Positions 1-64,000 of a DNA stretch of 64,000 nucleotides are shown piece by piece; position 1 is the first letter of the stretch; every line of letters starts with the position of its first letter. The translations under genes were made by a program, and so were the position numbers. Under the pieces are notes generated by a model that did no database searches, was not told the origin of the DNA, and saw nothing but the letters and a program-made list of their open reading frames with translations. The DNA is from an uncultured Rhodospirillales bacterium (GTDB taxonomy: Bacteria > Pseudomonadota > Alphaproteobacteria > RF32 > CAG-239). Location of the stretch: contig CACWQT010000006.1 of NCBI GenBank assembly GCA_902763185.1, positions 1 to 64,000 of the forward strand, given 5' to 3'.

Positions 1-804
1 TTGAGGTGCGAAGCACCGAGATTAGGGGGCTTCAATGTTGTCACGCCCCACAAGTGGGGACTTTGAGAGCAAAAAGTGTCCGGTGGACAGTTTTTGCCGC
101 GAAGCATCAGCTGTTGTTAATTTGCGCTCCGCTGAAAGCGGAAAAGCGCAAATGTTACAACAACTTGGGAGACCGCGCAGTTGGCAAGCGTGAAACGCGA
201 GCCTTACGAAGCAAGTAAGGAGGGGCTTATACTTCCTTATAATTAATCGGAAGATCCCTTATCCTCACTTCGTTCGGAGGGATGACAGTAAAAAACGCGC
301 GATTCGGAGGGATGATGGTAAAAAACGTGGCGTTCGGAGGGATGACTCCAGTGTCTTCTCCCCCTTGACGCACCTTGAGAACCGGCACTTACCCTATCTC
401 CCCCTTGACGGGGGAGATGGCGGCGGAGCCGGCAGAGAGGGTGAAACCTATGTAGCTGACATCTCCCCCGTCTGAGGGGGAGATAGAGTAAATGCCGAAC
501 CTCTAAAGTCTCCTCCCCCTTATGAGCCACACATAGGTGTGGCAAATAACTAGAGGGGGGAGAATTAAGGTGGGGGTGGCAAATATCGCTTAATAAACAT
601 CACCCTCTCTGTCACCTTCGGCGACATCTCCCCCGTCTGAGGGGGAGATAGAATTTCAGCGATTTTTCAGACTCACTTCCCGACAACTTTTAAGGCGGGA
701 AATTTTGCGAAATAACCTCAGAAGTCCTGCCCTAAAGCGGAGCTTACATAGAGGTAAGTGAGTATTTAGGGACAGGCTTCCTTCTGCGGATTAGTTCACA
801 AAAT
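1..804. repeat. Gene-free repeat region upstream of rlmE 3' end
   Basis: No credible gene is seen here; the open frames are low-complexity translations of repeats. Positions 1-64 plus 223-290 match, in inverted orientation, a composite repeat at about 40983-41130. Relative to that copy there is an extra stretch of about 160 bases (64-222) containing three hairpins, one of them terminator-like (AAAAGTGTCC / GGACAGTTTTT, near 79-103). Positions 260-350 hold three imperfect copies of a 'TTCGGAGGGATGA' unit. Positions 390-655 hold several hairpins of the form ATCTCCCCC / GGGGGAGAT. Positions 697-804 belong to a long imperfect palindrome described separately. Confidence 0.7.
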
Positions 805-812
805 TTACCCCT
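697..812. repeat. Long imperfect palindrome, family with 56835-56950
   Basis: The ends AAATTTTGCGAA and TTCACAAAATTT are inverted copies. Inside them lie nested stems (CCTGCCCTAAA / TTTAGGGACAGG) and an apical TTACATAGAGGTAA hairpin. The same end sequences flank a different interior at 56835-56950. The rlmE stop codon (805-807) lies inside the right end, so the element sits exactly at the 3' end of rlmE and could act as its 3' hairpin. Confidence 0.75.
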
Positions 813-1497
813 TAAAAGATAGAGCGACGACGTAGGTCTCCGGCGACTTATCCCTACTGGCATCCGGCTTATAGTGCGAAACTTTTTTAAAATGTTGCTT
901 CATGTCTGAAAGGAGCTCGCCCTCTGCCCCGCCCTGAAACACTTTGGCAATAAACACACCATTTTCGGCTAGCACGGTTTTGGCAAATTCGTATGCCGCC
1001 TCAACCAGACCGATGGTGCGCAGATGATCGGTCTGCTGATGACCGGTGGTATTGGCCGCCATATCACTCATCACCACGTCGGCACGTTCCCCGTGGAGAA
1101 GCTCTAAAAGCTTTTCGGTAGCCCCATCCGCGGTAAAATCTTGGCAGACAAAAGTTGCGCCGCTCAAAGGCTCGGTCGGGAGAATATCAAGACCGACCAA
1201 ACACCCTGTTCCTTTAAGGTATGATGCGGCAATCTGCGACCATCCGCCGGGGGCACACCCCAAATCGACAATCACTTTGTTTTTGGCAAGGAATTTATAT
1301 TTTTCATTGAGCTGAATAAGCTTAAACGCCGCCCGTGAACGATAACCGCGCTCTTTAGCTTCTGCCACATAAGGGTCATTTAACTGCCGCTCTAACCAAC
1401 GGTTAGAAGATGATGAGTGATAACGCCCGTCTTTAAGCCTGACGGCAAGCATTTTCCGCCCGCGCACTTCTTTTGCTGATTTTGTTAACTTTGCCAT
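805..1497 (-). CDS. rlmE: 23S rRNA (uridine-2552 2'-O) methyltransferase RlmE/FtsJ
   Basis: This 230-residue protein has the RlmE/FtsJ family fold and usual length. The enzyme methylates the 2'-OH of U2552 in the 23S rRNA A-loop, using S-adenosylmethionine, late in 50S assembly. The SAM-binding motif VDLGCAPGGWSQ lies near residues 78-88. The catalytic K-D-K-E tetrad is visible as K59, D145 (in SDMAANTTG), K185 (in IAKVFQGG) and E220 (in SPETY). It is transcribed alone, divergent from the HD-domain gene; about 140 bases separate the starts. Its stop codon falls inside a dispersed palindrome. Identification is secure. Confidence 0.96.
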   Translation of the reverse strand: MAKLTKSAKEVRGRKMLAVRLKDGRYHSSSSNRWLERQLNDPYVAEAKERGYRSRAAFKLIQLNEKYKFLAKNKVIVDLGCAPGGWSQIAASYLKGTGCLVGLDILPTEPLSGATFVCQDFTADGATEKLLELLHGERADVVMSDMAANTTGHQQTDHLRTIGLVEAAYEFAKTVLAENGVFIAKVFQGGAEGELLSDMKQHFKKVSHYKPDASRDKSPETYVVALSFKG

Positions 1498-1639
1498 ATA
1501 AACCTACTCTCTTTAACAATTTATTTTAAGCTACACAGAGCACCTCAAATATGCAAGCATTTTTTATTGCAAAATATTTGCACATCTTAATCAAAAATTC
1601 ACTCCTTTGGGTTTATGGTCATCGGATAAGGAACAGATA

Positions 1640-2461
1640 ATGAGAGAAGATTTTTTAGCATTCAAACAATATTACCGCGAGGCGGTTGCCAAAGTGCCGG
1701 CAGACGCGTTTTACCGCCAAACCATTAACCATAAATTTAAGCACTCGATAGAAGTTTTGCATATCGGGCAGACCATATTAAAAGAAACGCCGGAACTAAA
1801 GAAAAAATCCGCGGCGTTCAAACAGCGCGCGGAAACGGCTCTTTTGTTTCACGATGTCGGACGCTTTGAAGAAGCCGCCCTGCAGTATGCGGATGAAAGC
1901 CAAAACAAAGCCGTTTCGGCCACAACAAATACTTATGACCACGGCTTAATCGGTTACAATCTCTTAAAGGAAAACAAAAAATATAACGACCAACGTATTC
2001 TTTTTGCCCTGAAATGGCATGGCAAAACGACCGCCGCAATTGAAGCTTCCCAAGATTGGTGCGAGGCCGCCAAAGAGCCGCATTTTAATGAGTTAAAACA
2101 AATCCTCTTTTTGGTGCGTGATGCTGATAAATTGGCAAATCTTTACCATATCAAAACCGATAATCATTTAGAGAAAGATTTGTTTTACCGACAACTGACA
2201 AAAGAGGCGTTAAACGCACCGTTATCCCCCGCCGTGCTTGATGATTTTTATCAAAAAAGCACTGTTTTGTTTCCGCATGTTTATTCGTTTGCTGACCGCG
2301 TATTGATGGTAATTTCATGGATATTTGACTTAAATTACGAAACATCAAAAAAAATATTCAAACAAAACGCTTATGATGTCTTCCTCATAAAACTTCTCAA
2401 GAAATACCACAAAAACACCGCCGATATTGCTGAAATTAAGCAATTTATCAAAAATCCTTAA
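1640..2461 (+). CDS. HD-domain phosphohydrolase-like protein
   Basis: This 273-residue protein has an HD-type metal-dependent phosphohydrolase pattern: H35 (KHSIEVLHI), the HD pair at 71-72 (LLFHDVGRFEE), a further DHG at about 100-102, and a late Asp in LVRDADKLANLY (about 161). HD enzymes hydrolyse nucleotides, phosphate monoesters or cyclic nucleotides; the substrate here cannot be read from sequence. I chose the ATG at 1640 because AAGGAA lies seven bases upstream; an in-frame TTG at 1607 has no ribosome site. The stop is nine bases before the next membrane protein, so the two are probably co-transcribed. Confidence 0.8.
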   Translation: MREDFLAFKQYYREAVAKVPADAFYRQTINHKFKHSIEVLHIGQTILKETPELKKKSAAFKQRAETALLFHDVGRFEEAALQYADESQNKAVSATTNTYDHGLIGYNLLKENKKYNDQRILFALKWHGKTTAAIEASQDWCEAAKEPHFNELKQILFLVRDADKLANLYHIKTDNHLEKDLFYRQLTKEALNAPLSPAVLDDFYQKSTVLFPHVYSFADRVLMVISWIFDLNYETSKKIFKQNAYDVFLIKLLKKYHKNTADIAEIKQFIKNP

Positions 2462-2470
2462 GGAGGCAAT

Positions 2471-3355
2471 ATGTGGTTATTTTTTGCACTCATCACCAGT
2501 TTACTTTATGCCTTTTACCACCTCTGCAACCAATTAAGTTCGTTAAAAGCTGAGCTTTTTATCATTTACCGAGGGCTTTTGATTGCACTGATTGCCACCC
2601 CGTTCATGTTGATGACTTTTCATATTTTTCCGTGGCAATTTTATGCAATAGTCGTCTTTCAAGGTGTGACCATATCTTATATGGATTTCAAATATTATCA
2701 GGCTTTTCACCGATTCGGAGCTGAAAACGTCAACTCTATCCGACCGCTGACCGTGTTAATCACTTTTATCTTATGGCTCATCTTGAGACCAAGCACCTTA
2801 CTTGTCTATTACCACGCCCCGCTACGCGCCCTGATTATCTTGCTGGCACTGATGGCAATCGTTTTTGCCGTGATGAAATATCAAAACCAAAAAATCGGTC
2901 GTGACAGCTTAAAATTTGTTGTGCCTTTATTAGTTCTGTCCTCCCTCATAGACATGAGCAATAAAGTCATCACCGAATATAATGACGGTCTTTTACTTCC
3001 GCTGACATTTCATCGCGTAGCCTTAACCGGTTGGATTATCGGCAGTATCAACCTTTTTTTAAACCGTCAATATCTAACCCACCCCAAAGAGCTCATCAAT
3101 TTTGGAAATATCCGCCGTGCCGGCTTTTTAATCCTGCTTATTTTAAGTATGATAACCATCAACTTTTCAATGCACTACACCACACATCCGGCATATACAT
3201 CAGCAATTACCTATTTATCGGTAATTTGGCTTGTCATCATCAACAAATGCCGCGCTGCTATGGGCAAAAAATCTGCTTATCAAAGCATTGACTTAAAATG
3301 GATATTGCTCCTGCTTGCTGCTACCATAACACTGGCACTCGCCACCACATTATAA
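2471..3355 (+). CDS. Drug/metabolite-transporter-like (EamA-type) membrane protein
   Basis: This 294-residue protein is almost entirely hydrophobic, with about ten predicted membrane helices from residue 1 to the C terminus, the size and layout of the DMT/EamA superfamily. It would sit in the inner membrane and export or exchange small metabolites; no substrate can be assigned. A strong AGGAGG lies just before the ATG, overlapping the end of the HD-domain gene, so the two form a tight pair. The helix pattern supports a transporter, but EamA signature residues are weak, so a different polytopic family is possible. Confidence 0.65.
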   Translation: MWLFFALITSLLYAFYHLCNQLSSLKAELFIIYRGLLIALIATPFMLMTFHIFPWQFYAIVVFQGVTISYMDFKYYQAFHRFGAENVNSIRPLTVLITFILWLILRPSTLLVYYHAPLRALIILLALMAIVFAVMKYQNQKIGRDSLKFVVPLLVLSSLIDMSNKVITEYNDGLLLPLTFHRVALTGWIIGSINLFLNRQYLTHPKELINFGNIRRAGFLILLILSMITINFSMHYTTHPAYTSAITYLSVIWLVIINKCRAAMGKKSAYQSIDLKWILLLLAATITLALATTL

Positions 3356-3374
3356 AAAATTTTAAAAACGCCTA

Positions 3375-3403
3375 TTGACAGATAGACAAAAATATGTTAC
3401 ATA
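3375..3403 (+). promoter_or_regulatory. Sigma70-like promoter of the interrupted exported-protein gene
   Basis: TTGACA (3375-3380), a 17-base spacer and TACATA (3398-3403) lie 33 bases before the ATG at 3437, with GGAGG at about 3425. Confidence 0.6.
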
Positions 3404-3436
3404 GGAGATGTCATTAACAACCTATGGAGGAATTTT

Positions 3437-4423
3437 ATGGATGACGACCCTGTCCCACGAAGTTTTAAGGGACACACTTATGTTCGTAACTTTATTACGA
3501 GCACTTTATTAATGGCGGCTTTGGCTGCCGAGGCACAAGAGAAAACCGTGCCTCAAGCAAATGAGGATAATGATCCTAAAACAACAATCACTGTTGGGGC
3601 AAATAATATTGCCGCTCTGACAATTGAAAAAGAAACAACTTGCTTTTATAACAATCTCACCCCTCAGTTTAGCGCCCGCGCTAAAGATGACAAAGGTAAC
3701 TATGCTGAAATTTCGGGCTTAGAAATGTTAATTCTAAATAATTCTAAGTTTACCCCGATTACGGCAAAGTTCATGGCAGAACTCGGTCACCAACTGGGTA
3801 ATGGCGCAACCATTGTCTTCAAAGCCGGTCGTGCGCCGACAGAGGGTGATAAGGTTTTTGATAACGCTTTGAGTTACTACGCAGACGCGTTTGACGCCGG
3901 TGTGTTCGGTAACGTGGCAGAACGTATCGTTTTCGGTTACACCAAAGACGATAACTTTATCGAGCTCGGTATCATCGGAACCAACGGTGAAGGTATTTAT
4001 GTAATACCTAACCCGAAACACGCCGATTTCTGGGCAAAGAGCGGTATCAGTTTGTTACAAAAAAGCGGTGTTAAACTTTCCATGACCGGTGCCACCCGTT
4101 TAGGTAGCGAAGCTAAAGAGCTAATTGCCTCTTTACGCTTGCAAACCAATTCTGGATTTGGTGCTTTGGCCATGGTAAATCACGACTTTAAAAATCATCA
4201 AACCAACTTGAACTTACGCGCTTGGCAAGATTTCATCTCCGGATGAAAAGCAGTCGCCGAAACCGTTGTATCAAAAGATAAAGACTTATCGGTCCGTTGC
4301 GGTATCGGCAAAAACGGAGTGCAATTCTCTGTTCACTTTAACAAGGCTCACCAAAGCCCTGCCCAAGTCGGTATGACTGTATCAACTTATCTCGCACGTT
4401 CTAAAATCGTGCATAGGAGGTAA
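3437..4423 (+). pseudogene. Exported protein gene interrupted by an in-frame TGA
   Basis: A reading frame with a good ribosome site (GGAGG) encodes 269 residues, then meets TGA at 4244-4246. It continues in the same frame for 58 more codons to TAA at 4421-4423, and the extension keeps the same composition. A signal-peptide-like stretch (FITSTLLMAALAAEA, about residues 19-33) suggests export. The mature part is rich in Gly, Asn and alternating hydrophobic residues, compatible with beta strands, but no family was recognised. Other genes in the window use TGA as a real stop, so the simplest reading is a nonsense mutation; leaky readthrough is an alternative. The first 269 residues may still be made. 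Confidence 0.6.
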
Positions 4424-4589
4424 CTAAAAGCAGGCATAACTAAACCCCATCGGGAAAAGGGCAATGCTCCTAAAAATCGCTTAAACCTATTAAATGCGAT
4501 ACGCCCGAACTGTGCCCTTTTTCCAAAACTTACGAGATTTAAGAAACACATTTTTTGATTAAAAACAATTTATTAGAAAGGAATTTAAA

Positions 4590-5483
4590 ATGAATACAAA
4601 CAATTTACATTTTTTCTTAGGGGGTAACGACCTTGAGATGAAAACCATTAAAGATTTACTGGATAAACAAGGCGTAGCATATAGCGATGCCGGTTTAAGC
4701 TGGGGCGCTTCAACCTCAAAATACGGCGATGAAATAAGCGAAGTTGCCGCCTCCGGCAAAACCCCGGTTATCGTGGAGTTAGCGGTTGATTCTAAATTGC
4801 CGGAAAACACCATTAACGTTGACCACCATAACGAAAATTCCGATAAGCCGGCTTCTATTTTGCAGGTCTGCGAGCTGTTAGGTGTTGAGCCGACAAGAAA
4901 AATGCAACTTGTTGCCGCCAATGATAGCGGTTATATACCGGCAATGATGGCTATGGGCGCATCTGAAACAGAGATTAACGCGATACGTTATCAAGACCGT
5001 GCCACCCAAGGCATTACCCTTGAACAAGAAGAACAGGCAGAATTTGCCCTTCAACACACAAAAGAAATGTATGGCGTTACCGTTGTGATGTTAAAACACT
5101 CCAAAACGGCAACCGTAACCGACCGCTTGTTTGATGAAACCAAGCCGCAAAACTTGTTGATTATCTCTCAAGATGGCGAAACCAACTACTTCGGTCCGGA
5201 AGATATTTGCCGCAAGTTGCAAGGTAACAAAGTCGGTGAACGCCCTGCCCCGTGGGACCCGAATCAAACCGAAGTTTTATATGACCACTTCGGAGGTTGG
5301 ACCGGTGGTGCAGGACTCGGTCAAAAGGGCGGCACAGCCTTCTGGGGCGGATATGCCGACCAAAAAGAAATCTTAAAGTTTGTCATAAAAGAAAACTTTG
5401 AAAAACAACAAGACAAAACCGCAACATCACAAATGGACGTTGCCGCACTTAAAGCCTTAACCGACTTTAAGTTTGAGAAATAA
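4590..5483 (+). CDS. DHH-phosphoesterase-like protein, paralogue A
   Basis: This 297-residue protein carries the motif series of a divergent DHH-family phosphoesterase: GGND near residues 11-14, a hydrophobic strand ending in Glu (VIVELAVD, 60-67), the diagnostic INVDHHN (75-81), and VAANDSG (108-114). A Gly-rich GGWTGGAGLGQKGG segment lies near the C terminus, where DHHA1-type domains carry a GG substrate-binding loop. DHH enzymes cleave nanoRNA, single-stranded DNA, cyclic dinucleotides, pyrophosphate or related phosphoesters; the substrate here is unknown. The start has AAAGGA upstream. Its ends are almost identical in DNA to those of paralogue B while the middle has diverged. It belongs to an accessory block with a KH-domain gene. 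Confidence 0.6.
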   Translation: MNTNNLHFFLGGNDLEMKTIKDLLDKQGVAYSDAGLSWGASTSKYGDEISEVAASGKTPVIVELAVDSKLPENTINVDHHNENSDKPASILQVCELLGVEPTRKMQLVAANDSGYIPAMMAMGASETEINAIRYQDRATQGITLEQEEQAEFALQHTKEMYGVTVVMLKHSKTATVTDRLFDETKPQNLLIISQDGETNYFGPEDICRKLQGNKVGERPAPWDPNQTEVLYDHFGGWTGGAGLGQKGGTAFWGGYADQKEILKFVIKENFEKQQDKTATSQMDVAALKALTDFKFEK

Positions 5484-5497
5484 CCGATAAGACCTAC

Positions 5498-5527
5498 TCA
5501 GTCGCGTGTTCAACGCACGCGGCTGAG
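5498..5527 (+). repeat. Hairpin after DHH-like paralogue A
   Basis: CTCAGTCGCGTG pairs with CACGCGGCTGAG around a short loop, with one G-U pair. There is no T-tract, so it is not a classical terminator. Closely related hairpins follow the genes ending at 6317 and 7324. Confidence 0.75.
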
Positions 5528-5549
5528 AGAAATATAAAGGAGAAAGAAA

Positions 5550-6317
5550 ATGGATATTTTAAAATTTTTACGATTAAAAAATCATACTCAAGCACAGGAT
5601 ACTGTTGAAGCAGACATCCCGACAAATGAGTCTGAAGATACTTCACCTCAATCGTTATTTCAAAAAGATTGCTTAAATGCACAAGAAACATCGCATATAA
5701 GAACAGATATCTTAAATCTGACCCAATACAAAGATACTCTGATTATAAAAAGCGAAGCTACAGATAACAAAAATCCGCTTTCAACAAACGTGGGAAAATA
5801 TTTCATGACACAAAATGACATTGGGCCGCACCGCCCGCCAAGAGAATACTCTACCGATAATGCCGTAAATCATTTTGGAAAAGAAAGATTTGCCAGCCAA
5901 AAATGTTGTATTTGGGACTTTGTTAATCAACAGTCAGAAGAAGTACTTCTCTCAATTATCATAAACAGAGGCTATATTGAAACCCCAAATTATGTAACTG
6001 ATACAATCAATAGCGCTGGCTTAAACCCTGTTCAATGGTCAGGCACACAAACCGTATATTGTCACATGACACAATCCCCCATGACTAAAGTTTCTTTCAT
6101 TCAAAGAAACAAACTTTTAGCAGAATATGATTTTGAAGCTCATGATGACGTTGTCGATTTGGCAAAAAAATTATCTAAAACGGCTCAGTCTAAAGAGGGA
6201 TATATCAAATTTTTCAACAGATTTGTTGTCACCAAAGAAGACATCAAACAACATCATGAACGAGAACTTGATAAAAACATCGCAAAATTCTTAGCCGATT
6301 TTGCTAATAAGAAATAA
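5550..6317 (+). CDS. Hypothetical protein between the two DHH-like paralogues
   Basis: I do not recognise this 255-residue protein. It is predicted soluble: no signal peptide or membrane helix is seen. The first 55 residues are acidic and Ser/Thr-rich and look disordered. A compact region follows (about 95-235) with FGKERFASQKCCIWDFVNQ and VQWSGTQTVYCHM, then a charged helical C terminus (VTKEDIKQHHERELDKNIAKFLADF). It starts after AAAGGAG and lies between two hairpins of the same family as those behind its neighbours. The location suggests a shared role with the DHH-like proteins, but nothing in the sequence gives a reaction. Confidence 0.7.
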   Translation: MDILKFLRLKNHTQAQDTVEADIPTNESEDTSPQSLFQKDCLNAQETSHIRTDILNLTQYKDTLIIKSEATDNKNPLSTNVGKYFMTQNDIGPHRPPREYSTDNAVNHFGKERFASQKCCIWDFVNQQSEEVLLSIIINRGYIETPNYVTDTINSAGLNPVQWSGTQTVYCHMTQSPMTKVSFIQRNKLLAEYDFEAHDDVVDLAKKLSKTAQSKEGYIKFFNRFVVTKEDIKQHHERELDKNIAKFLADFANKK

Positions 6318-6328
6318 TATTGAAAGCA

Positions 6329-6362
6329 CTCTCAGCCGTGTGCCAAAACACGCGGCTGAGAG
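6329..6362 (+). repeat. Hairpin after the hypothetical gene
   Basis: CTCTCAGCCGTGTG pairs with CACGCGGCTGAGAG around a six-base loop. It shares the CGCGGCTGAG right arm with the hairpins at 5498 and 7338. Confidence 0.75.
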
Positions 6363-6377
6363 ATAATCCGATTTTTA

Positions 6378-6417
6378 TTGCAGAAACACCAAAATTATGG
6401 TATATTACACGTGTAAT
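6378..6417 (+). promoter_or_regulatory. Promoter with a palindromic operator candidate
   Basis: TTGCAG (6378-6383), 17 bases and TATATT (6401-6406) form a sigma70-like promoter. A perfect 14-base palindrome, ATTACACGTGTAAT (6404-6417), overlaps the -10 box and the expected start point, a classic repressor position. The -35 box and spacer are identical to those of the KH-gene promoter at 7385, but that copy lacks the palindrome. Confidence 0.65.
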
Positions 6418-6451
6418 TCAATAATTTTATTTATTTGAGAGGAGAGAAAAT

Positions 6452-7324
6452 ATGGAAAACAAAAACAATTTACACTTTTTCTTAGGGGGTAACGACCTTG
6501 AGATGAAAACCATTAAAGATTTACTGGAAAAACAAGGCGTAGCATATAGCGATGCTAATTTGGGTTGGTGGAACGCAAATGTATCTTCTTATGAAGAGGA
6601 AATTAAGAAAGTTGCCACTGAAGGCAAGACACCTGTCATTGTTGAATTAGCAACAGAAGATGACAAAGGTAATCCGCTCATGACATTGCCAGATAATACA
6701 ATAAATATTGACCATCACAATAAAAACGCTGGAAGATCTGCTTCTATCTTACAAATTTGTGACTTACTCGGTGTTGAACCGACAAGACGTGATTTATTAG
6801 TTGCCGCCAATGATGTCGGTATGGCAAAGGCTATGCGTGAAATGGGGGCAACCGAAACAGAAATTAACAAAATCCGTTACCAAGACCGAGCTTGCCAAGG
6901 AATTACACCGGAGCAAGAAGAACAGGCCATAGAAGCTCTTAGCTCAGCAAAGGAAATCGGCGGTATCTTATTTGTTACATGTGAACACTCCAAAACAGCA
7001 ACTATTCTTGACCGCTTAGATAGAGACCAATATCCTGATGTTTTCATGTATTCAAGATCGGATAAAGAAATCAATTTCAGCGGTGACGGATATATTTGTG
7101 CAAAATTAGTTGAGAAGTTTCCTCATCCGTATAATTTTTCCGGTGGCAACGGCTTTGGTAAAAAAGGCGAAATGGCCTACTGGGGAGGAAGTTATGCCGA
7201 TGTCAAAGAAGCGGCAAAGTTTGTCATAAAAGAAAACTTTGAAAAACAACAAGACAAAACCGCAACACCACAAATGGACGTTGCCGCACTTAAAGCCTTA
7301 ACCGACTTTAAGTTTGAGAAATAA
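6452..7324 (+). CDS. DHH-phosphoesterase-like protein, paralogue B
   Basis: This 290-residue paralogue has the same motif order as copy A: GGND (12-15), VIVEL (62-66), INIDHHN (84-90) and VAANDVG (117-123), plus a Gly-rich FSGGNGFGKKGEMAYWGG segment near the C terminus. The first 95 or so bases and the last 110 coding bases plus the 3' hairpin are nearly identical to copy A, whereas the central coding part is clearly diverged. That is the pattern of gene conversion at the ends or of module exchange. It has its own promoter and a GAGGAG ribosome site. Retention of all DHH-type acidic and His residues suggests both copies are active. Confidence 0.6.
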   Translation: MENKNNLHFFLGGNDLEMKTIKDLLEKQGVAYSDANLGWWNANVSSYEEEIKKVATEGKTPVIVELATEDDKGNPLMTLPDNTINIDHHNKNAGRSASILQICDLLGVEPTRRDLLVAANDVGMAKAMREMGATETEINKIRYQDRACQGITPEQEEQAIEALSSAKEIGGILFVTCEHSKTATILDRLDRDQYPDVFMYSRSDKEINFSGDGYICAKLVEKFPHPYNFSGGNGFGKKGEMAYWGGSYADVKEAAKFVIKENFEKQQDKTATPQMDVAALKALTDFKFEK

Positions 7325-7337
7325 CCGATAAGGCCTA

Positions 7338-7367
7338 CTCAGTCGCGTGTTAACACACGCGGCTGAG
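7338..7367 (+). repeat. Hairpin after DHH-like paralogue B
   Basis: CTCAGTCGCGTG / CACGCGGCTGAG, nearly the same sequence as the hairpin at 5498, including about 15 bases on its 5' side. Confidence 0.75.
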
Positions 7368-7384
7368 CGCTTGTCCAAATTTTA

Positions 7385-7413
7385 TTGCAGAAACACCAAA
7401 ATTATGGTAAAAT
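7385..7413 (+). promoter_or_regulatory. Sigma70-like promoter of the KH-domain gene
   Basis: TTGCAG (7385-7390), 17 bases and TAAAAT (7408-7413). The -35 box and the whole spacer match the promoter at 6378 exactly, so both genes probably answer to the same polymerase input, differing at the start site. Confidence 0.65.
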
Positions 7414-7442
7414 GCATACTGAAAATAAACGAGGAGAAGAAA

Positions 7443-9425
7443 ATGGAAAACAAACTATACCAAATTGCCGACGGTTGTTACATTAGTGAACAAAAGAACT
7501 TTGAAAATGATCAATACTTTTCCGTTTACGAAGCAGATGGAAAACATTGGGAACATTTTTATTTACATTGTGATAAATCAAGCGAGCATATCATTATCAA
7601 AGAAGAAGATTTAAATAATGCCGTTAAAGCTATTTATCCGAAACGCAATTTTTTAACAGAAGACATCATGAAATATCTCACAGAAAAGGTTAACGACGCC
7701 AAACCAGCTGATGCCCCCAATGCCCAAATCCTTAAACTTGATAAGATTGATGGCTCTGCCGCATACTATTTATCCGATAAATACCACACACTAAAACCTG
7801 TTAAATTTTTACATGAAAATTTGTCTTTAGAAGATCCAAAAACAATAGAAAAAATTTTGGCATACAGTCAAATAGACTGGCCTGTTATCAACGCAACCAG
7901 TAAACAACTTGCGGCTAAAATGGAGGCGCGAGGATATGAGCTAGAACACAGAGGACGCAGTGGATTTGAAAGCCGCAACTCTATTGTTATCAAAACCAAA
8001 GACGGTATTCTAACGCCTGAAATTGCACAAAAAATGCAACAAGATTTAGAACAAGCTAAACTAGAATGTAAACAAGATAAAATAAAGGCCTTTGATGAGT
8101 ATTTTGATGAGCAATCAACTGATAAATCAAAAGTTTATGCCGTTGTAGAAACCGGTTATAATTATGACCAGACACGCATCATTGATGAGAATAAATACGA
8201 GCGTGTTGCTCAAATCCGCACCGGTTGCACAAAAGACCATCGTCAAGGCTACGACCACATTTATTCTGAACTTCTTATCAATAAAGAACGTATTAAAGAA
8301 GATAAGCGCAAATTTATTGTGCTTGAAGTTCCAAAAGACATGATGGGCTTAATTATCGGTAAAGGTGGAAGCAACATTAAAGCCTTACAACAAAAATTTG
8401 GTAAACGCTTTAATGTGGTGCAAGACCCAAGAGAGATTGAATCCGAAAAGAAACAGGCTGAAGAAGAGCGAAAAAGACAGCGTAAATCTGACCTGCAAAC
8501 ACTTCAGGATAATATCAAAAATTTCATTGGTGAAAACTATCTTGTTGCCGATAACGACAGCATTGCCGTGTCTATGGTTGAATACATCAATACCAACAAA
8601 GATAAACTGCGGTTTTCACCAAACGCTGATGAACTGCAACAGATGAAAGATAATCTGATTAAAGAGCGCGATGAAGAAATTGAGCGCGAAAATCGCCGTA
8701 AAGCAGAGGAAATCGAACAACAAAAACGCTTAGAAGAAGAGCGCATCGCCGAACAAAAACGTCTTGAGCAGGAAAAAATTACTGAGATAACCCAAACCGT
8801 TAAAACGCATATTCAAACATATGCCGATGAACATTCCGGCGCGGTTATTTCCAATGAGGATTTCATCAAATTCCTCCGCGATACTTATCAAGAAGATGAA
8901 CTGACACAAAAAGTTTTAGCGCCGGTTCAAAAAGACTTCCTCTTAAAAATGGAAGAAGAACGCGCGATGCAACAACGATTTGCCGAAGCCGAGAAAAACT
9001 TTGAAAAAGTTGCCGCAGAAGAGTTTAAGAAATTCTTTGCCGACGATGACGCAACAGAAGGCTATGGAGAAGAGTTTTTCTACAGCAGCTTTATGAACCG
9101 CAACCAAAGAAGCAGTCGGGGTGATAGATATACACAAATCAGTAACGATATTGCTCGCCGTCTTAAAATTTATGATGACTTGCAAAAAGCCCCTGAAAAC
9201 AGGCTTCTTACAAATTGGCCAGCACCAGATAAAATCGGTCACGGCGATTACCCCAAGTATGATTTTTCATCCCGCGTTCGGGATTTTGAAGCAGCACATC
9301 GGGAAGACGGAACATTTTCTAAACCGATAGAACCTCAAGAACCCGTCAAAGAAGAGCCGGCACCGGAGCCGACCATAGAAAACTTAGCTATGTTGTGGGG
9401 CGCCAAAAAGGGTAAACTGAAATAA
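7443..9425 (+). CDS. KH-domain, coiled-coil protein
   Basis: This 660-residue protein has no family I can name as a whole. A type I KH RNA-binding motif is clear near residues 290-335: hydrophobic strand KFIVLEVP, then GLIIGKGGSNIKALQQKFG with the GxxG loop as GKGG (about 306-309). Just after it comes a long Glu/Lys/Arg/Gln-rich coiled coil (about 330-450), and a second charged helical region follows (about 490-540). The C terminus is Pro/Glu-rich, then AMLWGAKKGKLK. The N-terminal 280 residues look folded but are unfamiliar. I start it at the ATG after GAGGAG; an upstream in-frame start lies inside the preceding hairpin. A terminator follows. RNA binding is well supported, the biological role is not. 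Confidence 0.7.
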   Translation: MENKLYQIADGCYISEQKNFENDQYFSVYEADGKHWEHFYLHCDKSSEHIIIKEEDLNNAVKAIYPKRNFLTEDIMKYLTEKVNDAKPADAPNAQILKLDKIDGSAAYYLSDKYHTLKPVKFLHENLSLEDPKTIEKILAYSQIDWPVINATSKQLAAKMEARGYELEHRGRSGFESRNSIVIKTKDGILTPEIAQKMQQDLEQAKLECKQDKIKAFDEYFDEQSTDKSKVYAVVETGYNYDQTRIIDENKYERVAQIRTGCTKDHRQGYDHIYSELLINKERIKEDKRKFIVLEVPKDMMGLIIGKGGSNIKALQQKFGKRFNVVQDPREIESEKKQAEEERKRQRKSDLQTLQDNIKNFIGENYLVADNDSIAVSMVEYINTNKDKLRFSPNADELQQMKDNLIKERDEEIERENRRKAEEIEQQKRLEEERIAEQKRLEQEKITEITQTVKTHIQTYADEHSGAVISNEDFIKFLRDTYQEDELTQKVLAPVQKDFLLKMEEERAMQQRFAEAEKNFEKVAAEEFKKFFADDDATEGYGEEFFYSSFMNRNQRSSRGDRYTQISNDIARRLKIYDDLQKAPENRLLTNWPAPDKIGHGDYPKYDFSSRVRDFEAAHREDGTFSKPIEPQEPVKEEPAPEPTIENLAMLWGAKKGKLK

Positions 9426-9440
9426 TCAAAATCCCAAACA

Positions 9441-9479
9441 AAAAACGGCTGAGTCACTTAAGACTCAACCGTTTTTTTT
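9441..9479 (+). terminator. Rho-independent terminator after the KH-domain gene
   Basis: AACGGCTGAGTC / GACTCAACCGTT hairpin followed by eight T. Its left arm again contains CGGCTGAG, the sequence shared by the three upstream hairpins. Confidence 0.9.
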
Positions 9480-9496
9480 ATACACATAACACCATC

Positions 9497-10651
9497 TTAG
9501 TAGCGGTAGCAAATTCTTCCGGTACACTGAGCGATATACGCCTCAAACCACTTGGGCTCGTTTCTGTAAAACAGCTCGGTCAGCGCCCGAATATGAAGCG
9601 GCTCACCGCTCTCAAAGCGTGCCATAACAGCATTTTCATCACCTTTTGCCATCAATTCAATGTCCTCCTGCGCCTCCTCATAGAGGAATGTATCCGTATA
9701 AGGTAGGCCAATAAACACTTTTGACATGACCTCATAGTCAAGCTCAGGAGCCTTAATGAGAGCCGATAAGAAATGGTCTTGCGGCAAAAAATGCGTGTTC
9801 TTCCAATTCTTAACATAAGCCGACAGCAACTCGTGACGTTTCTCCTTATCCGGATAGCATGCCAACAGGTTCTCTGCCTCCGGACAAATGTAATGATGTC
9901 GCTCAAAATAAAGGATAATATCTTGAACCGAACGATCGTTGAGCAGATCCGCATGCACCTCATCCCACAAACCATAACAACTGATGTAATTTGAAAATGC
10001 CTTAGACGAAACAGTTTCCAACATCAGTTTCTGTCCTAAAACAGGCAGTTCGTGATTCTCTATAAACAGATAGAAAAATGAGTAATCATCACTGTTCCGA
10101 AGTGCGGTAAACAACTCGGTAATCAGCACATTATCTAAGCCATGGCACTTAATATGCGTTGCGATTTCGTCTTTATCCTGACGATCCAAAAGCTTATGCT
10201 GACAGCCTGTGGTAAGACCATGTTGCGAGATATAACGCAAGATTTGCTCATGTGACCACTCATTCAAGATAACCTCCTGCGCTTCTTCGCAAAAGCCTTG
10301 ATAAGCGGTATAAGCACTCACTTCTTCAAACTTATTGCGCTTAACGATGAGAACCTGAATAGAAACCGGCAAGACTGAACCGTAGCCGCGCTCTTTGACC
10401 ATCTCGCCATAACGATAGATCATATACACGATTTCTGTGCTGCTACCACGAGCCATAACCTCTTTCAGCTCATCTTCCGAGAGTTCTGTTACATGCCACT
10501 GCCGAACCGGATACTGATCGTAATCCTGCTCTGTAGAGTAATAACCCGAAACGGTGCTCAATTTTCCCATAATTTCCTGATGGACCTTTTTCTTTTGCCA
10601 TTCGGTAGCATCTTTGGCTACAACGGCGTTTCCTTCATTTTTTTGCTGCAT
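9497..10651 (-). CDS. Helical-repeat protein of unknown function
   Basis: This 384-residue soluble protein is not recognised. It is alpha-helical with loose tandem repeats of roughly 35-40 residues that end in a hydrophobic-Ile-x-x-[His/Cys]-Gly-Leu pattern (RYISQHGL, THIKCHGL, NYISCYGL), suggesting a helical solenoid that binds a partner. The gene at 41997 shows a similar pattern (AYIERCGL), and the two may be distant relatives. Codon choice differs from most neighbours, with more CTG, CAG and GAG. No Shine-Dalgarno site is present: the ATG follows TATAAAATTTTTTAATT, a motif also seen before two other genes here. Confidence 0.65.
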   Translation of the reverse strand: MQQKNEGNAVVAKDATEWQKKKVHQEIMGKLSTVSGYYSTEQDYDQYPVRQWHVTELSEDELKEVMARGSSTEIVYMIYRYGEMVKERGYGSVLPVSIQVLIVKRNKFEEVSAYTAYQGFCEEAQEVILNEWSHEQILRYISQHGLTTGCQHKLLDRQDKDEIATHIKCHGLDNVLITELFTALRNSDDYSFFYLFIENHELPVLGQKLMLETVSSKAFSNYISCYGLWDEVHADLLNDRSVQDIILYFERHHYICPEAENLLACYPDKEKRHELLSAYVKNWKNTHFLPQDHFLSALIKAPELDYEVMSKVFIGLPYTDTFLYEEAQEDIELMAKGDENAVMARFESGEPLHIRALTELFYRNEPKWFEAYIAQCTGRICYRY

Positions 10652-10856
10652 AATTAAAAAATTTTATAGGGTGAATAAATAAAAGAATTTCTAAAACAAA
10701 GCCTTTAAGGAAATAAAACAATAATCCTTAAATGATAGACCAAAATAATGATAAATTATCCCTGTCATATCACTTTTTTTGTCTAAGTCAAGTTTAAATT
10801 GCAACGGCAATAAGGGAAACAAGGTGCCCAAAGTTCTCCACAACCTTTAATCAATC
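10652..10856. other. AT-rich upstream region of the helical-repeat gene
   Basis: No gene is seen. The stretch is AT-rich and should contain the promoter for the minus-strand gene ending at 9497. A short inverted repeat, CCTTTAAGG and CCTTAAA, lies near 10701-10732. I cannot assign a clear -35/-10 pair. Confidence 0.4.
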
Positions 10857-10975
10857 CAGCAATGGGCGCGGAGAGTGCCGGTGCTGGAAGTGAAATTGCG
10901 ACTGCGGCGTACATAAGACACCGTACATAAAGGAGCAAATCTGCAATCATGACGGGTATTATACGCGCCCCCTTG
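10857..10975. repeat. Dispersed palindromic repeat, copy 1 (abuts uvrB promoter)
   Basis: About 115 bases matching 44517-44628. The tips are GGGCGCG and CGCGCCC here, but GGGCTCG and CGAGCCC in the other copy, so both arms changed together. Both copies share AGTGCCGGTGCTGGAAG, TTGCGACTGCGG and AAAGGAGCAAATCTGCAATC. The right tip touches the uvrB -35 box. Confidence 0.8.
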
Positions 10976-11001
10976 ACAACTCTTTCTTTTGTAGATTATA
11001 C
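10973..11001 (+). promoter_or_regulatory. uvrB promoter, likely giving a leaderless mRNA
   Basis: TTGACA (10973-10978), 17 bases and TTATAC (10996-11001). Only eight bases separate the -10 box from the uvrB ATG, so transcription should begin at or within a base or two of the start codon. No Shine-Dalgarno sequence is present. Confidence 0.7.
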
Positions 11002-11009
11002 TCTCGTCC

Positions 11010-13001
11010 ATGAGTAGAGAGTTTCAAGTAAAAAGCCCTTTCGAACCCTCCGGCGACCAACCGGAGGCCATCCGTGAATTGTGCGAAGGATTAAAAAGAG
11101 GCGAAAGAAATCAGGTGTTGTTGGGCGTGACCGGTTCGGGTAAAACTTTCACCATGGCCAAAATTATTGAAACAATGAAAAAACCGACACTGATTATGGC
11201 ACCGAATAAAATTTTGGCAGCGCAACTTTATGCCGAGATGAAAGAATTTTTCCCTAATAATCACGTAGAATATTTTGTATCATATTACGACTATTATCAA
11301 CCGGAAGCCTATATCCCTAAAACCGATACCTATATTGAAAAAGATTCGGCAATTAACGAACAAATAGACCGCATGCGTCACGGCGCAACGCGTAATGTGT
11401 TGGAAGAAAAAGACGTGATTATCGTTGCCTCTGTTTCGTGCATCTATGGCTTAGGCAGTATGGAATCATATTCATCAATGGCTTTTAGTTTAAGCGTCGG
11501 CGATGAAATAGAACCCAAAGAAGTTTATCAAAATTTAGCCAACTTACAATACGAGAGAAATCAGACGAACTTTGTCCGCTCAACGTTCCGCGTCAAGGGC
11601 GATACCTTGGATATTTTTCCGGCACACTATGAAGACCGCGGCTGGCGCGTATCATTCTTTGGTGATGAGATAGAAAAGATAACCGAATTTGATGTGTTGA
11701 CCGGCAAAAAGACCGCAGAGCTGGAGGCAATTACCGTATATCCCGCCAACCACTATGTGACACCGCGCCCTGCCCTGTCACAGGCCATGATGCACATCAA
11801 AGAAGATTTGGCTTTGCGCTTAGAAGAATTAAAAGCGCAAAATAAACTGGTGGAAGCTCAGCGCTTAGAACAACGCACCCGCTTTGATTTGGAGATGATG
11901 GAAACCACCGGTCATTGTAAGGGGATAGAAAACTATTCGCGCTATTTGACCGGACGCGCCCCCGGAGAGCCGCCACCGACCTTATTTGAGTATTTCCCGA
12001 AAGACGCATTACTGTTTATTGATGAGAGCCATATCTCCGTGCCGCAAATCGGCGGGATGTATCGCGGCGACCGCAACCGCAAAACCACACTGGCAGATTA
12101 TGGCTTCAGATTGCCTTCCTGCGTTGATAATCGTCCTTTAAAGTTTGAGGAGTGGGATAAATTCCGCGCGCCGACGATTTTTGTTTCCGCCACCCCCGGC
12201 GATTGGGAGTTGCAACAAAGCAAAGGCGTATTTGCCGAGCAGGTTATCCGCCCGACCGGACTGATGGACCCGATTTGCGTGGTTAAACCGGTAGAAAATC
12301 AGGTTGATGATTTGATGGAAGAATGTCGCCAAACCATTGCCAAAGGTAATCGAGTTCTGGTCACAACGCTTACCAAAAAAATGGCGGAAGATTTAACCGA
12401 ATATCTTAAAGAAAACGGAATTAAGGTGCGTTACCTGCACTCAGATGTGGATACCATGGAACGCATTGAGATTATCCGCGATTTACGCCAAGGTGTGTTT
12501 GATGTTTTGGTCGGCATTAACCTGTTGCGTGAGGGGTTGGATATACCGGAATGTTCATTGGTGGCAATTTTAGATGCCGATAAAGAGGGCTTTTTGCGTT
12601 CCACCCGTTCACTCATCCAAACTATCGGACGCGCCGCTCGAAATGCGGAAGGAAAAGTTGTGCTATACGCCGATAAGATGACTGATTCCATCAAAGCCGC
12701 CTTAGATGAAACCGAGCGCCGTCGCAAAAAACAGTTTGAATATAACTTGGCGCATAACATCACCCCGCAAACCATTAAAAAGGCAATTTCCAATACACTT
12801 TTGACCATGACCGAAGCCGATGATGACAAAGCAGCCTCGCCTGATACACCGAGCATCAAAGACTTAAAGAACATTGATAAAGAGATTAAACGCTTAACCA
12901 AAGAAATGAAAGCTTATGCGGCAGATCTGGAATTTGAAAAAGCAATGAAGTGTCGCGATGAAATCAAACGCTTAGAAACCGCCCGCCTCACCATAGAGTA
13001 A
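11010..13001 (+). CDS. uvrB: Excinuclease ABC subunit B
   Basis: This 663-residue protein is full-length UvrB, the damage-verification helicase of nucleotide excision repair; it receives DNA from UvrA and recruits UvrC. The Walker A motif GVTGSGKT is at 39-46. The beta-hairpin region with [12 protein letters not shown] follows near residues 92-105. The helicase motifs DESH and QTIGRAARN lie further on, and a C-terminal UVR motif ([13 protein letters not shown]) provides the UvrC contact. The start matches the family N terminus ([11 protein letters not shown]). The gene stands alone, with its own promoter and a likely leaderless transcript. uvrA is at 53605 in the same window. Confidence 0.98.
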
Positions 13002-13002
13002 A

Positions 13003-13040
13003 AAAACAGGCTGCTTTTTAAGATAAAGCAACCCGTTTAT
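13003..13040. terminator. Bidirectional terminator between uvrB and lolA
   Basis: ACAGGCTGCTTT pairs with AAAGCAACCCGT. On the minus strand the hairpin is followed by seven T, so it best serves lolA; the plus-strand tail is weaker. Confidence 0.65.
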
Positions 13041-13060
13041 TCATAAAACAGTAAACAAGA

Positions 13061-13678
13061 CTATTTCCGCTTATTATATTTCTTTTTGCTTTCAGTGCGT
13101 TTGCTGAACTTAAACAAATCTTCACTTAGCTTACCGTCAACCACCGTATCATACAGAGATAACGAAACCTCCAAAGATTGCGGCGTAATAACTTTCCATT
13201 GTTTTAACTCAAACGGAGAATTGGAAAAGACCAAAGTAAACGGCCCCAAATCACCGGAATTGTTATATTTCAAGCTCATTCTTGTCATACCGGGGTCTTT
13301 CGTAAAATCGGTTACTTTCAAATCCTTACCGATTTTAACCGTATTGGCCAAAACCATGGCCGCCGGAATATCATCATAATCGATATTGGTCACCTGATCC
13401 AATTCTTTGTCATAATAAACAATGTAATCCCCGTTACCGACAATCAACACATTTGACGGCGCTTTATACTCCATCCGGATTTTATTGGGCTTTTCCACAT
13501 AAATATGCCCTTCCACCTGTTCACCGTTAGATGCAATCTGGATAAAATCAGCCGACAAGGTTTTAATGGAATTCAAATAATTTTCCACCTTAGAAACATC
13601 TTCTTTACTTGCTGAAGCCGCATGCGCCTCTAACGCGACAAACAATCCGCACAAAATTGTTAAAATTACCTTTTTCAT
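13061..13678 (-). CDS. lolA: Outer-membrane lipoprotein carrier protein LolA
   Basis: This 205-residue periplasmic chaperone carries lipoproteins released by the LolCDE transporter across the periplasm to the outer membrane. A signal peptide (MKKVILTILCGLFVALEAHA) leads into a mature domain with the LolA pattern: LSADFIQ, then VEGHIYVEKPNKIRMEY and LIVGNGDYIVYYDKEL. I use the ATG at 13678 because it gives a clean signal peptide; the longer frame starts have none. The C terminus is Lys/Arg-rich (RTESKKKYNKRK), which is a little unusual. lolD and a lolC/E gene lie at 35548-37549, so the pathway is split across the window. Confidence 0.88.
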   Translation of the reverse strand: MKKVILTILCGLFVALEAHAASASKEDVSKVENYLNSIKTLSADFIQIASNGEQVEGHIYVEKPNKIRMEYKAPSNVLIVGNGDYIVYYDKELDQVTNIDYDDIPAAMVLANTVKIGKDLKVTDFTKDPGMTRMSLKYNNSGDLGPFTLVFSNSPFELKQWKVITPQSLEVSLSLYDTVVDGKLSEDLFKFSKRTESKKKYNKRK

Positions 13679-13751
13679 CTTATTTCCCATTGAATTACTT
13701 TTGCCCCTAATGTATGTTGCAACCGACAATTTTTCAAGCGGTTTTTCGCGT

Positions 13752-14189
13752 TTAATCCCAAGGGAACACAACCCACGTATCGGCACTAACGCCTTCCTTA
13801 ACACAAAAATCCGGTTGCTCTTGGCAACAAGTTTTCTTCAACAAGGTACAATACTTTGCCAACGGATATTTGCTTCTGAGATATTTAATCGTCGCTCCGC
13901 TATCTGCCACATCATCAATAACATAAACGCTGTCCGCATCAAAAAGTTCATCTGTAGAAATATCTTCTATTTCACCGCGCTGATGATTGTTATCATACGA
14001 CATCAACTTCACCACTCTGACATCACGAATATCAAGCTTGTAGGCAATCAATTGTGTTGGAATAAGACCGCCGCGCGACACTGCCACCAAAGTTATTCTC
14101 GATAAATTCGGACAATCTTTGACAATTTCATCTGCCAAATCATGACTCCACTGCACGATGTCTTCCCATTTAAGATACTGCTTTCCCAT
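13752..14189 (-). CDS. gpt: Purine (xanthine-type) phosphoribosyltransferase
   Basis: This 145-residue type I phosphoribosyltransferase joins a purine base to PRPP for nucleotide salvage. The PRPP-binding motif VYVIDDVADSGAT is intact, and the pyrophosphate loop appears as VAVSRGGLIP. The length, the WEDIVQWSHDLADEI N terminus and the C-terminal WVVFPWD agree with the Gpt (xanthine-guanine) branch, though hypoxanthine or another base is possible. The ATG at 14189 is preceded by AAAGG; an upstream TTG at 14222 is less likely. It lies between lolA and a membrane glycosyltransferase-like gene, all on the minus strand. Confidence 0.82.
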   Translation of the reverse strand: MGKQYLKWEDIVQWSHDLADEIVKDCPNLSRITLVAVSRGGLIPTQLIAYKLDIRDVRVVKLMSYDNNHQRGEIEDISTDELFDADSVYVIDDVADSGATIKYLRSKYPLAKYCTLLKKTCCQEQPDFCVKEGVSADTWVVFPWD

Positions 14190-14240
14190 CTGTAGACCTT
14201 TACCCTCAATCTTTGACAACAAGCTGTGATTTTTTATACT

Positions 14241-16004
14241 TTACGGTATTTTTCTTTGCATATCAGCTAACGCCTTTTCATCCAAAACCAACACAATATA
14301 ATCGCCATAAATAAATATCGCTTCTTTGGCTGGCCACGCTTTAGCACGATTTAAGAGATAATCCGCAATCACCGGCTCATGCAGGGCTTCATCAGCGGCA
14401 TCACCGGATAAAAAGTCCGTCTGATAAAAGAAGTTATATGCATCTTTGGCTTTACCCGCCGGATAATAGGCATAAGAGAGCAATTCACCGTTTTTAGCTT
14501 CATCTGCCTGAGCTTTATAATATTTGGAGCGCAAACTCTTTTCACCGACTTGCAACAACTTATATTGACGTTCAATATTAAATTCCGGTTGCTTTTCTAA
14601 ACGGGTAATAATCCGCTCGGCCAATTTTGTTTCGGCATCCCAACCGAATTTCCAGACTTTTTCGGCATAAGAAATCCTGACAAAATTCATAAATATCAAT
14701 AAAAAGGCCAGACCGTAAGCGATACGACGCAAAGTTTTTGTTCCCAACAATAAAATGCTCAAAAACGCCAACGCATATAAAAACGGTAACCCGAAAAATG
14801 TTAAACGCACAAAGTGTGCTTGTGGCTCGGTCACAAACAAGAGCGCCAATAATGATACAACCAATAACACCGGTATCAGTATCAGACCGCGAAGTGATGC
14901 CTTTGCGTTCGGCGCGTATAAAATAAGTGTAAACAGCGCCATAATGCTTAAAGCCAAGTAAAGCAACTTATACGCAACATCCATAAACGGCAACGGTTGT
15001 CCAAACTGTAAAAAGGCATATTTGATAACCGCTCCCAAACGCAAAAACGGTGTTGCCACGCCTAAAGCCCGTGCATGCACATCATCCAAATAATTTGCCT
15101 CTTCCAAAACAAACAGGATAAAGATATAAAACATTACCGCGGTCAAAATATTGACAAACCCCTGCAAGCTCCGCGAGAATGCATCCTTTAAACTGATGTC
15201 GGCATAAACCGTTTTAATAAATATCCGCCCGACAACTGCCAAAAACATAAAACTCACCACCGGCATATAAGTTCCCAAAGCCCACAAAAGCAACAAAACC
15301 GACATTGTGTTGCATAAATACGTATGTGACGCCGTCTTATGCTTTCGATCTGCAATCAACAACCCCGTTAATACCAACACCGGAGCAAAGCACACCCCAA
15401 GCGAGGTTTTAGCATAATAAAGAATAGCCAACGTATAAGGTGTTACGGCAAATAGCAAACCAACCGTGACAATAACCGTTGCACGTTCCGGCATATTCCA
15501 ATAAACGGCTAACAAAACACCGGCAAGCGCCAGACCGGCAAACGACCAAAAATTATTGATAACCGGCAAAATTTTACCGTCAAACAACAACTCTTGCAAC
15601 CAATATGCACTAAATGAACCGGCACTGATAGCCTCATGATGATTAACCGTGCTTCTTATCGCCGCCCAATCGGCACCGCCCCACATAAAGTTGATGGTGT
15701 GAAATAAAAATGCCAAGTTAATAAAACCGAACAACAGCCAAAAGCTCTGCCGATATTTGGGGGAAATACGTTGATAAAACTTAACCGTTTCATCAGCCCA
15801 ATCATAATCATTACAAACATGACATAATTTTTTAAACACTTTGGGCATCAGCATAACCCACACGGCAACAGTCGCCCCAAACGTCCATACAACAAGTTTC
15901 TCGGTTGAAATATAAAATCCTTTTTGGCTCAAAAGAAATCCGAACGCCAAAACAATCAAGCCGACAACAACGGCACATAATGCATTAAAAATATATTTGG
16001 ACAC
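14241..16004 (-). CDS. Polytopic membrane protein, GtrII-like glucosyltransferase
   Basis: This 587-residue inner-membrane protein has about eleven to twelve hydrophobic helices through residue 440 and then a soluble C-terminal domain of about 140 residues. The layout, and a segment resembling 'GSFSAYWLQELLFDG' followed by a long helix, recall the GtrII family, which moves glucose from a lipid carrier onto O-antigen. The resemblance is partial, so another GT-C type transferase is possible. It starts with GTG after GGAGGG. Just upstream on the same strand are three RgpF-like genes and lpxA, which fits a role in cell-surface glycan decoration. Confidence 0.5.
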   Translation of the reverse strand: MSKYIFNALCAVVVGLIVLAFGFLLSQKGFYISTEKLVVWTFGATVAVWVMLMPKVFKKLCHVCNDYDWADETVKFYQRISPKYRQSFWLLFGFINLAFLFHTINFMWGGADWAAIRSTVNHHEAISAGSFSAYWLQELLFDGKILPVINNFWSFAGLALAGVLLAVYWNMPERATVIVTVGLLFAVTPYTLAILYYAKTSLGVCFAPVLVLTGLLIADRKHKTASHTYLCNTMSVLLLLWALGTYMPVVSFMFLAVVGRIFIKTVYADISLKDAFSRSLQGFVNILTAVMFYIFILFVLEEANYLDDVHARALGVATPFLRLGAVIKYAFLQFGQPLPFMDVAYKLLYLALSIMALFTLILYAPNAKASLRGLILIPVLLVVSLLALLFVTEPQAHFVRLTFFGLPFLYALAFLSILLLGTKTLRRIAYGLAFLLIFMNFVRISYAEKVWKFGWDAETKLAERIITRLEKQPEFNIERQYKLLQVGEKSLRSKYYKAQADEAKNGELLSYAYYPAGKAKDAYNFFYQTDFLSGDAADEALHEPVIADYLLNRAKAWPAKEAIFIYGDYIVLVLDEKALADMQRKIP

Positions 16005-16087
16005 AGTTTATCCCTCCGCTGACATTTTCCTTTATTATAAATTCTGACAAGCCGATTGCAAGTATTTTTCCCGTTTAATCACACCAT

Positions 16088-16981
16088 TTATAAGGCATTG
16101 ATATTCTTTAAGTGTGTGGTTAATTCATAATACACTTCGGGGCGATTTCGTTTTAACCACTCCAAAACAAGCCGTTTGGGCTCTTGGATATTAAGTCTGG
16201 TGGTAAAAGTGCGCATTTTCAAAAACGGTGCATGATGCTTGGACAACATGGTTAACGGATAGCAGTTTTTATCATTAAGCTCTAAATATTCCAAATCTTT
16301 ATACGGAATATACGCCTCATGACTAAAGCCCAGATCCTCTAAAAACTTGGTAAACGGCACCTCGTATCTGACCGCCACGGTTAGCCCGTCCGGCTGTTTT
16401 GTTACCGAATTTAAATAAGTTTCAAACTGAGGATTAAGATATACTTTCGGCTCTAAAACTATAAAATAACTTTGTAAATGGTATTGATAGTCTTGATTGG
16501 CGGTAATCCCCCAAAAATCAGCTTGTCCGACCATTTTTTCAAAAATCGGTTTTAATGACGGTGTAACCATCAAAACGGAATCATTTGCTAAAATAAGACT
16601 GGCCGCTTTATGCGCATACCCTTTTTCTTTAAGCCACTGAAATCCGCGTTTATACGACCCCCAATCGTATTCACCGTGCCGTTTTGCCAAAACATGCGTC
16701 ACATAAGGCGAAATTTTATGCACGGCTTTAAGCGAAAGCGGATTATCCGTTACAAAAACAATATTCGGCGCCACTTCTTTTAGCGCCCGAAGATATGTGA
16801 TAACATAGTGCGGAACATATCCGTCAGGACTGTATGCCGCAAATATGGCCGTATTTTTTCCCTTAATAAACTGCGCGACATCACGGTCTTGCGTCATCGG
16901 TTTGGTATAGAGATACCACCCTAATCCAATAACAAGCGCCACCGATAACCATTTCAAAAAATGTATACTCTTAACGCGCAT
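16088..16981 (-). CDS. RgpF-like (rhamnan synthesis F family) membrane-anchored protein, copy 1
   Basis: This 297-residue protein has one N-terminal membrane anchor (about 8-25) and a domain matching the rhamnan-synthesis-F/RgpF family: FAAYSPDGYVPHYVITYL, EYDWGSYKRGF, and LILANDSVLMV. Family members add sugars during surface polysaccharide assembly. It is the most diverged of three adjacent paralogues; for example it has SPDG where the others have NPDG, and VLMV after ANDS. GGAGAAG provides a ribosome site, and its start overlaps the end of copy 2 by eleven bases, so the three genes are translationally linked. The acceptor sugar is unknown. Confidence 0.7.
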   Translation of the reverse strand: MRVKSIHFLKWLSVALVIGLGWYLYTKPMTQDRDVAQFIKGKNTAIFAAYSPDGYVPHYVITYLRALKEVAPNIVFVTDNPLSLKAVHKISPYVTHVLAKRHGEYDWGSYKRGFQWLKEKGYAHKAASLILANDSVLMVTPSLKPIFEKMVGQADFWGITANQDYQYHLQSYFIVLEPKVYLNPQFETYLNSVTKQPDGLTVAVRYEVPFTKFLEDLGFSHEAYIPYKDLEYLELNDKNCYPLTMLSKHHAPFLKMRTFTTRLNIQEPKRLVLEWLKRNRPEVYYELTTHLKNINAL

Positions 16982-17867
16982 TTTTCTTCTCCTTTAGATC
17001 ATCAGGAATAAACCATTCGGGAATTTCTGATGCAATATCAAAATATCGCTCAGGGTTAAGCTCATAAACATATCGCAACAATTTATCGGTATCTTCATAA
17101 ATCAATAGTGAGGAAGTGAAAATCCGCCGCTTGATAAATTGATGTCCGTATTTCTTAACAAGCGTTAAAGGATACGAGTTCTTTTCGCTGTCAGCTAGAT
17201 ACGACAATTCTTGATACGGCATATAACTATCCCATTTAAAACCGAAATTTTCTAAATACGGCGTCAACTTCACTTCATACGCGGTAATGTAAAGCGAACT
17301 GTCAACCTGATGTCTGACCGCATTGATAAAATGCTGAAATTGACGTGCGCTGAAAACATTTTTTTTAAACACCATAAAATAACTCTGCACATGCGGATTA
17401 AACCTTGTATTTTGCAAATCACCCCAAAAATCCAAATCTTTGCGCTTTGCCATCGCCTTAAACATCGGCTTAAAGCTTGTCAAAGGAGCATAACAAGAAT
17501 CATTTGCAAAAATAATCTCATCGGCTTTCTCTAAATATCCGTTATCCTTAAGCCAGTTAAATCCTCTTTTATAACTCCCCCAATCATATTCCTCATGACG
17601 GATGTTCTCGTAATGAATGGTGAGATTTTTCAGTTTTTCTTCTTCCGCCGGCTTCAAGGTCGAATCAGCCACATAAACCACCCCGTCTGCCACTTCATTT
17701 AAACCTTTAAGATAGGTAATCACATACGGGTGAATTGTCCCATCGGGATTATATCCGGCAAATACGGCATACCGTTTCGGCTGAGCAAAACAAAGCCCCG
17801 CTACTGCGCCGATAAGCATTACAAAAGCAATAATTATTCCTATCTTTTTGCGCAATTTATCCTCCAT
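16971..17867 (-). CDS. RgpF-like membrane-anchored protein, copy 2
   Basis: This 298-residue paralogue has an N-terminal anchor (about 9-27) and the same core: FAGYNPDGTIHPYVITYL, VVYVADSTLKPAEEEKL, EYDWGSYKRGFNWLKDNG and IIFANDSCYAPLTSF. Copies 2 and 3 are nearly identical in this first half and then diverge, especially after residue 175, suggesting a recent duplication with divergence of the acceptor-side domain. The frame opens at 17867, but GGAGG lies inside it, five bases before an in-frame TTG at 17855, which may be the true start. It overlaps both neighbours by eleven bases. Confidence 0.7.
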   Translation of the reverse strand: MEDKLRKKIGIIIAFVMLIGAVAGLCFAQPKRYAVFAGYNPDGTIHPYVITYLKGLNEVADGVVYVADSTLKPAEEEKLKNLTIHYENIRHEEYDWGSYKRGFNWLKDNGYLEKADEIIFANDSCYAPLTSFKPMFKAMAKRKDLDFWGDLQNTRFNPHVQSYFMVFKKNVFSARQFQHFINAVRHQVDSSLYITAYEVKLTPYLENFGFKWDSYMPYQELSYLADSEKNSYPLTLVKKYGHQFIKRRIFTSSLLIYEDTDKLLRYVYELNPERYFDIASEIPEWFIPDDLKEKKNAR

Positions 17868-18783
17868 ATCCGATAAGCGACATTACTCGTGATGCAAAGA
17901 TTGTGCTTTCTTTTAAGTCAGTCAACAATGTTTTCGGTGATAAATCGTATATAATGTCCCAATAAGTTGTAGGGGAAGTTATTTTTAAGTATTGAAGCAA
18001 TTCGTTCACTTTTTCGACAAGGGCAACATCTCCTGAAAATACGTGTTTCTTAATAAATTGATGCCCGTAATTTTTTGCCAACGTTAGCGGATAGAATGTT
18101 TTATCATAGCCTAACAGCATTTCCATATCTTTGTAAGGCATATAGGTATCCCACTTGTATCCAGATTTTTCCAAGTTTCTGGTTAACTGGACTTCATAGC
18201 GTATTACATAATCCATTTTGTATTCTTGATGTAGAACAAAATTAAGAAAAACCTCAAACTCAGCTGTGTTAAAAATTTTTTTGCGAAACACCATAAAATA
18301 ACTCTGGATATGCCAACCGAATACTATATTTTTCAAATCCCCCCAAAAATCCAAATCTTTGCGCTTTGCCATCGCCTTAAACATCGGCTTAAAGCTTGTC
18401 AAGGGAGCATAGCAAGAATCATTGGCAAAAATAATTTCATCGGCTTTTTCTAAATACCCGTTATCCTTAAGCCAGTTATACCCCCGTTTATAGGAGCCGA
18501 AATCATATTCTTCATGGCGCACGTTTTCATAATGTATCGTTAATTGCTTCAGTTTTTCTTCTTCCGCCGGCTTCAAGGTCGAATCAGCCACATAAACCAC
18601 CCCATCTGCCACTTCATTTAAGCCTTTAAGATAGGTAATCACATACGGGTGAATTGTCCCATCAGGATTATATCCGGCAAATACGGCGTAACGCACCGGC
18701 TTTTTTATATAGCAGGCAACAGCCATTGCCAAAGCAATTGTGGCTATAATGACAAATACCAGTTTTTTCTGTTGCTTAAACAT
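17857..18783 (-). CDS. RgpF-like membrane-anchored protein, copy 3
   Basis: This 308-residue protein is the first gene of the three-gene run. It has an N-terminal anchor (about 9-26) and then the shared RgpF-like core (FAGYNPDGTIHPYVITYL, EYDFGSYKRGYNWLKDNG, FANDSCYAPLTSF, LDFWGDLKN). The C-terminal half differs from copies 1 and 2. A terminator for lpxA lies immediately upstream, so this run needs its own promoter, which must overlap that hairpin region or the short gap; none is obvious. The tandem arrangement suggests enzymes with related donors but different acceptors in one surface glycan. Confidence 0.7.
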   Translation of the reverse strand: MFKQQKKLVFVIIATIALAMAVACYIKKPVRYAVFAGYNPDGTIHPYVITYLKGLNEVADGVVYVADSTLKPAEEEKLKQLTIHYENVRHEEYDFGSYKRGYNWLKDNGYLEKADEIIFANDSCYAPLTSFKPMFKAMAKRKDLDFWGDLKNIVFGWHIQSYFMVFRKKIFNTAEFEVFLNFVLHQEYKMDYVIRYEVQLTRNLEKSGYKWDTYMPYKDMEMLLGYDKTFYPLTLAKNYGHQFIKKHVFSGDVALVEKVNELLQYLKITSPTTYWDIIYDLSPKTLLTDLKESTIFASRVMSLIGYGG

Positions 18784-18822
18784 AAAAAAGCTCCGTTACA
18801 AACCATAACGGAGCTGATTTTA
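18784..18822 (-). terminator. Terminator after lpxA
   Basis: On the minus strand CAGCTCCGTTATGG pairs with TAACGGAGCT and is followed by six T. It separates lpxA from the RgpF-like run. Confidence 0.85.
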
Positions 18823-18834
18823 GCAAAATCCTTG

Positions 18835-19656
18835 TTATTCTGCAACCAAAACCTGACGACGGCTGTGCATAGCTTCCTCAATAAATTTGATTTGCTCTGC
18901 CACGATATCGTTACCTTGAAACTTGGTTTTGGCCTCTTGAACACGCTCTTCAAACGTGCCTTTATCCGATTTAAAGATAAACATATACGCGCGGACAACC
19001 GATTTAACGGCATGCTCATCATAACCGCTCCGTTTCATCCCCACTTGGTTCAAGCCGCGAAGTTTGCCGCGATCGCCTGTGACCATACCAAACGGAATAA
19101 CATCCCGCCCGATACCGGTCAAGCCGCCAATCATCGCTTTTCTGCCGATTCTGACGAACTGATGCACCGCCGCATTACCGCCCAAAATCACACCGTCACC
19201 CAAGCGAACATGCCCGCCGATGACCGCGTTGTTGGTCATAATCACATCATCGCCGACCACGCAGTCATGCGCAATATGGCTGTTTATCATAAACATCCCG
19301 TTAGAGCCGACGCGGGTTGTCATTTTTTCCGGTTCTTCACCGTTAATTGAGGTCTGCCCTTTAGGTGTGCCGCAATGCATGGTCACATTTTCTCTGATAA
19401 CATTATTATCACCAACAAAAAGTCTTGCCCCCTCTTGGAATTCATTACCATGGTCTTGCGGTCCGCCCCCTAAGCATGCCCCCGGAAAAATCACATTACC
19501 TTTACCGATTGTAGTTTCTCCCAACACGGTAACGCGGGCGATGAGTTTACAATTTGCCCCGATTTTAGCCTTGCCCGAAATATAGCAAAACGGTCCGATT
19601 TCCGCGCTCTCATCAATAATTGCACCTTTTTCAATCACAGCACTTGGATGTATCAT
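18835..19656 (-). CDS. lpxA: UDP-N-acetylglucosamine acyltransferase LpxA
   Basis: This 273-residue cytoplasmic enzyme performs the first step of lipid A synthesis, moving a 3-hydroxyacyl chain from ACP to UDP-GlcNAc. It has the left-handed beta-helix hexapeptide repeats (IHPSAVIEKGAIIDESAEIG and onward), the catalytic-His segment NSHIAHDCVVGDDV, and an alpha-helical C-terminal domain. The ATG at 19656 follows AGGAGAG and matches the family N terminus. lpxA usually sits with fabZ, lpxD or lpxB; here it is alone, bounded by a terminator, while lpxK and waaA are about 4 kb away. Confidence 0.95.
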   Translation of the reverse strand: MIHPSAVIEKGAIIDESAEIGPFCYISGKAKIGANCKLIARVTVLGETTIGKGNVIFPGACLGGGPQDHGNEFQEGARLFVGDNNVIRENVTMHCGTPKGQTSINGEEPEKMTTRVGSNGMFMINSHIAHDCVVGDDVIMTNNAVIGGHVRLGDGVILGGNAAVHQFVRIGRKAMIGGLTGIGRDVIPFGMVTGDRGKLRGLNQVGMKRSGYDEHAVKSVVRAYMFIFKSDKGTFEERVQEAKTKFQGNDIVAEQIKFIEEAMHSRRQVLVAE

Positions 19657-19788
19657 AAAATCTCTCCTAAAAAATAACAACTGACATAAAGTATAAAGCG
19701 CTTGCCTACATTGTCCAGCACAAATTATAATTGCTCGGTAACAAAACATTTCATTTTATTTACCGCACTCCGGCTGCTAAGATTTTCA

Positions 19789-19816
19789 TTGTTTATTAAA
19801 ATTTTTGCTATAGAAT
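19789..19816 (+). promoter_or_regulatory. Promoter candidate of the structured RNA
   Basis: TTGTTT (19789-19794), a 16-base spacer and TAGAAT (19811-19816). The -35 box is imperfect. Transcription would start near 19823. Confidence 0.45.
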
Positions 19817-19822
19817 ATTCTT

Positions 19823-20073
19823 CAGATGCGGATTTTCGCATTCAACACCAAAAACGGTGTGGGGCTTCAACACCCTGATATCACACGGCGTCAGATGTAG
19901 CGTCGTCATACCAATGCCTCATTAAATCAGAGGCGATTGTTTATACATCCCTCGTTTGTTTTGGCGGGGGAGCTGTCAGCGTATGTTCAGAACTTCGGTT
20001 TAAAGGTTGGCAGGCTGTTTTGTGATAATAGTGTTGAACTCTCTCGCCACCTAAATTTTAGGCGGCTTTTTTT
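19823..20073 (+). ncRNA. Structured RNA or leader upstream of an XRE regulator
   Basis: About 250 gene-free bases show dense secondary structure. The 5' part has hairpins ATGCG/CGCAT, ACACC/GGTGT and GCCTC/GAGGC. A ten-pair stem joins GGCGGGGGAG (19963-19972) to CTCTCTCGCC (20039-20048). Inside it an eight-pair stem joins CTGTCAGC (19973-19980) to GTTGGCAG (20006-20013) around a TTCG-capped hairpin. A terminator starts at 20046 and shares three bases with the ten-pair stem, so the two may compete. It ends 22 bases before the XRE start codon. I do not recognise it as 6S, tmRNA, RNase P, SRP RNA or a known riboswitch. Confidence 0.55.
20046..20073 (+). terminator. Terminator at the end of the structured RNA
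   Basis: GCCACCTAAA / TTTTAGGCGGC (one A-C mismatch) followed by seven T. It lies in front of GGAGG and the XRE start, so it could be an attenuator as well as a plain RNA 3' end. Confidence 0.8.
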
Positions 20074-20095
20074 ACCTATATTTAACGGAGGAAAC

Positions 20096-20425
20096 ATGCC
20101 AAGAGGAAGAAACCCGAAATCACAACAACTATCGCGAGATAGCATGTTTGACACACAAACTTATGGCTCTGCCGCAGAATACAACCGACGAATCTATCTG
20201 AACCTGCGTGCCGTTATCGAAAAATATTATAGAGATCCTGAGGTATTAAAAAAACTGTTCAACCTAACATACTATGACCTTGAGAGATACGGTAGCGGAG
20301 AAGCAGAAATTCCGGCACAGTTATTATGGCGTATGGCAAATCACATGCATATTTCCATAGGTTTCTTTTTTATCTCATCTCCGTTTACGGATGATGCAAT
20401 TAGTTTTGGTAGAATTCCGAATTAA
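20096..20425 (+). CDS. Small XRE-family (SinR-like) DNA-binding protein
   Basis: This 109-residue protein carries a helix-turn-helix with the late part typical of alphaproteobacterial XRE regulators: LTYYDLERYGSGEAEIPAQ, then LLWRMANHMHISIGFFF, comparable to the YE.G / L..IA..L.V....FF pattern of the family. The early HTH helices (LNLRAVIEKYYRDPEVLKKLF) are divergent. The N terminus is basic (PRGRNPKSQQLSRD). I start it at the ATG after GGAGG; the longer frame would run through the structured RNA. It probably represses or activates nearby or surface-related genes; the target is unknown. Confidence 0.65.
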   Translation: MPRGRNPKSQQLSRDSMFDTQTYGSAAEYNRRIYLNLRAVIEKYYRDPEVLKKLFNLTYYDLERYGSGEAEIPAQLLWRMANHMHISIGFFFISSPFTDDAISFGRIPN

Positions 20426-20445
20426 TCTTTGGAAAATGAGTTAAA

Positions 20446-20489
20446 ACAAAAAGAGGCGCTACCGAATGACTTTGCAGCGCCTCAAAAAA
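20446..20489 (-). terminator. Terminator of hsp20
   Basis: On the minus strand GAGGCGCT and AGCGCCTC pair around a 15-base loop and are followed by five T. Confidence 0.8.
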
Positions 20490-20503
20490 CGTAATAACTA
20501 AAC

Positions 20504-20971
20504 TTATTTAGAAGATATTTCTATCTTTCTTGTCTTAGCCGGTGACGGTTCTTTCTTCGGCACATCAACAAACAACACACCATGCTTAAAGTGTGCGGCA
20601 ATTTTATCATCGGCGATATTTTCCGGCAATTTAACCGACCGACTGAATGTGCCGTAAGAACATTCTTTCACAAAATAACCTTTTTCCTTTTCTTCGGTTT
20701 CGGCTTTCTTTTCACCGCTGATGGTGAGCAATCCGTCATCAAGCGAGAGGTTTATATCTTTTTCTTCCATTCCCGGAAGCTCCGCCTTAATCTCATATTT
20801 GTCTTTCATCTCGGCAATATCCAATTTCGGCGTCACCGCATTTTTGAACTCTGCCCCGTCAAACGGACTCATAAACGCATCAAACAAGCGGTTAATATCC
20901 GATTGCAAACCCCACACATCATTTGTGCGCGGTTCCAATTCATTACGTCTTAACATTAAATGTGACATCAT
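20504..20971 (-). CDS. Hsp20/alpha-crystallin small heat-shock protein
   Basis: This 155-residue ATP-independent chaperone binds unfolding proteins in the cytoplasm. The alpha-crystallin domain spans about 48-150 (TPKLDIAEMKDKYEIKAELPGM, then LTISGEKKAE and the closing GVLFVDVPKKE). The IEISSK tail resembles the I-x-I type C terminus. AAGGAG precedes two adjacent ATG codons (20971 and 20968), either of which could be used. A heat-shock-sigma-like promoter is possible upstream. It is a single gene with its own terminator. Confidence 0.92.
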   Translation of the reverse strand: MMSHLMLRRNELEPRTNDVWGLQSDINRLFDAFMSPFDGAEFKNAVTPKLDIAEMKDKYEIKAELPGMEEKDINLSLDDGLLTISGEKKAETEEKEKGYFVKECSYGTFSRSVKLPENIADDKIAAHFKHGVLFVDVPKKEPSPAKTRKIEISSK

Positions 20972-21026
20972 TTTTCTCCTTTAACTAAAATCCTTTTTTA
21001 TACCTGCCGTTATCGGCTTCTGTTTA

Positions 21027-21060
21027 GGATATGGTAACGTTTTTTTCCTTTCGCAAGGGG
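21027..21060 (-). promoter_or_regulatory. Possible sigma32-like promoter of hsp20
   Basis: On the minus strand CCCCTTGCGA (21051-21060) and CCATATCC (21028-21035) resemble the CTTGAA and CCCCAT boxes of heat-shock promoters with about 14-16 bases between. The match is partial. Confidence 0.3.
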
Positions 21061-21131
21061 GATAAAAATATATTTTAAAATCCTTGATTTTAAGCCCCGC
21101 AGACACTATATAACATTGTCTTTAATTTCAT

Positions 21132-21160
21132 TTGACACATTCCCGGAACAATGCTATAAT
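21132..21160 (+). promoter_or_regulatory. Consensus sigma70 promoter of the 41-residue-repeat gene
   Basis: Perfect TTGACA (21132-21137) and TATAAT (21155-21160) with a 17-base spacer. This is the strongest promoter seen in the window. Confidence 0.9.
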
Positions 21161-21185
21161 AAACCTATGCATAGGGAGAATTGTT

Positions 21186-22994
21186 ATGTCCGATGATAAG
21201 AAAATTTTAGATAATGAAACCGCTTTTGATTTAACCGAAAATAAGCAACCGATAGATTTTAGCGCTTATGATGTGCTTGATTTGGAAATGTGCGACTTAA
21301 GCGCTTACAAAAACATCCGCTTTAAAGAGAACTCTGAAATTAATTTAGGCGGCGACGAACCGCTTCCGGATATCCTTGATGTCAGTCGTTGTGCCTCTGT
21401 TGACTTATCCGGCAGAGATCTAAGTTCTCTCAAAAAACCGATTGTTATGAAAAAAGGCTCTTCATTCAGCTTTGATACACAAATGCAAAGCGGTTTTATT
21501 CCACCACTGACCAATGCTGATTTCAGTCGTGCATCTAAAATTTCCATATCAGGAACAGATTTAAGCAATTATCCCAAATTAGATTTCGCAACCAATGCAG
21601 ATATCAGATTGATTAATGTTAAAAACATCCCGCAAAATATCGATTTCAGCCATTGTCATAAAGTGATTTTAAATCAGTGCGATTTAGCTAATCAACCGAA
21701 TTTACGTTTTAAAGACGGTGCGGAAATTGATTTAAGCGATTGCACCAATTACCCCGAAAATTTAGACTTAAGCAATTGTAGCTCTGTTACCATTAAAAAT
21801 ACGGATTTAACCTTAGTAAAAAACCTCAAATTCAAGGAGGGTGCCATAGTTGATTTAAGCGATTGCACCAATTATCCCGAAGACTTGGATTTAAGCAACT
21901 GCGATTCGGTTACCATCCTTGATACGGATTTAAGCCAAATTAAAAACCTCAAATTCAAGGAGGGTGCCATAGTTGATTTAAGCGGTTGCACCAACATTCC
22001 GGAAAACATAGATTTCAGTCGTTGCAAAGCCGTTTATCTGGCTAAAACTGATTTATCAAATATCAAAGATTTAAAACTTAAAGATGGCACATATTTAGAC
22101 CTACACAATTGTAAAGCACTTCCGCAACACGTTGATTTTGATAAATGTAATTATGTCGATTTAAGCCACACGGATTTAATGTTCCGCACCGATGTCAAGT
22201 TCAAAGACGGTGCTGAAGTTAATCTGCGCCAAACAGAAAGCATCCCCGATGAAGTAGATTTCAGTCCTTGTGCCAAGTTAAACCTTTGCCAATGCGATTT
22301 AGGCTCAGGTCTTATCGGCGGTTCACGCTCCATTTCGTTTAGAGCCGGTGCCGAGGTTAGTTTGCGACAATGCACAAATCTGCCGGAAAATATAGATTTT
22401 TCGCCTTGCGCCACACTTAATTTGAGAGGATGTGATTTAAGCGCCCAATCCGAACTAAAGCTGAGAGATAATGCACGCGTAGCAATCTTGGGTGCAACAA
22501 ACATTCCGCAGTCTGCCGATTTCAGTCACTGCCGAGAAGTATGGATTAACACGAAGCAATCCCATAATTTTAACTATGGAGAAGCACTCATTGTCTTAAA
22601 CGGCTTTGGGCCTAAAACTGTTGATATAAGCAACCTGCAAAATGTAACAACATCCCAGCAAAATGATGAAATTTTAGAAAACAGTGCAATGACTTTATTG
22701 GGCACCGAACAGTTTATTTTCAAAAACCGCGCTCAATATCAGGAATACTTAGCTAATCCGGATAATCTGCGTATTCCGAAAGATGTGACAATCATTTTTG
22801 CCGATGAAAGAAAAGAGCTTTCACAAACTCTTTCTGCTCAGCAAGGCGAACTGCCTACCGTAACTAAAGCCAACGCACAAGGCAGACGCATTGATAACGC
22901 AACCGAGCGCCATAGAGAAAAATCGAATGTGACAGAAGAAAATAAAACACCTCAAACAACGATAGATGTTTCTAAAAAACAAACCACTCGCTAA
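21186..22994 (+). CDS. 41-residue tandem-repeat solenoid protein
   Basis: This 602-residue protein is built from about a dozen repeats with a 41-residue period. The unit is roughly 'IPENIDFSxCxxVxLxxTDL' followed by 'LKFKxGAxVDLSxCTN', with conserved Asp, Ser, Cys and hydrophobic positions, like a leucine-rich or pentapeptide-type beta solenoid. No signal peptide or membrane helix is seen. After the repeats (about residue 475) comes a separate C-terminal region with LGTEQFIFKNRAQYQEYL, ending in a charged tail. Two neighbouring units are almost identical in DNA (123-base period near 21821 and 21944), so copy number can change. The start follows AGGGA; the promoter is consensus. The role is unknown; a binding scaffold is likely. 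Confidence 0.7.
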   Translation: MSDDKKILDNETAFDLTENKQPIDFSAYDVLDLEMCDLSAYKNIRFKENSEINLGGDEPLPDILDVSRCASVDLSGRDLSSLKKPIVMKKGSSFSFDTQMQSGFIPPLTNADFSRASKISISGTDLSNYPKLDFATNADIRLINVKNIPQNIDFSHCHKVILNQCDLANQPNLRFKDGAEIDLSDCTNYPENLDLSNCSSVTIKNTDLTLVKNLKFKEGAIVDLSDCTNYPEDLDLSNCDSVTILDTDLSQIKNLKFKEGAIVDLSGCTNIPENIDFSRCKAVYLAKTDLSNIKDLKLKDGTYLDLHNCKALPQHVDFDKCNYVDLSHTDLMFRTDVKFKDGAEVNLRQTESIPDEVDFSPCAKLNLCQCDLGSGLIGGSRSISFRAGAEVSLRQCTNLPENIDFSPCATLNLRGCDLSAQSELKLRDNARVAILGATNIPQSADFSHCREVWINTKQSHNFNYGEALIVLNGFGPKTVDISNLQNVTTSQQNDEILENSAMTLLGTEQFIFKNRAQYQEYLANPDNLRIPKDVTIIFADERKELSQTLSAQQGELPTVTKANAQGRRIDNATERHREKSNVTEENKTPQTTIDVSKKQTTR

Positions 22995-22996
22995 AG

Positions 22997-23908
22997 TTAA
23001 TCAATAACAGCCCTAACATAAAGACAATGCACTTGTCCCCGATATTTTATCGGCAGTTTCACAAAATCTTTTTGCGTTGTAACCACCGCCAATTCCTTTG
23101 CCGTAGCTTCTTTTAATAGCCGCGCCACATCCGCCTCGCTATACGCATAATGGTCGGCAAAATCACGCGTTTCTACAACCTCATAATCCATATTTTTCAA
23201 GGTCTGATAAAACTTTTCCGGATGTCCGATACCGGCAAATGCCAAAACGCGCTTATGCATCAAGTCAAAAGGTTGTGGCTCTAAATGCCCGAAATGTACC
23301 GGCAAATGACATTTTTCTTTAAGCCCTGTTTTATCTTCCCCCATAACGAGGATATGTTGTGCCCGCTTTTCACCACTTTCAAGCGTCTCACGTAAAGGAC
23401 CTGCAGGGATAATCCTACCGTTACCGATACCGGTTGCCCCGTCAAACACAAGCCAACTTTCGTCTTTATAAAGCCTCGGGTTTTGAAAACCGTCATCCAT
23501 AATGATAACATCCGCCCCCATACTCTCGGCAATCTTTGCCCCTTTAGCTCTATCCGGCGCAACAATCACCGGTGCAATCTCTGCCAAAATCCTTGCTTCA
23601 TCTCCGGTTTCTATTGCACTATGTTTTGTTAAATCCACCACCGTATTTTTGAGTTTGCTTTTATAACCGCGCGTCAAAAACACCACTTTTTTGTTTTTTT
23701 TAAGGTATTTTTCTGCCATAGCCGCCGCCACCGGTGTTTTACCGACACCGCCGGCGGTAATATTGCCGATGCAAATAACGTATGCTTTACTTTTATACGG
23801 CTTAGCGTGTTTAATTCGCCATTGGGTTACCGCTTTGTAAATAAACGCAATCGGCGCCAAAAGTGTCGCCATTCCCCCGTTATTGTTCCAAAACTTCGGC
23901 GTTTTCAT
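22997..23908 (-). CDS. lpxK: Tetraacyldisaccharide 4'-kinase LpxK
   Basis: This 303-residue membrane-associated kinase phosphorylates the 4' position of the lipid A disaccharide. The P-loop is NITAGGVGKTPVAAAMA (about 52-68), and the family motif IIMDDGFQN is present. An N-terminal amphipathic helix would anchor it to the inner membrane. Its ATG overlaps the TGA stop of the upstream DUF374-waaA fusion in the sequence ATGA, so translation is coupled. The order gltX, DUF374-waaA, lpxK is an LPS-core operon. The stop lies one base from that of the convergent repeat protein. Confidence 0.94.
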   Translation of the reverse strand: MKTPKFWNNNGGMATLLAPIAFIYKAVTQWRIKHAKPYKSKAYVICIGNITAGGVGKTPVAAAMAEKYLKKNKKVVFLTRGYKSKLKNTVVDLTKHSAIETGDEARILAEIAPVIVAPDRAKGAKIAESMGADVIIMDDGFQNPRLYKDESWLVFDGATGIGNGRIIPAGPLRETLESGEKRAQHILVMGEDKTGLKEKCHLPVHFGHLEPQPFDLMHKRVLAFAGIGHPEKFYQTLKNMDYEVVETRDFADHYAYSEADVARLLKEATAKELAVVTTQKDFVKLPIKYRGQVHCLYVRAVID

Positions 23909-25932
23909 CGGGCAAGTTCCTCTTTAATGACATCAGCCAATTTATCCAAAACCGTGGCTTCTTGAACAGTCCACGCATAGGCCGCCTCTTGGCTCTTTTT
24001 AAGCTTTTCAGAATTACTCAGGAGACTGATTGCTTCGTCAACCACCTCTTTAGCGTTATTTACTTGCACCAACGCATATGCCTCTTTTGCCCGTGCGGTC
24101 ATATCCGTAAAATTATGCATAAAGGGACCGACAATGACCGCATTTTTATCTTTTGCCGGTTCAATAAAATTCTGCCCGCCGTGGGGAATTAACGAACCAC
24201 CGATAAACGAAACAGAAGCAAGCTTATACCACAACCCCATTTCACCAATTGTATCAGCCACATAAATTTCCGTATCCGCTCCGATCAACCCGCCTTTTGC
24301 GCGTTGTTCTGTCTCAAAGCCCTTTTCTTGAAACATCTCGGCAATTTCCGCGCCGCGATTAGGATGGCGCGGCACCACAATCACCAATATATCTTTAACT
24401 GCCGCCTGTAAACGAGGCAATTCCACCGCCAATTGCGCCTCTTCATCATGGTGCGTGGAGCTGATAAGAAATACCTGACGCTTGCCGACCGCGTTTTTAA
24501 GTTCTTTTAACATCTCTTCATCAATCGGCAACGGCATCCCTGCATATTTGATATTGCCAACACATTGCGCCGGTATGGAAGAAAGCACCTGTAACCGCTC
24601 TTTATCCTGCTCCGACTGCCCTAAAAGCAACGTAAAGCAACTAAGTAATTCGCGACTGACCGGTTTTACATAACTCCAATTCCGAAGCGATTTATCAGAT
24701 ATTCGTCCGTTGACCAATATCAACGGTATGCCGTATTTCTTAGTTTCATACAGCAGCGACGGCCATAACTCCGACTCAAACCACAACACCGCATCCGGCC
24801 TGAAATAGGTTAATAAGCTATTCGCAAACTTCGGCACATCAAACGGAATAAACTGATGAAACGCCCGCTCCGGCAACCGTTTTGCCATAATTTCCGCCGA
24901 GGTCAGTGTTCCGGTTGTTACCATAATATGCAGACCTTTATCTTCTTTTAAGAGCTTATCTATCAGCGGCAACATTGAAATCGCCTCACCGACCGACGCC
25001 CCGTGAAACCAATAGAGCTTACCTTTGGGCCTTTCATGCGTATAATTTCCCAACCGCTCATTAAACCGCTCTGTCGGTTCTTTACCGTTTTTCTGCCGCT
25101 TTTTAATATAGGTCGCCCTTATAAGCGGAAATAATAGCGTCATCAACAACCGATACACCGGAATAAAGACAAAACACTTCGATCCCCAATGACGTTTACG
25201 CCGCGGCTTAATCGTATTCAGAGGCAATATCTTAGGCAAACCGCAGGCTTCATCGGCTTCAAACGTCAACTGATTCAGTTCATCTTCCATTTGTTTACGC
25301 AGTCTTTCTACCTCATTTTCATCAACGTCAGGTGCAACAAACATCGGTTTGGTGCATTTGACCACGCCCTTCTTAAATAACTTCGGTAGCAGCATAGCGT
25401 CCCAACTGTTAATCACCTTTGCCTTTTCAGAGCTGTATGTCATACCGACAATCGGTTTGCCGGTTTTAGAAGCAAAATAAATCACACTTTTATTAAGCCG
25501 CATACGAGGGCCTCTCGGACCGTCGGAAATAAGTGTTACACTTGTATTATTCTTCAATTCTTCAGTAATTTGCTTGGCTGCCCCCACCGCACGCCTGTCA
25601 CTTGAGCCGTCAATCGGATAAATGTCATAGCGTTTTAAGATTTTGCCGATAATTGCCCCGTCAGCATGTGGTGAAACCAACGCCTTAACCGGTCTTGGCA
25701 TATTGCGCCCGAGATAAGGCAACATCAATGCCCGTCCGTGCCACGAAACCATAATCACGCCATGATTCTCTTCAATTACTTTCTTAAACTCATCCATACA
25801 CGATTCATCAAACTGACCTGTTTTCCCGACCAATAACGAATACACATACCCGACATAGGCAATCACGCTCAACACAAAGTTTGAACGCCCGATAGCTTTT
25901 AGTAAATGTTTTAATCTGACGCTTAACGGCAT
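23905..25932 (-). CDS. waaA: Fusion of DUF374 acyltransferase-like domain and Kdo transferase WaaA
   Basis: This 675-residue protein joins two normally separate proteins. Residues 1 to about 225 are DUF374, a lysophospholipid-acyltransferase-like domain: IMVSWHGRALMLPYLGR, LISDGPRGPRMRLN and ASKTGKPIVGMTY. After a basic linker (KPRRKRHWGSK, about 250), residues 260-675 are WaaA, which adds Kdo to lipid IVA from CMP-Kdo: FHGASVGEAIS holds the catalytic Glu, then ESELWPSLL and HGGQNFIEP. The hydrophobic FVFIPVYRLLMTLLFPLI segment is the usual WaaA N-terminal anchor, now internal. No frameshift is needed. The start follows GAGG; the gene lies between gltX and lpxK. Confidence 0.9.
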   Translation of the reverse strand: MPLSVRLKHLLKAIGRSNFVLSVIAYVGYVYSLLVGKTGQFDESCMDEFKKVIEENHGVIMVSWHGRALMLPYLGRNMPRPVKALVSPHADGAIIGKILKRYDIYPIDGSSDRRAVGAAKQITEELKNNTSVTLISDGPRGPRMRLNKSVIYFASKTGKPIVGMTYSSEKAKVINSWDAMLLPKLFKKGVVKCTKPMFVAPDVDENEVERLRKQMEDELNQLTFEADEACGLPKILPLNTIKPRRKRHWGSKCFVFIPVYRLLMTLLFPLIRATYIKKRQKNGKEPTERFNERLGNYTHERPKGKLYWFHGASVGEAISMLPLIDKLLKEDKGLHIMVTTGTLTSAEIMAKRLPERAFHQFIPFDVPKFANSLLTYFRPDAVLWFESELWPSLLYETKKYGIPLILVNGRISDKSLRNWSYVKPVSRELLSCFTLLLGQSEQDKERLQVLSSIPAQCVGNIKYAGMPLPIDEEMLKELKNAVGKRQVFLISSTHHDEEAQLAVELPRLQAAVKDILVIVVPRHPNRGAEIAEMFQEKGFETEQRAKGGLIGADTEIYVADTIGEMGLWYKLASVSFIGGSLIPHGGQNFIEPAKDKNAVIVGPFMHNFTDMTARAKEAYALVQVNNAKEVVDEAISLLSNSEKLKKSQEAAYAWTVQEATVLDKLADVIKEELAR

Positions 25933-25945
25933 AAAAAAACCTCAA

Positions 25946-27370
25946 TTAGGCCAATTTTAATTTTATACGGCGAAGCGTTTCGGCCTTACCCAAAACCTCG
26001 GCAATTTCACTTGCGCCGCCTGGGGTAGTCTCTAAGCCTGTTAAAGCGATTCGAACCGGATAAAGCACCTGTCCGTTTTTAAGCTCGTTTGCGACTGCCA
26101 CATTTTTCAAACACTCAAACAAGTTCTCGTTTGTCCATGTTTGAAGTGCCTCAAGTGCCGGATAGGCAAGCGCTAATGATTTCTTGGCAATATCCGCATC
26201 GGTCTTCATCTTTTTATTGGTAAACAACTCATCGCTATATTCCGGCAATGTTTCAATAAATCCGGCAACCTCGGCAATATCATTAAGCGTCTCAATACGC
26301 GGTTGCAAAACTTTAGACAATGCCTCACGGTTAATCTCATGGGTGATAAATTTATCATATTCACGACAGGCAAGCTTATGAAAAGCCTCAAAATCAAGCG
26401 CACGAATATAACAACCGTTCATCCATTTAAGCTTGGCTATATCAAAAATCGCCGGCGATTTATTAAGCCTGTTCATATCAAACACTTTTTCAAGCTCGAC
26501 AAGGGAAAAGATTTCCTGCTCTGTCCCCGGATTCCACCCCAAAAGGGCAATATAGTTCAAAATTGCCTCCGGCAGATAGCCTTTTGCCACCAAATCTTGA
26601 AACGAGGCATCGCCGTTGCGCTTAGAAAGCTTATGTTGCGCGTCTTTCATCACCTGTGCTACATGTACGTATGTCGGCGGCGTCCACCCGAATGCCTCAT
26701 AAATGAGATTATACTTTGGCGTTGAAGATATGTATTCATTGCCTCTCACCACATGTGTAATCTTCATCAAATGGTCATCAATAACGTTAGCAAAATTATA
26801 GGTCGGAAAACCGTCAGACTTAAGCAACACACCCTCATCAAGCTCATCATAATCAATCTCAATATCGCCATACACCACATCATGAAACATGGCCTTGCCT
26901 TTTTTATTGATATTCTGCCTGATAACATACGGCTCACCTTTTGCCACACGCACCTTTGCCTCAGAAAGAGGAATCATCTTACACGGATCCTTAAACTTGA
27001 TATTTGCCTCTTCGTCTTTTTGTTCATCGGCCTCATCTTTTGAGCAAAAACAATAATGTGCACCGCCGAGTTCCACCAATTTATGCGCATATTCTTGGTA
27101 TAACGGCAAACGCTCTGACTGTATGTATGGACCAAAATCACCGCCGATATCCGGTCCTTCGTCCCAGTTCATACCGACTGTTTTAAGTGTATTATAGATA
27201 ATATCGGTTGCCCCTTCAACATAGCGTTTTTGGTCGGTATCCTCAATGCGAAGGATAAACTGCCCGCCGTTAGCTTTAGCAATCAAATATTCATAAAGCG
27301 CGGTTCTCAAATTACCGATATGCATATAGCCCGTAGGACTTGGGGCAAAACGTGTTCTTGCCGTCATCAT
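25946..27370 (-). CDS. gltX: Glutamate--tRNA ligase
   Basis: This enzyme of about 474 residues charges tRNA-Glu. The class I signatures are clear: the HIGH motif as SPTGYMHIGNLRTALY near residues 12-27, and the KMSKS motif as KLSKRNGD near 245. It has an anticodon-binding C-terminal domain. AGGAG lies just before two adjacent ATG codons; the first, at 27370, is used here. The position upstream of the DUF374-waaA fusion with a 13-base gap implies co-transcription with lipid A genes. In many Alphaproteobacteria GltX also makes Glu-tRNA-Gln; I cannot tell here. Confidence 0.95.
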   Translation of the reverse strand: MMTARTRFAPSPTGYMHIGNLRTALYEYLIAKANGGQFILRIEDTDQKRYVEGATDIIYNTLKTVGMNWDEGPDIGGDFGPYIQSERLPLYQEYAHKLVELGGAHYCFCSKDEADEQKDEEANIKFKDPCKMIPLSEAKVRVAKGEPYVIRQNINKKGKAMFHDVVYGDIEIDYDELDEGVLLKSDGFPTYNFANVIDDHLMKITHVVRGNEYISSTPKYNLIYEAFGWTPPTYVHVAQVMKDAQHKLSKRNGDASFQDLVAKGYLPEAILNYIALLGWNPGTEQEIFSLVELEKVFDMNRLNKSPAIFDIAKLKWMNGCYIRALDFEAFHKLACREYDKFITHEINREALSKVLQPRIETLNDIAEVAGFIETLPEYSDELFTNKKMKTDADIAKKSLALAYPALEALQTWTNENLFECLKNVAVANELKNGQVLYPVRIALTGLETTPGGASEIAEVLGKAETLRRIKLKLA

Positions 27371-27462
27371 CAAAACTCCTAAAAAAATCCAATATGTAAC
27401 AGGTTTAAAACAGGTGAGAGAAAAAGTAAAGCAAAAAAACGCCTTTCATACTATACCTCAAA

Positions 27463-27498
27463 CAAAAAAGGATAAACACCAATTTAAGTGTTTATCCT
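27463..27498 (-). terminator. Terminator of the small acidic gene
   Basis: GGATAAACAC and GTGTTTATCC form a perfect ten-pair stem; six T follow on the minus strand. Confidence 0.9.
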
Positions 27499-27522
27499 TC
27501 TCAAAGCTCACAGATTCTAAGC

Positions 27523-27708
27523 TCAGTCATCATCTTCAGGCGGTAACAGCCCTCTGGCACGAAGCTCATCATCGGTATAAAGATCATCATAATAATCATC
27601 GTCGTTGTCTAAGCCATTATTGCCGACCAGACGATCCAGTGCGCCGCCGTCATATCCGCTCTCGGCATCGCACATTGCGTTGTAAATGTCTAAAGGATTG
27701 TAAGCCAT
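27523..27708 (-). CDS. Small acidic protein
   Basis: This 61-residue protein is very rich in Asp and Glu (DNDDDYYDDLYTDDELRARG, ending PPEDDD) and has no Lys. It has a strong terminator 25 bases after its stop, which supports a real gene. There is no Shine-Dalgarno site: the ATG is preceded by CATAAATTTTTATCACT, close to the start context of the genes at 41997 and 10651. No family was recognised. A small acidic decoy, chaperone or inhibitor are possible ideas only. Confidence 0.5.
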   Translation of the reverse strand: MAYNPLDIYNAMCDAESGYDGGALDRLVGNNGLDNDDDYYDDLYTDDELRARGLLPPEDDD

Positions 27709-27803
27709 AGTGATAAAAATTTATGGAGTAATATCAGAATAATCAATAAGATACGTTTAACATATAAAACATTTGATAAGAAATCAAGACATTTTTAACA
27801 GCC

Positions 27804-27851
27804 GCAAAAAAAGCCCTGCGTTCTTCCTTATCGGAAGGGATTCGCAGGGCG
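27804..27851 (-). terminator. Terminator of the 27873-28796 gene pair
   Basis: GCCCTGCG and CGCAGGGC pair, with an inner CCTT/AAGG stem, and seven to eight T follow on the minus strand. Confidence 0.9.
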
Positions 27852-27872
27852 TGTTTCTTAAAACATAATTCG

Positions 27873-28520
27873 TTATTTCTGAGGCGTGGTGTATTCCGCA
27901 CCGATTAAAGGCCTCAATTTTGCCTTTGACGCAATATCGCGAGACATTGTCGTCAAGATTTCTTTTGCGGCGATGTCATAGGCCTTAACAACTCGATCAA
28001 CCGGCGAATTGCGATACCAATAGATACCTTCCACCGGCGTGAAATCAATGCCATATTGCCGCATCATCGTCGCGACCGCATTGATATTGCGTTGTTCTTG
28101 CGCAAACAACAACAAATCCGCATCTGACGGACAATTTATCGGAAACCCGAAGTGCTCGGATAAATCGTCGAGCTTTTTCTTTATCTCCCGAAAATTGCTC
28201 CTGAGCGCATTTTTGTAGAGCGTCAGGTGTCTGACTTTGATACCGATGACCTTATCTTTCTGTGTCAAATCCAAATAAGGCAAAATCACCTTATTTTCAT
28301 AAAACACGGGATACGGCATTTTGATTTTCGTATCATCAATTTTTTCTGGCGTCACCCGCCCGTAAGCCTCCGCTTCGCAGCGATATTGAACTGCAAGTTT
28401 TTCGCAGTCCTCTACATATTGGGCATAAGATCTGGCCTCAATTGGCTCCAACTGCAAGTTGAGCAGCATATTAAGCCTGATGAAATTAACTTTTTTCATA
28501 CGCTTATGAATTTGGTTCAT
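27873..28520 (-). CDS. Hypothetical soluble protein
   Basis: This 215-residue protein is not recognised. It is mainly helical, with a charged middle (KNALRSNFREIKKKLDDLSEHFG) and a later compact region containing FTPVEGIYWYRNSP. No signal peptide is evident, although the first 25 residues are basic then hydrophobic. The start lies two to three bases after the stop of the small membrane protein upstream (28524-28796), so the pair is co-transcribed and probably works together. A clear terminator follows. Confidence 0.6.
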   Translation of the reverse strand: MNQIHKRMKKVNFIRLNMLLNLQLEPIEARSYAQYVEDCEKLAVQYRCEAEAYGRVTPEKIDDTKIKMPYPVFYENKVILPYLDLTQKDKVIGIKVRHLTLYKNALRSNFREIKKKLDDLSEHFGFPINCPSDADLLLFAQEQRNINAVATMMRQYGIDFTPVEGIYWYRNSPVDRVVKAYDIAAKEILTTMSRDIASKAKLRPLIGAEYTTPQK

Positions 28521-28523
28521 TAC

Positions 28524-28796
28524 CTAGCTCAACGCAATACTTCCCACGTCTACGTAGGCTTTATAGAGGAAGACAGGGTTATACCACCCCGTCACATGCG
28601 TCTGCTTTTCACAACAAATCATAACGAGCGCAAACCCGCTAAACAAGAGTAAGCCTTCTAAGATAAAGGCATAGATGTCATCAGCAACGGCTCTCGTAAC
28701 AAGAGCTTGCCAAAATTCCGAACCTACGATAACAAGCGTAGGTAGCAAACCAAATGCTATCGCACCACAGTTTGCTAAAGCCAATTTCATTGTCAT
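28524..28796 (-). CDS. Small two-helix membrane protein
   Basis: This 90-residue protein has two hydrophobic segments, about 5-28 (ALANCGAIAFGLLPTLVIVG) and 42-62, joined by a short loop, and would lie in the inner membrane. No family was recognised. No Shine-Dalgarno site is visible before the ATG, which is preceded by AT-rich sequence. It sits directly upstream of the soluble protein at 27873, with almost no gap; a membrane-anchored pair is a reasonable guess. Confidence 0.5.
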   Translation of the reverse strand: MTMKLALANCGAIAFGLLPTLVIVGSEFWQALVTRAVADDIYAFILEGLLLFSGFALVMICCEKQTHVTGWYNPVFLYKAYVDVGSIALS

Positions 28797-28914
28797 TGCA
28801 CTTTATTTTTAATAATTTAACATAATCAGAGAAATTGACAAAAATATACCAGTTTTCTTAAACTTTGTCAAATACTTTTTTTAAGCAAACTAAAGAAAAA
28901 TCGCTTTTTGGGGC

Positions 28915-28957
28915 ACAAAAAATCCCCCGAAGCATTCACCTCGAGGGATTAAAAAAG
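28915..28957 (-). terminator. Terminator of the prepilin-like operon
   Basis: On the minus strand AATCCCTCGA and TCGGGGGATT pair and are followed by a T-rich run, ending the gene at 28958. Confidence 0.85.
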
Positions 28958-31900
28958 CTAATCAGACCACGGATCTTTATATTTCAATGTCGGATCATCA
29001 AGCTGATCAGGTGATCTTTCACCACGCGGATCGCCACCACTTTCAGCAGTGCCTAACAAATCCATCTGATCAACCAATGATCTGCCACTACTGTCTTGCC
29101 AATTATTAAATTCAGCTCGATTAAAATAGCAGTAAACCGTAGCATGCCCTTCCAATGTATTTTGCGCCACTGGGAACAAGTTCCAAATAAAACTGCCCAT
29201 ACTTGCACCGCCACCGGCATTACCGCCACCGGTTGTATAGTTAGAGAGAACCGGTGCTTGATAATCACTACCGCGATTGTTAAAGTTACTCCACTCTGCA
29301 GTATCATACAAGAAGCCCATATAGGCTTTCCACCCGGTTGTTCCCTCGGGAGCTAAAGATGTTTTGAGCCATGTATTTTGTTGGAAGTAGAGCGGATAAG
29401 CCATAATTTCCTCAGCAGAACCGTTTCCTGCTTTATATATTGCATAGTTATGACCGGAATCCCATTCCAAAGTAGTATCTGTTGTGGTTTGAGAGGAGTT
29501 GGTATAATTCGGCTTAACACCCAAGAACCAACCTTCAACACGCGGTGTCTGATTTGAAACAAAACTATCCGGATTGTCATCAAACGTATTATACACACCG
29601 TTAACTACAATACTGCTCGCTTCTTCATAATTCGGATGACGAATATCCCGACCGCCGGCGTTATTCAAAATATCCGCCTGTCTTGACGCTGTATTAACTT
29701 TATATTTGTCGCCGTCTTTGATAATATCACCGGCCTGCCCGACATTAAACGAAATCGGAACTACGGTTGCTAAATTCTCATATCCCGGAGGACACGGCGC
29801 AAAAGGAACAATACCGATAAATGGTGACGCATCATCCGTATTCCCTTGGTCGTTTATCATATTATATACGCCTTTTAACACATAATCAGGCAATACGTCA
29901 CTTAAGCGCGCCCCACCACGGGTTGTAAGCTTAATATCATGCATCACTGAGGTATATGCCGGATTGACCATATATTGATCATACGTATCACGTGAATTCT
30001 TCGGATTTGCATTAATGCTTATCCCCGCACCGCTGACCAGTCTGTCTGCCTTAATATAGCCCACACCGGTATCTGCGGCATCCCCGCCGGAAACAATAGC
30101 TGTATCCGTATGTTCCAGTTCTATCGCACCGCGACGAATATAAACTGACGCATCACCGCTCATGGCATTGCTGACTGTCGAAGAGGCATCAATATCTCTT
30201 GCACCAATCCTAAATAACGGTTTATCCGTATTAACATTACCATCGCCATCTATACCCATCACTTGGATATAATCCGGATCCACTTCAAACATTGCCCGAC
30301 TGCTATCCTGTTCGGCCGTATTACGAGAGTTACTTGCAATATGGATAACCTCATTTCCGGTTACATGCACGGTGCCGTCCATTAACACATTAGCATCTGA
30401 AGAGGACGTCACATTGTCCAAATCCGGCATAACTTTGAATACGGCCGAGCTGTTTTCTTTTTCAACCGTAAAGTTAACATAACGGGTGCGGATATCTTCT
30501 TTGTTGGCAAAGAACTGCGCATCAGAACTGCCACGAGCCCCTTGTCCGGTTGTCCATAAAGCAAACTCTCCGGCTCTGGCATCAATCCGATTTCCTAAAT
30601 CCTCACTAAGCAATTCCGGATGTTTATTTAAGGTCAATGCACCTTCTTGAACATCTACAATACTTGAAGTAGGAGTTTCATCCATGGTTTTGATACTGAC
30701 CAAAGTGGAAGCGCTAACCAAAGCCTTAGAACTGTCTGCGGCAAAATAGTTACCGTAATTTACCGAACCGTTCGGATCTTCCCAACCCAACACACCTACG
30801 CCATCTTTAACATAGCCGTATGCGCCGTTAAAATCTCTATAATGCACTTGTGTCGAATCAGCCCAGAACACAGATGAACTGGTATCATTTTCCAAGGTTC
30901 CTGTATCTGCATTTCTTCGGATATAAACACCGCCGTTTTGACCACCGTAAACATTTAACCAGCCGGTATCACGATCATCCTTAAATTGCGTATAGCTGGA
31001 GAAACCGGCATGTAAATTACGTGAACCTTGGTCATTAAACCATGCTTCATTGGCAAATAACAAATCATCCACCCACGCCGAACCGGCAACACCCAAAGTC
31101 CAATCTTTACGTGCATATTCCAAATCTCCGCCGACATTACTGCTCATCTGAGTTTTACCGATATTTGTCATAAATGTACTGCTTAAAATATCCGTATATT
31201 TGGTATTCAACAGCATTGAACCATCTCCTGTCAGGATACCATTATATTCAGTAATTCCTAAACCACCGACATTATCCATATCATAGTTAGACGCTGTTCC
31301 ATATACCCGGAGTTGCCCGTCTTTTAATCCGGTATAAGAAGATTCGGCATACATCATATTCCTTTGCGCATCACTGCCGCCAACCGCAAAAATACGATTA
31401 TCTGATACACCGACACCAAGGTCATCACCTCTTAAAATATAAACGCTGGAGCTGGTGGCCGAAGAACCTGATGCGGCAATCCACATACCTTGTTTTTCAC
31501 CAACCAGGAACCTACCGCCGTCTTCATTAATATGCGTATCTGCAATAGAGCTGTCTCCACCTTGGTTAATAAACACCTGTCCGCCATGATCATTGATATA
31601 AGTAATGGCAGAGCTTCCAGCGGGTCGGCTATTTAATTTGATAACATAGTCACCATTTTCTTGATAAGCATGAATATATCCGCCCTCAACCCCACCGCCG
31701 GCAGCAGAGGAACCGCCAACCTTAAATTCATAAGTTCCGGAGCTTTCATTTGCTAAAACAAAGTCGTCTAACAATCCGACAGATGCCGAATCTTCACCTT
31801 CACCGTTATCCGCACGGAAAACCACCAAATCGACATCACTGCTGTCATTCAAGCGCAAAAATTCCATAACATCACGTCCGGTTCTGACCATAACTCTTTG

Positions 31901-32974
31901 AGTAGGATCATTTTCATCTTGCCCAATACCATATTCGGTATTATGCAAACGAAAACGTGAATTTAACGCCGACAAATTACCGTAAATCCATGCTGCACCG
32001 GTGTTTGATGAACCGGAACCGCGGCTATGTCTGTCCTCCTCTAAGAAGTTACCGACCGGTCTGCCGACATACAAATCCGCAATATCCGGATCGCAGTGGG
32101 CGCTCATACTTCCCGGAACGTCACCTGAAATAATATGACGATCACACGTAGAGTTTAACATCAATTTACGCGTATTAAAAATAGAGTGGAATTGACGTCC
32201 GTGTTCAACATAGATACCACCGTCTTCAAGACCGCCCATATAAATATCGGTTACCATCATATTATGATAATATTGCATATCGCCGTCCTCCGGTGGCACA
32301 CGATATAAAAACTTCTCACTATCTTGATTATCAATCGTTATCGGCTCAACAGAAGTAACAACCAACGAGTTTTCCGTTAAATCCGCTGTATCTATATCCA
32401 AATCGGTAATCATTTCTGAATCCAAAGACCACGCATCGCCGGTTCCTTGAACCATTGAGCTTTCATCCCATACCATACCGCCGTTAGCACCGACAAGTGA
32501 AGCAATTTTAGCCGCTCTTTTACGAGTAATATTGGCTTCTTTCGGATAAACAATATATGAAGTTAAAGAACTGTTATCATTATGCACATAAATGGTCGGC
32601 ATCTTATAGTTTTTAATTTCGCCGACATTAAACCCAAACGGAACGTATGCCGAATAACCTTTTTCAAAACAATATTTACCGCTGCACTCATCACCGGATC
32701 GCGTGCTGTCATCATCATAGGTAAGGATAATCGTCTCATTACCTGCAGAAGATGTTGCTTCCAACAAATCGGTAACATTTGCCTTCATCATCGTTTCCAC
32801 GACGCTGTTCATTGTCCGCGCTTGGCTGGCGATATTAATATCTTGGATTTCCTGCAATCTCTCTGCCGACTTTTTATAAAGAGTTGGCGTCACCATAGCT
32901 ATCAACCCCAACATAGCCAGAGCCTCTACCAAAAGGGTTCCGCGCTGATCTGATTTTTCTTGCAACTTCATCAT
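28958..32974 (-). CDS. Giant protein with a type IV prepilin-like N terminus
   Basis: This 1338-residue protein begins like a type IV prepilin or pseudopilin: after a short leader, RG is followed by TLLVEALAMLGLIAMV, with Glu at position +5 of the mature chain and a hydrophobic helix, then a helical stem. Normal pilins have 120-300 residues; this one has over 1200 extra, rich in Gly, Ser, Asn, Asp and Thr with recurring short patterns (DGGIYVEHG, GGGVEGGYIHAY, GGVYIRRN), suggesting a long beta-helical or fibrous surface domain. AAGGAG precedes the ATG. No pilus assembly genes (PilB, C, D, Q) are in the window. Processing and display by a distant type IV pilus or type II-like system is inferred. 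Confidence 0.72.
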   Translation of the reverse strand: MMKLQEKSDQRGTLLVEALAMLGLIAMVTPTLYKKSAERLQEIQDINIASQARTMNSVVETMMKANVTDLLEATSSAGNETIILTYDDDSTRSGDECSGKYCFEKGYSAYVPFGFNVGEIKNYKMPTIYVHNDNSSLTSYIVYPKEANITRKRAAKIASLVGANGGMVWDESSMVQGTGDAWSLDSEMITDLDIDTADLTENSLVVTSVEPITIDNQDSEKFLYRVPPEDGDMQYYHNMMVTDIYMGGLEDGGIYVEHGRQFHSIFNTRKLMLNSTCDRHIISGDVPGSMSAHCDPDIADLYVGRPVGNFLEEDRHSRGSGSSNTGAAWIYGNLSALNSRFRLHNTEYGIGQDENDPTQRVMVRTGRDVMEFLRLNDSSDVDLVVFRADNGEGEDSASVGLLDDFVLANESSGTYEFKVGGSSAAGGGVEGGYIHAYQENGDYVIKLNSRPAGSSAITYINDHGGQVFINQGGDSSIADTHINEDGGRFLVGEKQGMWIAASGSSATSSSVYILRGDDLGVGVSDNRIFAVGGSDAQRNMMYAESSYTGLKDGQLRVYGTASNYDMDNVGGLGITEYNGILTGDGSMLLNTKYTDILSSTFMTNIGKTQMSSNVGGDLEYARKDWTLGVAGSAWVDDLLFANEAWFNDQGSRNLHAGFSSYTQFKDDRDTGWLNVYGGQNGGVYIRRNADTGTLENDTSSSVFWADSTQVHYRDFNGAYGYVKDGVGVLGWEDPNGSVNYGNYFAADSSKALVSASTLVSIKTMDETPTSSIVDVQEGALTLNKHPELLSEDLGNRIDARAGEFALWTTGQGARGSSDAQFFANKEDIRTRYVNFTVEKENSSAVFKVMPDLDNVTSSSDANVLMDGTVHVTGNEVIHIASNSRNTAEQDSSRAMFEVDPDYIQVMGIDGDGNVNTDKPLFRIGARDIDASSTVSNAMSGDASVYIRRGAIELEHTDTAIVSGGDAADTGVGYIKADRLVSGAGISINANPKNSRDTYDQYMVNPAYTSVMHDIKLTTRGGARLSDVLPDYVLKGVYNMINDQGNTDDASPFIGIVPFAPCPPGYENLATVVPISFNVGQAGDIIKDGDKYKVNTASRQADILNNAGGRDIRHPNYEEASSIVVNGVYNTFDDNPDSFVSNQTPRVEGWFLGVKPNYTNSSQTTTDTTLEWDSGHNYAIYKAGNGSAEEIMAYPLYFQQNTWLKTSLAPEGTTGWKAYMGFLYDTAEWSNFNNRGSDYQAPVLSNYTTGGGNAGGGASMGSFIWNLFPVAQNTLEGHATVYCYFNRAEFNNWQDSSGRSLVDQMDLLGTAESGGDPRGERSPDQLDDPTLKYKDPWSD

Positions 32975-32991
32975 AATCGTTCTCCTTATAC

Positions 32992-33951
32992 CTATATCTG
33001 CCTAATTTTAATTAAGCATCCGTTGGCACAATAATCTTCTCCGTTAACTCTAAAAAAGTCATCTGTAAAAAAGCCCACTGGCAAATCCCAAGTGGTCTTG
33101 TTACGATATCTAAGTGGAAACATTCTCTTTGTAATATTGGTTTCTTGCTGATGAGCAGCAGCCCATACACGCATATCATCAATATACGCCGGCAAAAGTC
33201 TTACTCTACCTTCAAAATGCCATTGGTTGTTTTGGCGATAAACATAACCGATATTCTCCGTAAACGGATATTCTATAATGGCTCGTTGGAAGTCATAATT
33301 AACATAGTTGGTAAGTCGATTAATCCATCTGGCATCCATTTTTCTGAATGCAATCAAATAACGATGTGAATTCTTTCGACAACAACTACCGGTTAAGCCC
33401 CCTTCTTCATCAACCGAAGAAACACAATTTTGCACACCGTCATGCGGCGGAGCATCTACAATTGGGTTTCCTTCTTCATCAAAATCTTCTGTTGCTTGCG
33501 CATGATAATGCCCGTCATAGTCATTGATGTCATAAAATCTTTTTGCTGCAGCATTATATGGCAGACAATAAACACGGCTATACATTTCATCAGAGTCATA
33601 AAGCACCCGACCTTCCGGCAAGAGGTGCAAACTTCTCTGCTCACTCGTATCACCGCCCTGCACTAAAAAAGCGTGTTCAGAATTGCCTTGTTTATAAGTC
33701 AGTTCTGCGTCGCCGCTGGCATAAATTTCATCACCGGGCTGAATACCGAATTCATAGTTTTCCCCGTCAAGTTGATTATAGACTTCTATTTTAGTTATGA
33801 TTCTGGAAGCAATGTGAACTTGATAATTAAAACGGTAGAGCATGCTGACCGCTTTTTTACGCATGATATCACGATCATAATCAGGTCGAACCGAAAGGTT
33901 AAACCCATAGATCGCAGAGACAAATGTTGCCAACATCATCAATAAATACAT
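32992..33951 (-). CDS. Prepilin-operon partner with one N-terminal membrane helix
   Basis: This 319-residue protein has a single N-terminal hydrophobic helix (MYLLMMLATFVSAIYGFNL) followed by a charged helix (YDRDIMRKKAVSMLYRFNYQ), the shape of a pilin or minor pseudopilin, but it lacks a leader with Gly and Glu+5. The rest contains paired Cys residues (GSCCRKN, DYCANGCLIKI), so it is probably exported and disulfide-bonded. GGGAG precedes the start. It ends 17 bases before the giant prepilin-like gene and shares its promoter, so it is likely a partner or minor subunit. The family is not recognised. Confidence 0.6.
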   Translation of the reverse strand: MYLLMMLATFVSAIYGFNLSVRPDYDRDIMRKKAVSMLYRFNYQVHIASRIITKIEVYNQLDGENYEFGIQPGDEIYASGDAELTYKQGNSEHAFLVQGGDTSEQRSLHLLPEGRVLYDSDEMYSRVYCLPYNAAAKRFYDINDYDGHYHAQATEDFDEEGNPIVDAPPHDGVQNCVSSVDEEGGLTGSCCRKNSHRYLIAFRKMDARWINRLTNYVNYDFQRAIIEYPFTENIGYVYRQNNQWHFEGRVRLLPAYIDDMRVWAAAHQQETNITKRMFPLRYRNKTTWDLPVGFFTDDFFRVNGEDYCANGCLIKIRQI

Positions 33952-34288
33952 AATACAGACTCCCTACCATAGGTAATACTTGGCAAAATACACCTATATA
34001 GCAAAATGATACCACATTTTAAACAAAAAATCAAGTGAAAAAAGCGCCATAAGCCTCTAACTTTAGTCATAATCACATAACACATTTAAACGATTCGATT
34101 TTTTGTTTAAGACTGTTTTTTAATATTACCATCAATTCTTTCAAAAAGCTTAAAAAAACACTTGCAAAATAAATTTTTTTGTCTTAAATTTGCCTCACTT
34201 CCGAGAAAGAAGGTTATAAGACCTCGTTTGCAATCATAAGCAAAACTATCGGGACAATAATGTTAAACAAACAAAAAGGATTTATTTA
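33952..34288. other. Divergent intergenic region, prepilin operon and rpsD
   Basis: About 340 AT-rich bases lie between two divergent genes. A sigma70-like promoter for rpsD is seen at 34162-34190. For the minus-strand operon, TATATA near 34000 is a possible -10 but the spacing to an upstream TTGTTT is too long. No gene or structured RNA is seen. Confidence 0.5.
34162..34190 (+). promoter_or_regulatory. rpsD promoter
   Basis: TTGCAA (34162-34167), 17 bases and TAAATT (34185-34190), about 100 bases before the start codon. Confidence 0.55.
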
Positions 34289-34903
34289 ATGAAAAGTATT
34301 GTAAGTGCAAAAAAGAAAAACAGTCGTCGTTATGGTCAAAACCTTTGGGGTGACCAAAACAGCCCGATTTTAAAGAGAAATTATGCCCCTGGTCAACATG
34401 GTCAAAGACGTAAAAAGGCCACTGACTACGGCACCCAATTATATGCCAAGCAAAGCTTAAAGGTATATTACGGTAACATCAGCGAAAAGCAATTCAGCAA
34501 ATATTATGAAGAAGCCATTCGTCGTCGCGGTGACGCCGCTGAAAACCTTATCGGTTTGTTAGAATCTCGCTTGGATAACTTGGTTTACAAAGCAAAGTTT
34601 GTTCCGACCGTATTTGCGGCTCGTCAATTTGTTAACCACGGTCATGTAACCGTTAACGGCAAAAAGGTAAACATTCCTTCTTATGCAGTTAAAGCCGGTG
34701 ATGTAATTGAAGTTCGCGAGAAATCAAAGAACTTGGCTGTTGTTTTATCAGCTGTTCAATCTTCTGCCCGCGATGTTCCGGCCTATTTGGAAGTTGATAC
34801 TTCTAAATTAACCGCAAAATACACCTTTATTCCGAAATTTGAGGACGTTCCTTACGCCGCTCAAATGGAACCGAACCTCGTTATCGAGTTCTACTCCAGA
34901 TAA
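34289..34903 (+). CDS. rpsD: 30S ribosomal protein S4
   Basis: This 204-residue protein is S4, a primary 16S rRNA binder that nucleates 30S assembly. The family hallmarks are intact: [44 protein letters not shown], and the S4 domain [21 protein letters not shown]. It is the Cys-free form without an N-terminal zinc site. AAGGA precedes the ATG. It stands alone rather than in the rpsK-rpsM-rpoA operon, as in many Alphaproteobacteria, with its own promoter and terminator. Confidence 0.98.
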
Positions 34904-34921
34904 TCGGTTCAAAAACCTTTT

Positions 34922-34952
34922 GGAACGAGGTGCTCAAGCACCTCGTTTTTTT
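34922..34952 (+). terminator. rpsD terminator
   Basis: AACGAGGTGCTC and GCACCTCGTT pair around two bases; seven T follow. Confidence 0.95.
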
Positions 34953-35021
34953 ATGCTCAAATTAAAACTATCTTAAACTTTTCCCTCTACAATTATCTCA
35001 TTACATTTAGGGGAACTTTAG

Positions 35022-35543
35022 ATGCTAAAAAGATTATGCCAAATTTCTGCAGTTTTTTGTTTATTTGCCGGCACCGCTTTGGCTGACCTTAGTCCTAATC
35101 CGTGGCTTGAAGCTAATGATGAAGAAGATTTAAAAGAAGTTTATGCCAAAAACAGAAAGCACAACAACAATAATATGGCAGGCTATACCTCCGAAGGTGA
35201 AACACTCATCGACCGTAGCCATGCTTATGTGGAACTTCCCCAAGATGATGAAAAAGAAGATACCGGTTTTTTAGGCAAATTTTCTGACTCTTTTAAGAAA
35301 AAAGAAGAAGCCCCGCTCATAACCCGAACCACAGCCAAACGCCGCGCCACCAAAGCAAAAGCGATTGAAGCTCAATCGGCTGGTAATGGGTCTGACAGTA
35401 GCGATATGATGTCCGGCTTCGGCTTAGATAAATTGAAAAAAGGCGTAAAACTCCCCAGCCTCAATGCTAATGGTTTAATCCAAAAGTTTGAACGCGCTTC
35501 GGGCATAGACCTCAAATCTATGGGTAAAAGCCTGAAATTTTAG
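35022..35543 (+). CDS. Exported hypothetical protein
   Basis: This 173-residue protein has a clean signal peptide (MLKRLCQISAVFCLFAGTALA) and a mature chain rich in Lys, Asp, Glu and Ser, mostly disordered, with a helical C terminus (LNANGLIQKFERASGIDLKS). It is periplasmic or surface-exposed. AGGGGAA precedes the ATG. It is convergent with lolD and ends five bases from that gene's stop. No family was recognised. Confidence 0.7.
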   Translation: MLKRLCQISAVFCLFAGTALADLSPNPWLEANDEEDLKEVYAKNRKHNNNNMAGYTSEGETLIDRSHAYVELPQDDEKEDTGFLGKFSDSFKKKEEAPLITRTTAKRRATKAKAIEAQSAGNGSDSSDMMSGFGLDKLKKGVKLPSLNANGLIQKFERASGIDLKSMGKSLKF

Positions 35544-35547
35544 CTTT

Positions 35548-36300
35548 TTAATAAAAATTCTTGGTGACCCGACTGATAATTGAGGATGAAACCCCGCCGA
35601 TTTCATCAAGCACCCCGTTTACCAAACGATATTGCTTATCCATGCGTGCGGCTAAATCTAAGTTATGAGTGGCAACAAGTGCCGCCAAACCTGTTTCTTT
35701 AATAATCGCCAACAAAGCCGAAAAGACTTCTTCTGCGGTATCCGGATCAAGATTTCCGGTCGGCTCGTCGGCAAGCAATAACTTTGGTTGATTAGCAAGC
35801 GCCCGCGCAATGGCCACGCGTTGCTGTTCGCCACCCGAAAGCTCCGCCGGACGGTGCTTTAAGCGATATGAGAGCTTAAGCTTTTCCAACAAAAAAGCCG
35901 CATGCTCCTCTGCCTCACTCTTTTTCACCCCTCTGATCAACATGGGCAACATCACATTTTCCAAAGCCGAAAAATCGCTTAAAAGATTGTGATATTGATA
36001 GACAAATCCGATATAATCGCGTCTTAATCCGGTTCGGACATCATCGCTGATACGCGCAATATTTTCGCCGTTTACAAAAACCACACCTTTGCTCGGTCGG
36101 TCAAGGAGCCCTGCAATCTGTAACAACGTGGATTTACCGGCACCGGATTGGCCCACAAGCGCACTCATTTCACCGGTTTTAATCGTAAGATTAACGCCCT
36201 TCAAGACCTCCAAAACATGCTTTCCCTGCTGATAGTTTTTGACCACATCACGAAGATCCAAAACTGCCGGTATTACCTGATTTTTCTCTACATTACTCAT
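35548..36300 (-). CDS. lolD: Lipoprotein-releasing ABC transporter ATP-binding protein LolD
   Basis: This 250-residue ATPase powers release of lipoproteins from the inner membrane to LolA. Walker A is LVGQSGAGKSTLLQIAG, the signature LSGGEQQRVAIARAL, and Walker B LLLADEPTGNLD. I use the ATG at 36300 (MSNVEKNQ); it overlaps the end of the lolC/E gene by eight bases, so translation is coupled, and a longer frame start lies inside that gene. LolD length and the downstream MDKQYRLVNG fit the family. Confidence 0.95.
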   Translation of the reverse strand: MSNVEKNQVIPAVLDLRDVVKNYQQGKHVLEVLKGVNLTIKTGEMSALVGQSGAGKSTLLQIAGLLDRPSKGVVFVNGENIARISDDVRTGLRRDYIGFVYQYHNLLSDFSALENVMLPMLIRGVKKSEAEEHAAFLLEKLKLSYRLKHRPAELSGGEQQRVAIARALANQPKLLLADEPTGNLDPDTAEEVFSALLAIIKETGLAALVATHNLDLAARMDKQYRLVNGVLDEIGGVSSSIISRVTKNFY

Positions 36301-37549
36301 AACGAAGTGCCTCCACAGGATCCATTTTTGCCGCCCGATAAGCAGGATACAGCGTTGCCAAGAACGAAAGTAAAAGCGAAATTCCGGCAACCGCCATTAC
36401 CACTTCGCCATCAACCTTGGCCGGCAATTTGGATAAAAAGTAAATTTCTGCCGCAAACAAATCACGCCCTGCCAAAGATTGCAAAAACTGACGAATATTC
36501 TCAATATTATCACAAAAGAGCAACCCTAACACCACACCTAAGAATGTGCCGACAAAGCCGATAAAAGCTCCGTCAAGAAAGAACACTTTCATCACCATGC
36601 CTTTGGTTGCCCCCATCGTGCGCAATACTGCAATATCACGCCCTTTATCTTTCACAAGCATAATCAAACCGGTGATAATGTTAAACGCCGCCACTAAAAT
36701 AATAAGCGTTAAAACGATAAACATGACATTGCGTTCCACATCAACCGCATTAAAAAAGGCGGAATTGCTCTGCCGATAGTCATAAACATAAGCTTTATTA
36801 CCCGAGCTTTCTATCGCCGCCCCGATAATCTGTCTGGCATAATCCACATCAACATCCTCTAAAAGTGTGACATCAATGTGTGTAACACCGTTACCCAAAG
36901 AAAAGAACTTTTGTGCGGCCTCTAAAGGCATAAACGCAAAGTTTGCATCATATTCATACATACCGAAATTAAACGTGCCGATAACCTGATAGCTTTTCAT
37001 CCTCGGCACCGTGCCAAACATGGTGATTTTGCCGTTAGGCGAAAGAAGTGTGATTTCATCGCCGATATCAACGCCGAGCTTATTAGCCAAGCGCTCGCCC
37101 AAAACCACCACATCATCCTTAAACTCTGTTAAGTCAACACTTTTAAAGCCGTCACGAAGCACTTGTTTTTTAACAATATCTGTGGCATTTACCCCTCTGA
37201 CCATCACACCTTCGGCAGTATTACCGGCGGTGGCCAAGAGCTGCTTTTCAACCATCGGTAACGCAACTTTGACACCTTTAACATTATTTTCCAAAATCTT
37301 AACCGCCTCGGCATAGTTATCAAACGGCGTATTACGAATAGCCACAATGCTGACGTGTCCGTTAATCCCCAAAATCCGGTTTAAGAGTTCTGCCTTAAAC
37401 CCGTTCATCACCGAGGTAACGATAATAAGCGTTGCCACCCCTAAAGCAATACCGATAAACGCAAACGAGGTAATAACCGAAATAAACCCCTCTTTACGCT
37501 TAGCGCGCAAATAGCGTGCCGCAACCATTGTTTCAAATTTGGAAAACAT
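36293..37549 (-). CDS. lolC: Lipoprotein-releasing system permease LolC/LolE
   Basis: This 418-residue inner-membrane protein has the LolC/LolE layout: an N-terminal helix (EGFISVITSFAFIGIALGVATLIIVTSVMNGF), a large periplasmic domain, and three C-terminal helices (FIVLTLIILVAAFNIITGLIM, FFLDGAFIGFVGTFLGVVLGLLF and VMAVAGISLLLSFLATLYPAYRAA) ending PVEALRYE. Only one permease gene is present, as in Alphaproteobacteria where one protein (LolF type) may serve both roles, so LolC versus LolE cannot be decided. I start it at the ATG with AAGGAG upstream; an in-frame TTG at 37555 is close. Confidence 0.9.
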   Translation of the reverse strand: MFSKFETMVAARYLRAKRKEGFISVITSFAFIGIALGVATLIIVTSVMNGFKAELLNRILGINGHVSIVAIRNTPFDNYAEAVKILENNVKGVKVALPMVEKQLLATAGNTAEGVMVRGVNATDIVKKQVLRDGFKSVDLTEFKDDVVVLGERLANKLGVDIGDEITLLSPNGKITMFGTVPRMKSYQVIGTFNFGMYEYDANFAFMPLEAAQKFFSLGNGVTHIDVTLLEDVDVDYARQIIGAAIESSGNKAYVYDYRQSNSAFFNAVDVERNVMFIVLTLIILVAAFNIITGLIMLVKDKGRDIAVLRTMGATKGMVMKVFFLDGAFIGFVGTFLGVVLGLLFCDNIENIRQFLQSLAGRDLFAAEIYFLSKLPAKVDGEVVMAVAGISLLLSFLATLYPAYRAAKMDPVEALRYE

Positions 37550-37555
37550 TATCAA

Positions 37556-37857
37556 AAACTCCTTATCAAGCTGATAAAGAATGTAGCCTTTGTTAAAAAA
37601 TCATACAACCGAATTTATAAACAATCCACACCCCCTATCAATTAATCTAGCAATGGGTGGGATAAAGTGCGGTGCTATCGCCGTGAGCCCACCGAGGCGC
37701 ACGAGCGTAGTTAGACCTACGTGACGCGCCGATGAGTGGCTTCCTCACAGCGATTTGACCGTGCTTTAGCACGCCCCTGTGAGTAAAATATATTTTTATT
37801 GATTTTACCCCCAACGCATACTAAATTACTCCAAAGATACTATTGAGGAGCAATAAA
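37556..37857. repeat. Intergenic palindrome between lolC/E and the HxlR-type gene
   Basis: No gene is seen. Positions 37643-37690 hold a member of the 'AGTGC(G)GTGCTAT' family found at 10857 and 44131-44628, with outer arms GGTGGG and CCCACC. Positions 37686-37760 hold a palindrome with GCGTAGTTAGACCTACG at its centre, the same apical loop as at 56875-56895 with different flanking arms, and end in GAGTGGCTTCCT. Confidence 0.65.
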
Positions 37858-38307
37858 ATGGAAGCAAGCGCGAAATCATTAGCGGAAACGACCATCAAAA
37901 TGCTGGGAGACCGCTGGAAAGTTCAGATTATTGAGTGCTTAATGGACGGCACCAAACGTTTTGGCGAATTAAAAAGAGAATTGGGCGACATTACCCAAAA
38001 AGTTCTCACGTCAAATTTGCGAATGCTTGAAGAAAACGGGATATTGATCAGACACGTTTATGCTGAAATTCCGCCGAGAGTTGATTATACGTTAACCAAC
38101 TTGGGGTATGATTTGCGTCCGGTTATTGATTCGATGGTAGCATGGGCAGAAATGTATCGCGAAACGATTATCAATGAATTTAATCAAAAAGTTGAACAGG
38201 GCAAAGCCAAAATTGAACAGCATCGCGCCAATTTGGAAACGGCGATGGAACTTGGTAAAGCCAAACTGGATTCAACAATCAATCAGATAAAAAATACCTT
38301 CCAATAA
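37858..38307 (+). CDS. HxlR-family winged-helix regulator
   Basis: This 149-residue protein has the HxlR/MarR-like winged helix: MLGDRWKVQIIECLMDGTKRF, then GELKRELGDITQKVLTSNLRML, and the wing EIPPRVDYTLTNLGYDLRPVI. Members usually bind as dimers and respond to electrophiles or cofactors. The usual N-terminal Cys sensor is absent here, and a long Lys/Glu/Ala-rich helical tail (about 105-149) has been added. GAGGAG precedes the ATG. It is a single gene with a strong terminator. Confidence 0.88.
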   Translation: MEASAKSLAETTIKMLGDRWKVQIIECLMDGTKRFGELKRELGDITQKVLTSNLRMLEENGILIRHVYAEIPPRVDYTLTNLGYDLRPVIDSMVAWAEMYRETIINEFNQKVEQGKAKIEQHRANLETAMELGKAKLDSTINQIKNTFQ

Positions 38308-38312
38308 TAATG

Positions 38313-38339
38313 AAGCCTCCTTTCGGAGGCTTTTTTTTA
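38313..38339 (+). terminator. Terminator after the HxlR-type gene
   Basis: AAGCCTCC and GGAGGCTT pair around TTTC; eight T follow. It also covers the end of the convergent pepA. Confidence 0.93.
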
Positions 38340-39818
38340 TTTCGTTTCTAAATTCCTTAAAAACTTATTGAGGAGCAACACGCCAAATCCGCTGGCCCCT
38401 TTGCCGTATAAGGATTTCGGCTTGGAAAACATATCCATGCCGGCAATATCCAAATGCGCCCATGGTGTTTTATTCTTTAAGAAAGCCTCCAAGAAGCACG
38501 CCGCAGTAATTGAACCGGCGGACCGTCCTTCTGAAATATTCTTTACATCGGCAATATCCGACTTGATTTTTTTGCGATATCCGTCTGTTAGCGGAAAACG
38601 CCACAATTCTTCACCCGATTGCTCACCGGCAATAGAAAGCAACTCTGAGAGCACATCATCATTAGAGAAGAGACCTGCCATTTCATCACCCAGCGCCACC
38701 ACAATTGCACCGGTTAAAGTGGCGATATCAATAATGCGCTCCGGCTTATATTCACGCTCAACATAGGTAATACAATCGCCCAAAACCAAGCGTCCTTCCG
38801 CATCGGTGTTTAGGATTTCAACCGTTTTACCCGAAAGCGAGGTCACAATATCACCAGGTCTCGTTGCCGTGCCGGATGGCATATTTTCCACAAGCCCGAC
38901 AATACCGACGATATTAAGGCTAAGCTTTTGCTGAGCCGCCGCCTTAAGGCTTGAAACAACCACCGCAGAGCCTGCCATATCCTGTTTCATATCCCACATA
39001 CCGTTTGAGGGTTTAATGGAGATACCGCCTGAGTCAAAGGTAACCCCTTTACCGACCAAGGCTACATCAACCGATTTTTTCTTCTTATTGCCGTTATATT
39101 CCAAAATCGCCACATACGGGTCATTAACCGAGCCTTGAGAAACCGAAAGGAGCATATTAAAGCCCTTTTTCTTTAATTCGGTTTTATTGATAAGTGTAAC
39201 TTTTAAGCCGAGATTCTCTAAACGCTTAATATCCGCAGCGTAAATTGCCGGCGTTAATTCATTAGACGGTTCATTGGTCAAATCTCTGGCATAACGCACA
39301 GCATTGGCAAGTGCCGCCGTTTTTTCATAATCTTTTTTAGCAATCTGTTCTTTTGCAACAAAATTGACGGTTTCAAGTTTGGGCATATCCTCTTTTTTAA
39401 TATCGGTATGATACTTATCAAAGCTATATGAAGAAAGTTCAAAGCCTAAACCCATATTATTAGCAATATCTAAAGCGCTGAAAGTTGTTTTCGGTAAATG
39501 CCGTGCAAAAACGCTTGCCGAAGTATATTTTTTGATTTTAGGATAAATTTTACCTGCCAAAACTTGCAAATCAACCGCACTGACATCTAACCCCACACGA
39601 CAGAGAATAATCAACTCTTTTAAGTTATCAAAAGCTAAAAGCTCTTGCGCTTTGCCGGCTATTTCATCTTCACGCGCCACATAAGATTTAAGCTTATTAA
39701 AAGCACTCCGGTCGATAATCCCGCCGGTTATACCATAGTTTAGCGCTTCGTCTTTGGTAGCCACCAAGATTTTTACAAAACTATCACGTGCGTTTTTACC
39801 AAAAGAAATTTCCACCAT
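38337..39818 (-). CDS. pepA: Leucyl aminopeptidase (M17 family)
   Basis: This 493-residue cytoplasmic aminopeptidase removes N-terminal residues from peptides; it is a hexameric two-metal enzyme. The M17 signature NTDAEGRLVLGD is intact, as are the metal site region (VALVGKGVTFDSGGISIKP) and MKQDMAGSAVV. The N-terminal domain is as in PepA. I start it at the ATG after TTAGGAGAG; a longer frame runs into the promoter. In E. coli PepA also acts as a DNA-binding protein; that is not readable here. Confidence 0.95.
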   Translation of the reverse strand: MVEISFGKNARDSFVKILVATKDEALNYGITGGIIDRSAFNKLKSYVAREDEIAGKAQELLAFDNLKELIILCRVGLDVSAVDLQVLAGKIYPKIKKYTSASVFARHLPKTTFSALDIANNMGLGFELSSYSFDKYHTDIKKEDMPKLETVNFVAKEQIAKKDYEKTAALANAVRYARDLTNEPSNELTPAIYAADIKRLENLGLKVTLINKTELKKKGFNMLLSVSQGSVNDPYVAILEYNGNKKKKSVDVALVGKGVTFDSGGISIKPSNGMWDMKQDMAGSAVVVSSLKAAAQQKLSLNIVGIVGLVENMPSGTATRPGDIVTSLSGKTVEILNTDAEGRLVLGDCITYVEREYKPERIIDIATLTGAIVVALGDEMAGLFSNDDVLSELLSIAGEQSGEELWRFPLTDGYRKKIKSDIADVKNISEGRSAGSITAACFLEAFLKNKTPWAHLDIAGMDMFSKPKSLYGKGASGFGVLLLNKFLRNLETK

Positions 39819-39838
39819 CAGATTCTCTCCTAAAAATA

Positions 39839-39867
39839 ATTTAACATTGGCTATATAATGCCTGCAA
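39839..39867 (-). promoter_or_regulatory. pepA promoter
   Basis: On the minus strand TTGCAG (39862-39867), 17 bases and TTAAAT (39839-39844), about 20 bases before the pepA ATG, so the leader is very short. Confidence 0.55.
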
Positions 39868-39896
39868 CATTTAAAAAAAAGGTTAAAATAAGCATC

Positions 39897-39924
39897 TTGA
39901 CTTTGCACTTTATCGTGCTAATGT
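39897..39924 (+). promoter_or_regulatory. tsaC-type gene promoter
   Basis: TTGACT (39897-39902), 16 bases and TAATGT (39919-39924), about 30 bases before the start codon. Confidence 0.5.
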
Positions 39925-39955
39925 CTGAAAAATAAAATAATAAAGAGGCATAACA

Positions 39956-40900
39956 ATGGGCAGAATATTTGTTGCAGATGACATCAATATCGGACGCGCC
40001 GCGGTTGCCATCCGCGCCGGCGGACTAGTCGCTTTTCCAACCGAAACGGTTTATGGTCTTGGGGCTGATGTCTATAATCCGCATGCCGTTGCCGCCATCT
40101 TTGCCGCTAAAGGAAGACCTACTTTTAATCCGCTGATTTCGCATATCGCCGAGCCTGATTTCTTAAAAGAATATGCCGTAGCCGATAGCCGCGCCCTCTT
40201 TTTAGCCAAAAAGTTTTGGCCGGCACCGCTGACTTTTGTATTACCGAGAAAAGATGATAATCCGGCTCTTGACCTTGTTTGCGCGGGATTAAAAACCATT
40301 ACCGTGCGTTGCCCCAATCATCCGGTAGCCTTAGAGCTTATCCGCCGCTCCGGTGTGCCGATTGCCGCTCCCTCGGCTAATCGTTCGCAAAGTATTTCCC
40401 CCACCACCGCTCAAGCCGTTTTTGAGAGTTTAGGTGACAACGTTGATATGATATTAGACGGTGGGCCTTGTGCTGTCGGTGTGGAATCAACCATTATTGA
40501 TTTAACCACCCCAAAAGTCGTTATGCTCCGTGCCGGCGGCATCACCAAAGAAGAATTAGAAGAAGTTTTGGGTGAAGAAATCATAATCTCTGACGGCAAC
40601 CCTGATAAGCCAAACTCACCGGGGCAACTCCTCCGTCACTATGCCCCGTCAAAAAAGTTGCGTATCAATGCCGCCACCCCTGAACCTGATGAGTTTTTTA
40701 TCGGCTTTGGCAAAGACTATCCGAATGCCCCGCTAAACTTAAGCCCCACCGGCGATTTAAGAGAGGCAGCGGCAAACCTTTTTGCATTTATGCGTCAAGC
40801 CGACAGCCAAGATAAATATAATAAATTAGCCATGGCACCTATCCCTAATAACGGTTTAGGTCTGGCTATCAACGACCGCATCAAACGCGCCGCAAGATAA
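39956..40900 (+). CDS. tsaC: Threonylcarbamoyl-AMP synthase (Sua5-type)
   Basis: This 314-residue protein makes threonylcarbamoyl-AMP from Thr, bicarbonate and ATP, the first step of the universal t6A37 tRNA modification. The YrdC domain covers about 1-200 (GGLVAFPTETVYGLGADV, then RCPNHPVALELIRRSGVPIAAPSAN, and STIIDLT). The C-terminal 100 residues are a Sua5-type domain (SPGQLLRHYAPSKKLRINA), making it the long form. AGAGG precedes the ATG. It is a single gene followed by repeats. Confidence 0.93.
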   Translation: MGRIFVADDINIGRAAVAIRAGGLVAFPTETVYGLGADVYNPHAVAAIFAAKGRPTFNPLISHIAEPDFLKEYAVADSRALFLAKKFWPAPLTFVLPRKDDNPALDLVCAGLKTITVRCPNHPVALELIRRSGVPIAAPSANRSQSISPTTAQAVFESLGDNVDMILDGGPCAVGVESTIIDLTTPKVVMLRAGGITKEELEEVLGEEIIISDGNPDKPNSPGQLLRHYAPSKKLRINAATPEPDEFFIGFGKDYPNAPLNLSPTGDLREAAANLFAFMRQADSQDKYNKLAMAPIPNNGLGLAINDRIKRAAR

Positions 40901-41167
40901 ACTCCCCACAATCACAACGATGTCATTGCAAAGGACTATAATCATCCCCAAGGCACTCATCCCTTGAGCGAAAACATTTTTTCCGTCATCCCTCGAGCGA
41001 GGAACGAGCGAGATAAGGGATCTTCAAATTAATGATAAGGATATATTAGCCCCTCCGGCTCCCCATTTATGGGAAGTGACAATATTGAAGCCCCCTAATC
41101 ATTCGGACTTCGCCGAATAAGGGGTGACGGTTAATGAGAATTATGCCGATTGAGCGATGAGGCTAAC
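40901..41167. repeat. Composite repeat between tsaC and smpB
   Basis: No gene is seen. Positions 40983-41130 match, inverted, positions 1-64 plus 223-290: GATTAGGGGGCTTCAAT, TGTCAC, GGGGCT, then GAAGATCCCTTATC and GAGGGATGAC. At the outer end TTCGG/CCGAA replaces GGTGC/GCACC of the other copy, so the hairpin is kept with changed sequence. This copy lacks the 160-base insertion. Confidence 0.7.
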
Positions 41168-41638
41168 TTAATATTCTTTCAATTTTCTGGAAACTTCGCG
41201 CTCTTTAATGCTCTCGCGCTTGTCATAAAGCTTTTTACCTTTGCCTAAGCCCACTTCTAATTTGGCGCGCCCGCGATTATCAAAAAAGAGTCGTTTGGCA
41301 ACAAGCGAATATCCCTTTTTAGACATCAAACCAATGATTTTATCAATCTCATGGCGTGTGAGGAGTAACTTCTTTTTGCGGTTGGCATCATGATGTTCAT
41401 AACCTTTATTGGCATATTCTTCAATTTTCAAGTTCTCGATAAACAACTCACCATTATCATACGAGCCGTATGTATCGGTTAAGCTCGCTTTACCCAAACG
41501 GAGCGATTTAACCTCTGTTCCTTTAAGTTCTAAACCTGCAATAAATGTTTCTTCAATGGCATAGTCAAACGTAGCGCGGCGATTAACGGCAATCTGCCCC
41601 GTTGCAATAAAATCTGATTTTTTTTCTTTTTTTGCCAT
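41168..41638 (-). CDS. smpB: SsrA-binding protein SmpB
   Basis: This 156-residue protein binds tmRNA and brings it to stalled ribosomes for trans-translation. The OB-fold core is typical: ATFDYAIEETFIAGLELKGTEVKSLRLGKASL, then DSYGSYDNGE-like and GYEHHDANRKKKLLLTRHEID, and LEVGLGKGKKLYDKR. The basic C-terminal tail (ESIKEREVSRKLKEY) is the part that enters the mRNA channel. GAGG precedes the ATG at 41638. No tmRNA gene is in the window. Confidence 0.96.
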   Translation of the reverse strand: MAKKEKKSDFIATGQIAVNRRATFDYAIEETFIAGLELKGTEVKSLRLGKASLTDTYGSYDNGELFIENLKIEEYANKGYEHHDANRKKKLLLTRHEIDKIIGLMSKKGYSLVAKRLFFDNRGRAKLEVGLGKGKKLYDKRESIKEREVSRKLKEY

Positions 41639-41996
41639 TTTATTCCTCGTTATGACATCGGTAAAATATAACGAATTAACACCGCTTGTCAAGGGATAAC
41701 TTTGATAATCGGTACACTTCAAAGATGATATATTAAATAATTTTATGGAGAAAATTTTATTGACAGGTATCGCAAAAAATGATATCCTAACCCTGCATTT
41801 TGCATTATGATATTCTATAAGTCTGATTGTATTATTATTGGTAGCAACTGATAAGGTGATTTACTTTCGGGACTTGGATTTCTGTGTGCATGGCAGGTTA
41901 TTTGTCTTAGCGTCTTTATGATGTTAAAGTTCCTTCAAATAACTTTCACAAGATTAGCCACGAGGAACTGGCAAGGCTCATAAAATTTTTAGAGCT
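41639..41996. other. Upstream region of the 41997 gene
   Basis: A sigma70-like promoter lies at 41760-41788 and leaves a 200-base leader. The leader has a possible 20-codon open frame (from about 41920, with weak start signals) that ends just before the main gene. I see no clear hairpin or other gene. Confidence 0.45.
41760..41788 (+). promoter_or_regulatory. Promoter of the 41997 gene
   Basis: TTGACA (41760-41765), 17 bases and TATCCT (41783-41788); the predicted leader is about 200 bases. Confidence 0.5.
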
Positions 41997-43067
41997 ATGA
42001 ACAAATCAAATTCAACCCCCGAACAGGTGGTCGCAATGTCCACCAAAGTTTTCAACTTTATCATTGACGCCTACGTATTCATTTGGTGGGCGCTGTTGTG
42101 TAACCCGTTCTCTATGGCACTTATCCACTGGATTAAGCCGAAACTGGCTTCTGCCTTGGCTCACGACAAGATCTTCTGCGGTAATGATATGCTGGCCTTC
42201 TACACCAAGCTCGCCATAAAGTGGCCATTTAGATGGTCCAAGTGGTGGCTTACTCTCGATGATGTAAAGGCTCTCGACGCACCACAGCAGGTGGAGTATT
42301 TTTTGAGAGTGAATCGCTCTGAGAAAGTGCTGGATATGCTTTCATCAAGGGCACACGTCATCTTGGTGGATGACCACCGCGACAAGATGAAGCAAATCAT
42401 TAAAAGCATGCGACTGCCGAACGAGCTGTTTGCTGAAGTTTTAATTTCACCCTTAGCAGAAGAACTGCCTGATTACATCAAGCGTATGGGAACTTTGCCA
42501 AAGGATCAACAGCAAATTCTGATGAAGCAGGCCGTATCCGACAGCTACCTGGCAATATCTACGCCCGCCACAGAGATGTTTTTAGCCTACATTGAGCGTT
42601 GCGGCTTAAGCAAAGACCTTGCTGAACAGTTTAATCAGGATAGTGCCGGTGCCAGCTTCAAGCATTGTGCTATGCGCGCACTCAAGTGTTATGACCAGAG
42701 GATGGTAGTCAGACAATATCATGATTTGGATACTGAAACAGCCGAACGTGATTGGATGCTCTACCTCAAGGAAGAAGGTAAGCTCTATGCCAATCCTTCT
42801 ATGGAGATGAGCTTAAGGCAATACCAGATTTTTCACAAGCTCGGTATGACCTTAAAAGAAGATGCAATCTTGCGCTTCTTCAAGAGAACCAATTCAGAGG
42901 GCATGAAGCTTGAAATCATGCGTTCGGAGCCAAAGCATGGTATTGCCAACGCCAAAATCTGGGAAATGGTGTGCAACGACCCCTACCTCAAAAAGATGTA
43001 TTACGAGGTTTTGACACCTGATGAAAAAGGGCAACTCAGAACCAAAGGCATTGAATGCGAAGGTTAA
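41997..43067 (+). CDS. Helical protein of unknown function with no ribosome site
   Basis: This 356-residue protein has one probable membrane segment near the N terminus (about 18-45, IIDAYVFIWWALLCNPFSMAL) and then a long all-helical region. Weak repeats include LPDYIKRMGTLP and LAYIERCGLSKDL, similar in pattern to the protein at 9497. Codon use differs from neighbours, with more AAG, CAG, CTC and GAC. No Shine-Dalgarno site is present; the ATG follows CATAAAATTTTTAGAGCT. A strong terminator follows. No family was recognised; a relation to the 9497 protein is possible but unproven. Confidence 0.65.
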   Translation: MNKSNSTPEQVVAMSTKVFNFIIDAYVFIWWALLCNPFSMALIHWIKPKLASALAHDKIFCGNDMLAFYTKLAIKWPFRWSKWWLTLDDVKALDAPQQVEYFLRVNRSEKVLDMLSSRAHVILVDDHRDKMKQIIKSMRLPNELFAEVLISPLAEELPDYIKRMGTLPKDQQQILMKQAVSDSYLAISTPATEMFLAYIERCGLSKDLAEQFNQDSAGASFKHCAMRALKCYDQRMVVRQYHDLDTETAERDWMLYLKEEGKLYANPSMEMSLRQYQIFHKLGMTLKEDAILRFFKRTNSEGMKLEIMRSEPKHGIANAKIWEMVCNDPYLKKMYYEVLTPDEKGQLRTKGIECEG

Positions 43068-43070
43068 AAA

Positions 43071-43104
43071 AAAGGACTGACGGTTAAACCGTCGGTCCTT
43101 TTTT
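43071..43104 (+). terminator. Terminator after the 41997 gene
   Basis: AAAGGACTGACGGTT and ACCGTCGGTCCTTT pair and are followed by T. Confidence 0.95.
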
Positions 43105-43118
43105 GTGCCCCTTTTTTG

Positions 43119-43146
43119 TTGCAAAATTTCACAAGGCGTGTATAAG
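43119..43146 (+). promoter_or_regulatory. trmJ promoter
   Basis: TTGCAA (43119-43124), 16 bases and TATAAG (43141-43146), 25 bases before the start codon. Confidence 0.5.
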
Positions 43147-43171
43147 GGAATAAATTTTTAAGGAGAATAAA

Positions 43172-43885
43172 ATGTTTCAACCGGTTGTGATATTGGTTAA
43201 ACCGCAGTTAGCGGAAAACATCGGTATGGCGGCGCGCGCCATGAAAAATTGCGGGCTAAAAGAGCTTCGCGTGGTAGCGCCGTTAGAAAGCCCCACGGCA
43301 GAAATTGCCTTGCGCGCCTCATCTAATTCCGAAGAAATTTTGCAAAATGCCAAAATTTATCCGAATACCAAAGAGGCCTTGGCAGATTTAGAGACCGTAT
43401 ATGCCGCAACCGCCCGTCCGCGTCATCAGGTTAAGCCGGTGGAAACGGCAGAATATGCCGCCACACATTTGGAACTTAACAAAAAAATCGGTTTTATGTT
43501 CGGGTGTGAACGGACAGGACTTGAAAACGAAGACATTTCGCTTGCCGATAAGATTATAGAAATCCCCTTAAACCCCGAACATTCTTCACTTAACTTAGCG
43601 CAAGCCGTGCTTGTTATCGGCTATGAGTATTACAAAACAACCATCAATCCAGTCGGCTCAAGATTACTCAAAAACGACGGCAATTTTGCCAAAAAAGAGC
43701 AAGTGTTTAAGTTTTTAGAAATGTTAGATGCGAAGATTAGCGCAAGCCCCAGACTAAAAGACGAAGCGCATACCAAAACGCTTTTAATCAACATCAACAA
43801 TATTTTCACCCGCGCCGCATTAACCGAGCAGGAATTAAACTCGCTTTACGGCATCGTGCAGATATTAACCGATAATAAGAAATAA
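43172..43885 (+). CDS. trmJ: tRNA (cytidine/uridine-2'-O) methyltransferase TrmJ family
   Basis: This 237-residue SPOUT enzyme methylates the 2'-OH of nucleotide 32 in tRNA. Conserved parts include VKPQLAENIGMAARAMKNCGL at the N terminus, FMFGCERTGLENEDI in the middle, and IPLNPEHSSLNLAQAVLVIGYE, the knotted SAM site. A C-terminal helical extension (about 175-237) is as in TrmJ. AAGGAG precedes the ATG. It is a single gene upstream of a repeat field. Confidence 0.9.
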   Translation: MFQPVVILVKPQLAENIGMAARAMKNCGLKELRVVAPLESPTAEIALRASSNSEEILQNAKIYPNTKEALADLETVYAATARPRHQVKPVETAEYAATHLELNKKIGFMFGCERTGLENEDISLADKIIEIPLNPEHSSLNLAQAVLVIGYEYYKTTINPVGSRLLKNDGNFAKKEQVFKFLEMLDAKISASPRLKDEAHTKTLLININNIFTRAALTEQELNSLYGIVQILTDNKK

Positions 43886-43971
43886 CGTTAAACGTGCTGG
43901 TTATGCAGGTGGCGCTGCCACCGCCGACCGCGTAGGTCTGCCCGCCGCACAGGCGAGCCGCAAGGCTAACC

Positions 43972-44024
43972 GGCGCGCTTTCAGCATTAAAAATTTTTTG
44001 TAAATCAAAAAATTTTTGCGCGCC
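43972..44024. repeat. AT-core palindrome, copy 1
   Basis: GGCGCGC and GCGCGCC arms flank an inner AAAAATTTTTTG / CAAAAAATTTTT palindrome. Related copies with other arms are at 56493-56547 and 60386-60439. Confidence 0.8.
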
Positions 44025-44130
44025 ACTCTCATAGACCTTTCCCTAAAAAAGTTACCCACAACACGCGCTTGAACTTCAAAATCGTTCCGCGCGATTATGG
44101 ATAACTTTTTAATTTAGAGAAATTTAAACT

Positions 44131-44519
44131 GAAAAACAGCTCAACAGAGCTGTTTTTGCCGAGGGCTTGAGAAAATGCCCTCCCCCTATCAAAACAATCC
44201 ATCCGTGGGCTTGGATAGTGCCAATGCTATACGCACCCCACATTTAAACCGAAAAACAGCTCAACAGAGCTGTTTTTGCCGAGGGCTTGAGAAAATACCC
44301 TCCCCTATCAAAACAATCCATCCGTGGGCTTGGATAGTGCCAATGCTATACGATCCCCACATTTAAACCGAAAAACAGCTCAACAGAGCTGTTTTTGCCG
44401 AGGGCTAGAGAAAATGCCCTCCCCCTATCAAAACAATCCATCCGTGGGCTTGGATAGTGCCAATGCTATACGCGCCCCACATTTAAACCAAAAAATCGTT
44501 CTAAACAGAACGATTTTTG
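44131..44519 (+). repeat. Three tandem 120-base units with terminator-like hairpins, plus a fourth hairpin
   Basis: Hairpins AAAACAGCTC / GAGCTGTTTTT start at 44131, 44251 and 44370, each with an AACA loop and T-run. A fourth, AAAAATCGTTCT / AGAACGATTTTT at about 44491, has a different stem. Between them lies GTGGGCTTGGATAGTGCC followed by AATGCTATACG and CCCAC, a second hairpin in every unit. Units differ by single bases (CGCACCCC, CGATCCCC, CGCGCCCC). Unit period is 120 then 119 bases. Confidence 0.85.
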
Positions 44520-44628
44520 CAATGGGCTCGGAGAGTGCCGGTGCTGGAAGCAGATTTGCGACTGCGGTTTACAAAACCGGTAAATAAAGGAGCAAATCTG
44601 CAATCATGACCGGTGCTATACGAGCCCC
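44517..44628. repeat. Dispersed palindromic repeat, copy 2 (overlaps lon 3' end)
   Basis: Matches 10857-10975, with tips GGGCTCG and CGAGCCC. Its right end supplies the last codon(s) and TAG stop of lon. Confidence 0.8.
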
Positions 44629-47063
44629 TGCCCCTGATAAGGGGATGTAACACAGGCGTTGGGAATATCTAAAGGTTTTATAGGACATTCGAGCGCCACC
44701 TCCAACACCTCAGAGGCATTTTGAACTAACACAATCTTCAACTCTTTTTTCACAATCTCCGGCAAATCCGCCAAATCTTTTTCGTTATCCTTAGGAATAA
44801 TCACGGTCTTAATACCGCCGCGAAGCGCTGAGAGAAGCTTTTCTTTTAACCCGCCAATAGGGAGAACCCGACCTTGTAAAGTGATTTCACCGGTCATTGC
44901 CACATCACTCTTAACTGGAATTTTGGTAAAGACGGAAACAAGCGTCGTATACATGGTAATACCGGCAGACGGACCGTCTTTAGGCGTTGCCCCTTCCGGC
45001 ACGTGAACATGCACATCGGTCTTTTCAAACACTTCAGGATTGATACCAAGCCCTGCCGCATGCGAACGGACAACAGAATATGCGGTATCAATCGATTCTT
45101 TCATCACATCACCAAGCTTACCGGTCTCTTTAACATTACCTTTACCGGGCATATCCACCGCTTCAATAAAGAGCATATCGCCGCCGACTTCTGTCCATGC
45201 CAGACCGGTTGTCACACCGACATGATTCTGCTCTTCACGCTTACCGTAATGATAAATTTCAACACCCAAATATTTGCTGATATTTTTGCTATCAACCACA
45301 ATCTGTTTCATTTTGCCTTTTTTAAGCAAAATATCTTTAGTGCATTTACGGGCAATCGTGGCAAGTTTGCGCTCAAGATTACGCACCCCCGATTCGGAAG
45401 TATAATGACGCACAATTGCCGAAATAGCCTCATCGGTAATCTTCAATTCCTCGGGCTTAATTGCATTTTCCTGATAAACCTTGGGGATAAGGTGTCGCTT
45501 GGCAATTTCAATCTTTTCCTGCTCGGTATAGCCGTCTATATGGATAATTTCCATTCTGTCCAACAGCGGACGCGGCATATCAAGTGAGTTTGCCGTGGTG
45601 ACAAACATCACTTTAGAGAGGTCATAATCAACATCCAAATAGTGATCATTAAAAGTTGCATTCTGCTCGGGATCTAAAACCTCCAACAATGCCGAACTGG
45701 GATCGCCGCGCCAATCTGAACCGAGCTTATCTATTTCATCTAAAAGGAATAACGGATTAGATGTGCCGGCTTTCTTAATACTTTGGATAATTTTACCGGG
45801 CATAGCACCGATATAAGTGCGCCGATGCCCTCTGATTTCCGCCTCATCACGCATACCGCCCAACGATGCTCTGACAAACTTACGCCCTGTGGCACGAGCA
45901 ATCGAACGCCCGAGAGAGGTTTTGCCCACACCGGGAGCCCCGACCAAACACAAAATCGGGCTTTTAAGCGTTTTCGAACGCGCTTGCACTGCCAAGTATT
46001 CGATAATCCGCTCCTTAACCTTTTCCAAACCGTAATGGTCTTCATCTAAAATATCAATCGCTTTCTGTAAATCACGATTAATCGGTGACAACTTGCCCCA
46101 CGGCAGATTGGTAAGCCAATCCAAATAATTGCGAATAATGGTGGCTTCAGGGCTCATCTGACCGGCGGCTTTTAATTTCTTTAATTCTTGCTCGGCTTTG
46201 GCTTGAGCCTCTTTTGATAATTTCAGCTCATCAATCTTTTTCTGATAGATGGTGATTTCATCATCTTCGGGGTTTTCCGAACCGGAAAGCTCTTTTTGTA
46301 TGGCTTTCATCTGTTCGTTTAAGTAATAATCACGTTGATTTTTCTCCATTTGGCTGCGCACGCGGTCTTTGATTTTACCCTCAACCTCGTTTTTCATCGC
46401 TTCGCGCCCCAAAATTTCCACCAACTTGGACATCATATCGCCCATTGTCGGACATTCCAAAAGCTCCTGTTTATCTGTGGTTTTAAACTCCAGACTGGTG
46501 GTCACCATGGCAATCAATTGCTTATTGGTTATATTAGGATTATTTAACGTCAACAAATCTTCTTTAGACATCTTGGAATAATCAACCGATTGCTTTTTAA
46601 ACTTTTCACACACCAACGCCGAAAATGCATTAATTTCCGCCGAAGTATATACATCTTTTCCCATGTCATAAGCTGTTACATGAGCGGTATAATATTTGCC
46701 GGCGGTATTTAATTTTTTAAGTTTAATACGGGCAATCCCCTCCACCGCCATATTAAGTGTGCCGTCCGGCATTACCACATAACGTCTGACTTTAGCCAAT
46801 GTTCCAACATGATAAAGATCTTTTTCTGCCGGTCTTTCGGTCATCGCATTTTTTTGCGTAAGCAACACAATCGGGGTGCCGTATTCATAAGCGGCCTGCG
46901 CTGCTTCAAGTGACACTCTTCGCCCGATAAAAAGAGAAGCGACATTACCGGGAAACACCACCATATCTCTAAGGGCTAACACCGGATATTCCTTGTTTTC
47001 CGTAACTTCATCATTTTCAGCTAAACTGACATCAAATTCTTTATCCATATCGCTTTTCTTCAT
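44616..47063 (-). CDS. lon: ATP-dependent protease Lon
   Basis: This 815-residue protein is Lon, a cytoplasmic hexameric AAA+ protease that degrades misfolded and regulatory proteins. It has the N-terminal substrate domain (YPVLALRDMVVFPGNVASLFIGR), a coiled coil, Walker A (GAPGVGKTSLG), Walker B (LFLLDEIDK), and the C-terminal Ser-Lys protease domain with the catalytic Ser in PKDGPSAGITM and the Lys near GGLKEKLLSALRGG. GAGAG precedes the ATG. The last four or so residues and the stop codon come from a dispersed repeat, so this C terminus may differ from close relatives. Confidence 0.97.
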   Translation of the reverse strand: MKKSDMDKEFDVSLAENDEVTENKEYPVLALRDMVVFPGNVASLFIGRRVSLEAAQAAYEYGTPIVLLTQKNAMTERPAEKDLYHVGTLAKVRRYVVMPDGTLNMAVEGIARIKLKKLNTAGKYYTAHVTAYDMGKDVYTSAEINAFSALVCEKFKKQSVDYSKMSKEDLLTLNNPNITNKQLIAMVTTSLEFKTTDKQELLECPTMGDMMSKLVEILGREAMKNEVEGKIKDRVRSQMEKNQRDYYLNEQMKAIQKELSGSENPEDDEITIYQKKIDELKLSKEAQAKAEQELKKLKAAGQMSPEATIIRNYLDWLTNLPWGKLSPINRDLQKAIDILDEDHYGLEKVKERIIEYLAVQARSKTLKSPILCLVGAPGVGKTSLGRSIARATGRKFVRASLGGMRDEAEIRGHRRTYIGAMPGKIIQSIKKAGTSNPLFLLDEIDKLGSDWRGDPSSALLEVLDPEQNATFNDHYLDVDYDLSKVMFVTTANSLDMPRPLLDRMEIIHIDGYTEQEKIEIAKRHLIPKVYQENAIKPEELKITDEAISAIVRHYTSESGVRNLERKLATIARKCTKDILLKKGKMKQIVVDSKNISKYLGVEIYHYGKREEQNHVGVTTGLAWTEVGGDMLFIEAVDMPGKGNVKETGKLGDVMKESIDTAYSVVRSHAAGLGINPEVFEKTDVHVHVPEGATPKDGPSAGITMYTTLVSVFTKIPVKSDVAMTGEITLQGRVLPIGGLKEKLLSALRGGIKTVIIPKDNEKDLADLPEIVKKELKIVLVQNASEVLEVALECPIKPLDIPNACVTSPYQGQGLV

Positions 47064-47222
47064 ATTTTTCTCTCAAATAAACCTTGTTAAAAATTGCCTT
47101 GACGACAAACAAATACAATATAGTTTCGTTCATGCCGTTATGCAATAGCCGCAGAACTTTTTTATTTTCTGCCGAGATACAAAATAACTCAACTTTAAGA
47201 CAAAGGTTATCTACAAAAAACA

Positions 47223-47663
47223 TCACACCCGATGATACGGATGCCCGGAAATAATCGTTTCTGCCCGATAAATTTGCTCAACCAAAACGGCACGCATTAA
47301 AATATGCGGAAGAGTCAACTTACCGAATGACAACACCAAATCAGCCTTTTGCCGAGTTTCATCAAGGTGTCCGTCAGCCCCGCCGATAAGAAAACAAATT
47401 TCAGAGGCGCCGTTTGTTATCCACCCCTCTAAAATATGCGCCAATTCAGGGCTTGTCATACTCTCACCACGTTCATCAAGCACCACCGTCTTTGCCCCGT
47501 TGCCAATACACGACTGCAAAAATTTTGCTTCTTCGGCTTGTGTGGAATTATCCTGCTCTTTAATCACGAGTTTCCACTTCATCCGCTCTTGATAGCGTTT
47601 GATAATCTCCCCCTCGGGCGATGACGCCTTGCATTTTCCGATAACTCCTAATGTAATTTTCAT
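47223..47663 (-). CDS. rlmH: 23S rRNA (pseudouridine-1915 N3) methyltransferase RlmH
   Basis: This 146-residue SPOUT enzyme methylates pseudouridine 1915 in helix 69 of 23S rRNA on assembled 70S ribosomes. The family pattern is intact: VVLDERGESMTSPELA, CFLIGGADG, and the C-terminal LPHILMRAVLVEQIYRAETI and GHPYHRV. The stop is TGA right after this conserved end, which shows TGA is a real stop in this genome. The start ATG overlaps the TGA of the upstream gltD-like gene (ATGA), with GAGGAG inside that gene as ribosome site. Confidence 0.96.
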   Translation of the reverse strand: MKITLGVIGKCKASSPEGEIIKRYQERMKWKLVIKEQDNSTQAEEAKFLQSCIGNGAKTVVLDERGESMTSPELAHILEGWITNGASEICFLIGGADGHLDETRQKADLVLSFGKLTLPHILMRAVLVEQIYRAETIISGHPYHRV

Positions 47664-48802
47664 CAAGCATTCTCCTCTATCACACGCCGTGCTGCCGCTT
47701 TTCCCGAAGCAAGCGCTTGCACCACCGTGCCGCAAACGCCGGTCATATCTCCGGCAATCACAAAATTTTCGGGAATTTTATCTTCTGGATAATACGCCCC
47801 TAATGCTTGGATAACAAGGTCGTAGCCTGCAAGCTCTTGCTCTGTGCCTATACACGCTTCAGCTTTGCCCTCATCATTAATCCGGTTAGAAATAACATTA
47901 AGGTCAAATTTTGCCCCATCTTGCTTGATTTTAATAACCGACGAAAGCTCGCGCACTTGAACCCCTGTTTTAGTCAATTCCACTTGGTCGCGTGCCATAA
48001 TCCGCATATCGCTTTGTCGCCTTCTGACAAACATCTCAACCGTATCTGCTCCGCACTTTTTGGCGGTTATCGCACAATCAAGCGCCACTTCACCGCCACC
48101 GGTCACGCAAATTTTCATCCCCTTAAACTTTGTGGGATTTGAAAGATATTCAATAAACGGCACACAATATTCTTCGCCAATAATGCCGAGTTTTCGAGAC
48201 ATCGGCTCCCCCAAGGCCAAAACAACACCGTCATATTGAGCTTTTAAGGCAACAAAATCTTCAACCCGTGTGCCTAAAAATACATTAACACGTTCATTTT
48301 CAACGATTCGCTTAATTTCTGCGTCTAAAACCTGATGCGCTAACCGATATTCAGGGATAAGCCTGGCCGCCCCACCGAGTTTATTTTGGGTTTCATAAAT
48401 ATCAACCGACCAACCGGAAAGAAGAAATTGATAACAAGCGCCAATGCCTGCCGGACCGCCGCCGATAATCGCCGCTCTTTTGCCGTTATTTTGCGGTAAT
48501 GCTAACGGCTGATATCCGCCGCGTTTTATAATCTCTGCCTGCAAACAGGGAATAGCGATTGCCTGATCCATCTTAGCCCTGATACAAACCTTTTGGCAAA
48601 ACCTGTCCGGACACACCAAACCGCACGTCTGCGGCAATGGATTTTTGAAAGTGATTTCGGCTGCAGCACTCTTAAAATCATTTTCTTTTGCCGCCTTAAT
48701 AAAATCCGTCGGCGATACCCCCAAAGGACATGCCTTTTGACAAGGTTTTGCCCTGCAGCCCAAGCACCGTGCCGTTTCTTTATTAAGTTCATTATCAAGC
48801 AT
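47663..48802 (-). CDS. GltD-like NAD(P)-dependent oxidoreductase with Fe-S cysteines
   Basis: This 379-residue protein is related to the small subunit of glutamate synthase and to PreT of dihydropyrimidine dehydrogenase. An N-terminal domain has eight Cys in two groups (CLGCRAKPCQKACPLG and CGLVCPDRFCQKVC), suited to two 4Fe-4S clusters. The FAD-binding AAIIGGGPAGIGA (about 109-121) and the NAD(P) site ICVTGGGEVALDCA (about 231-244) follow. It would move electrons from NAD(P)H to a partner not seen here, since no gltB is near. It is shorter than GltD and closer to PreT. Its TGA stop overlaps the rlmH start. Confidence 0.82.
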   Translation of the reverse strand: MLDNELNKETARCLGCRAKPCQKACPLGVSPTDFIKAAKENDFKSAAAEITFKNPLPQTCGLVCPDRFCQKVCIRAKMDQAIAIPCLQAEIIKRGGYQPLALPQNNGKRAAIIGGGPAGIGACYQFLLSGWSVDIYETQNKLGGAARLIPEYRLAHQVLDAEIKRIVENERVNVFLGTRVEDFVALKAQYDGVVLALGEPMSRKLGIIGEEYCVPFIEYLSNPTKFKGMKICVTGGGEVALDCAITAKKCGADTVEMFVRRRQSDMRIMARDQVELTKTGVQVRELSSVIKIKQDGAKFDLNVISNRINDEGKAEACIGTEQELAGYDLVIQALGAYYPEDKIPENFVIAGDMTGVCGTVVQALASGKAAARRVIEENA

Positions 48803-48978
48803 ATTATTCTTCCTTAAAACTTAACCGTAAAAATACTTCAAGTGCTTTATCTCTGCAACATTTCCAAGCAATTTATCCCCTGCCGGATTGTGTTTTTGCC
48901 CCTATCATAGAAAAAGCAAAAAAACTATTTACATTGATAAACAGTCGCATTAAGATATTTTCGTTAAAGGAAAAGAAT

Positions 48979-51900
48979 TTGAGCACCAAGACCAAAAAAT
49001 TACGCATTATATCCCTGTTTTGGGACTATATGAGCGCACTTGCACTGATTGCGCTGTTGGTTTTGCTGTGGAACCTGGGCAAAGGACCGATCAAAGTCAA
49101 CTTTTTGCGCCCTTACATCATTCAAGCCTTAACCAACGAAACCTCATCATATGATTTATCTGTCGGCTCAGTTAACTTAGAGTTGGCACACTCACTTCAG
49201 CCGATAAACATTATCGCTAAAGATGTTTCATTCAAAGCAAATGATGGCAGTTACTTAATAGATGCGCCGCGTTTATCTCTTTCTTTTTCTGCACGCGCCC
49301 TCTTAAAAGGTATGTTAGCCCCGAGCGCCATCAACATTGAAAATCCGCAAATGATGGTCAAAAACGTTTACGGCCTCAAAAAATCCGAAGTGGAAAATAA
49401 AGAATTACAGCGCCAAGTAACCCTGAAAAAATTGGAATTCTTCTTTACCCAGTTCGAAGATTTTATCGCACGTTTTAACTCGGACGAACAGCTTTATCTG
49501 GAAAATTTCATCAACGACATAGATGTGACCTCAGCCACATTAACCGTCTATGAGGTTGAAACCGGACAACAATTTTCCTTAACCGATATGAACTTCTATT
49601 TTGATCGCGAATTAACTAATTTAAGAATTCGCACCGATTCCGCCATTGAATTTGAAAACCGCACTTCAGCCATGGATATGGTCATAAAATATCATTTGTT
49701 AAACGATGAGGTCACTTGGTCATTTAATTTCTCAGACCTTGTAGTCACCGATTTATATGACCTTTTAGTATCAGAAAAAACTGATATTCGAGCCGTGGAT
49801 ATTCCGGTTAACGGGCAACTTAACGCCACCATAGATTTTGGTAAAATGTTGCAAAATAAGAGCAATTTTGCCGACACAATGGTAAACAGCATTAATGAAA
49901 TCAGCTTTGCCATTGAAGGCGGCGCCGGTAAAATCGACTTTGGAGACAGCGAAGATTTTGATTATGATGTTTCCTCGTTTAACTTAAAAGGCGTTTTGCA
50001 CGGCGGATTAGATGAAATTGACATCAAAGATGCCGCTTTTGACTTTGACGGCAAAGAAGCCTTGTTAAGCCTTTCTGCTAAAGGTTTCAAGGACTATCTC
50101 TTAAAAGGTGATTTAAAAAACTTTACTATCGACTTTAATGCCAAAGTCGGCTCTTTTGCCATGGATGAGCTCTCCGATTTATGGCCGAAATACTTAGGTG
50201 AAAAAGCTTGGGCTTGGTGCAAAGACGGTTTATACGGCGGCACAATTTCAAACGGCAATTTTACCTTTGATTTCGGTTGGGATAAAAAGACAAACGCTTT
50301 CGGACTAACGCAACTCAAAGGCACTGCCGATGTATCCGACGCCAACCTTTATTATTTGGAAGGAATGCCTGTCATCAAAAACGTTTACGGCACCGCCTCG
50401 TTCAGTTCCGACAAAATTGCCATCAAAGTTGAAAAAGGCGTTTCCGACGGCGTTATCTTAACCGGCGGCACCGTCATTTTATACGACTTAGATAAATACG
50501 ATAACTTTATCAAAATAGACTTAAAAGGCAACTCCACCATCACCGATGCTTTATTACTGATAGATCACGAACCTTTAGGCTTTACTAAAGAAATGGGCAT
50601 CAACCCGAAAGAAATGGCCGGCGACGTAGATATCGACCTCAAACTGGATTTTGAGCTCAAAACCGACCTCAAACCAGAAGAAATCAAAGTAGAAGTTTTA
50701 GGTGACCTGAAACAAGTAAAATATTTAGGGCTGAGCAAAGATGAAACTCTTGTTGCCGATAACTTAAAACTCAAAGTTACCGAAAAAGGGTTTGATTTAA
50801 CGGGAGAAGCCAAATATCAAAATATTCCGATAAATCTTACAATACAAGAAACCTTTAACGAAAAAAAGTATAAGAGCCGCGTAGTGACCGATGTCAAAAT
50901 TGATGACAAAGCCCTGAAAATCTTAGGTATTGACAGTGAAATCTTACAAGCACCTTATTTTACCGGAACTTCTGAACTTCACGCAATATTGACCGAATTC
51001 CACAACGGCACCGAAGAACTTTTGGTTGACGGTTCCTTAAAAGACGTCGCCATGGACTATGCCTTTTTAGGATTTTCAAAACCTAAGGGTATCCCCTGCC
51101 GTGCCAAAGCAAAAATCCTCTTTAAGGATAATGTCATCAAAAGTGTTCCCGAATTCTCGCTCTTAAAATCCCAATTTTCAGCCAAAGGCAATATATCAAT
51201 TGCCGATAACAAAATCACCGCCATTGACATTACCGAAATCAAATCCCCCAAAACTTTTGCCAAAGCCAAAGTAAATTTAAGCTATAAGCCCAAACTCAAA
51301 TTAAAAGTAACCGTTACCGGTGACGCCTATGACTTAACCGAATTTTTTGACAGCAAAAAGCCCTTAAGCGATGAAGAAAAAGAAAAGAAAAAGAAAAACT
51401 TAAAAGATCCGCTTGAAGATATGATGGATAGCGAAATCATCGTCAGTGTGAACAAACTTTGGACCAACAACGATGTTCCGGTGACCAACTTTGCCGGTCG
51501 TGCCGAAATCAAAAACGGCAAAGGTATGCATAAGATGAGTATGGTCGGAAACTACGGCACCAGTCGCGATGTGCAAATGAAATTAAATTATGAACCGCGT
51601 GGCGAAGAATACGTCTTAAATATCGATTCCAATAACGCCGGCAGCACTTTAAAGGTATTGCGTTTATACGAAAATATGCGCGGCGGCAACTTAAAAATTG
51701 AGGCCAAGCGTGATAAATATAAAAACTTCCACGGCTTTGCCAAAATCCGCGACTTTTCTTTGGTAAACACCCCTATTTTTGCCAAAGTTTTAGCCCTTGC
51801 TTCTTTAACCGGAATTCTTGATACATTAAAAGGAGACGGACTACGCTTTACCCACCTTGATGCCCCGTTCAGATACACTTTTTCAACCAAAGACTTATCA

Positions 51901-52191
51901 ACCGACGAAGCCAAAATGTTTGGTCCGTCTGTCGGGCTTAAAGCCTCCGGCAGTTATAATCTGGTGGATGAAGCACTCAATATCAAAGGCATGCTGATTC
52001 CGGCCTATGGCATCAATAACTTCCTCGGCAATCTGCCGCTTGTCAACAAAATTTTAGCCGGCAAAGACGGCACGATTTTTGCCACCAATTACCGCATTAA
52101 AGGGACTGTTTCCACCCCAAAAGTTTCTATCAATCCGCTCTCTACTCTAGCACCAAACTCTATCAAAGAACTGTTTTCATCTTCGGAGTAA
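48979..52191 (+). CDS. AsmA-like giant envelope protein (YhdP/DUF3971 type)
   Basis: This protein of about 1070 residues has one N-terminal membrane helix (ALALIALLVLLWNLG, near residues 20-34) and a very long beta-rich periplasmic region, ending in an AsmA-like C-terminal domain (FTHLDAPFRYTFSTKDLST, then GLKASGSYNLVDEALNIKGMLIPAYGINNF). YhdP-type AsmA proteins form bridges that carry phospholipids to the outer membrane. I place the start at the TTG at 48979, because AAAGGA precedes it; an earlier TTG at 48934 has no ribosome site. Its partner HAD-like gene follows three bases later. Confidence 0.78.
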   Translation: MSTKTKKLRIISLFWDYMSALALIALLVLLWNLGKGPIKVNFLRPYIIQALTNETSSYDLSVGSVNLELAHSLQPINIIAKDVSFKANDGSYLIDAPRLSLSFSARALLKGMLAPSAINIENPQMMVKNVYGLKKSEVENKELQRQVTLKKLEFFFTQFEDFIARFNSDEQLYLENFINDIDVTSATLTVYEVETGQQFSLTDMNFYFDRELTNLRIRTDSAIEFENRTSAMDMVIKYHLLNDEVTWSFNFSDLVVTDLYDLLVSEKTDIRAVDIPVNGQLNATIDFGKMLQNKSNFADTMVNSINEISFAIEGGAGKIDFGDSEDFDYDVSSFNLKGVLHGGLDEIDIKDAAFDFDGKEALLSLSAKGFKDYLLKGDLKNFTIDFNAKVGSFAMDELSDLWPKYLGEKAWAWCKDGLYGGTISNGNFTFDFGWDKKTNAFGLTQLKGTADVSDANLYYLEGMPVIKNVYGTASFSSDKIAIKVEKGVSDGVILTGGTVILYDLDKYDNFIKIDLKGNSTITDALLLIDHEPLGFTKEMGINPKEMAGDVDIDLKLDFELKTDLKPEEIKVEVLGDLKQVKYLGLSKDETLVADNLKLKVTEKGFDLTGEAKYQNIPINLTIQETFNEKKYKSRVVTDVKIDDKALKILGIDSEILQAPYFTGTSELHAILTEFHNGTEELLVDGSLKDVAMDYAFLGFSKPKGIPCRAKAKILFKDNVIKSVPEFSLLKSQFSAKGNISIADNKITAIDITEIKSPKTFAKAKVNLSYKPKLKLKVTVTGDAYDLTEFFDSKKPLSDEEKEKKKKNLKDPLEDMMDSEIIVSVNKLWTNNDVPVTNFAGRAEIKNGKGMHKMSMVGNYGTSRDVQMKLNYEPRGEEYVLNIDSNNAGSTLKVLRLYENMRGGNLKIEAKRDKYKNFHGFAKIRDFSLVNTPIFAKVLALASLTGILDTLKGDGLRFTHLDAPFRYTFSTKDLSTDEAKMFGPSVGLKASGSYNLVDEALNIKGMLIPAYGINNFLGNLPLVNKILAGKDGTIFATNYRIKGTVSTPKVSINPLSTLAPNSIKELFSSSE

Positions 52192-52194
52192 AAT

Positions 52195-52689
52195 ATGGCA
52201 GCAAAAATAGGCATAGATTTTCATGGTGTTATCTCGGCAAAACCGCAAAAATTTGCCACCTTTTGCCAAGAAATCAGAAAGCTCGGTATCAAAGTTTATA
52301 TCATCAGTGGCGGCCCCAAAGAAGACATCTTGCGCTATCTTAATCAAAACCATATAGAATATGATGAAATTTGGGCAATTCTTGATTATTATCAAGAGCT
52401 GAACATCGCCAAATGTTATGACGACGGCAGTTTCCAAATTCCGACCGATTTATGGGACAAAGCCAAAGCACGCTATTGCATTGAAAATAACATTGCTTTT
52501 CATATTGATGATTCGCCTGTTTACGGAGCTTATTTCACAACCCCATATTGCCAATATGACATCAAAAAAGGCTGTTGCTGTTTAGATGGCGGTTCCCCGA
52601 TAAATTTGAACCGCCCTTTAGAGGCGGCTCAAAATATTGCATCCCTTATTCTAAACTCAGATGATAGCCATCACAAGATAGAGCACTAA
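52195..52689 (+). CDS. HAD-like phosphatase-type protein
   Basis: This 164-residue soluble protein looks like a small HAD-superfamily member. The first motif is IGIDFHGVIS (D-x-H-G variant), the second LGIKVYIISGG, and late acidic residues appear in FHIDDSPVYG. The nucleophile pattern DFHG is unusual against the common DxDG/T. The start lies three bases after the YhdP-like gene, so they are co-transcribed. Its last 33 bases overlap the end of the convergent DUF805 gene. The substrate is unknown. Confidence 0.65.
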   Translation: MAAKIGIDFHGVISAKPQKFATFCQEIRKLGIKVYIISGGPKEDILRYLNQNHIEYDEIWAILDYYQELNIAKCYDDGSFQIPTDLWDKAKARYCIENNIAFHIDDSPVYGAYFTTPYCQYDIKKGCCCLDGGSPINLNRPLEAAQNIASLILNSDDSHHKIEH

Positions 52690-53469
52690 GACCGTAAATA
52701 CAAACAATCCCCAAAAACAACAGAGATTGAGTGCCCATTCTTCATGTTGAGGCGTATTATATTTCCCCTCACCATAGGCATTGATTGTTTTGTCTCCCGG
52801 ATAGAACAATGTCATAATCAGGAACTTCAAGCTATAGAACAAAAATCCGTATAATGTAGTCACAAAACAAATCTGTATCAAAATAATCGTATTAACATAA
52901 TCGCTATCGACCAACTCATCAATTGTGAGTGTCAAAAAGCTAATCACAAACATGGACCAAAACACCGGTTCCAAACATTTTTTCCATGCTAATCTGCCAA
53001 GGTCGTGCATACGACGGATAAGCATTGAGCCTAAAGGAAACAGTTGCAACAAAATCACCGTATAGAAACCGATTTCCGCATAGCCCACATAGCTGTCAAT
53101 TTTATCCAAGCTGTAACCCTGCTTAGTGGCTTCTCTTAAAAAGCGTGAAGATAAAATATAGCTGCATTTGAGCTGCACGATTACTGCCAAAATACTGTTT
53201 AAGAGCAAAAAGTTCCATAACTCAAAACGCGAAGTTCTGCCCCGCAAAACAAACGTATTTTTCCACCCTTCAAACCATAATTTAATCATCACCAACGGCG
53301 ACATCACATCATCTTGCACTTTAACCGCCTTGTGTTGAACAACTTTCGGAGTTTCTTTAACAACCTTAACGGCTGTTTTAGAACTCTTAGCCGCAACTGC
53401 TTTCGGCGCAACTTTTCTCGCTTTAGAAGCTGTGCTTGCGGCTTTCTTTGTGGTATTTTTAACAGGCAT
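52657..53469 (-). CDS. DUF805 membrane protein with a Lys/Ala-rich N-terminal tail
   Basis: This 270-residue inner-membrane protein has a DUF805 domain at about 65-250: [28 protein letters not shown], and [14 protein letters not shown], with about four to five helices. Its first 50 residues are Lys, Ala, Val and Thr only (for example [20 protein letters not shown]), resembling histone H1-type PAKKA tails, which is not part of normal DUF805 proteins. The tail may bind nucleic acid or lipid. The 3' end overlaps the convergent HAD-like gene, and it is divergent from uvrA. Confidence 0.8.
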
Positions 53470-53549
53470 AATATAGTTCCTCCAAAATTAAACTGTTTTA
53501 ACATTACCTCTAAAGACTTAATATTTCGTAAAATTATCGCAAAAAACGC

Positions 53550-53594
53550 TTGCCAAAAGCGGATATTCGATATATTTAACCTCCAAACGGAGGT
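53550..53594 (+). promoter_or_regulatory. uvrA promoter with a palindrome at the start point
   Basis: TTGCCA (53550-53555), 17 bases and TATTTA (53573-53578). Right after it, ACCTCC AAAC GGAGGT (53579-53594) is a perfect inverted repeat. It either overlaps the transcription start as an operator or hides the GGAGG ribosome site; the latter is 10 to 12 bases before the ATG. Confidence 0.55.
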
Positions 53595-53604
53595 ATACGA
53601 TATA

Positions 53605-56430
53605 ATGTCAGAAACAAAATTCTTAGAAATTAAAGGTGCGCGCGAACACAACCTTAAAAATATCAACATTTCTATCCCTAAAGATAAGCTGACCGTTATC
53701 ACCGGCTTATCCGGTTCGGGCAAATCTTCTTTGGCGTTTGATACCATTTATGCCGAAGGACAGCGCCGCTATGTTGAAAGTTTATCCGCTTATGCGCGCC
53801 AGTTTTTGGATTTGATGAAAAAACCTGACGTCGATTCCATAGAGGGTCTTGCTCCGGCAATTTCGATAGAGCAAAAAACCACTTCGCACAATCCGCGTTC
53901 CACTGTCGGCACCATTACTGAAATTTATGACTATATGCGTCTTCTATGGGCACGCGTCGGCACCCCGTATTCTCCGGCAACAGGATTACCGATTGAGGCC
54001 CAAACCGTCAGCCAAATGGTTGATAAAATTTTAGCACTCCCCACCGGCTCTAAGATAATATTAGCCGCCCCGATCGCCCGTGACCGCAAAGGTGAGTTCA
54101 AAAAAGAATTGGAAAGTTTGTTAAAACAAGGTTTTCAACGCGTCAAAATAGACGGCGAAATTTATGATTTGGAAGAAGTGCCGAACTTAGAAAAAAATAT
54201 CAAACATAACATTGAAGTTGTCATAGACCGCTTGGTGGTCAAAGGGGAGACCATGCAAGACCGCGTTGCCCAGTCGGTTGAAACCGCCATTAAAATCGGC
54301 GACGGTATTTTATATGTTGAAAATTTAAGTGATAATTCGCGCTTTACCTGCTCTGCCAAATACGCCTGCCCTGTTTCCGGCTTTACCATTGAAGAGATAG
54401 AACCGCGCCTTTTTTCGTTTAATAATCCGCAAGGCGCTTGCCCGCATTGTGACGGTATCGGTGCCAAACTTTATATGGATGAAAAACTGGTTGTCCCGAA
54501 CGAAAGTAAAAGTATCACCCAAGGTGCCATTGCCCCGTGGTATGGTTTTAAGTCTGCATTTTATAAACAAACCCTGGTATCACTTTGCGACTTTTTACAT
54601 ATTTCGCCAAACACCCCATGGAAAGACCTGCCGGATTCTGCTAAAAAAGTAATTTTATACGGCTCCGGCAATGTGTGTGTGCCGCTTTATTTTTCCTCGT
54701 TTGTATCAGATAAACCCTTTGAGGGTGTGATACCAAATATGGAACGAAGATTTTTGGAAACAGAATCAGCCGCTTCCAGAGAAGAATTATCACATTATCA
54801 ATCGGCAGCCCCCTGCACTTATTGCAGCGGCAAACGCTTAAAACCGGAAGCTTTGGCGGTCAAAGTCTGTGGCAAAGACATTATGGAAATTTCCGATTTA
54901 TCCATCAAAGAAGCGTTGGCATGGTTTTCTAAAGTAGAGGAGCAATTAAGCCCGCAAAAACAACAAATCGCCCATAAAATTTTAAAAGAGATTACCGAGC
55001 GCTTGCAATTCTTAAACAACGTCGGTTTAGATTATTTAACCCTCTCACGTCAATCGGGCGGTTTATCCGGCGGAGAGTCACAACGTATCCGTTTAGCCTC
55101 ACAAATCGGTTCGGGCTTAACCGGTGTGTTTTATGTTTTAGATGAGCCTTCTATCGGTCTGCACCAACGTGATAATGACAGGTTGTTGATGACCTTAAAC
55201 CGACTACGCGACATTGGAAACACGGTCATTGTCGTTGAGCATGACGAAGATGCGATAAGAAATGCCGATTATCTGATAGATATGGGCCCCGGCGCCGGAG
55301 AGCTGGGCGGCAATGTGGTTGCCGAAGGAACGGTTGCCGAAGTTTTGAAAAACAAAAAAAGCCTCACCGCACAATATTTAAACGGCGCAAAAGAAATTGC
55401 CGTGCCGAAAAGACGTCGCAAAGGAAACGGTAAATTTTTGGAATTAAGCGGTGCCAAAACGCATAACTTAAAGAACGTGAAACTAAAAGTGCCGCTGGGA
55501 ACATTAACATTGGTCACCGGTGTCTCCGGCGGCGGCAAATCTTCGCTTATTTTAGAAACTTTATACAAGGCCTTAAACAAAGAATTAAACAACTCAAGAG
55601 AAGCCACCGGAATTTACGACAAATTAAAAGGCATAGAGAATATTGATAAAGTCATAGATATTGACCAATCCCCGATTGGGCGCACACCAAGGTCTAATCC
55701 GGCAACCTATACCGGACTGTTTACCTATATCCGCGACTGGTTTGCCGAGCTACCGGTTGCCAAAGCCAAAGGCTATAACGCCGGCAGATTTTCGTTTAAT
55801 GTGGCAGGCGGGCGGTGCGAAGCGTGTAAAGGCGACGGGGTGACCAAGATTGAAATGAACTTTTTGCCTGATGTTTATGTGGAGTGCGAACAGTGCCACG
55901 GTAAGAGGTTTAATCGCGAAACCTTGGAAGTAACCTATAAAGGCAAATCGATTGCCGATGTATTAGATATGACGGTTGACGAAGCACATGAATTTTTTAT
56001 CAATATCCCGTCAATCAAATCAAGACTGGAGTTATTGCAACAAGTCGGACTGGGATATATCCATTTAGGGCAACCGGCAACCACCTTATCCGGCGGTGAA
56101 GCGCAGAGAATAAAACTCTCCAAAGAGTTATCCAAACGCGCCACCGGTAAGACCGTATATATTTTAGATGAACCGACCACCGGCTTGCATTTTGAAGATA
56201 TCCGGAAGTTACTAAGCGTATTACAAACTCTTGTTGACCAAGGCAATACGGTAATTGTGATTGAACACAATTTAGATGTAATAAAGGTTGCAGACTATAT
56301 TGTTGACATGGGACCGGAAGGCGGTGACGGCGGCGGTAAGATTATTGCCGAGGGAACACCGGAAGAAATTGTTAAAAAGCAAAAGGGCTACACGTATAAG
56401 TATCTCAAAGCCAAATTAACAGGTGCTTAG
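53605..56430 (+). CDS. uvrA: Excinuclease ABC subunit A
   Basis: This 941-residue protein is UvrA, the ATPase dimer that finds DNA damage and loads UvrB. The two ABC domains are complete: the first Walker A is [12 protein letters not shown] (34-45), the first signature [16 protein letters not shown], and the second Walker A is [12 protein letters not shown] with the late signature [15 protein letters not shown]. Zinc-binding Cys pairs are present ([24 protein letters not shown] and CEQCHGKR). I start it at the ATG that gives the usual N terminus ([20 protein letters not shown]); the longer frame runs through the divergent gene. uvrB is at 11010. Confidence 0.98.
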
Positions 56431-56492
56431 CACCTCGCCCCCACGGCGTGAGTGGCACCGCGCGTGTAGCGCACAGCCGACAGGCTGTATCC

Positions 56493-56547
56493 GTGCCGAG
56501 CTGAATTTAAAATAATTTTTTGTGCAACAAAAAATTATGCTCGGCAC
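56493..56547. repeat. AT-core palindrome, copy 2
   Basis: GTGCCGAG and CTCGGCAC arms flank ATAATTTTTTGT / ACAAAAAATTAT. Confidence 0.8.
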
Positions 56548-56834
56548 GCATAGCTCACTTTAATTTAGGGAAAAATTTTGCGCGCCGCAACAATAACTAC
56601 ACAAAAATTACCCACAAGGTTCGCCCGAGCTTAAAATGGCTCGCTCACCTTATGGATAATTTTTTATTTCCACCGCCATTTTCGTTCCGACTTTAAAGTT
56701 ATGCAGGTGCGGCGCGCACTTTTAAGGAGAAAATTTTCGGTGGATAGAGATGGGCTTAAGGGCGCTCTAAATTTTAGTTTACATAGAGGTAAATGAATTT
56801 AGAATAACCGGACATTATGGAGGTGCGACACGCA

Positions 56835-56950
56835 CAAATTTTGTGAAATAACCGCGGAAGTCCACCAAGACACACGAGTGTAGTTAGACCTACACGACGT
56901 GTCGCAGAGTGGCTTCCTTCTGCGGATTAGTTCGCAAAATTTACCCCTTA
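56835..56950. repeat. Long imperfect palindrome, family with 697-812
   Basis: AAATTTTGTGAA and TTCGCAAAATTT form the ends; CCGCGGAAGTCCAC and GTGGCTTCC-CGG follow, then GACAC/GTGTC and GTGTAGTTAGACCTACAC at the tip. It lies about 10 bases after the DUF2207 stop codon on the minus strand. Confidence 0.75.
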
Positions 56951-56960
56951 AACCCTTAAA

Positions 56961-58703
56961 TTAGCGGCCGCCGCCACCGCCTCCCCCAAATCCACCTCCG
57001 GCATGTCCGCCGCCGGAACTGCCGATACCGCCGGAGCTGGAAGAAGGTGGCGTATAACTTGCCGCCGTGGTGCAGTAATTCCCCAAATTGGCTCTGATTT
57101 GCGGCATATAATAAAGATGAGATTTCTGCACCTCGGCAAGCGCTTGCTCCCCAAAGACGGCCTCATATTTTTTGCTCCACGCTTTTTCAAGCCCCAGAGC
57201 CACGGCATAAGGAAATAAATCTTCCATATCTTGAGGGGTAACACGTTTATCCGGTTGCTGGCTGGCTGAATTGCCGGTAACGGCCTCTAAAAACATCTTC
57301 AATCCGGCGATTTTTTCTATCTCGCGTTGCCCGATAAAAGTCGGTTCAAACATCAAATAATAAAAGAGATAGATAACGGCACCATACACGGCAAACAATG
57401 CCGCATTAACAATATCAAAACCTAACACCATTCCAAAAATCGGAATAAGCACCGCAATAAAAGGAACAGCCACTAACCAACGTCGTTGCACAATGGCACT
57501 GATAATACCGGCCCCCCACGCCAAACACCATAGCATTATACCGATACTTTCCGGAAACAAAATCATCCACGCACATGGGAAAATCAACGCCCCGAAAAAG
57601 GTCACCCATCCATGCCGATTATAATATTTTTTATCAAGTTTATTTTGCAAGCTTTCCGCCAGCTTTTGCTGATAAGAGGTAATTTTCTCGCTCGGCTTTT
57701 TCACCAAGCGCAACATGTTGGGGAAATTATCCAAATACGACTTAATTTCGCCGTTTTTCTTATCATCTTCGGAAATATTGGCAAGAGTGGTCAACTCATA
57801 GACCTCATCTGAACCGAACAGACCACTGTATTTTTGCGTTGCCATTGAGATAATTTTCTTTTTTAGCAGCCAAACAATATGGATAAAGAAAGCATTACTC
57901 GGTATTTTCCCCTGATGATTGAGCACGGCACATTCTAAAGGCGTCAAATTCTGAGGTGGTTCCCAATCCGGCACAATCGGCTGAGATTTCGGATCTTTGC
58001 CGCAATACCACCACATGATAAGAAAATAAATAAGCGTTGCCATAAGTGCATAAATCAAAGTTTTATAAAGCCGTGGAAAGGGAATATTAACTGTGCCTTG
58101 CGTAAAAGCTTGAGCGATGGAAACCTCAAAATCTGTCGGCAAATTGCCCAAATCAAAGAAATCACTTTTGGGTAACATTTTGGCATCATGTGCGGTTTTA
58201 TAAACATACTGACGCACCACATCGGTATTTTCCGGATAATGCACACGAACCGTCACCTTATCAATCGGAAATGCCCATTTTCCCGTCACATTCCAATAAA
58301 GCTCATTTAAGTTTTCACCCCTGATTGGCCGCAACGCATCATAAACAACATACGTTAATTCAAAAACAGATGTTGCAGGATGTGGCAATAATTCATCATC
58401 ACCGGTATTAAGCCTTAAAAAAGTATCTTTTCTTTCAATAAACCACGGTTCGGGAAAATTATTGCGTTTAACTTCCAAGACCTTATATTGCTCACCTTTT
58501 TGGGAGGATAAATCACGATAAATTCCGCGCCGAATGGCCTGCCCTTCATGATGCACAGTTATCGTTTCAACAATTGTCATCGAACCGTCTTGATTAACCG
58601 TAATATCAGAATTAAACGCCTCAATAAATTCCGAAGCCTGCGCCGGCAGAATCAGAAAAATACAACAGAAAAACGCAAAAAGAAATCGCTTAAAATTTAA
58701 CAT
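56961..58703 (-). CDS. DUF2207-type membrane protein with Gly-rich tail
   Basis: This 580-residue protein has a signal peptide (MLNFKRFLFAFFCCIFLILPAQA), an extracytoplasmic DUF2207 domain (about 25-200: ITVNQDGSMTIVETITVHHEG, RRGIYRDLS), several membrane helices, and a tail rich in Gly and Ser (GGHAGGGFGGGGGGGR) typical of this family. The function is unknown. The start at 58703 overlaps the end of lemA, and lemA plus DUF2207 is a common pair in bacteria. A long palindrome follows 10 bases after the stop and may act as its 3' end. Confidence 0.82.
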   Translation of the reverse strand: MLNFKRFLFAFFCCIFLILPAQASEFIEAFNSDITVNQDGSMTIVETITVHHEGQAIRRGIYRDLSSQKGEQYKVLEVKRNNFPEPWFIERKDTFLRLNTGDDELLPHPATSVFELTYVVYDALRPIRGENLNELYWNVTGKWAFPIDKVTVRVHYPENTDVVRQYVYKTAHDAKMLPKSDFFDLGNLPTDFEVSIAQAFTQGTVNIPFPRLYKTLIYALMATLIYFLIMWWYCGKDPKSQPIVPDWEPPQNLTPLECAVLNHQGKIPSNAFFIHIVWLLKKKIISMATQKYSGLFGSDEVYELTTLANISEDDKKNGEIKSYLDNFPNMLRLVKKPSEKITSYQQKLAESLQNKLDKKYYNRHGWVTFFGALIFPCAWMILFPESIGIMLWCLAWGAGIISAIVQRRWLVAVPFIAVLIPIFGMVLGFDIVNAALFAVYGAVIYLFYYLMFEPTFIGQREIEKIAGLKMFLEAVTGNSASQQPDKRVTPQDMEDLFPYAVALGLEKAWSKKYEAVFGEQALAEVQKSHLYYMPQIRANLGNYCTTAASYTPPSSSSGGIGSSGGGHAGGGFGGGGGGGR

Positions 58704-59235
58704 TAACGTTTTCCCTCTCGGATGCGGAGATTTCAAAAAACGCTTTTTCCTGATAGTCAAGCGCATTTGCCACAATCAACTCGGGAAACATTTTGATTGC
58801 AATATTATAAGTTCTGACTGCAGCATTATAGTAGCGTCTGGCGTATGATAAATCTTTTTCAACCGTCGCCAAATTTTCTTGTAATTTAACAAACTGAGAG
58901 TCTGATTTTAGCTCCGGATAAGCTTCAGCCACCGCAAATAATTTCTGTAATCCGGTCGTAATTTCTGTTTCGGTTGCTGCCAGTTTTTCTACATTCGGTG
59001 CATTTTCGGCAGAAGACCGCAACTCCGCCACTTTAGAAAATGTATCTTTTTCGTGCTTGGCATAAAACGAAGCAACTTTAACCAATTCCGGTATCAAATC
59101 TCGCCGACGCTTGAGCTGCACATCAATACCGCTCCATCCTTCATTGACATTTTGATTAAGCCTGATGAGTTTATTATAATCATAAATAAAAATCACAATC
59201 ACCGCAATAAAGAGAAGCCACAAATACATCAGCAT
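58690..59235 (-). CDS. lemA: LemA-family protein
   Basis: This protein of about 181 residues has one N-terminal membrane helix (MYLWLLFIAVIVIFIYDYN) and a helical coiled domain with the LemA pattern: YNKLIRLNQNVNEGWSGIDVQLKRRRDLIPELV, LAATETEITTGLQKLFAVAEAYPELKS, and YNAAVRTYNIAIKMFPELIVA. LemA proteins are inner-membrane proteins with an outward domain and unclear role. I start it at the ATG with AAAGGA upstream rather than the TTG at 59241. It overlaps the DUF2207 start. Confidence 0.93.
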   Translation of the reverse strand: MLMYLWLLFIAVIVIFIYDYNKLIRLNQNVNEGWSGIDVQLKRRRDLIPELVKVASFYAKHEKDTFSKVAELRSSAENAPNVEKLAATETEITTGLQKLFAVAEAYPELKSDSQFVKLQENLATVEKDLSYARRYYNAAVRTYNIAIKMFPELIVANALDYQEKAFFEISASERENVNVKF

Positions 59236-59253
59236 AGCCAAGTCCTTTCGTTT

Positions 59254-60237
59254 TTAAGCTTTATCGCCGTCCTCCAAAAAACCGGCGATAATATTATCTA
59301 TCTCCTTTGTATCTTGCGCTTTTTTAGTTAATTTTTTCTTAGTATCAGGCTTTTTTTCAATAACCTGTATTGGTTGTGACACTCCGCCTAAAAAGGCACT
59401 CAAATCACCATTATACGCTTGTTCTAACAACTCGGATGCCGATACCCCGCTTGCCAAAAGTTGCGAGGCAGTTTCTTCGGCAATTTTCTGCACCAATGTT
59501 TTACGAAATTCCAAATCAAGCGTTTCATTTTTATGTTGTTCTTTTTTGTTGCGGCTTTCTTGCATTTTGCGTTCAAACCGCGAAAACTCCGCCACCGGCT
59601 CACCACCGCATTTATAATCAGGAATTGTAATAAGGTTATTACGAATATCCATCAAAGTGCGAATACCGTTATGGTCATGCGCCCGATATATCAGCCAATC
59701 GGTCACTATTTCTTCATTAAGTGCGGCATTAACAACATCCTCGGTTAGCGGCCGCTTAAATTTAACAATCGTGTGCCCGTCTGCCGCTTTATCGGTAAAA
59801 ATCCGCTCATTAAAAAACTCTTTACTCCACGAATACGGGCATTCCGGATGAACAAGGCGATAGGAAATAAAAATCCCCACCAGTGCGGTATGCATTTCTT
59901 CCAATGCTCTAAAACCAAGTGTCAACGGATTGCGACGCACTTCCGCCCGATGTATTGTTTGTTGACAACAAAAGATATGCAACCGATAAAGTTGTTTAGT
60001 GGCATTTTCATCTAAAGCCGGTGTAATTTCCAATGGCATATTAATGGCTTTGTTCACAAAATCGGAAAGCACCATTTTTTTCATCATTTTAACTGGAACG
60101 GGAAGCTTATCTTCATAAGGGCTGTAAACATCAACCTCATTTCTCATCTGTTCCCAAACGGCAGGTGAGAGAGTAGTCTCCATTTCTTCCAATTTATCTA
60201 AAAGTTTAATTTCCGGAACAATCAGATCATTTGCCAT
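59254..60237 (-). CDS. Hypothetical protein upstream of lemA
   Basis: This 327-residue soluble protein is not recognised. It begins MANDLIVPEIKLLDKLEEME and is mostly helical, with Cys-rich HIFCCQQ near 88 and a basic, charged C-terminal third (FERKMQESRNKKEQHKNE; KKPDTKKKLTKKAQDTKE). The gap to lemA is only about 18 bases, so it may be in the same transcript. It has a weak ribosome site, with AAGG about 13 bases upstream of the ATG. Confidence 0.65.
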   Translation of the reverse strand: MANDLIVPEIKLLDKLEEMETTLSPAVWEQMRNEVDVYSPYEDKLPVPVKMMKKMVLSDFVNKAINMPLEITPALDENATKQLYRLHIFCCQQTIHRAEVRRNPLTLGFRALEEMHTALVGIFISYRLVHPECPYSWSKEFFNERIFTDKAADGHTIVKFKRPLTEDVVNAALNEEIVTDWLIYRAHDHNGIRTLMDIRNNLITIPDYKCGGEPVAEFSRFERKMQESRNKKEQHKNETLDLEFRKTLVQKIAEETASQLLASGVSASELLEQAYNGDLSAFLGGVSQPIQVIEKKPDTKKKLTKKAQDTKEIDNIIAGFLEDGDKA

Positions 60238-60460
60238 TTAATTATTTGCCTTATAATTATCAGATATGGGGGGAATATATCACAAAATAGCTCCCCTGTC
60301 AAGAACAGAAAAACAAAGGGTGCGCCGCACCCTGCCTCCGCGGCATAAGCGACACCCGCAGTGCAAGCGGCGACTTTAGTCGCTCGTGTCGCGCTAATGC
60401 AATTAAAATTTTTGTATAACAAAAATTTTTGCGCGACACAATCTTCTCGGTCTCTTAAAA
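60238..60460. repeat. Intergenic palindromes between the hypothetical gene and the DUF4139 gene
   Basis: No gene is seen. A GGGTGCGCCGCACCC hairpin lies at 60314-60330, then GC-rich short stems, then the AT-core palindrome copy 3 at 60386-60439 with GTGTCGCGC/GCGCGACAC arms. It follows the DUF4139 gene on the minus strand. Confidence 0.7.
60386..60439. repeat. AT-core palindrome, copy 3
   Basis: GTGTCGCGC and GCGCGACAC arms flank AAAATTTTTGT / ACAAAAATTTT. Confidence 0.8.
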
Positions 60461-61915
60461 CTAATTACATTCTCTTGTTTCAAGAGTATTTTCAACTTTC
60501 ACCGTAATATCTTGCGCTTCACCGCTCTTAAGCTCAAACTTCCACTCATAGGTGTTGCCTTCACCGTTTTGGCCTTTAAGCGATTCATCAACAATTTGAG
60601 CTTTCCCATTAAGCGGTTGACGTAATACAATGTTGGCATCTTTTTTGCCTTTATTAGTTACATGATAAACCACATCATATTGATAGGTGGTAGCATACGA
60701 CTGACAATTCTGTCTCGGATTCTTTGCAATGCTGTTGCGATTAACTTCGGTTACTTTTTCAATCTGACCATCAGCATAAATATCAAATGATTTGCCGAGT
60801 GTTACTTTGACCTTTTGTCCTTCGGCGGTATTGTTGATATTATCCTCGCCGATAAATTGCAATGCACCGTTATCATCATTGGCATAAAAACTGAGTTTAC
60901 CTTGTGGGAGTGGCATTCCGAGACCGATTTCCTTAACGTTTTCAAAAGAATATCTCACTGCAGGATGAACATCTTTATACGATACTCGTGCGGTATTAAA
61001 ATAAAGCGATGAATGAATGACATTCTCTTTAATGTATTCAACCTTTGGCGCACTCAAGAAAGAAACCATTTTCATCTGTCCGTTTTTAAGCGAGGTTTTC
61101 TCCGGAATCTTATAAACATAGTAACTGTCTAAGCTAACCGGCGCTTCAATCATCGGCGCGGCATTAAAACCATCGGACATATCCTCTATGGCATTAGTCA
61201 TTTGAAGCGATTTCATCATTGCGCGCCCCACATATTCCTTAACGGTATTGACCTCGCCGGCAATAAGGTTCACCGAGATATTTTCATAACCGCTGCCGGA
61301 ATTATTGGTAATCGCCGCACGTCCCAAAAGTGAGAGAGTATTTTCATCATCCACTTTGGCAACATAATTGGCTTTCCACTTAAAACCGCCGGTCAAATAG
61401 GCAAGCTCTAAATCTGTCTCACCTTGTTGTGCGGCTTCAACCTTTGCCATCAATACCGGCGTAGAGTTAAGTTCCTTAGGGATTTCATCAAAGATTACCC
61501 GTCCGTTAAACGCAGTTTCAATCCCATAATCAAATTTCAACACCGGTGTTGCCCCATCAACTGCCACCAGCAACGCTTTTTCATAAATATTGGCACCGGT
61601 TGAGGGATTTTGCCGAACTGTTTTAACCATTTTGCCGACATTGGCATTAAGCATCGTTACATAGTTAATACCGGCATAATCATAATTTTGCTCCAACACG
61701 CGGATTCCCTTGCCGTAAACAAAGACCGATTCGGGCTTAAACTCTTGTGCCACTTCATCAAACACAACCTCGTTAACCCCGCGGTTTAAGTCTAAGACCT
61801 GACTTTTTTTAATCAATGCCAAATCTTGATTATAAATAGAAATTTCCGTTTCCGCGGCACCGGCATTAGTAGCAATCATAGATACCGCAGTCATTACAGC
61901 TAAAGAATATTTCAT
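60461..61915 (-). CDS. Exported DUF4139-domain protein
   Basis: This 484-residue protein has a signal peptide (MKYSLAVMTAVSMIATNAGA) and a DUF4139 mature domain: ETEISIYNQDLALIKKSQVLDLNRG near the start, TGGFKWKANYVAKVDDENTLSLLG in the middle, and later AAPMIEAPVSLDSYYVYKIPEKTSLKNG. Such proteins are periplasmic or surface beta-rich proteins of unknown function, sometimes linked to mucoidy or envelope homeostasis. AGGAGG precedes the ATG at 61915. The neighbouring DUF3137 gene on the same strand may be related by function. Confidence 0.85.
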   Translation of the reverse strand: MKYSLAVMTAVSMIATNAGAAETEISIYNQDLALIKKSQVLDLNRGVNEVVFDEVAQEFKPESVFVYGKGIRVLEQNYDYAGINYVTMLNANVGKMVKTVRQNPSTGANIYEKALLVAVDGATPVLKFDYGIETAFNGRVIFDEIPKELNSTPVLMAKVEAAQQGETDLELAYLTGGFKWKANYVAKVDDENTLSLLGRAAITNNSGSGYENISVNLIAGEVNTVKEYVGRAMMKSLQMTNAIEDMSDGFNAAPMIEAPVSLDSYYVYKIPEKTSLKNGQMKMVSFLSAPKVEYIKENVIHSSLYFNTARVSYKDVHPAVRYSFENVKEIGLGMPLPQGKLSFYANDDNGALQFIGEDNINNTAEGQKVKVTLGKSFDIYADGQIEKVTEVNRNSIAKNPRQNCQSYATTYQYDVVYHVTNKGKKDANIVLRQPLNGKAQIVDESLKGQNGEGNTYEWKFELKSGEAQDITVKVENTLETRECN

Positions 61916-61980
61916 CTTCCCCTCCTTAATTTTAATCATACATCTGATATATCAGATAGGTCTCAAAAATCAACGTTTTT

Positions 61981-62748
61981 TTAATTATACGCCTCATTGA
62001 GCATTTCGGCTGCCTGCTGAAACTGTTGCACTCTGGTCATAAACGGCAACGGTGATATTTCTTCAAAAAGTGAAACTTGATAAAACAGTCGCCGCGGTGT
62101 TTTTATCCAAAAATAAATTTCTCCGTTTTCAGCAACAATCTGCACCTTATCGGTATGTAATAATTTTAAGATTCTCACCAAGCCCTTAAACCCGTCACGC
62201 TTGTCCAAAAAGCCTTTAAGCGGTCCTTCAATTAATATATTATCACGCACCAAATACCCATCTGATGTCCCATTTTCGCTAAGTTTAGTTGTCCGAAAAC
62301 GCATAACAATGCCCCGAAAAGCCGTATTGCGGACAGTCACCCATTTAAGCCTGTGCTCTGTATAAAACAAATCTTCTTCCAAGCTGTAATCAGCAGTTTT
62401 AAGCACATTAAAACATTCCCTCGCTTGTTTACCGGCAAACACGTCTTGATTTTCCAAAATCTCAGTTGCAATACCACCACCGACATCAAATTCCAAACCG
62501 TCCAATTGCTGTTTATACTTTTCCCAAACCAGCATTTCGGCTTTATTTTGCAACTCTTCTCTTAGCGCACGTATCATCAATATCATAATTGCCGTAAGAG
62601 CTATCGCCAAAATCAACACCCCACCCCAATAAGTTATGACCTGATTTACAACAATAAAAATCGCCACTAACACCAATGCAACTAAGAAGCCTTCAAAGAT
62701 ATACTTTTTCTGCCAGTATCTCAAAGCATTTATTTCATTTTGCCGCAT
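61981..62748 (-). CDS. DUF3137-domain membrane protein
   Basis: This 255-residue protein has two membrane helices near 20-60 (FLVALVLVAIFIVVNQVIT, then GGVLILAIALTAIMILMI) and a soluble DUF3137 domain (YTEHRLKWVTVRNTAFRGIVMRFR). Its role is unknown. AAGGAG lies eight or nine bases before the ATG at 62748 (MRQNEINALRYW), so I use that start. It is divergent from the partial repeat gene at 62901. LemA and DUF3137 genes are sometimes found near each other, which fits this neighbourhood. Confidence 0.75.
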   Translation of the reverse strand: MRQNEINALRYWQKKYIFEGFLVALVLVAIFIVVNQVITYWGGVLILAIALTAIMILMIRALREELQNKAEMLVWEKYKQQLDGLEFDVGGGIATEILENQDVFAGKQARECFNVLKTADYSLEEDLFYTEHRLKWVTVRNTAFRGIVMRFRTTKLSENGTSDGYLVRDNILIEGPLKGFLDKRDGFKGLVRILKLLHTDKVQIVAENGEIYFWIKTPRRLFYQVSLFEEISPLPFMTRVQQFQQAAEMLNEAYN

Positions 62749-62838
62749 AGAATACAACTCCTTTTTTAACATCAATCTCTTTGTTGACTTTTACGTAAAT
62801 TTAACAAACCAAGGTTAAAATATCCTAAAAATTTATGC

Positions 62839-62867
62839 TTGCATAGAACCTTTTTTTATGCTAAAAT
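62839..62867 (+). promoter_or_regulatory. Promoter of the partial repeat gene
   Basis: TTGCAT (62839-62844), 17 bases and TAAAAT (62862-62867), with GAGGAG just before the ATG at 62901. Confidence 0.65.
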
Positions 62868-62900
62868 AACCCTATACATGGCAAATGTGAGGAGCGCCCC

Positions 62901-64000
62901 ATGGTAAAAGAATTTGACGATATAACAAATATACTAAACGAACTTGATAAATCTTTGGCAGAAGGCGACGTTCCGGAAGGACTTATCACGGAAATACTGT
63001 ATTTGCGCTTGCCGGATTTGAAGTTAAGCGATGAACAAAAATCAAGCCTTAATGAAAAACTCAAAGCGGCTCTTAAGAAAACAGAATTATCTGAAGACCT
63101 AAGTGATTCCCTAAAGACGGACTTCCCTGACCTTTATGCGGCTCTTGAAACAGCAGAAGAAATCAATGAAGTTGCCGATAACGCCCCTGCGGACGATAAA
63201 TCAGATAAACCCGATGAAAATGAACGTGCTCCTCAAGCAACCGATAAACGCGCCCAATGTATTGAAACAATTAAGCAAAACATATTGAAGCCGGAACAAG
63301 CTCCGTCAAACAGTGCGACCACGCTTTACCTCTATATGCTCAACAAACAAATTGATATGAAAAATGCGCTGGATGACCAAAAAGAAATCGTTGCTGCGGC
63401 AATTAAAAAGATAGCCGATACGCAACCGGAATCCCCAAGATTAAGACTGGCATATAACCTTATGATGGGAACTAAAACTGAAATCAGAAATAACGAAGAA
63501 CTGAAAGCAGCCATCGCCCGTGATTTTCCGTCTCTTGCCGCTACAACCAAAGCTCCTAAAGAAACCGCAGAAACGAAGAAAACACAAAGCCCCCCAACTT
63601 CCAATGTTTCCGTTGATACCAACGCAACACGCACAAAGCGCATTACTGCTTTGGCATCAGCAACCTCAGATAATATTTTTGAGCATCTCAACAACTTAAG
63701 AAACATAAAATTGAGCAATGCACCGGAAGACCAAAAAGAAATCGTTGCCGCTGCAATCAAAAAAGTTTTAGAAATCCAATCAACAACGAAAAATACCATA
63801 AGTCATGAAAAGTTAAAGGGTATCGTTACCATATATAACGCTCTTGGAAAAACCAAAGTAACCGACAGCACCAAGCTTGAAAGTGCCATACACAGTGACT
63901 TCCCGTCGCTTACGCCGGCCCCAAAAGACGATAAACACAATGATGAAAGTGAAGTAAACGAGTTAAACAACGTTTTAAGTCAAGTTGCCGAAACCACAAA
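62901..64000 (+). CDS. Tandem-repeat acidic protein, partial at the window end
   Basis: The frame is open from ATG 62901 to the end of the window, giving at least 366 residues; the C terminus lies outside. It is soluble, rich in Lys, Asp, Glu and Ala. Helical units recur, each with a segment like APEDQKEIVAAAIKKV and ending in a DFPSL motif (DFPDLYAAL about 75-83, ARDFPSLAA about 207-215, HSDFPSLTP about 330-338). Repeat length is about 120-130 residues with variable low-complexity links. GAGGAG precedes the start and a sigma70-like promoter lies upstream. The function is unknown; a repeat-based scaffold or surface-related protein is possible. Confidence 0.7.
   Translation, partial: MVKEFDDITNILNELDKSLAEGDVPEGLITEILYLRLPDLKLSDEQKSSLNEKLKAALKKTELSEDLSDSLKTDFPDLYAALETAEEINEVADNAPADDKSDKPDENERAPQATDKRAQCIETIKQNILKPEQAPSNSATTLYLYMLNKQIDMKNALDDQKEIVAAAIKKIADTQPESPRLRLAYNLMMGTKTEIRNNEELKAAIARDFPSLAATTKAPKETAETKKTQSPPTSNVSVDTNATRTKRITALASATSDNIFEHLNNLRNIKLSNAPEDQKEIVAAAIKKVLEIQSTTKNTISHEKLKGIVTIYNALGKTKVTDSTKLESAIHSDFPSLTPAPKDDKHNDESEVNELNNVLSQVAETT

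What the first reader, a model, noticed from the sequence alone, without database searches (positions are those of the whole stretch)
3437..9479. Candidate undescribed RNA-related system: two DHH-like paralogues, an unknown and a KH coiled-coil protein
Seen: two paralogues with an IN[VI]DHHN motif, flanking Asp motifs and a Gly-rich loop, next to a 660-residue protein with a clear KH GKGG loop and coiled coils, plus an unknown gene between. Known: DHH proteins include nanoRNA, DNA and cyclic-dinucleotide phosphoesterases; KH domains bind RNA or single-stranded DNA. Inference: the block may bind and process a nucleic acid or signal nucleotide, for example as a stress or defence module. The genes are not in any operon I recognise.
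Basis: partly seen in the sequence, partly recalled or inferred. Interest (0 to 1): 0.75.

Follow-up and report, generated by a model that had tools for sequence, protein, structure and literature searches.

The report
CRISPR-free SAM-AMP eraser with RNA-binding partner
A relative of gut alphaproteobacteria, in whose genome no type III CRISPR genes were found, carries two genes of the enzyme family that CRISPR systems use to destroy the antiviral alarm molecule SAM-AMP, beside a gene with an RNA-binding-type (KH) domain whose kin is fused to that same enzyme in other microbes, so the proteins likely work together, outside CRISPR, on a SAM-AMP-like molecule or RNA end.

The parts
4590..5483 (+). 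DHH1: NrN-family phosphodiesterase, 297 aa; E16, D78-H79-H80 and D112 correspond to E21, D85-H86-H87 and D119 of the solved NrN
6452..7324 (+). DHH2: NrN-family paralogue, 290 aa; same catalytic residues (E17, D87-H88-H89, D121), but AANDSGYIP is AANDVGMAK and the GNKVGERPAPWDPN segment is missing
7437..9425 (+). KH protein, 662 aa: N-terminal domain, RSG module, KH domain, long helical part, conserved C-terminal tail
   Evidence: ATG 7437 preferred over GTG 7347
7860..8081 (+). RSG module of the KH protein (about residues 142-215; motif GRSGFESRN), present once or twice in relatives
8319..8435 (+). KH domain (residues 295-333), GKGG loop at 8358-8369
5550..6317 (+). Orphan gene of 255 aa between the paralogues; probably not a conserved part
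   Evidence: no family above chance; no relative in 56 other genomes
5497..5527 (+). Hairpin after DHH1, no T run
   Evidence: z -6.0
6329..6362 (+). Hairpin after the orphan gene, same arms
   Evidence: z -7.25
7338..7367 (+). Hairpin after DHH2, same arms
   Evidence: z -6.0
9440..9477 (+). Terminator-like hairpin with T run after the KH gene
   Evidence: z -7.3

Best explanation
The block encodes two NrN-family phosphodiesterases and a KH-domain protein of a CRISPR-free branch of that family, and the KH protein is predicted to bind RNA and bring the phosphodiesterases to their substrate, which is likely SAM-AMP or a closely similar SAM- or adenosine-linked 3'-5' phosphodiester such as an RNA 5' end. 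Shown here: NrN membership by sequence and predicted fold, conservation of the residues tested in NrN, no detectable Cas10 palm or RAMP gene in this genome, and linkage and fusion of NrN with the KH module in other genomes. Inferred: that the KH protein binds RNA, that it and the NrNs are partners in this species, that the cut is made by two metal ions as in DHH enzymes and yields SAM and AMP, that it serves as the eraser of a CRISPR-independent nucleotide pathway, and that DHH2 has a shifted specificity.
Against: No activity, RNA binding or complex was tested. Four KH-bearing genomes lack NrN (G003, G014, G016, G031; the G014 and G031 matches are partial) and 20 NrN-bearing genomes lack KH. 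None of the 21 closest KH proteins contains NrN, and the fusion is in 1 of 378 genomes of the class of L086's genome. The fused proteins form one clade, so the fusion may have arisen once. The lyase-paired NrNs are another subclade than the window's, and the lyase match is weak (whole-protein E 1e-5, best single stretch 0.012 to 0.031). Second-domain residues differ between the CRISPR-free and CRISPR-linked groups, so the substrate may differ. No SAM-AMP synthase is known here.
Confidence: 0.5

Rival explanations
1. General clean-up enzymes: the pair act as nanoRNase or pAp phosphatase on short RNA or pAp, and the KH protein feeds them RNA fragments; SAM has no part in it.
Confidence: 0.22
2. 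A defence or counter-defence module: NrN destroys the SAM-AMP made by type III CRISPR of competing elements, or NrN and KH are part of an unknown antiviral system.
For: NrN is a CRISPR defence part, PADLOC models hit, the distribution is patchy with several broken copies, and phage SAM-AMP lyases are proposed as anti-CRISPRs (PMC12255297, passages).
Against: No NrN relative in viral contigs or phages; 5 plasmid records match, of which 4 are CorA fusions or lie beside Cmr genes (two of the five inspected) and one is a weak hit; no Cas10 or RAMP in the genome to protect or evade.
Confidence: 0.2
3. Relics of a lost type III-B CRISPR system, with the KH gene a chance neighbour.
For: Broken or partial NrN copies occur in G030, G115, G121, G134 and G165, and one NrN of L078 has lost the DHH motif.
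Against: A supported clade with 0 of 40 CRISPR-linked rows, catalytic residues kept in it (37 of its 40 rows examined), and recurrent KH linkage and fusion.
Confidence: 0.06

Closest known systems
[quoted passage not shown]
   Different: No CorA, Cmr or Cas10 nearby; no Cas10 palm or RAMP found in the genome; separate clade; clade-specific residues in the second domain; KH partner instead of CorA
SAM-AMP lyase (PDB 9gab, 9gad; SAM lyase 9lqd)
   Same: A homologue (about 200 aa) lies directly upstream of NrN in 4 CRISPR-free relatives, with W64, C66, E71, Q108 and T110 equivalents
   Different: Not in the window or the fetched KH-linked loci; longer than the 125-131-residue lyase; distant match
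DHH/DHHA1 phosphodiesterases (PggH, NanoRNase A, GdpP, Rv2837c, PAP phosphatase, RecJ)
   Same: Overall fold and DHH-type site
KH_1 domain proteins
   Same: GxxG-type KH with GKGG loop, 3.8e-9; PDB KH chains at 8.7e-7 with the family profile
   Different: Short KH followed by a long helical part and preceded by an RSG module with no clear solved relative

Membership tests
NrN protein family | Sequence similarity to solved NrN over the catalytic domain | tested here: met
   DHH1 2e-31, DHH2 4.3e-30
NrN protein family | NrN fold over the full length | tested here: met
NrN protein family | Catalytic residues E21, D85-H86-H87, D119 | tested here: met
   E16, D78-H79-H80, D112 in DHH1; E17, D87-H88-H89, D121 in DHH2
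[quoted passage not shown]
   needs purified protein
CorA/NrN type III-B CRISPR system | Cas10 and RAMP (Cmr) genes in locus or genome | tested here: not met
   no PF22335 match in own genome; no PF03787 match in own genome
CorA/NrN type III-B CRISPR system | CorA effector encoded elsewhere in the genome | not tested
DHH/DHHA1 nanoRNase (Pfam DHH, DHHA1) | Match to the Pfam DHH or DHHA1 model | tested here: not met
   0 Pfam families up to E 1 for both paralogues
KH domain (PF00013) | Score over the curated cut-off | tested here: met
   36.6 bits against 21.5
KH domain (PF00013) | Binding of RNA or single-stranded DNA | not testable with these tools
   needs a binding assay
SAM-AMP lyase (gene beside NrN in 4 relatives, not in the window) | T-loop W64, C66, E71 and B-loop Q108, T110 | tested here: met
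   alignments with residues named in PMC12255297; the B-loop stretch is aligned with low confidence
SAM-AMP lyase (gene beside NrN in 4 relatives, not in the window) | Trimeric PII-like fold and lyase activity | not testable with these tools

The most novel reading that the evidence does not exclude
SAM-AMP, or RNA that begins with SAM, exists as a CRISPR-independent signal or RNA cap, and NrN with its KH partner (and in a sister subclade a SAM-AMP lyase) is its dedicated eraser or decapping enzyme in gut alphaproteobacteria and Patescibacteria.
Probability: 0.28. Interest if true: 0.92.

Novelty: new variant of a known kind. Interest (0 to 1): 0.72.

Why it matters
[quoted passage not shown] A whole NrN clade outside CRISPR, linked and fused to an RNA-binding-type module and in a sister subclade paired with a SAM-AMP-lyase homologue, suggests that this molecule, or something like it, has a wider life. 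It makes a direct test possible: give these enzymes SAM-AMP, and look for SAM-AMP or SAM-started RNA in bacteria without Cas10.

Tried and rejected
Phage or mobile origin: no NrN relative in viral contigs or phages, no KH relative in viral contigs, no lyase relative in viral contigs, phages or plasmids. NrN matches in plasmids: 5 records; the two inspected are CorA fusions beside Cmr genes. Rfam: nothing at gathering score in 1-14000. tRNA genes in the window: none.

Nucleotidyltransferase as signal maker: a gene with a GG-x(9)-D-x-D motif follows NrN in L081 and L086 (mutual E about 1e-39; its upstream neighbour is also shared, 1e-23), and an adenylyltransferase-like gene (PF04439, 1.1e-5) lies two genes after NrN in L068. 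The motif expression is loose: it also hit an NrN itself (L079) and a 399-aa protein of L125. Suggestive only, and not seen in the window.

Tandem duplication inside the lyase homologue: each half of the L055 protein picks the same lyase chain (7.8e-4 and 0.017), a later half of L059 gives 0.8, and the halves resemble each other no more than shuffles. Not claimed.

The L078 frame with KH followed by NrN may be an artefact or decay product, because its NrN is broken off.

TGA as a sense codon: 4 of 40 window ORFs of 200 aa or more end in TGA, so the TGA at 4244 is read as an interruption.

Papers on a CRISPR-free NrN or NrN-KH: none seen in search listings. SAM as an initiating nucleotide: one listing, an unrelated review.

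Full report
What is there. Four genes lie in one direction: DHH1 4590-5483, an orphan 5550-6317, DHH2 6452-7324 and a KH protein 7437-9425. A hairpin follows each of the first three; its 12-base arm occurs only at these three places in the 64-kb window at up to one mismatch (6 matches, 0 of 100 shuffles as many), and a terminator-like hairpin follows the fourth. DHH1 and DHH2 are 61% identical. Their DNA is 91-93% identical at both ends, the 3' end reaching into the hairpin, but 74% in a middle stretch, so the copies have probably exchanged ends by recombination (inference). ORF 3437-4246, first in the given interval, is a shortened copy of a longer gene and is not linked to NrN in G030. The own genome has just these two NrN genes.

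It is not a CRISPR locus. The own genome (1.58 Mb, given as 100% complete) has no match to the Cas10 palm family; 41 of 108 relatives do, but all except G098 (110 bits) score 32 bits or less and are probably GGDEF cyclases (inference). No RAMP gene is found in any of the 29 NrN-bearing family genomes, while G098, given as a control, has three matches. A scan of named genomes found 108 NrN-encoding places, of which 80 were kept. In a tree of 95 NrN rows one branch (99/98) holds 40 rows, the window copies among them, with none of CorA, Cas10, Cmr or Cas1 detected in their loci; of the other 55 rows, 45 have at least one of these and 10 have none detected. Of the 27 loci behind the 40 rows, 20 have at least 10 kb of flank in total and 15 at least 3 kb on each side, so cut contigs could hide some links. 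The bootstrap had not fully settled. The clade holds alphaproteobacteria, several from gut and rumen samples, several Patescibacteria and a bin named archaeal (titles). One of its rows, in L078, has lost the DHH motif.

The KH link. In the family, NrN is in 29 and KH in 13 of 152 genomes, and both in 9; one-sided Fisher 4.4e-5. Related genomes are not independent, and 8 of the 13 KH genomes are of the window's genus. Of the 9, six have both genes on one contig within about 1.3 kb (G000, G006, G030, G115, G124, G132); in G005, G008 and G010 they lie on different contigs. KH without NrN: G003, G014, G016, G031. Five of the 20 KH clusters other than the window's share an exact longest-contig length with one of the 120 listed (of 343) NrN clusters, against two near misses within 20 bases, which suggests shared contigs. 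A 901-aa protein in L086 is NrN (about residues 54-317) followed by the KH module (about 705-901) in one frame. Searching with its KH module gave 19 proteins, 9 of which carry an N-terminal NrN domain (best stretch 2.5e-32 or better). The fused NrNs tested form one clade, 100/100 (L086 and P0142 are the same protein), so one old fusion has persisted. None of the 21 closest KH proteins holds NrN, and the fusion was in 1 of 378 genomes of its class.

A second pointer to SAM-AMP. In G005, G008, G054 and the genome of L088 the CRISPR-free NrN gene (a 4-row subclade, 100/100) is directly preceded on the same strand by a gene of about 200 aa. It matches SAM lyase 9lqd at 2.4e-5 and SAM-AMP lyase 9gad at 2.9e-5, 1.3e-5 as a profile; the best single stretch is only 0.012 to 0.031. 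PADLOC calls it Mvol_0529-fam at 2e-9. The matched residues include W64, C66, E71, Q108 and T110 of the lyase; T112 is a serine. The paper reports W64 and C66 as not conserved in SAM lyase, E71 and Q108 as needed for full activity, and C66A as nearly normal (PMC12255297, passages). In CRISPR, NrN and the lyase replace each other for one substrate (same paper). Finding both side by side without CRISPR makes a SAM-AMP-like substrate more likely for this branch, though the window's copies belong to another subclade and no lyase homologue lies in the window.

Mechanism, with its steps marked. Shown: family, residues, linkage, fusion. Inferred: the KH domain binds RNA; the RSG module and the long helical part hold the complex; NrN cuts a 3'-5' phosphodiester next to a SAM-type adenosine with two metal ions; the outcome is removal of a nucleotide signal or of an RNA 5' end. 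Residues of the second domain that are conserved in the CRISPR-free group but not shared with the CRISPR-linked group (H170, S171, A174, D195, W252-G254 in DHH1 numbering; 37 of 40 clade rows) may mean a shifted substrate, and DHH2's changed loop may mean that the two copies divide the work.

Standing. Passages of four papers (PMC10600005, PMC12255297, PMC11229360, PMC12669027) treat SAM-AMP cleaving enzymes as parts of CRISPR loci or phages. In the listings I saw no report of a CRISPR-free NrN clade or an NrN-KH fusion. The library lacks most subscription journals; no paper naming entry 9LQA was found, and the 2019 survey cited for CRISPR gene families is not held.

Noticed in passing
L055:5560-6168, L057:6649-7251, L059:4875-5504, L088:8203-8793: A distant SAM-AMP-lyase homologue of about 200 aa lies directly upstream of a CRISPR-free NrN; it may consist of two lyase-like halves (unproven).
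   Followed up: partly
L081:3479-4676, L086:3257-4340: Two genes conserved in order after NrN (or NrN-KH): an unknown of about 200 aa and a small protein with a nucleotidyltransferase-like motif.
   Followed up: partly
window 3437-4246: ORF cut short by a TGA relative to open frames of 346-360 residues in G001, G019 and G030; apparently unrelated to the NrN block.
   Followed up: partly
window 5497-5527, 6329-6362, 7338-7367: Three near-identical strong hairpins without T runs, one after each of the first three genes; role unknown.
   Followed up: partly
window 4593-5510 and 6458-7351: DHH1 and DHH2 are mosaic: 91-93% DNA identity at both ends, 74% in a middle stretch, as after gene conversion.
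   Followed up: no
L078:7259-13720, L190:2671-5739: L078 has four NrN stretches within 6.5 kb; in L078 and L190 similar neighbours recur (a protein of about 300 aa and one of 228-249 aa).
   Followed up: no
P0156: KH-module relative with tryptophan where glycine is conserved, as expected if UGA means glycine in its lineage (recalled for Gracilibacteria and SR1).
   Followed up: no
L053, L056, L058, L060, L061: A KH relative of 711-722 aa without NrN nearby keeps a fixed place beside the same 355-aa protein in five genomes of the genus.
   Followed up: partly
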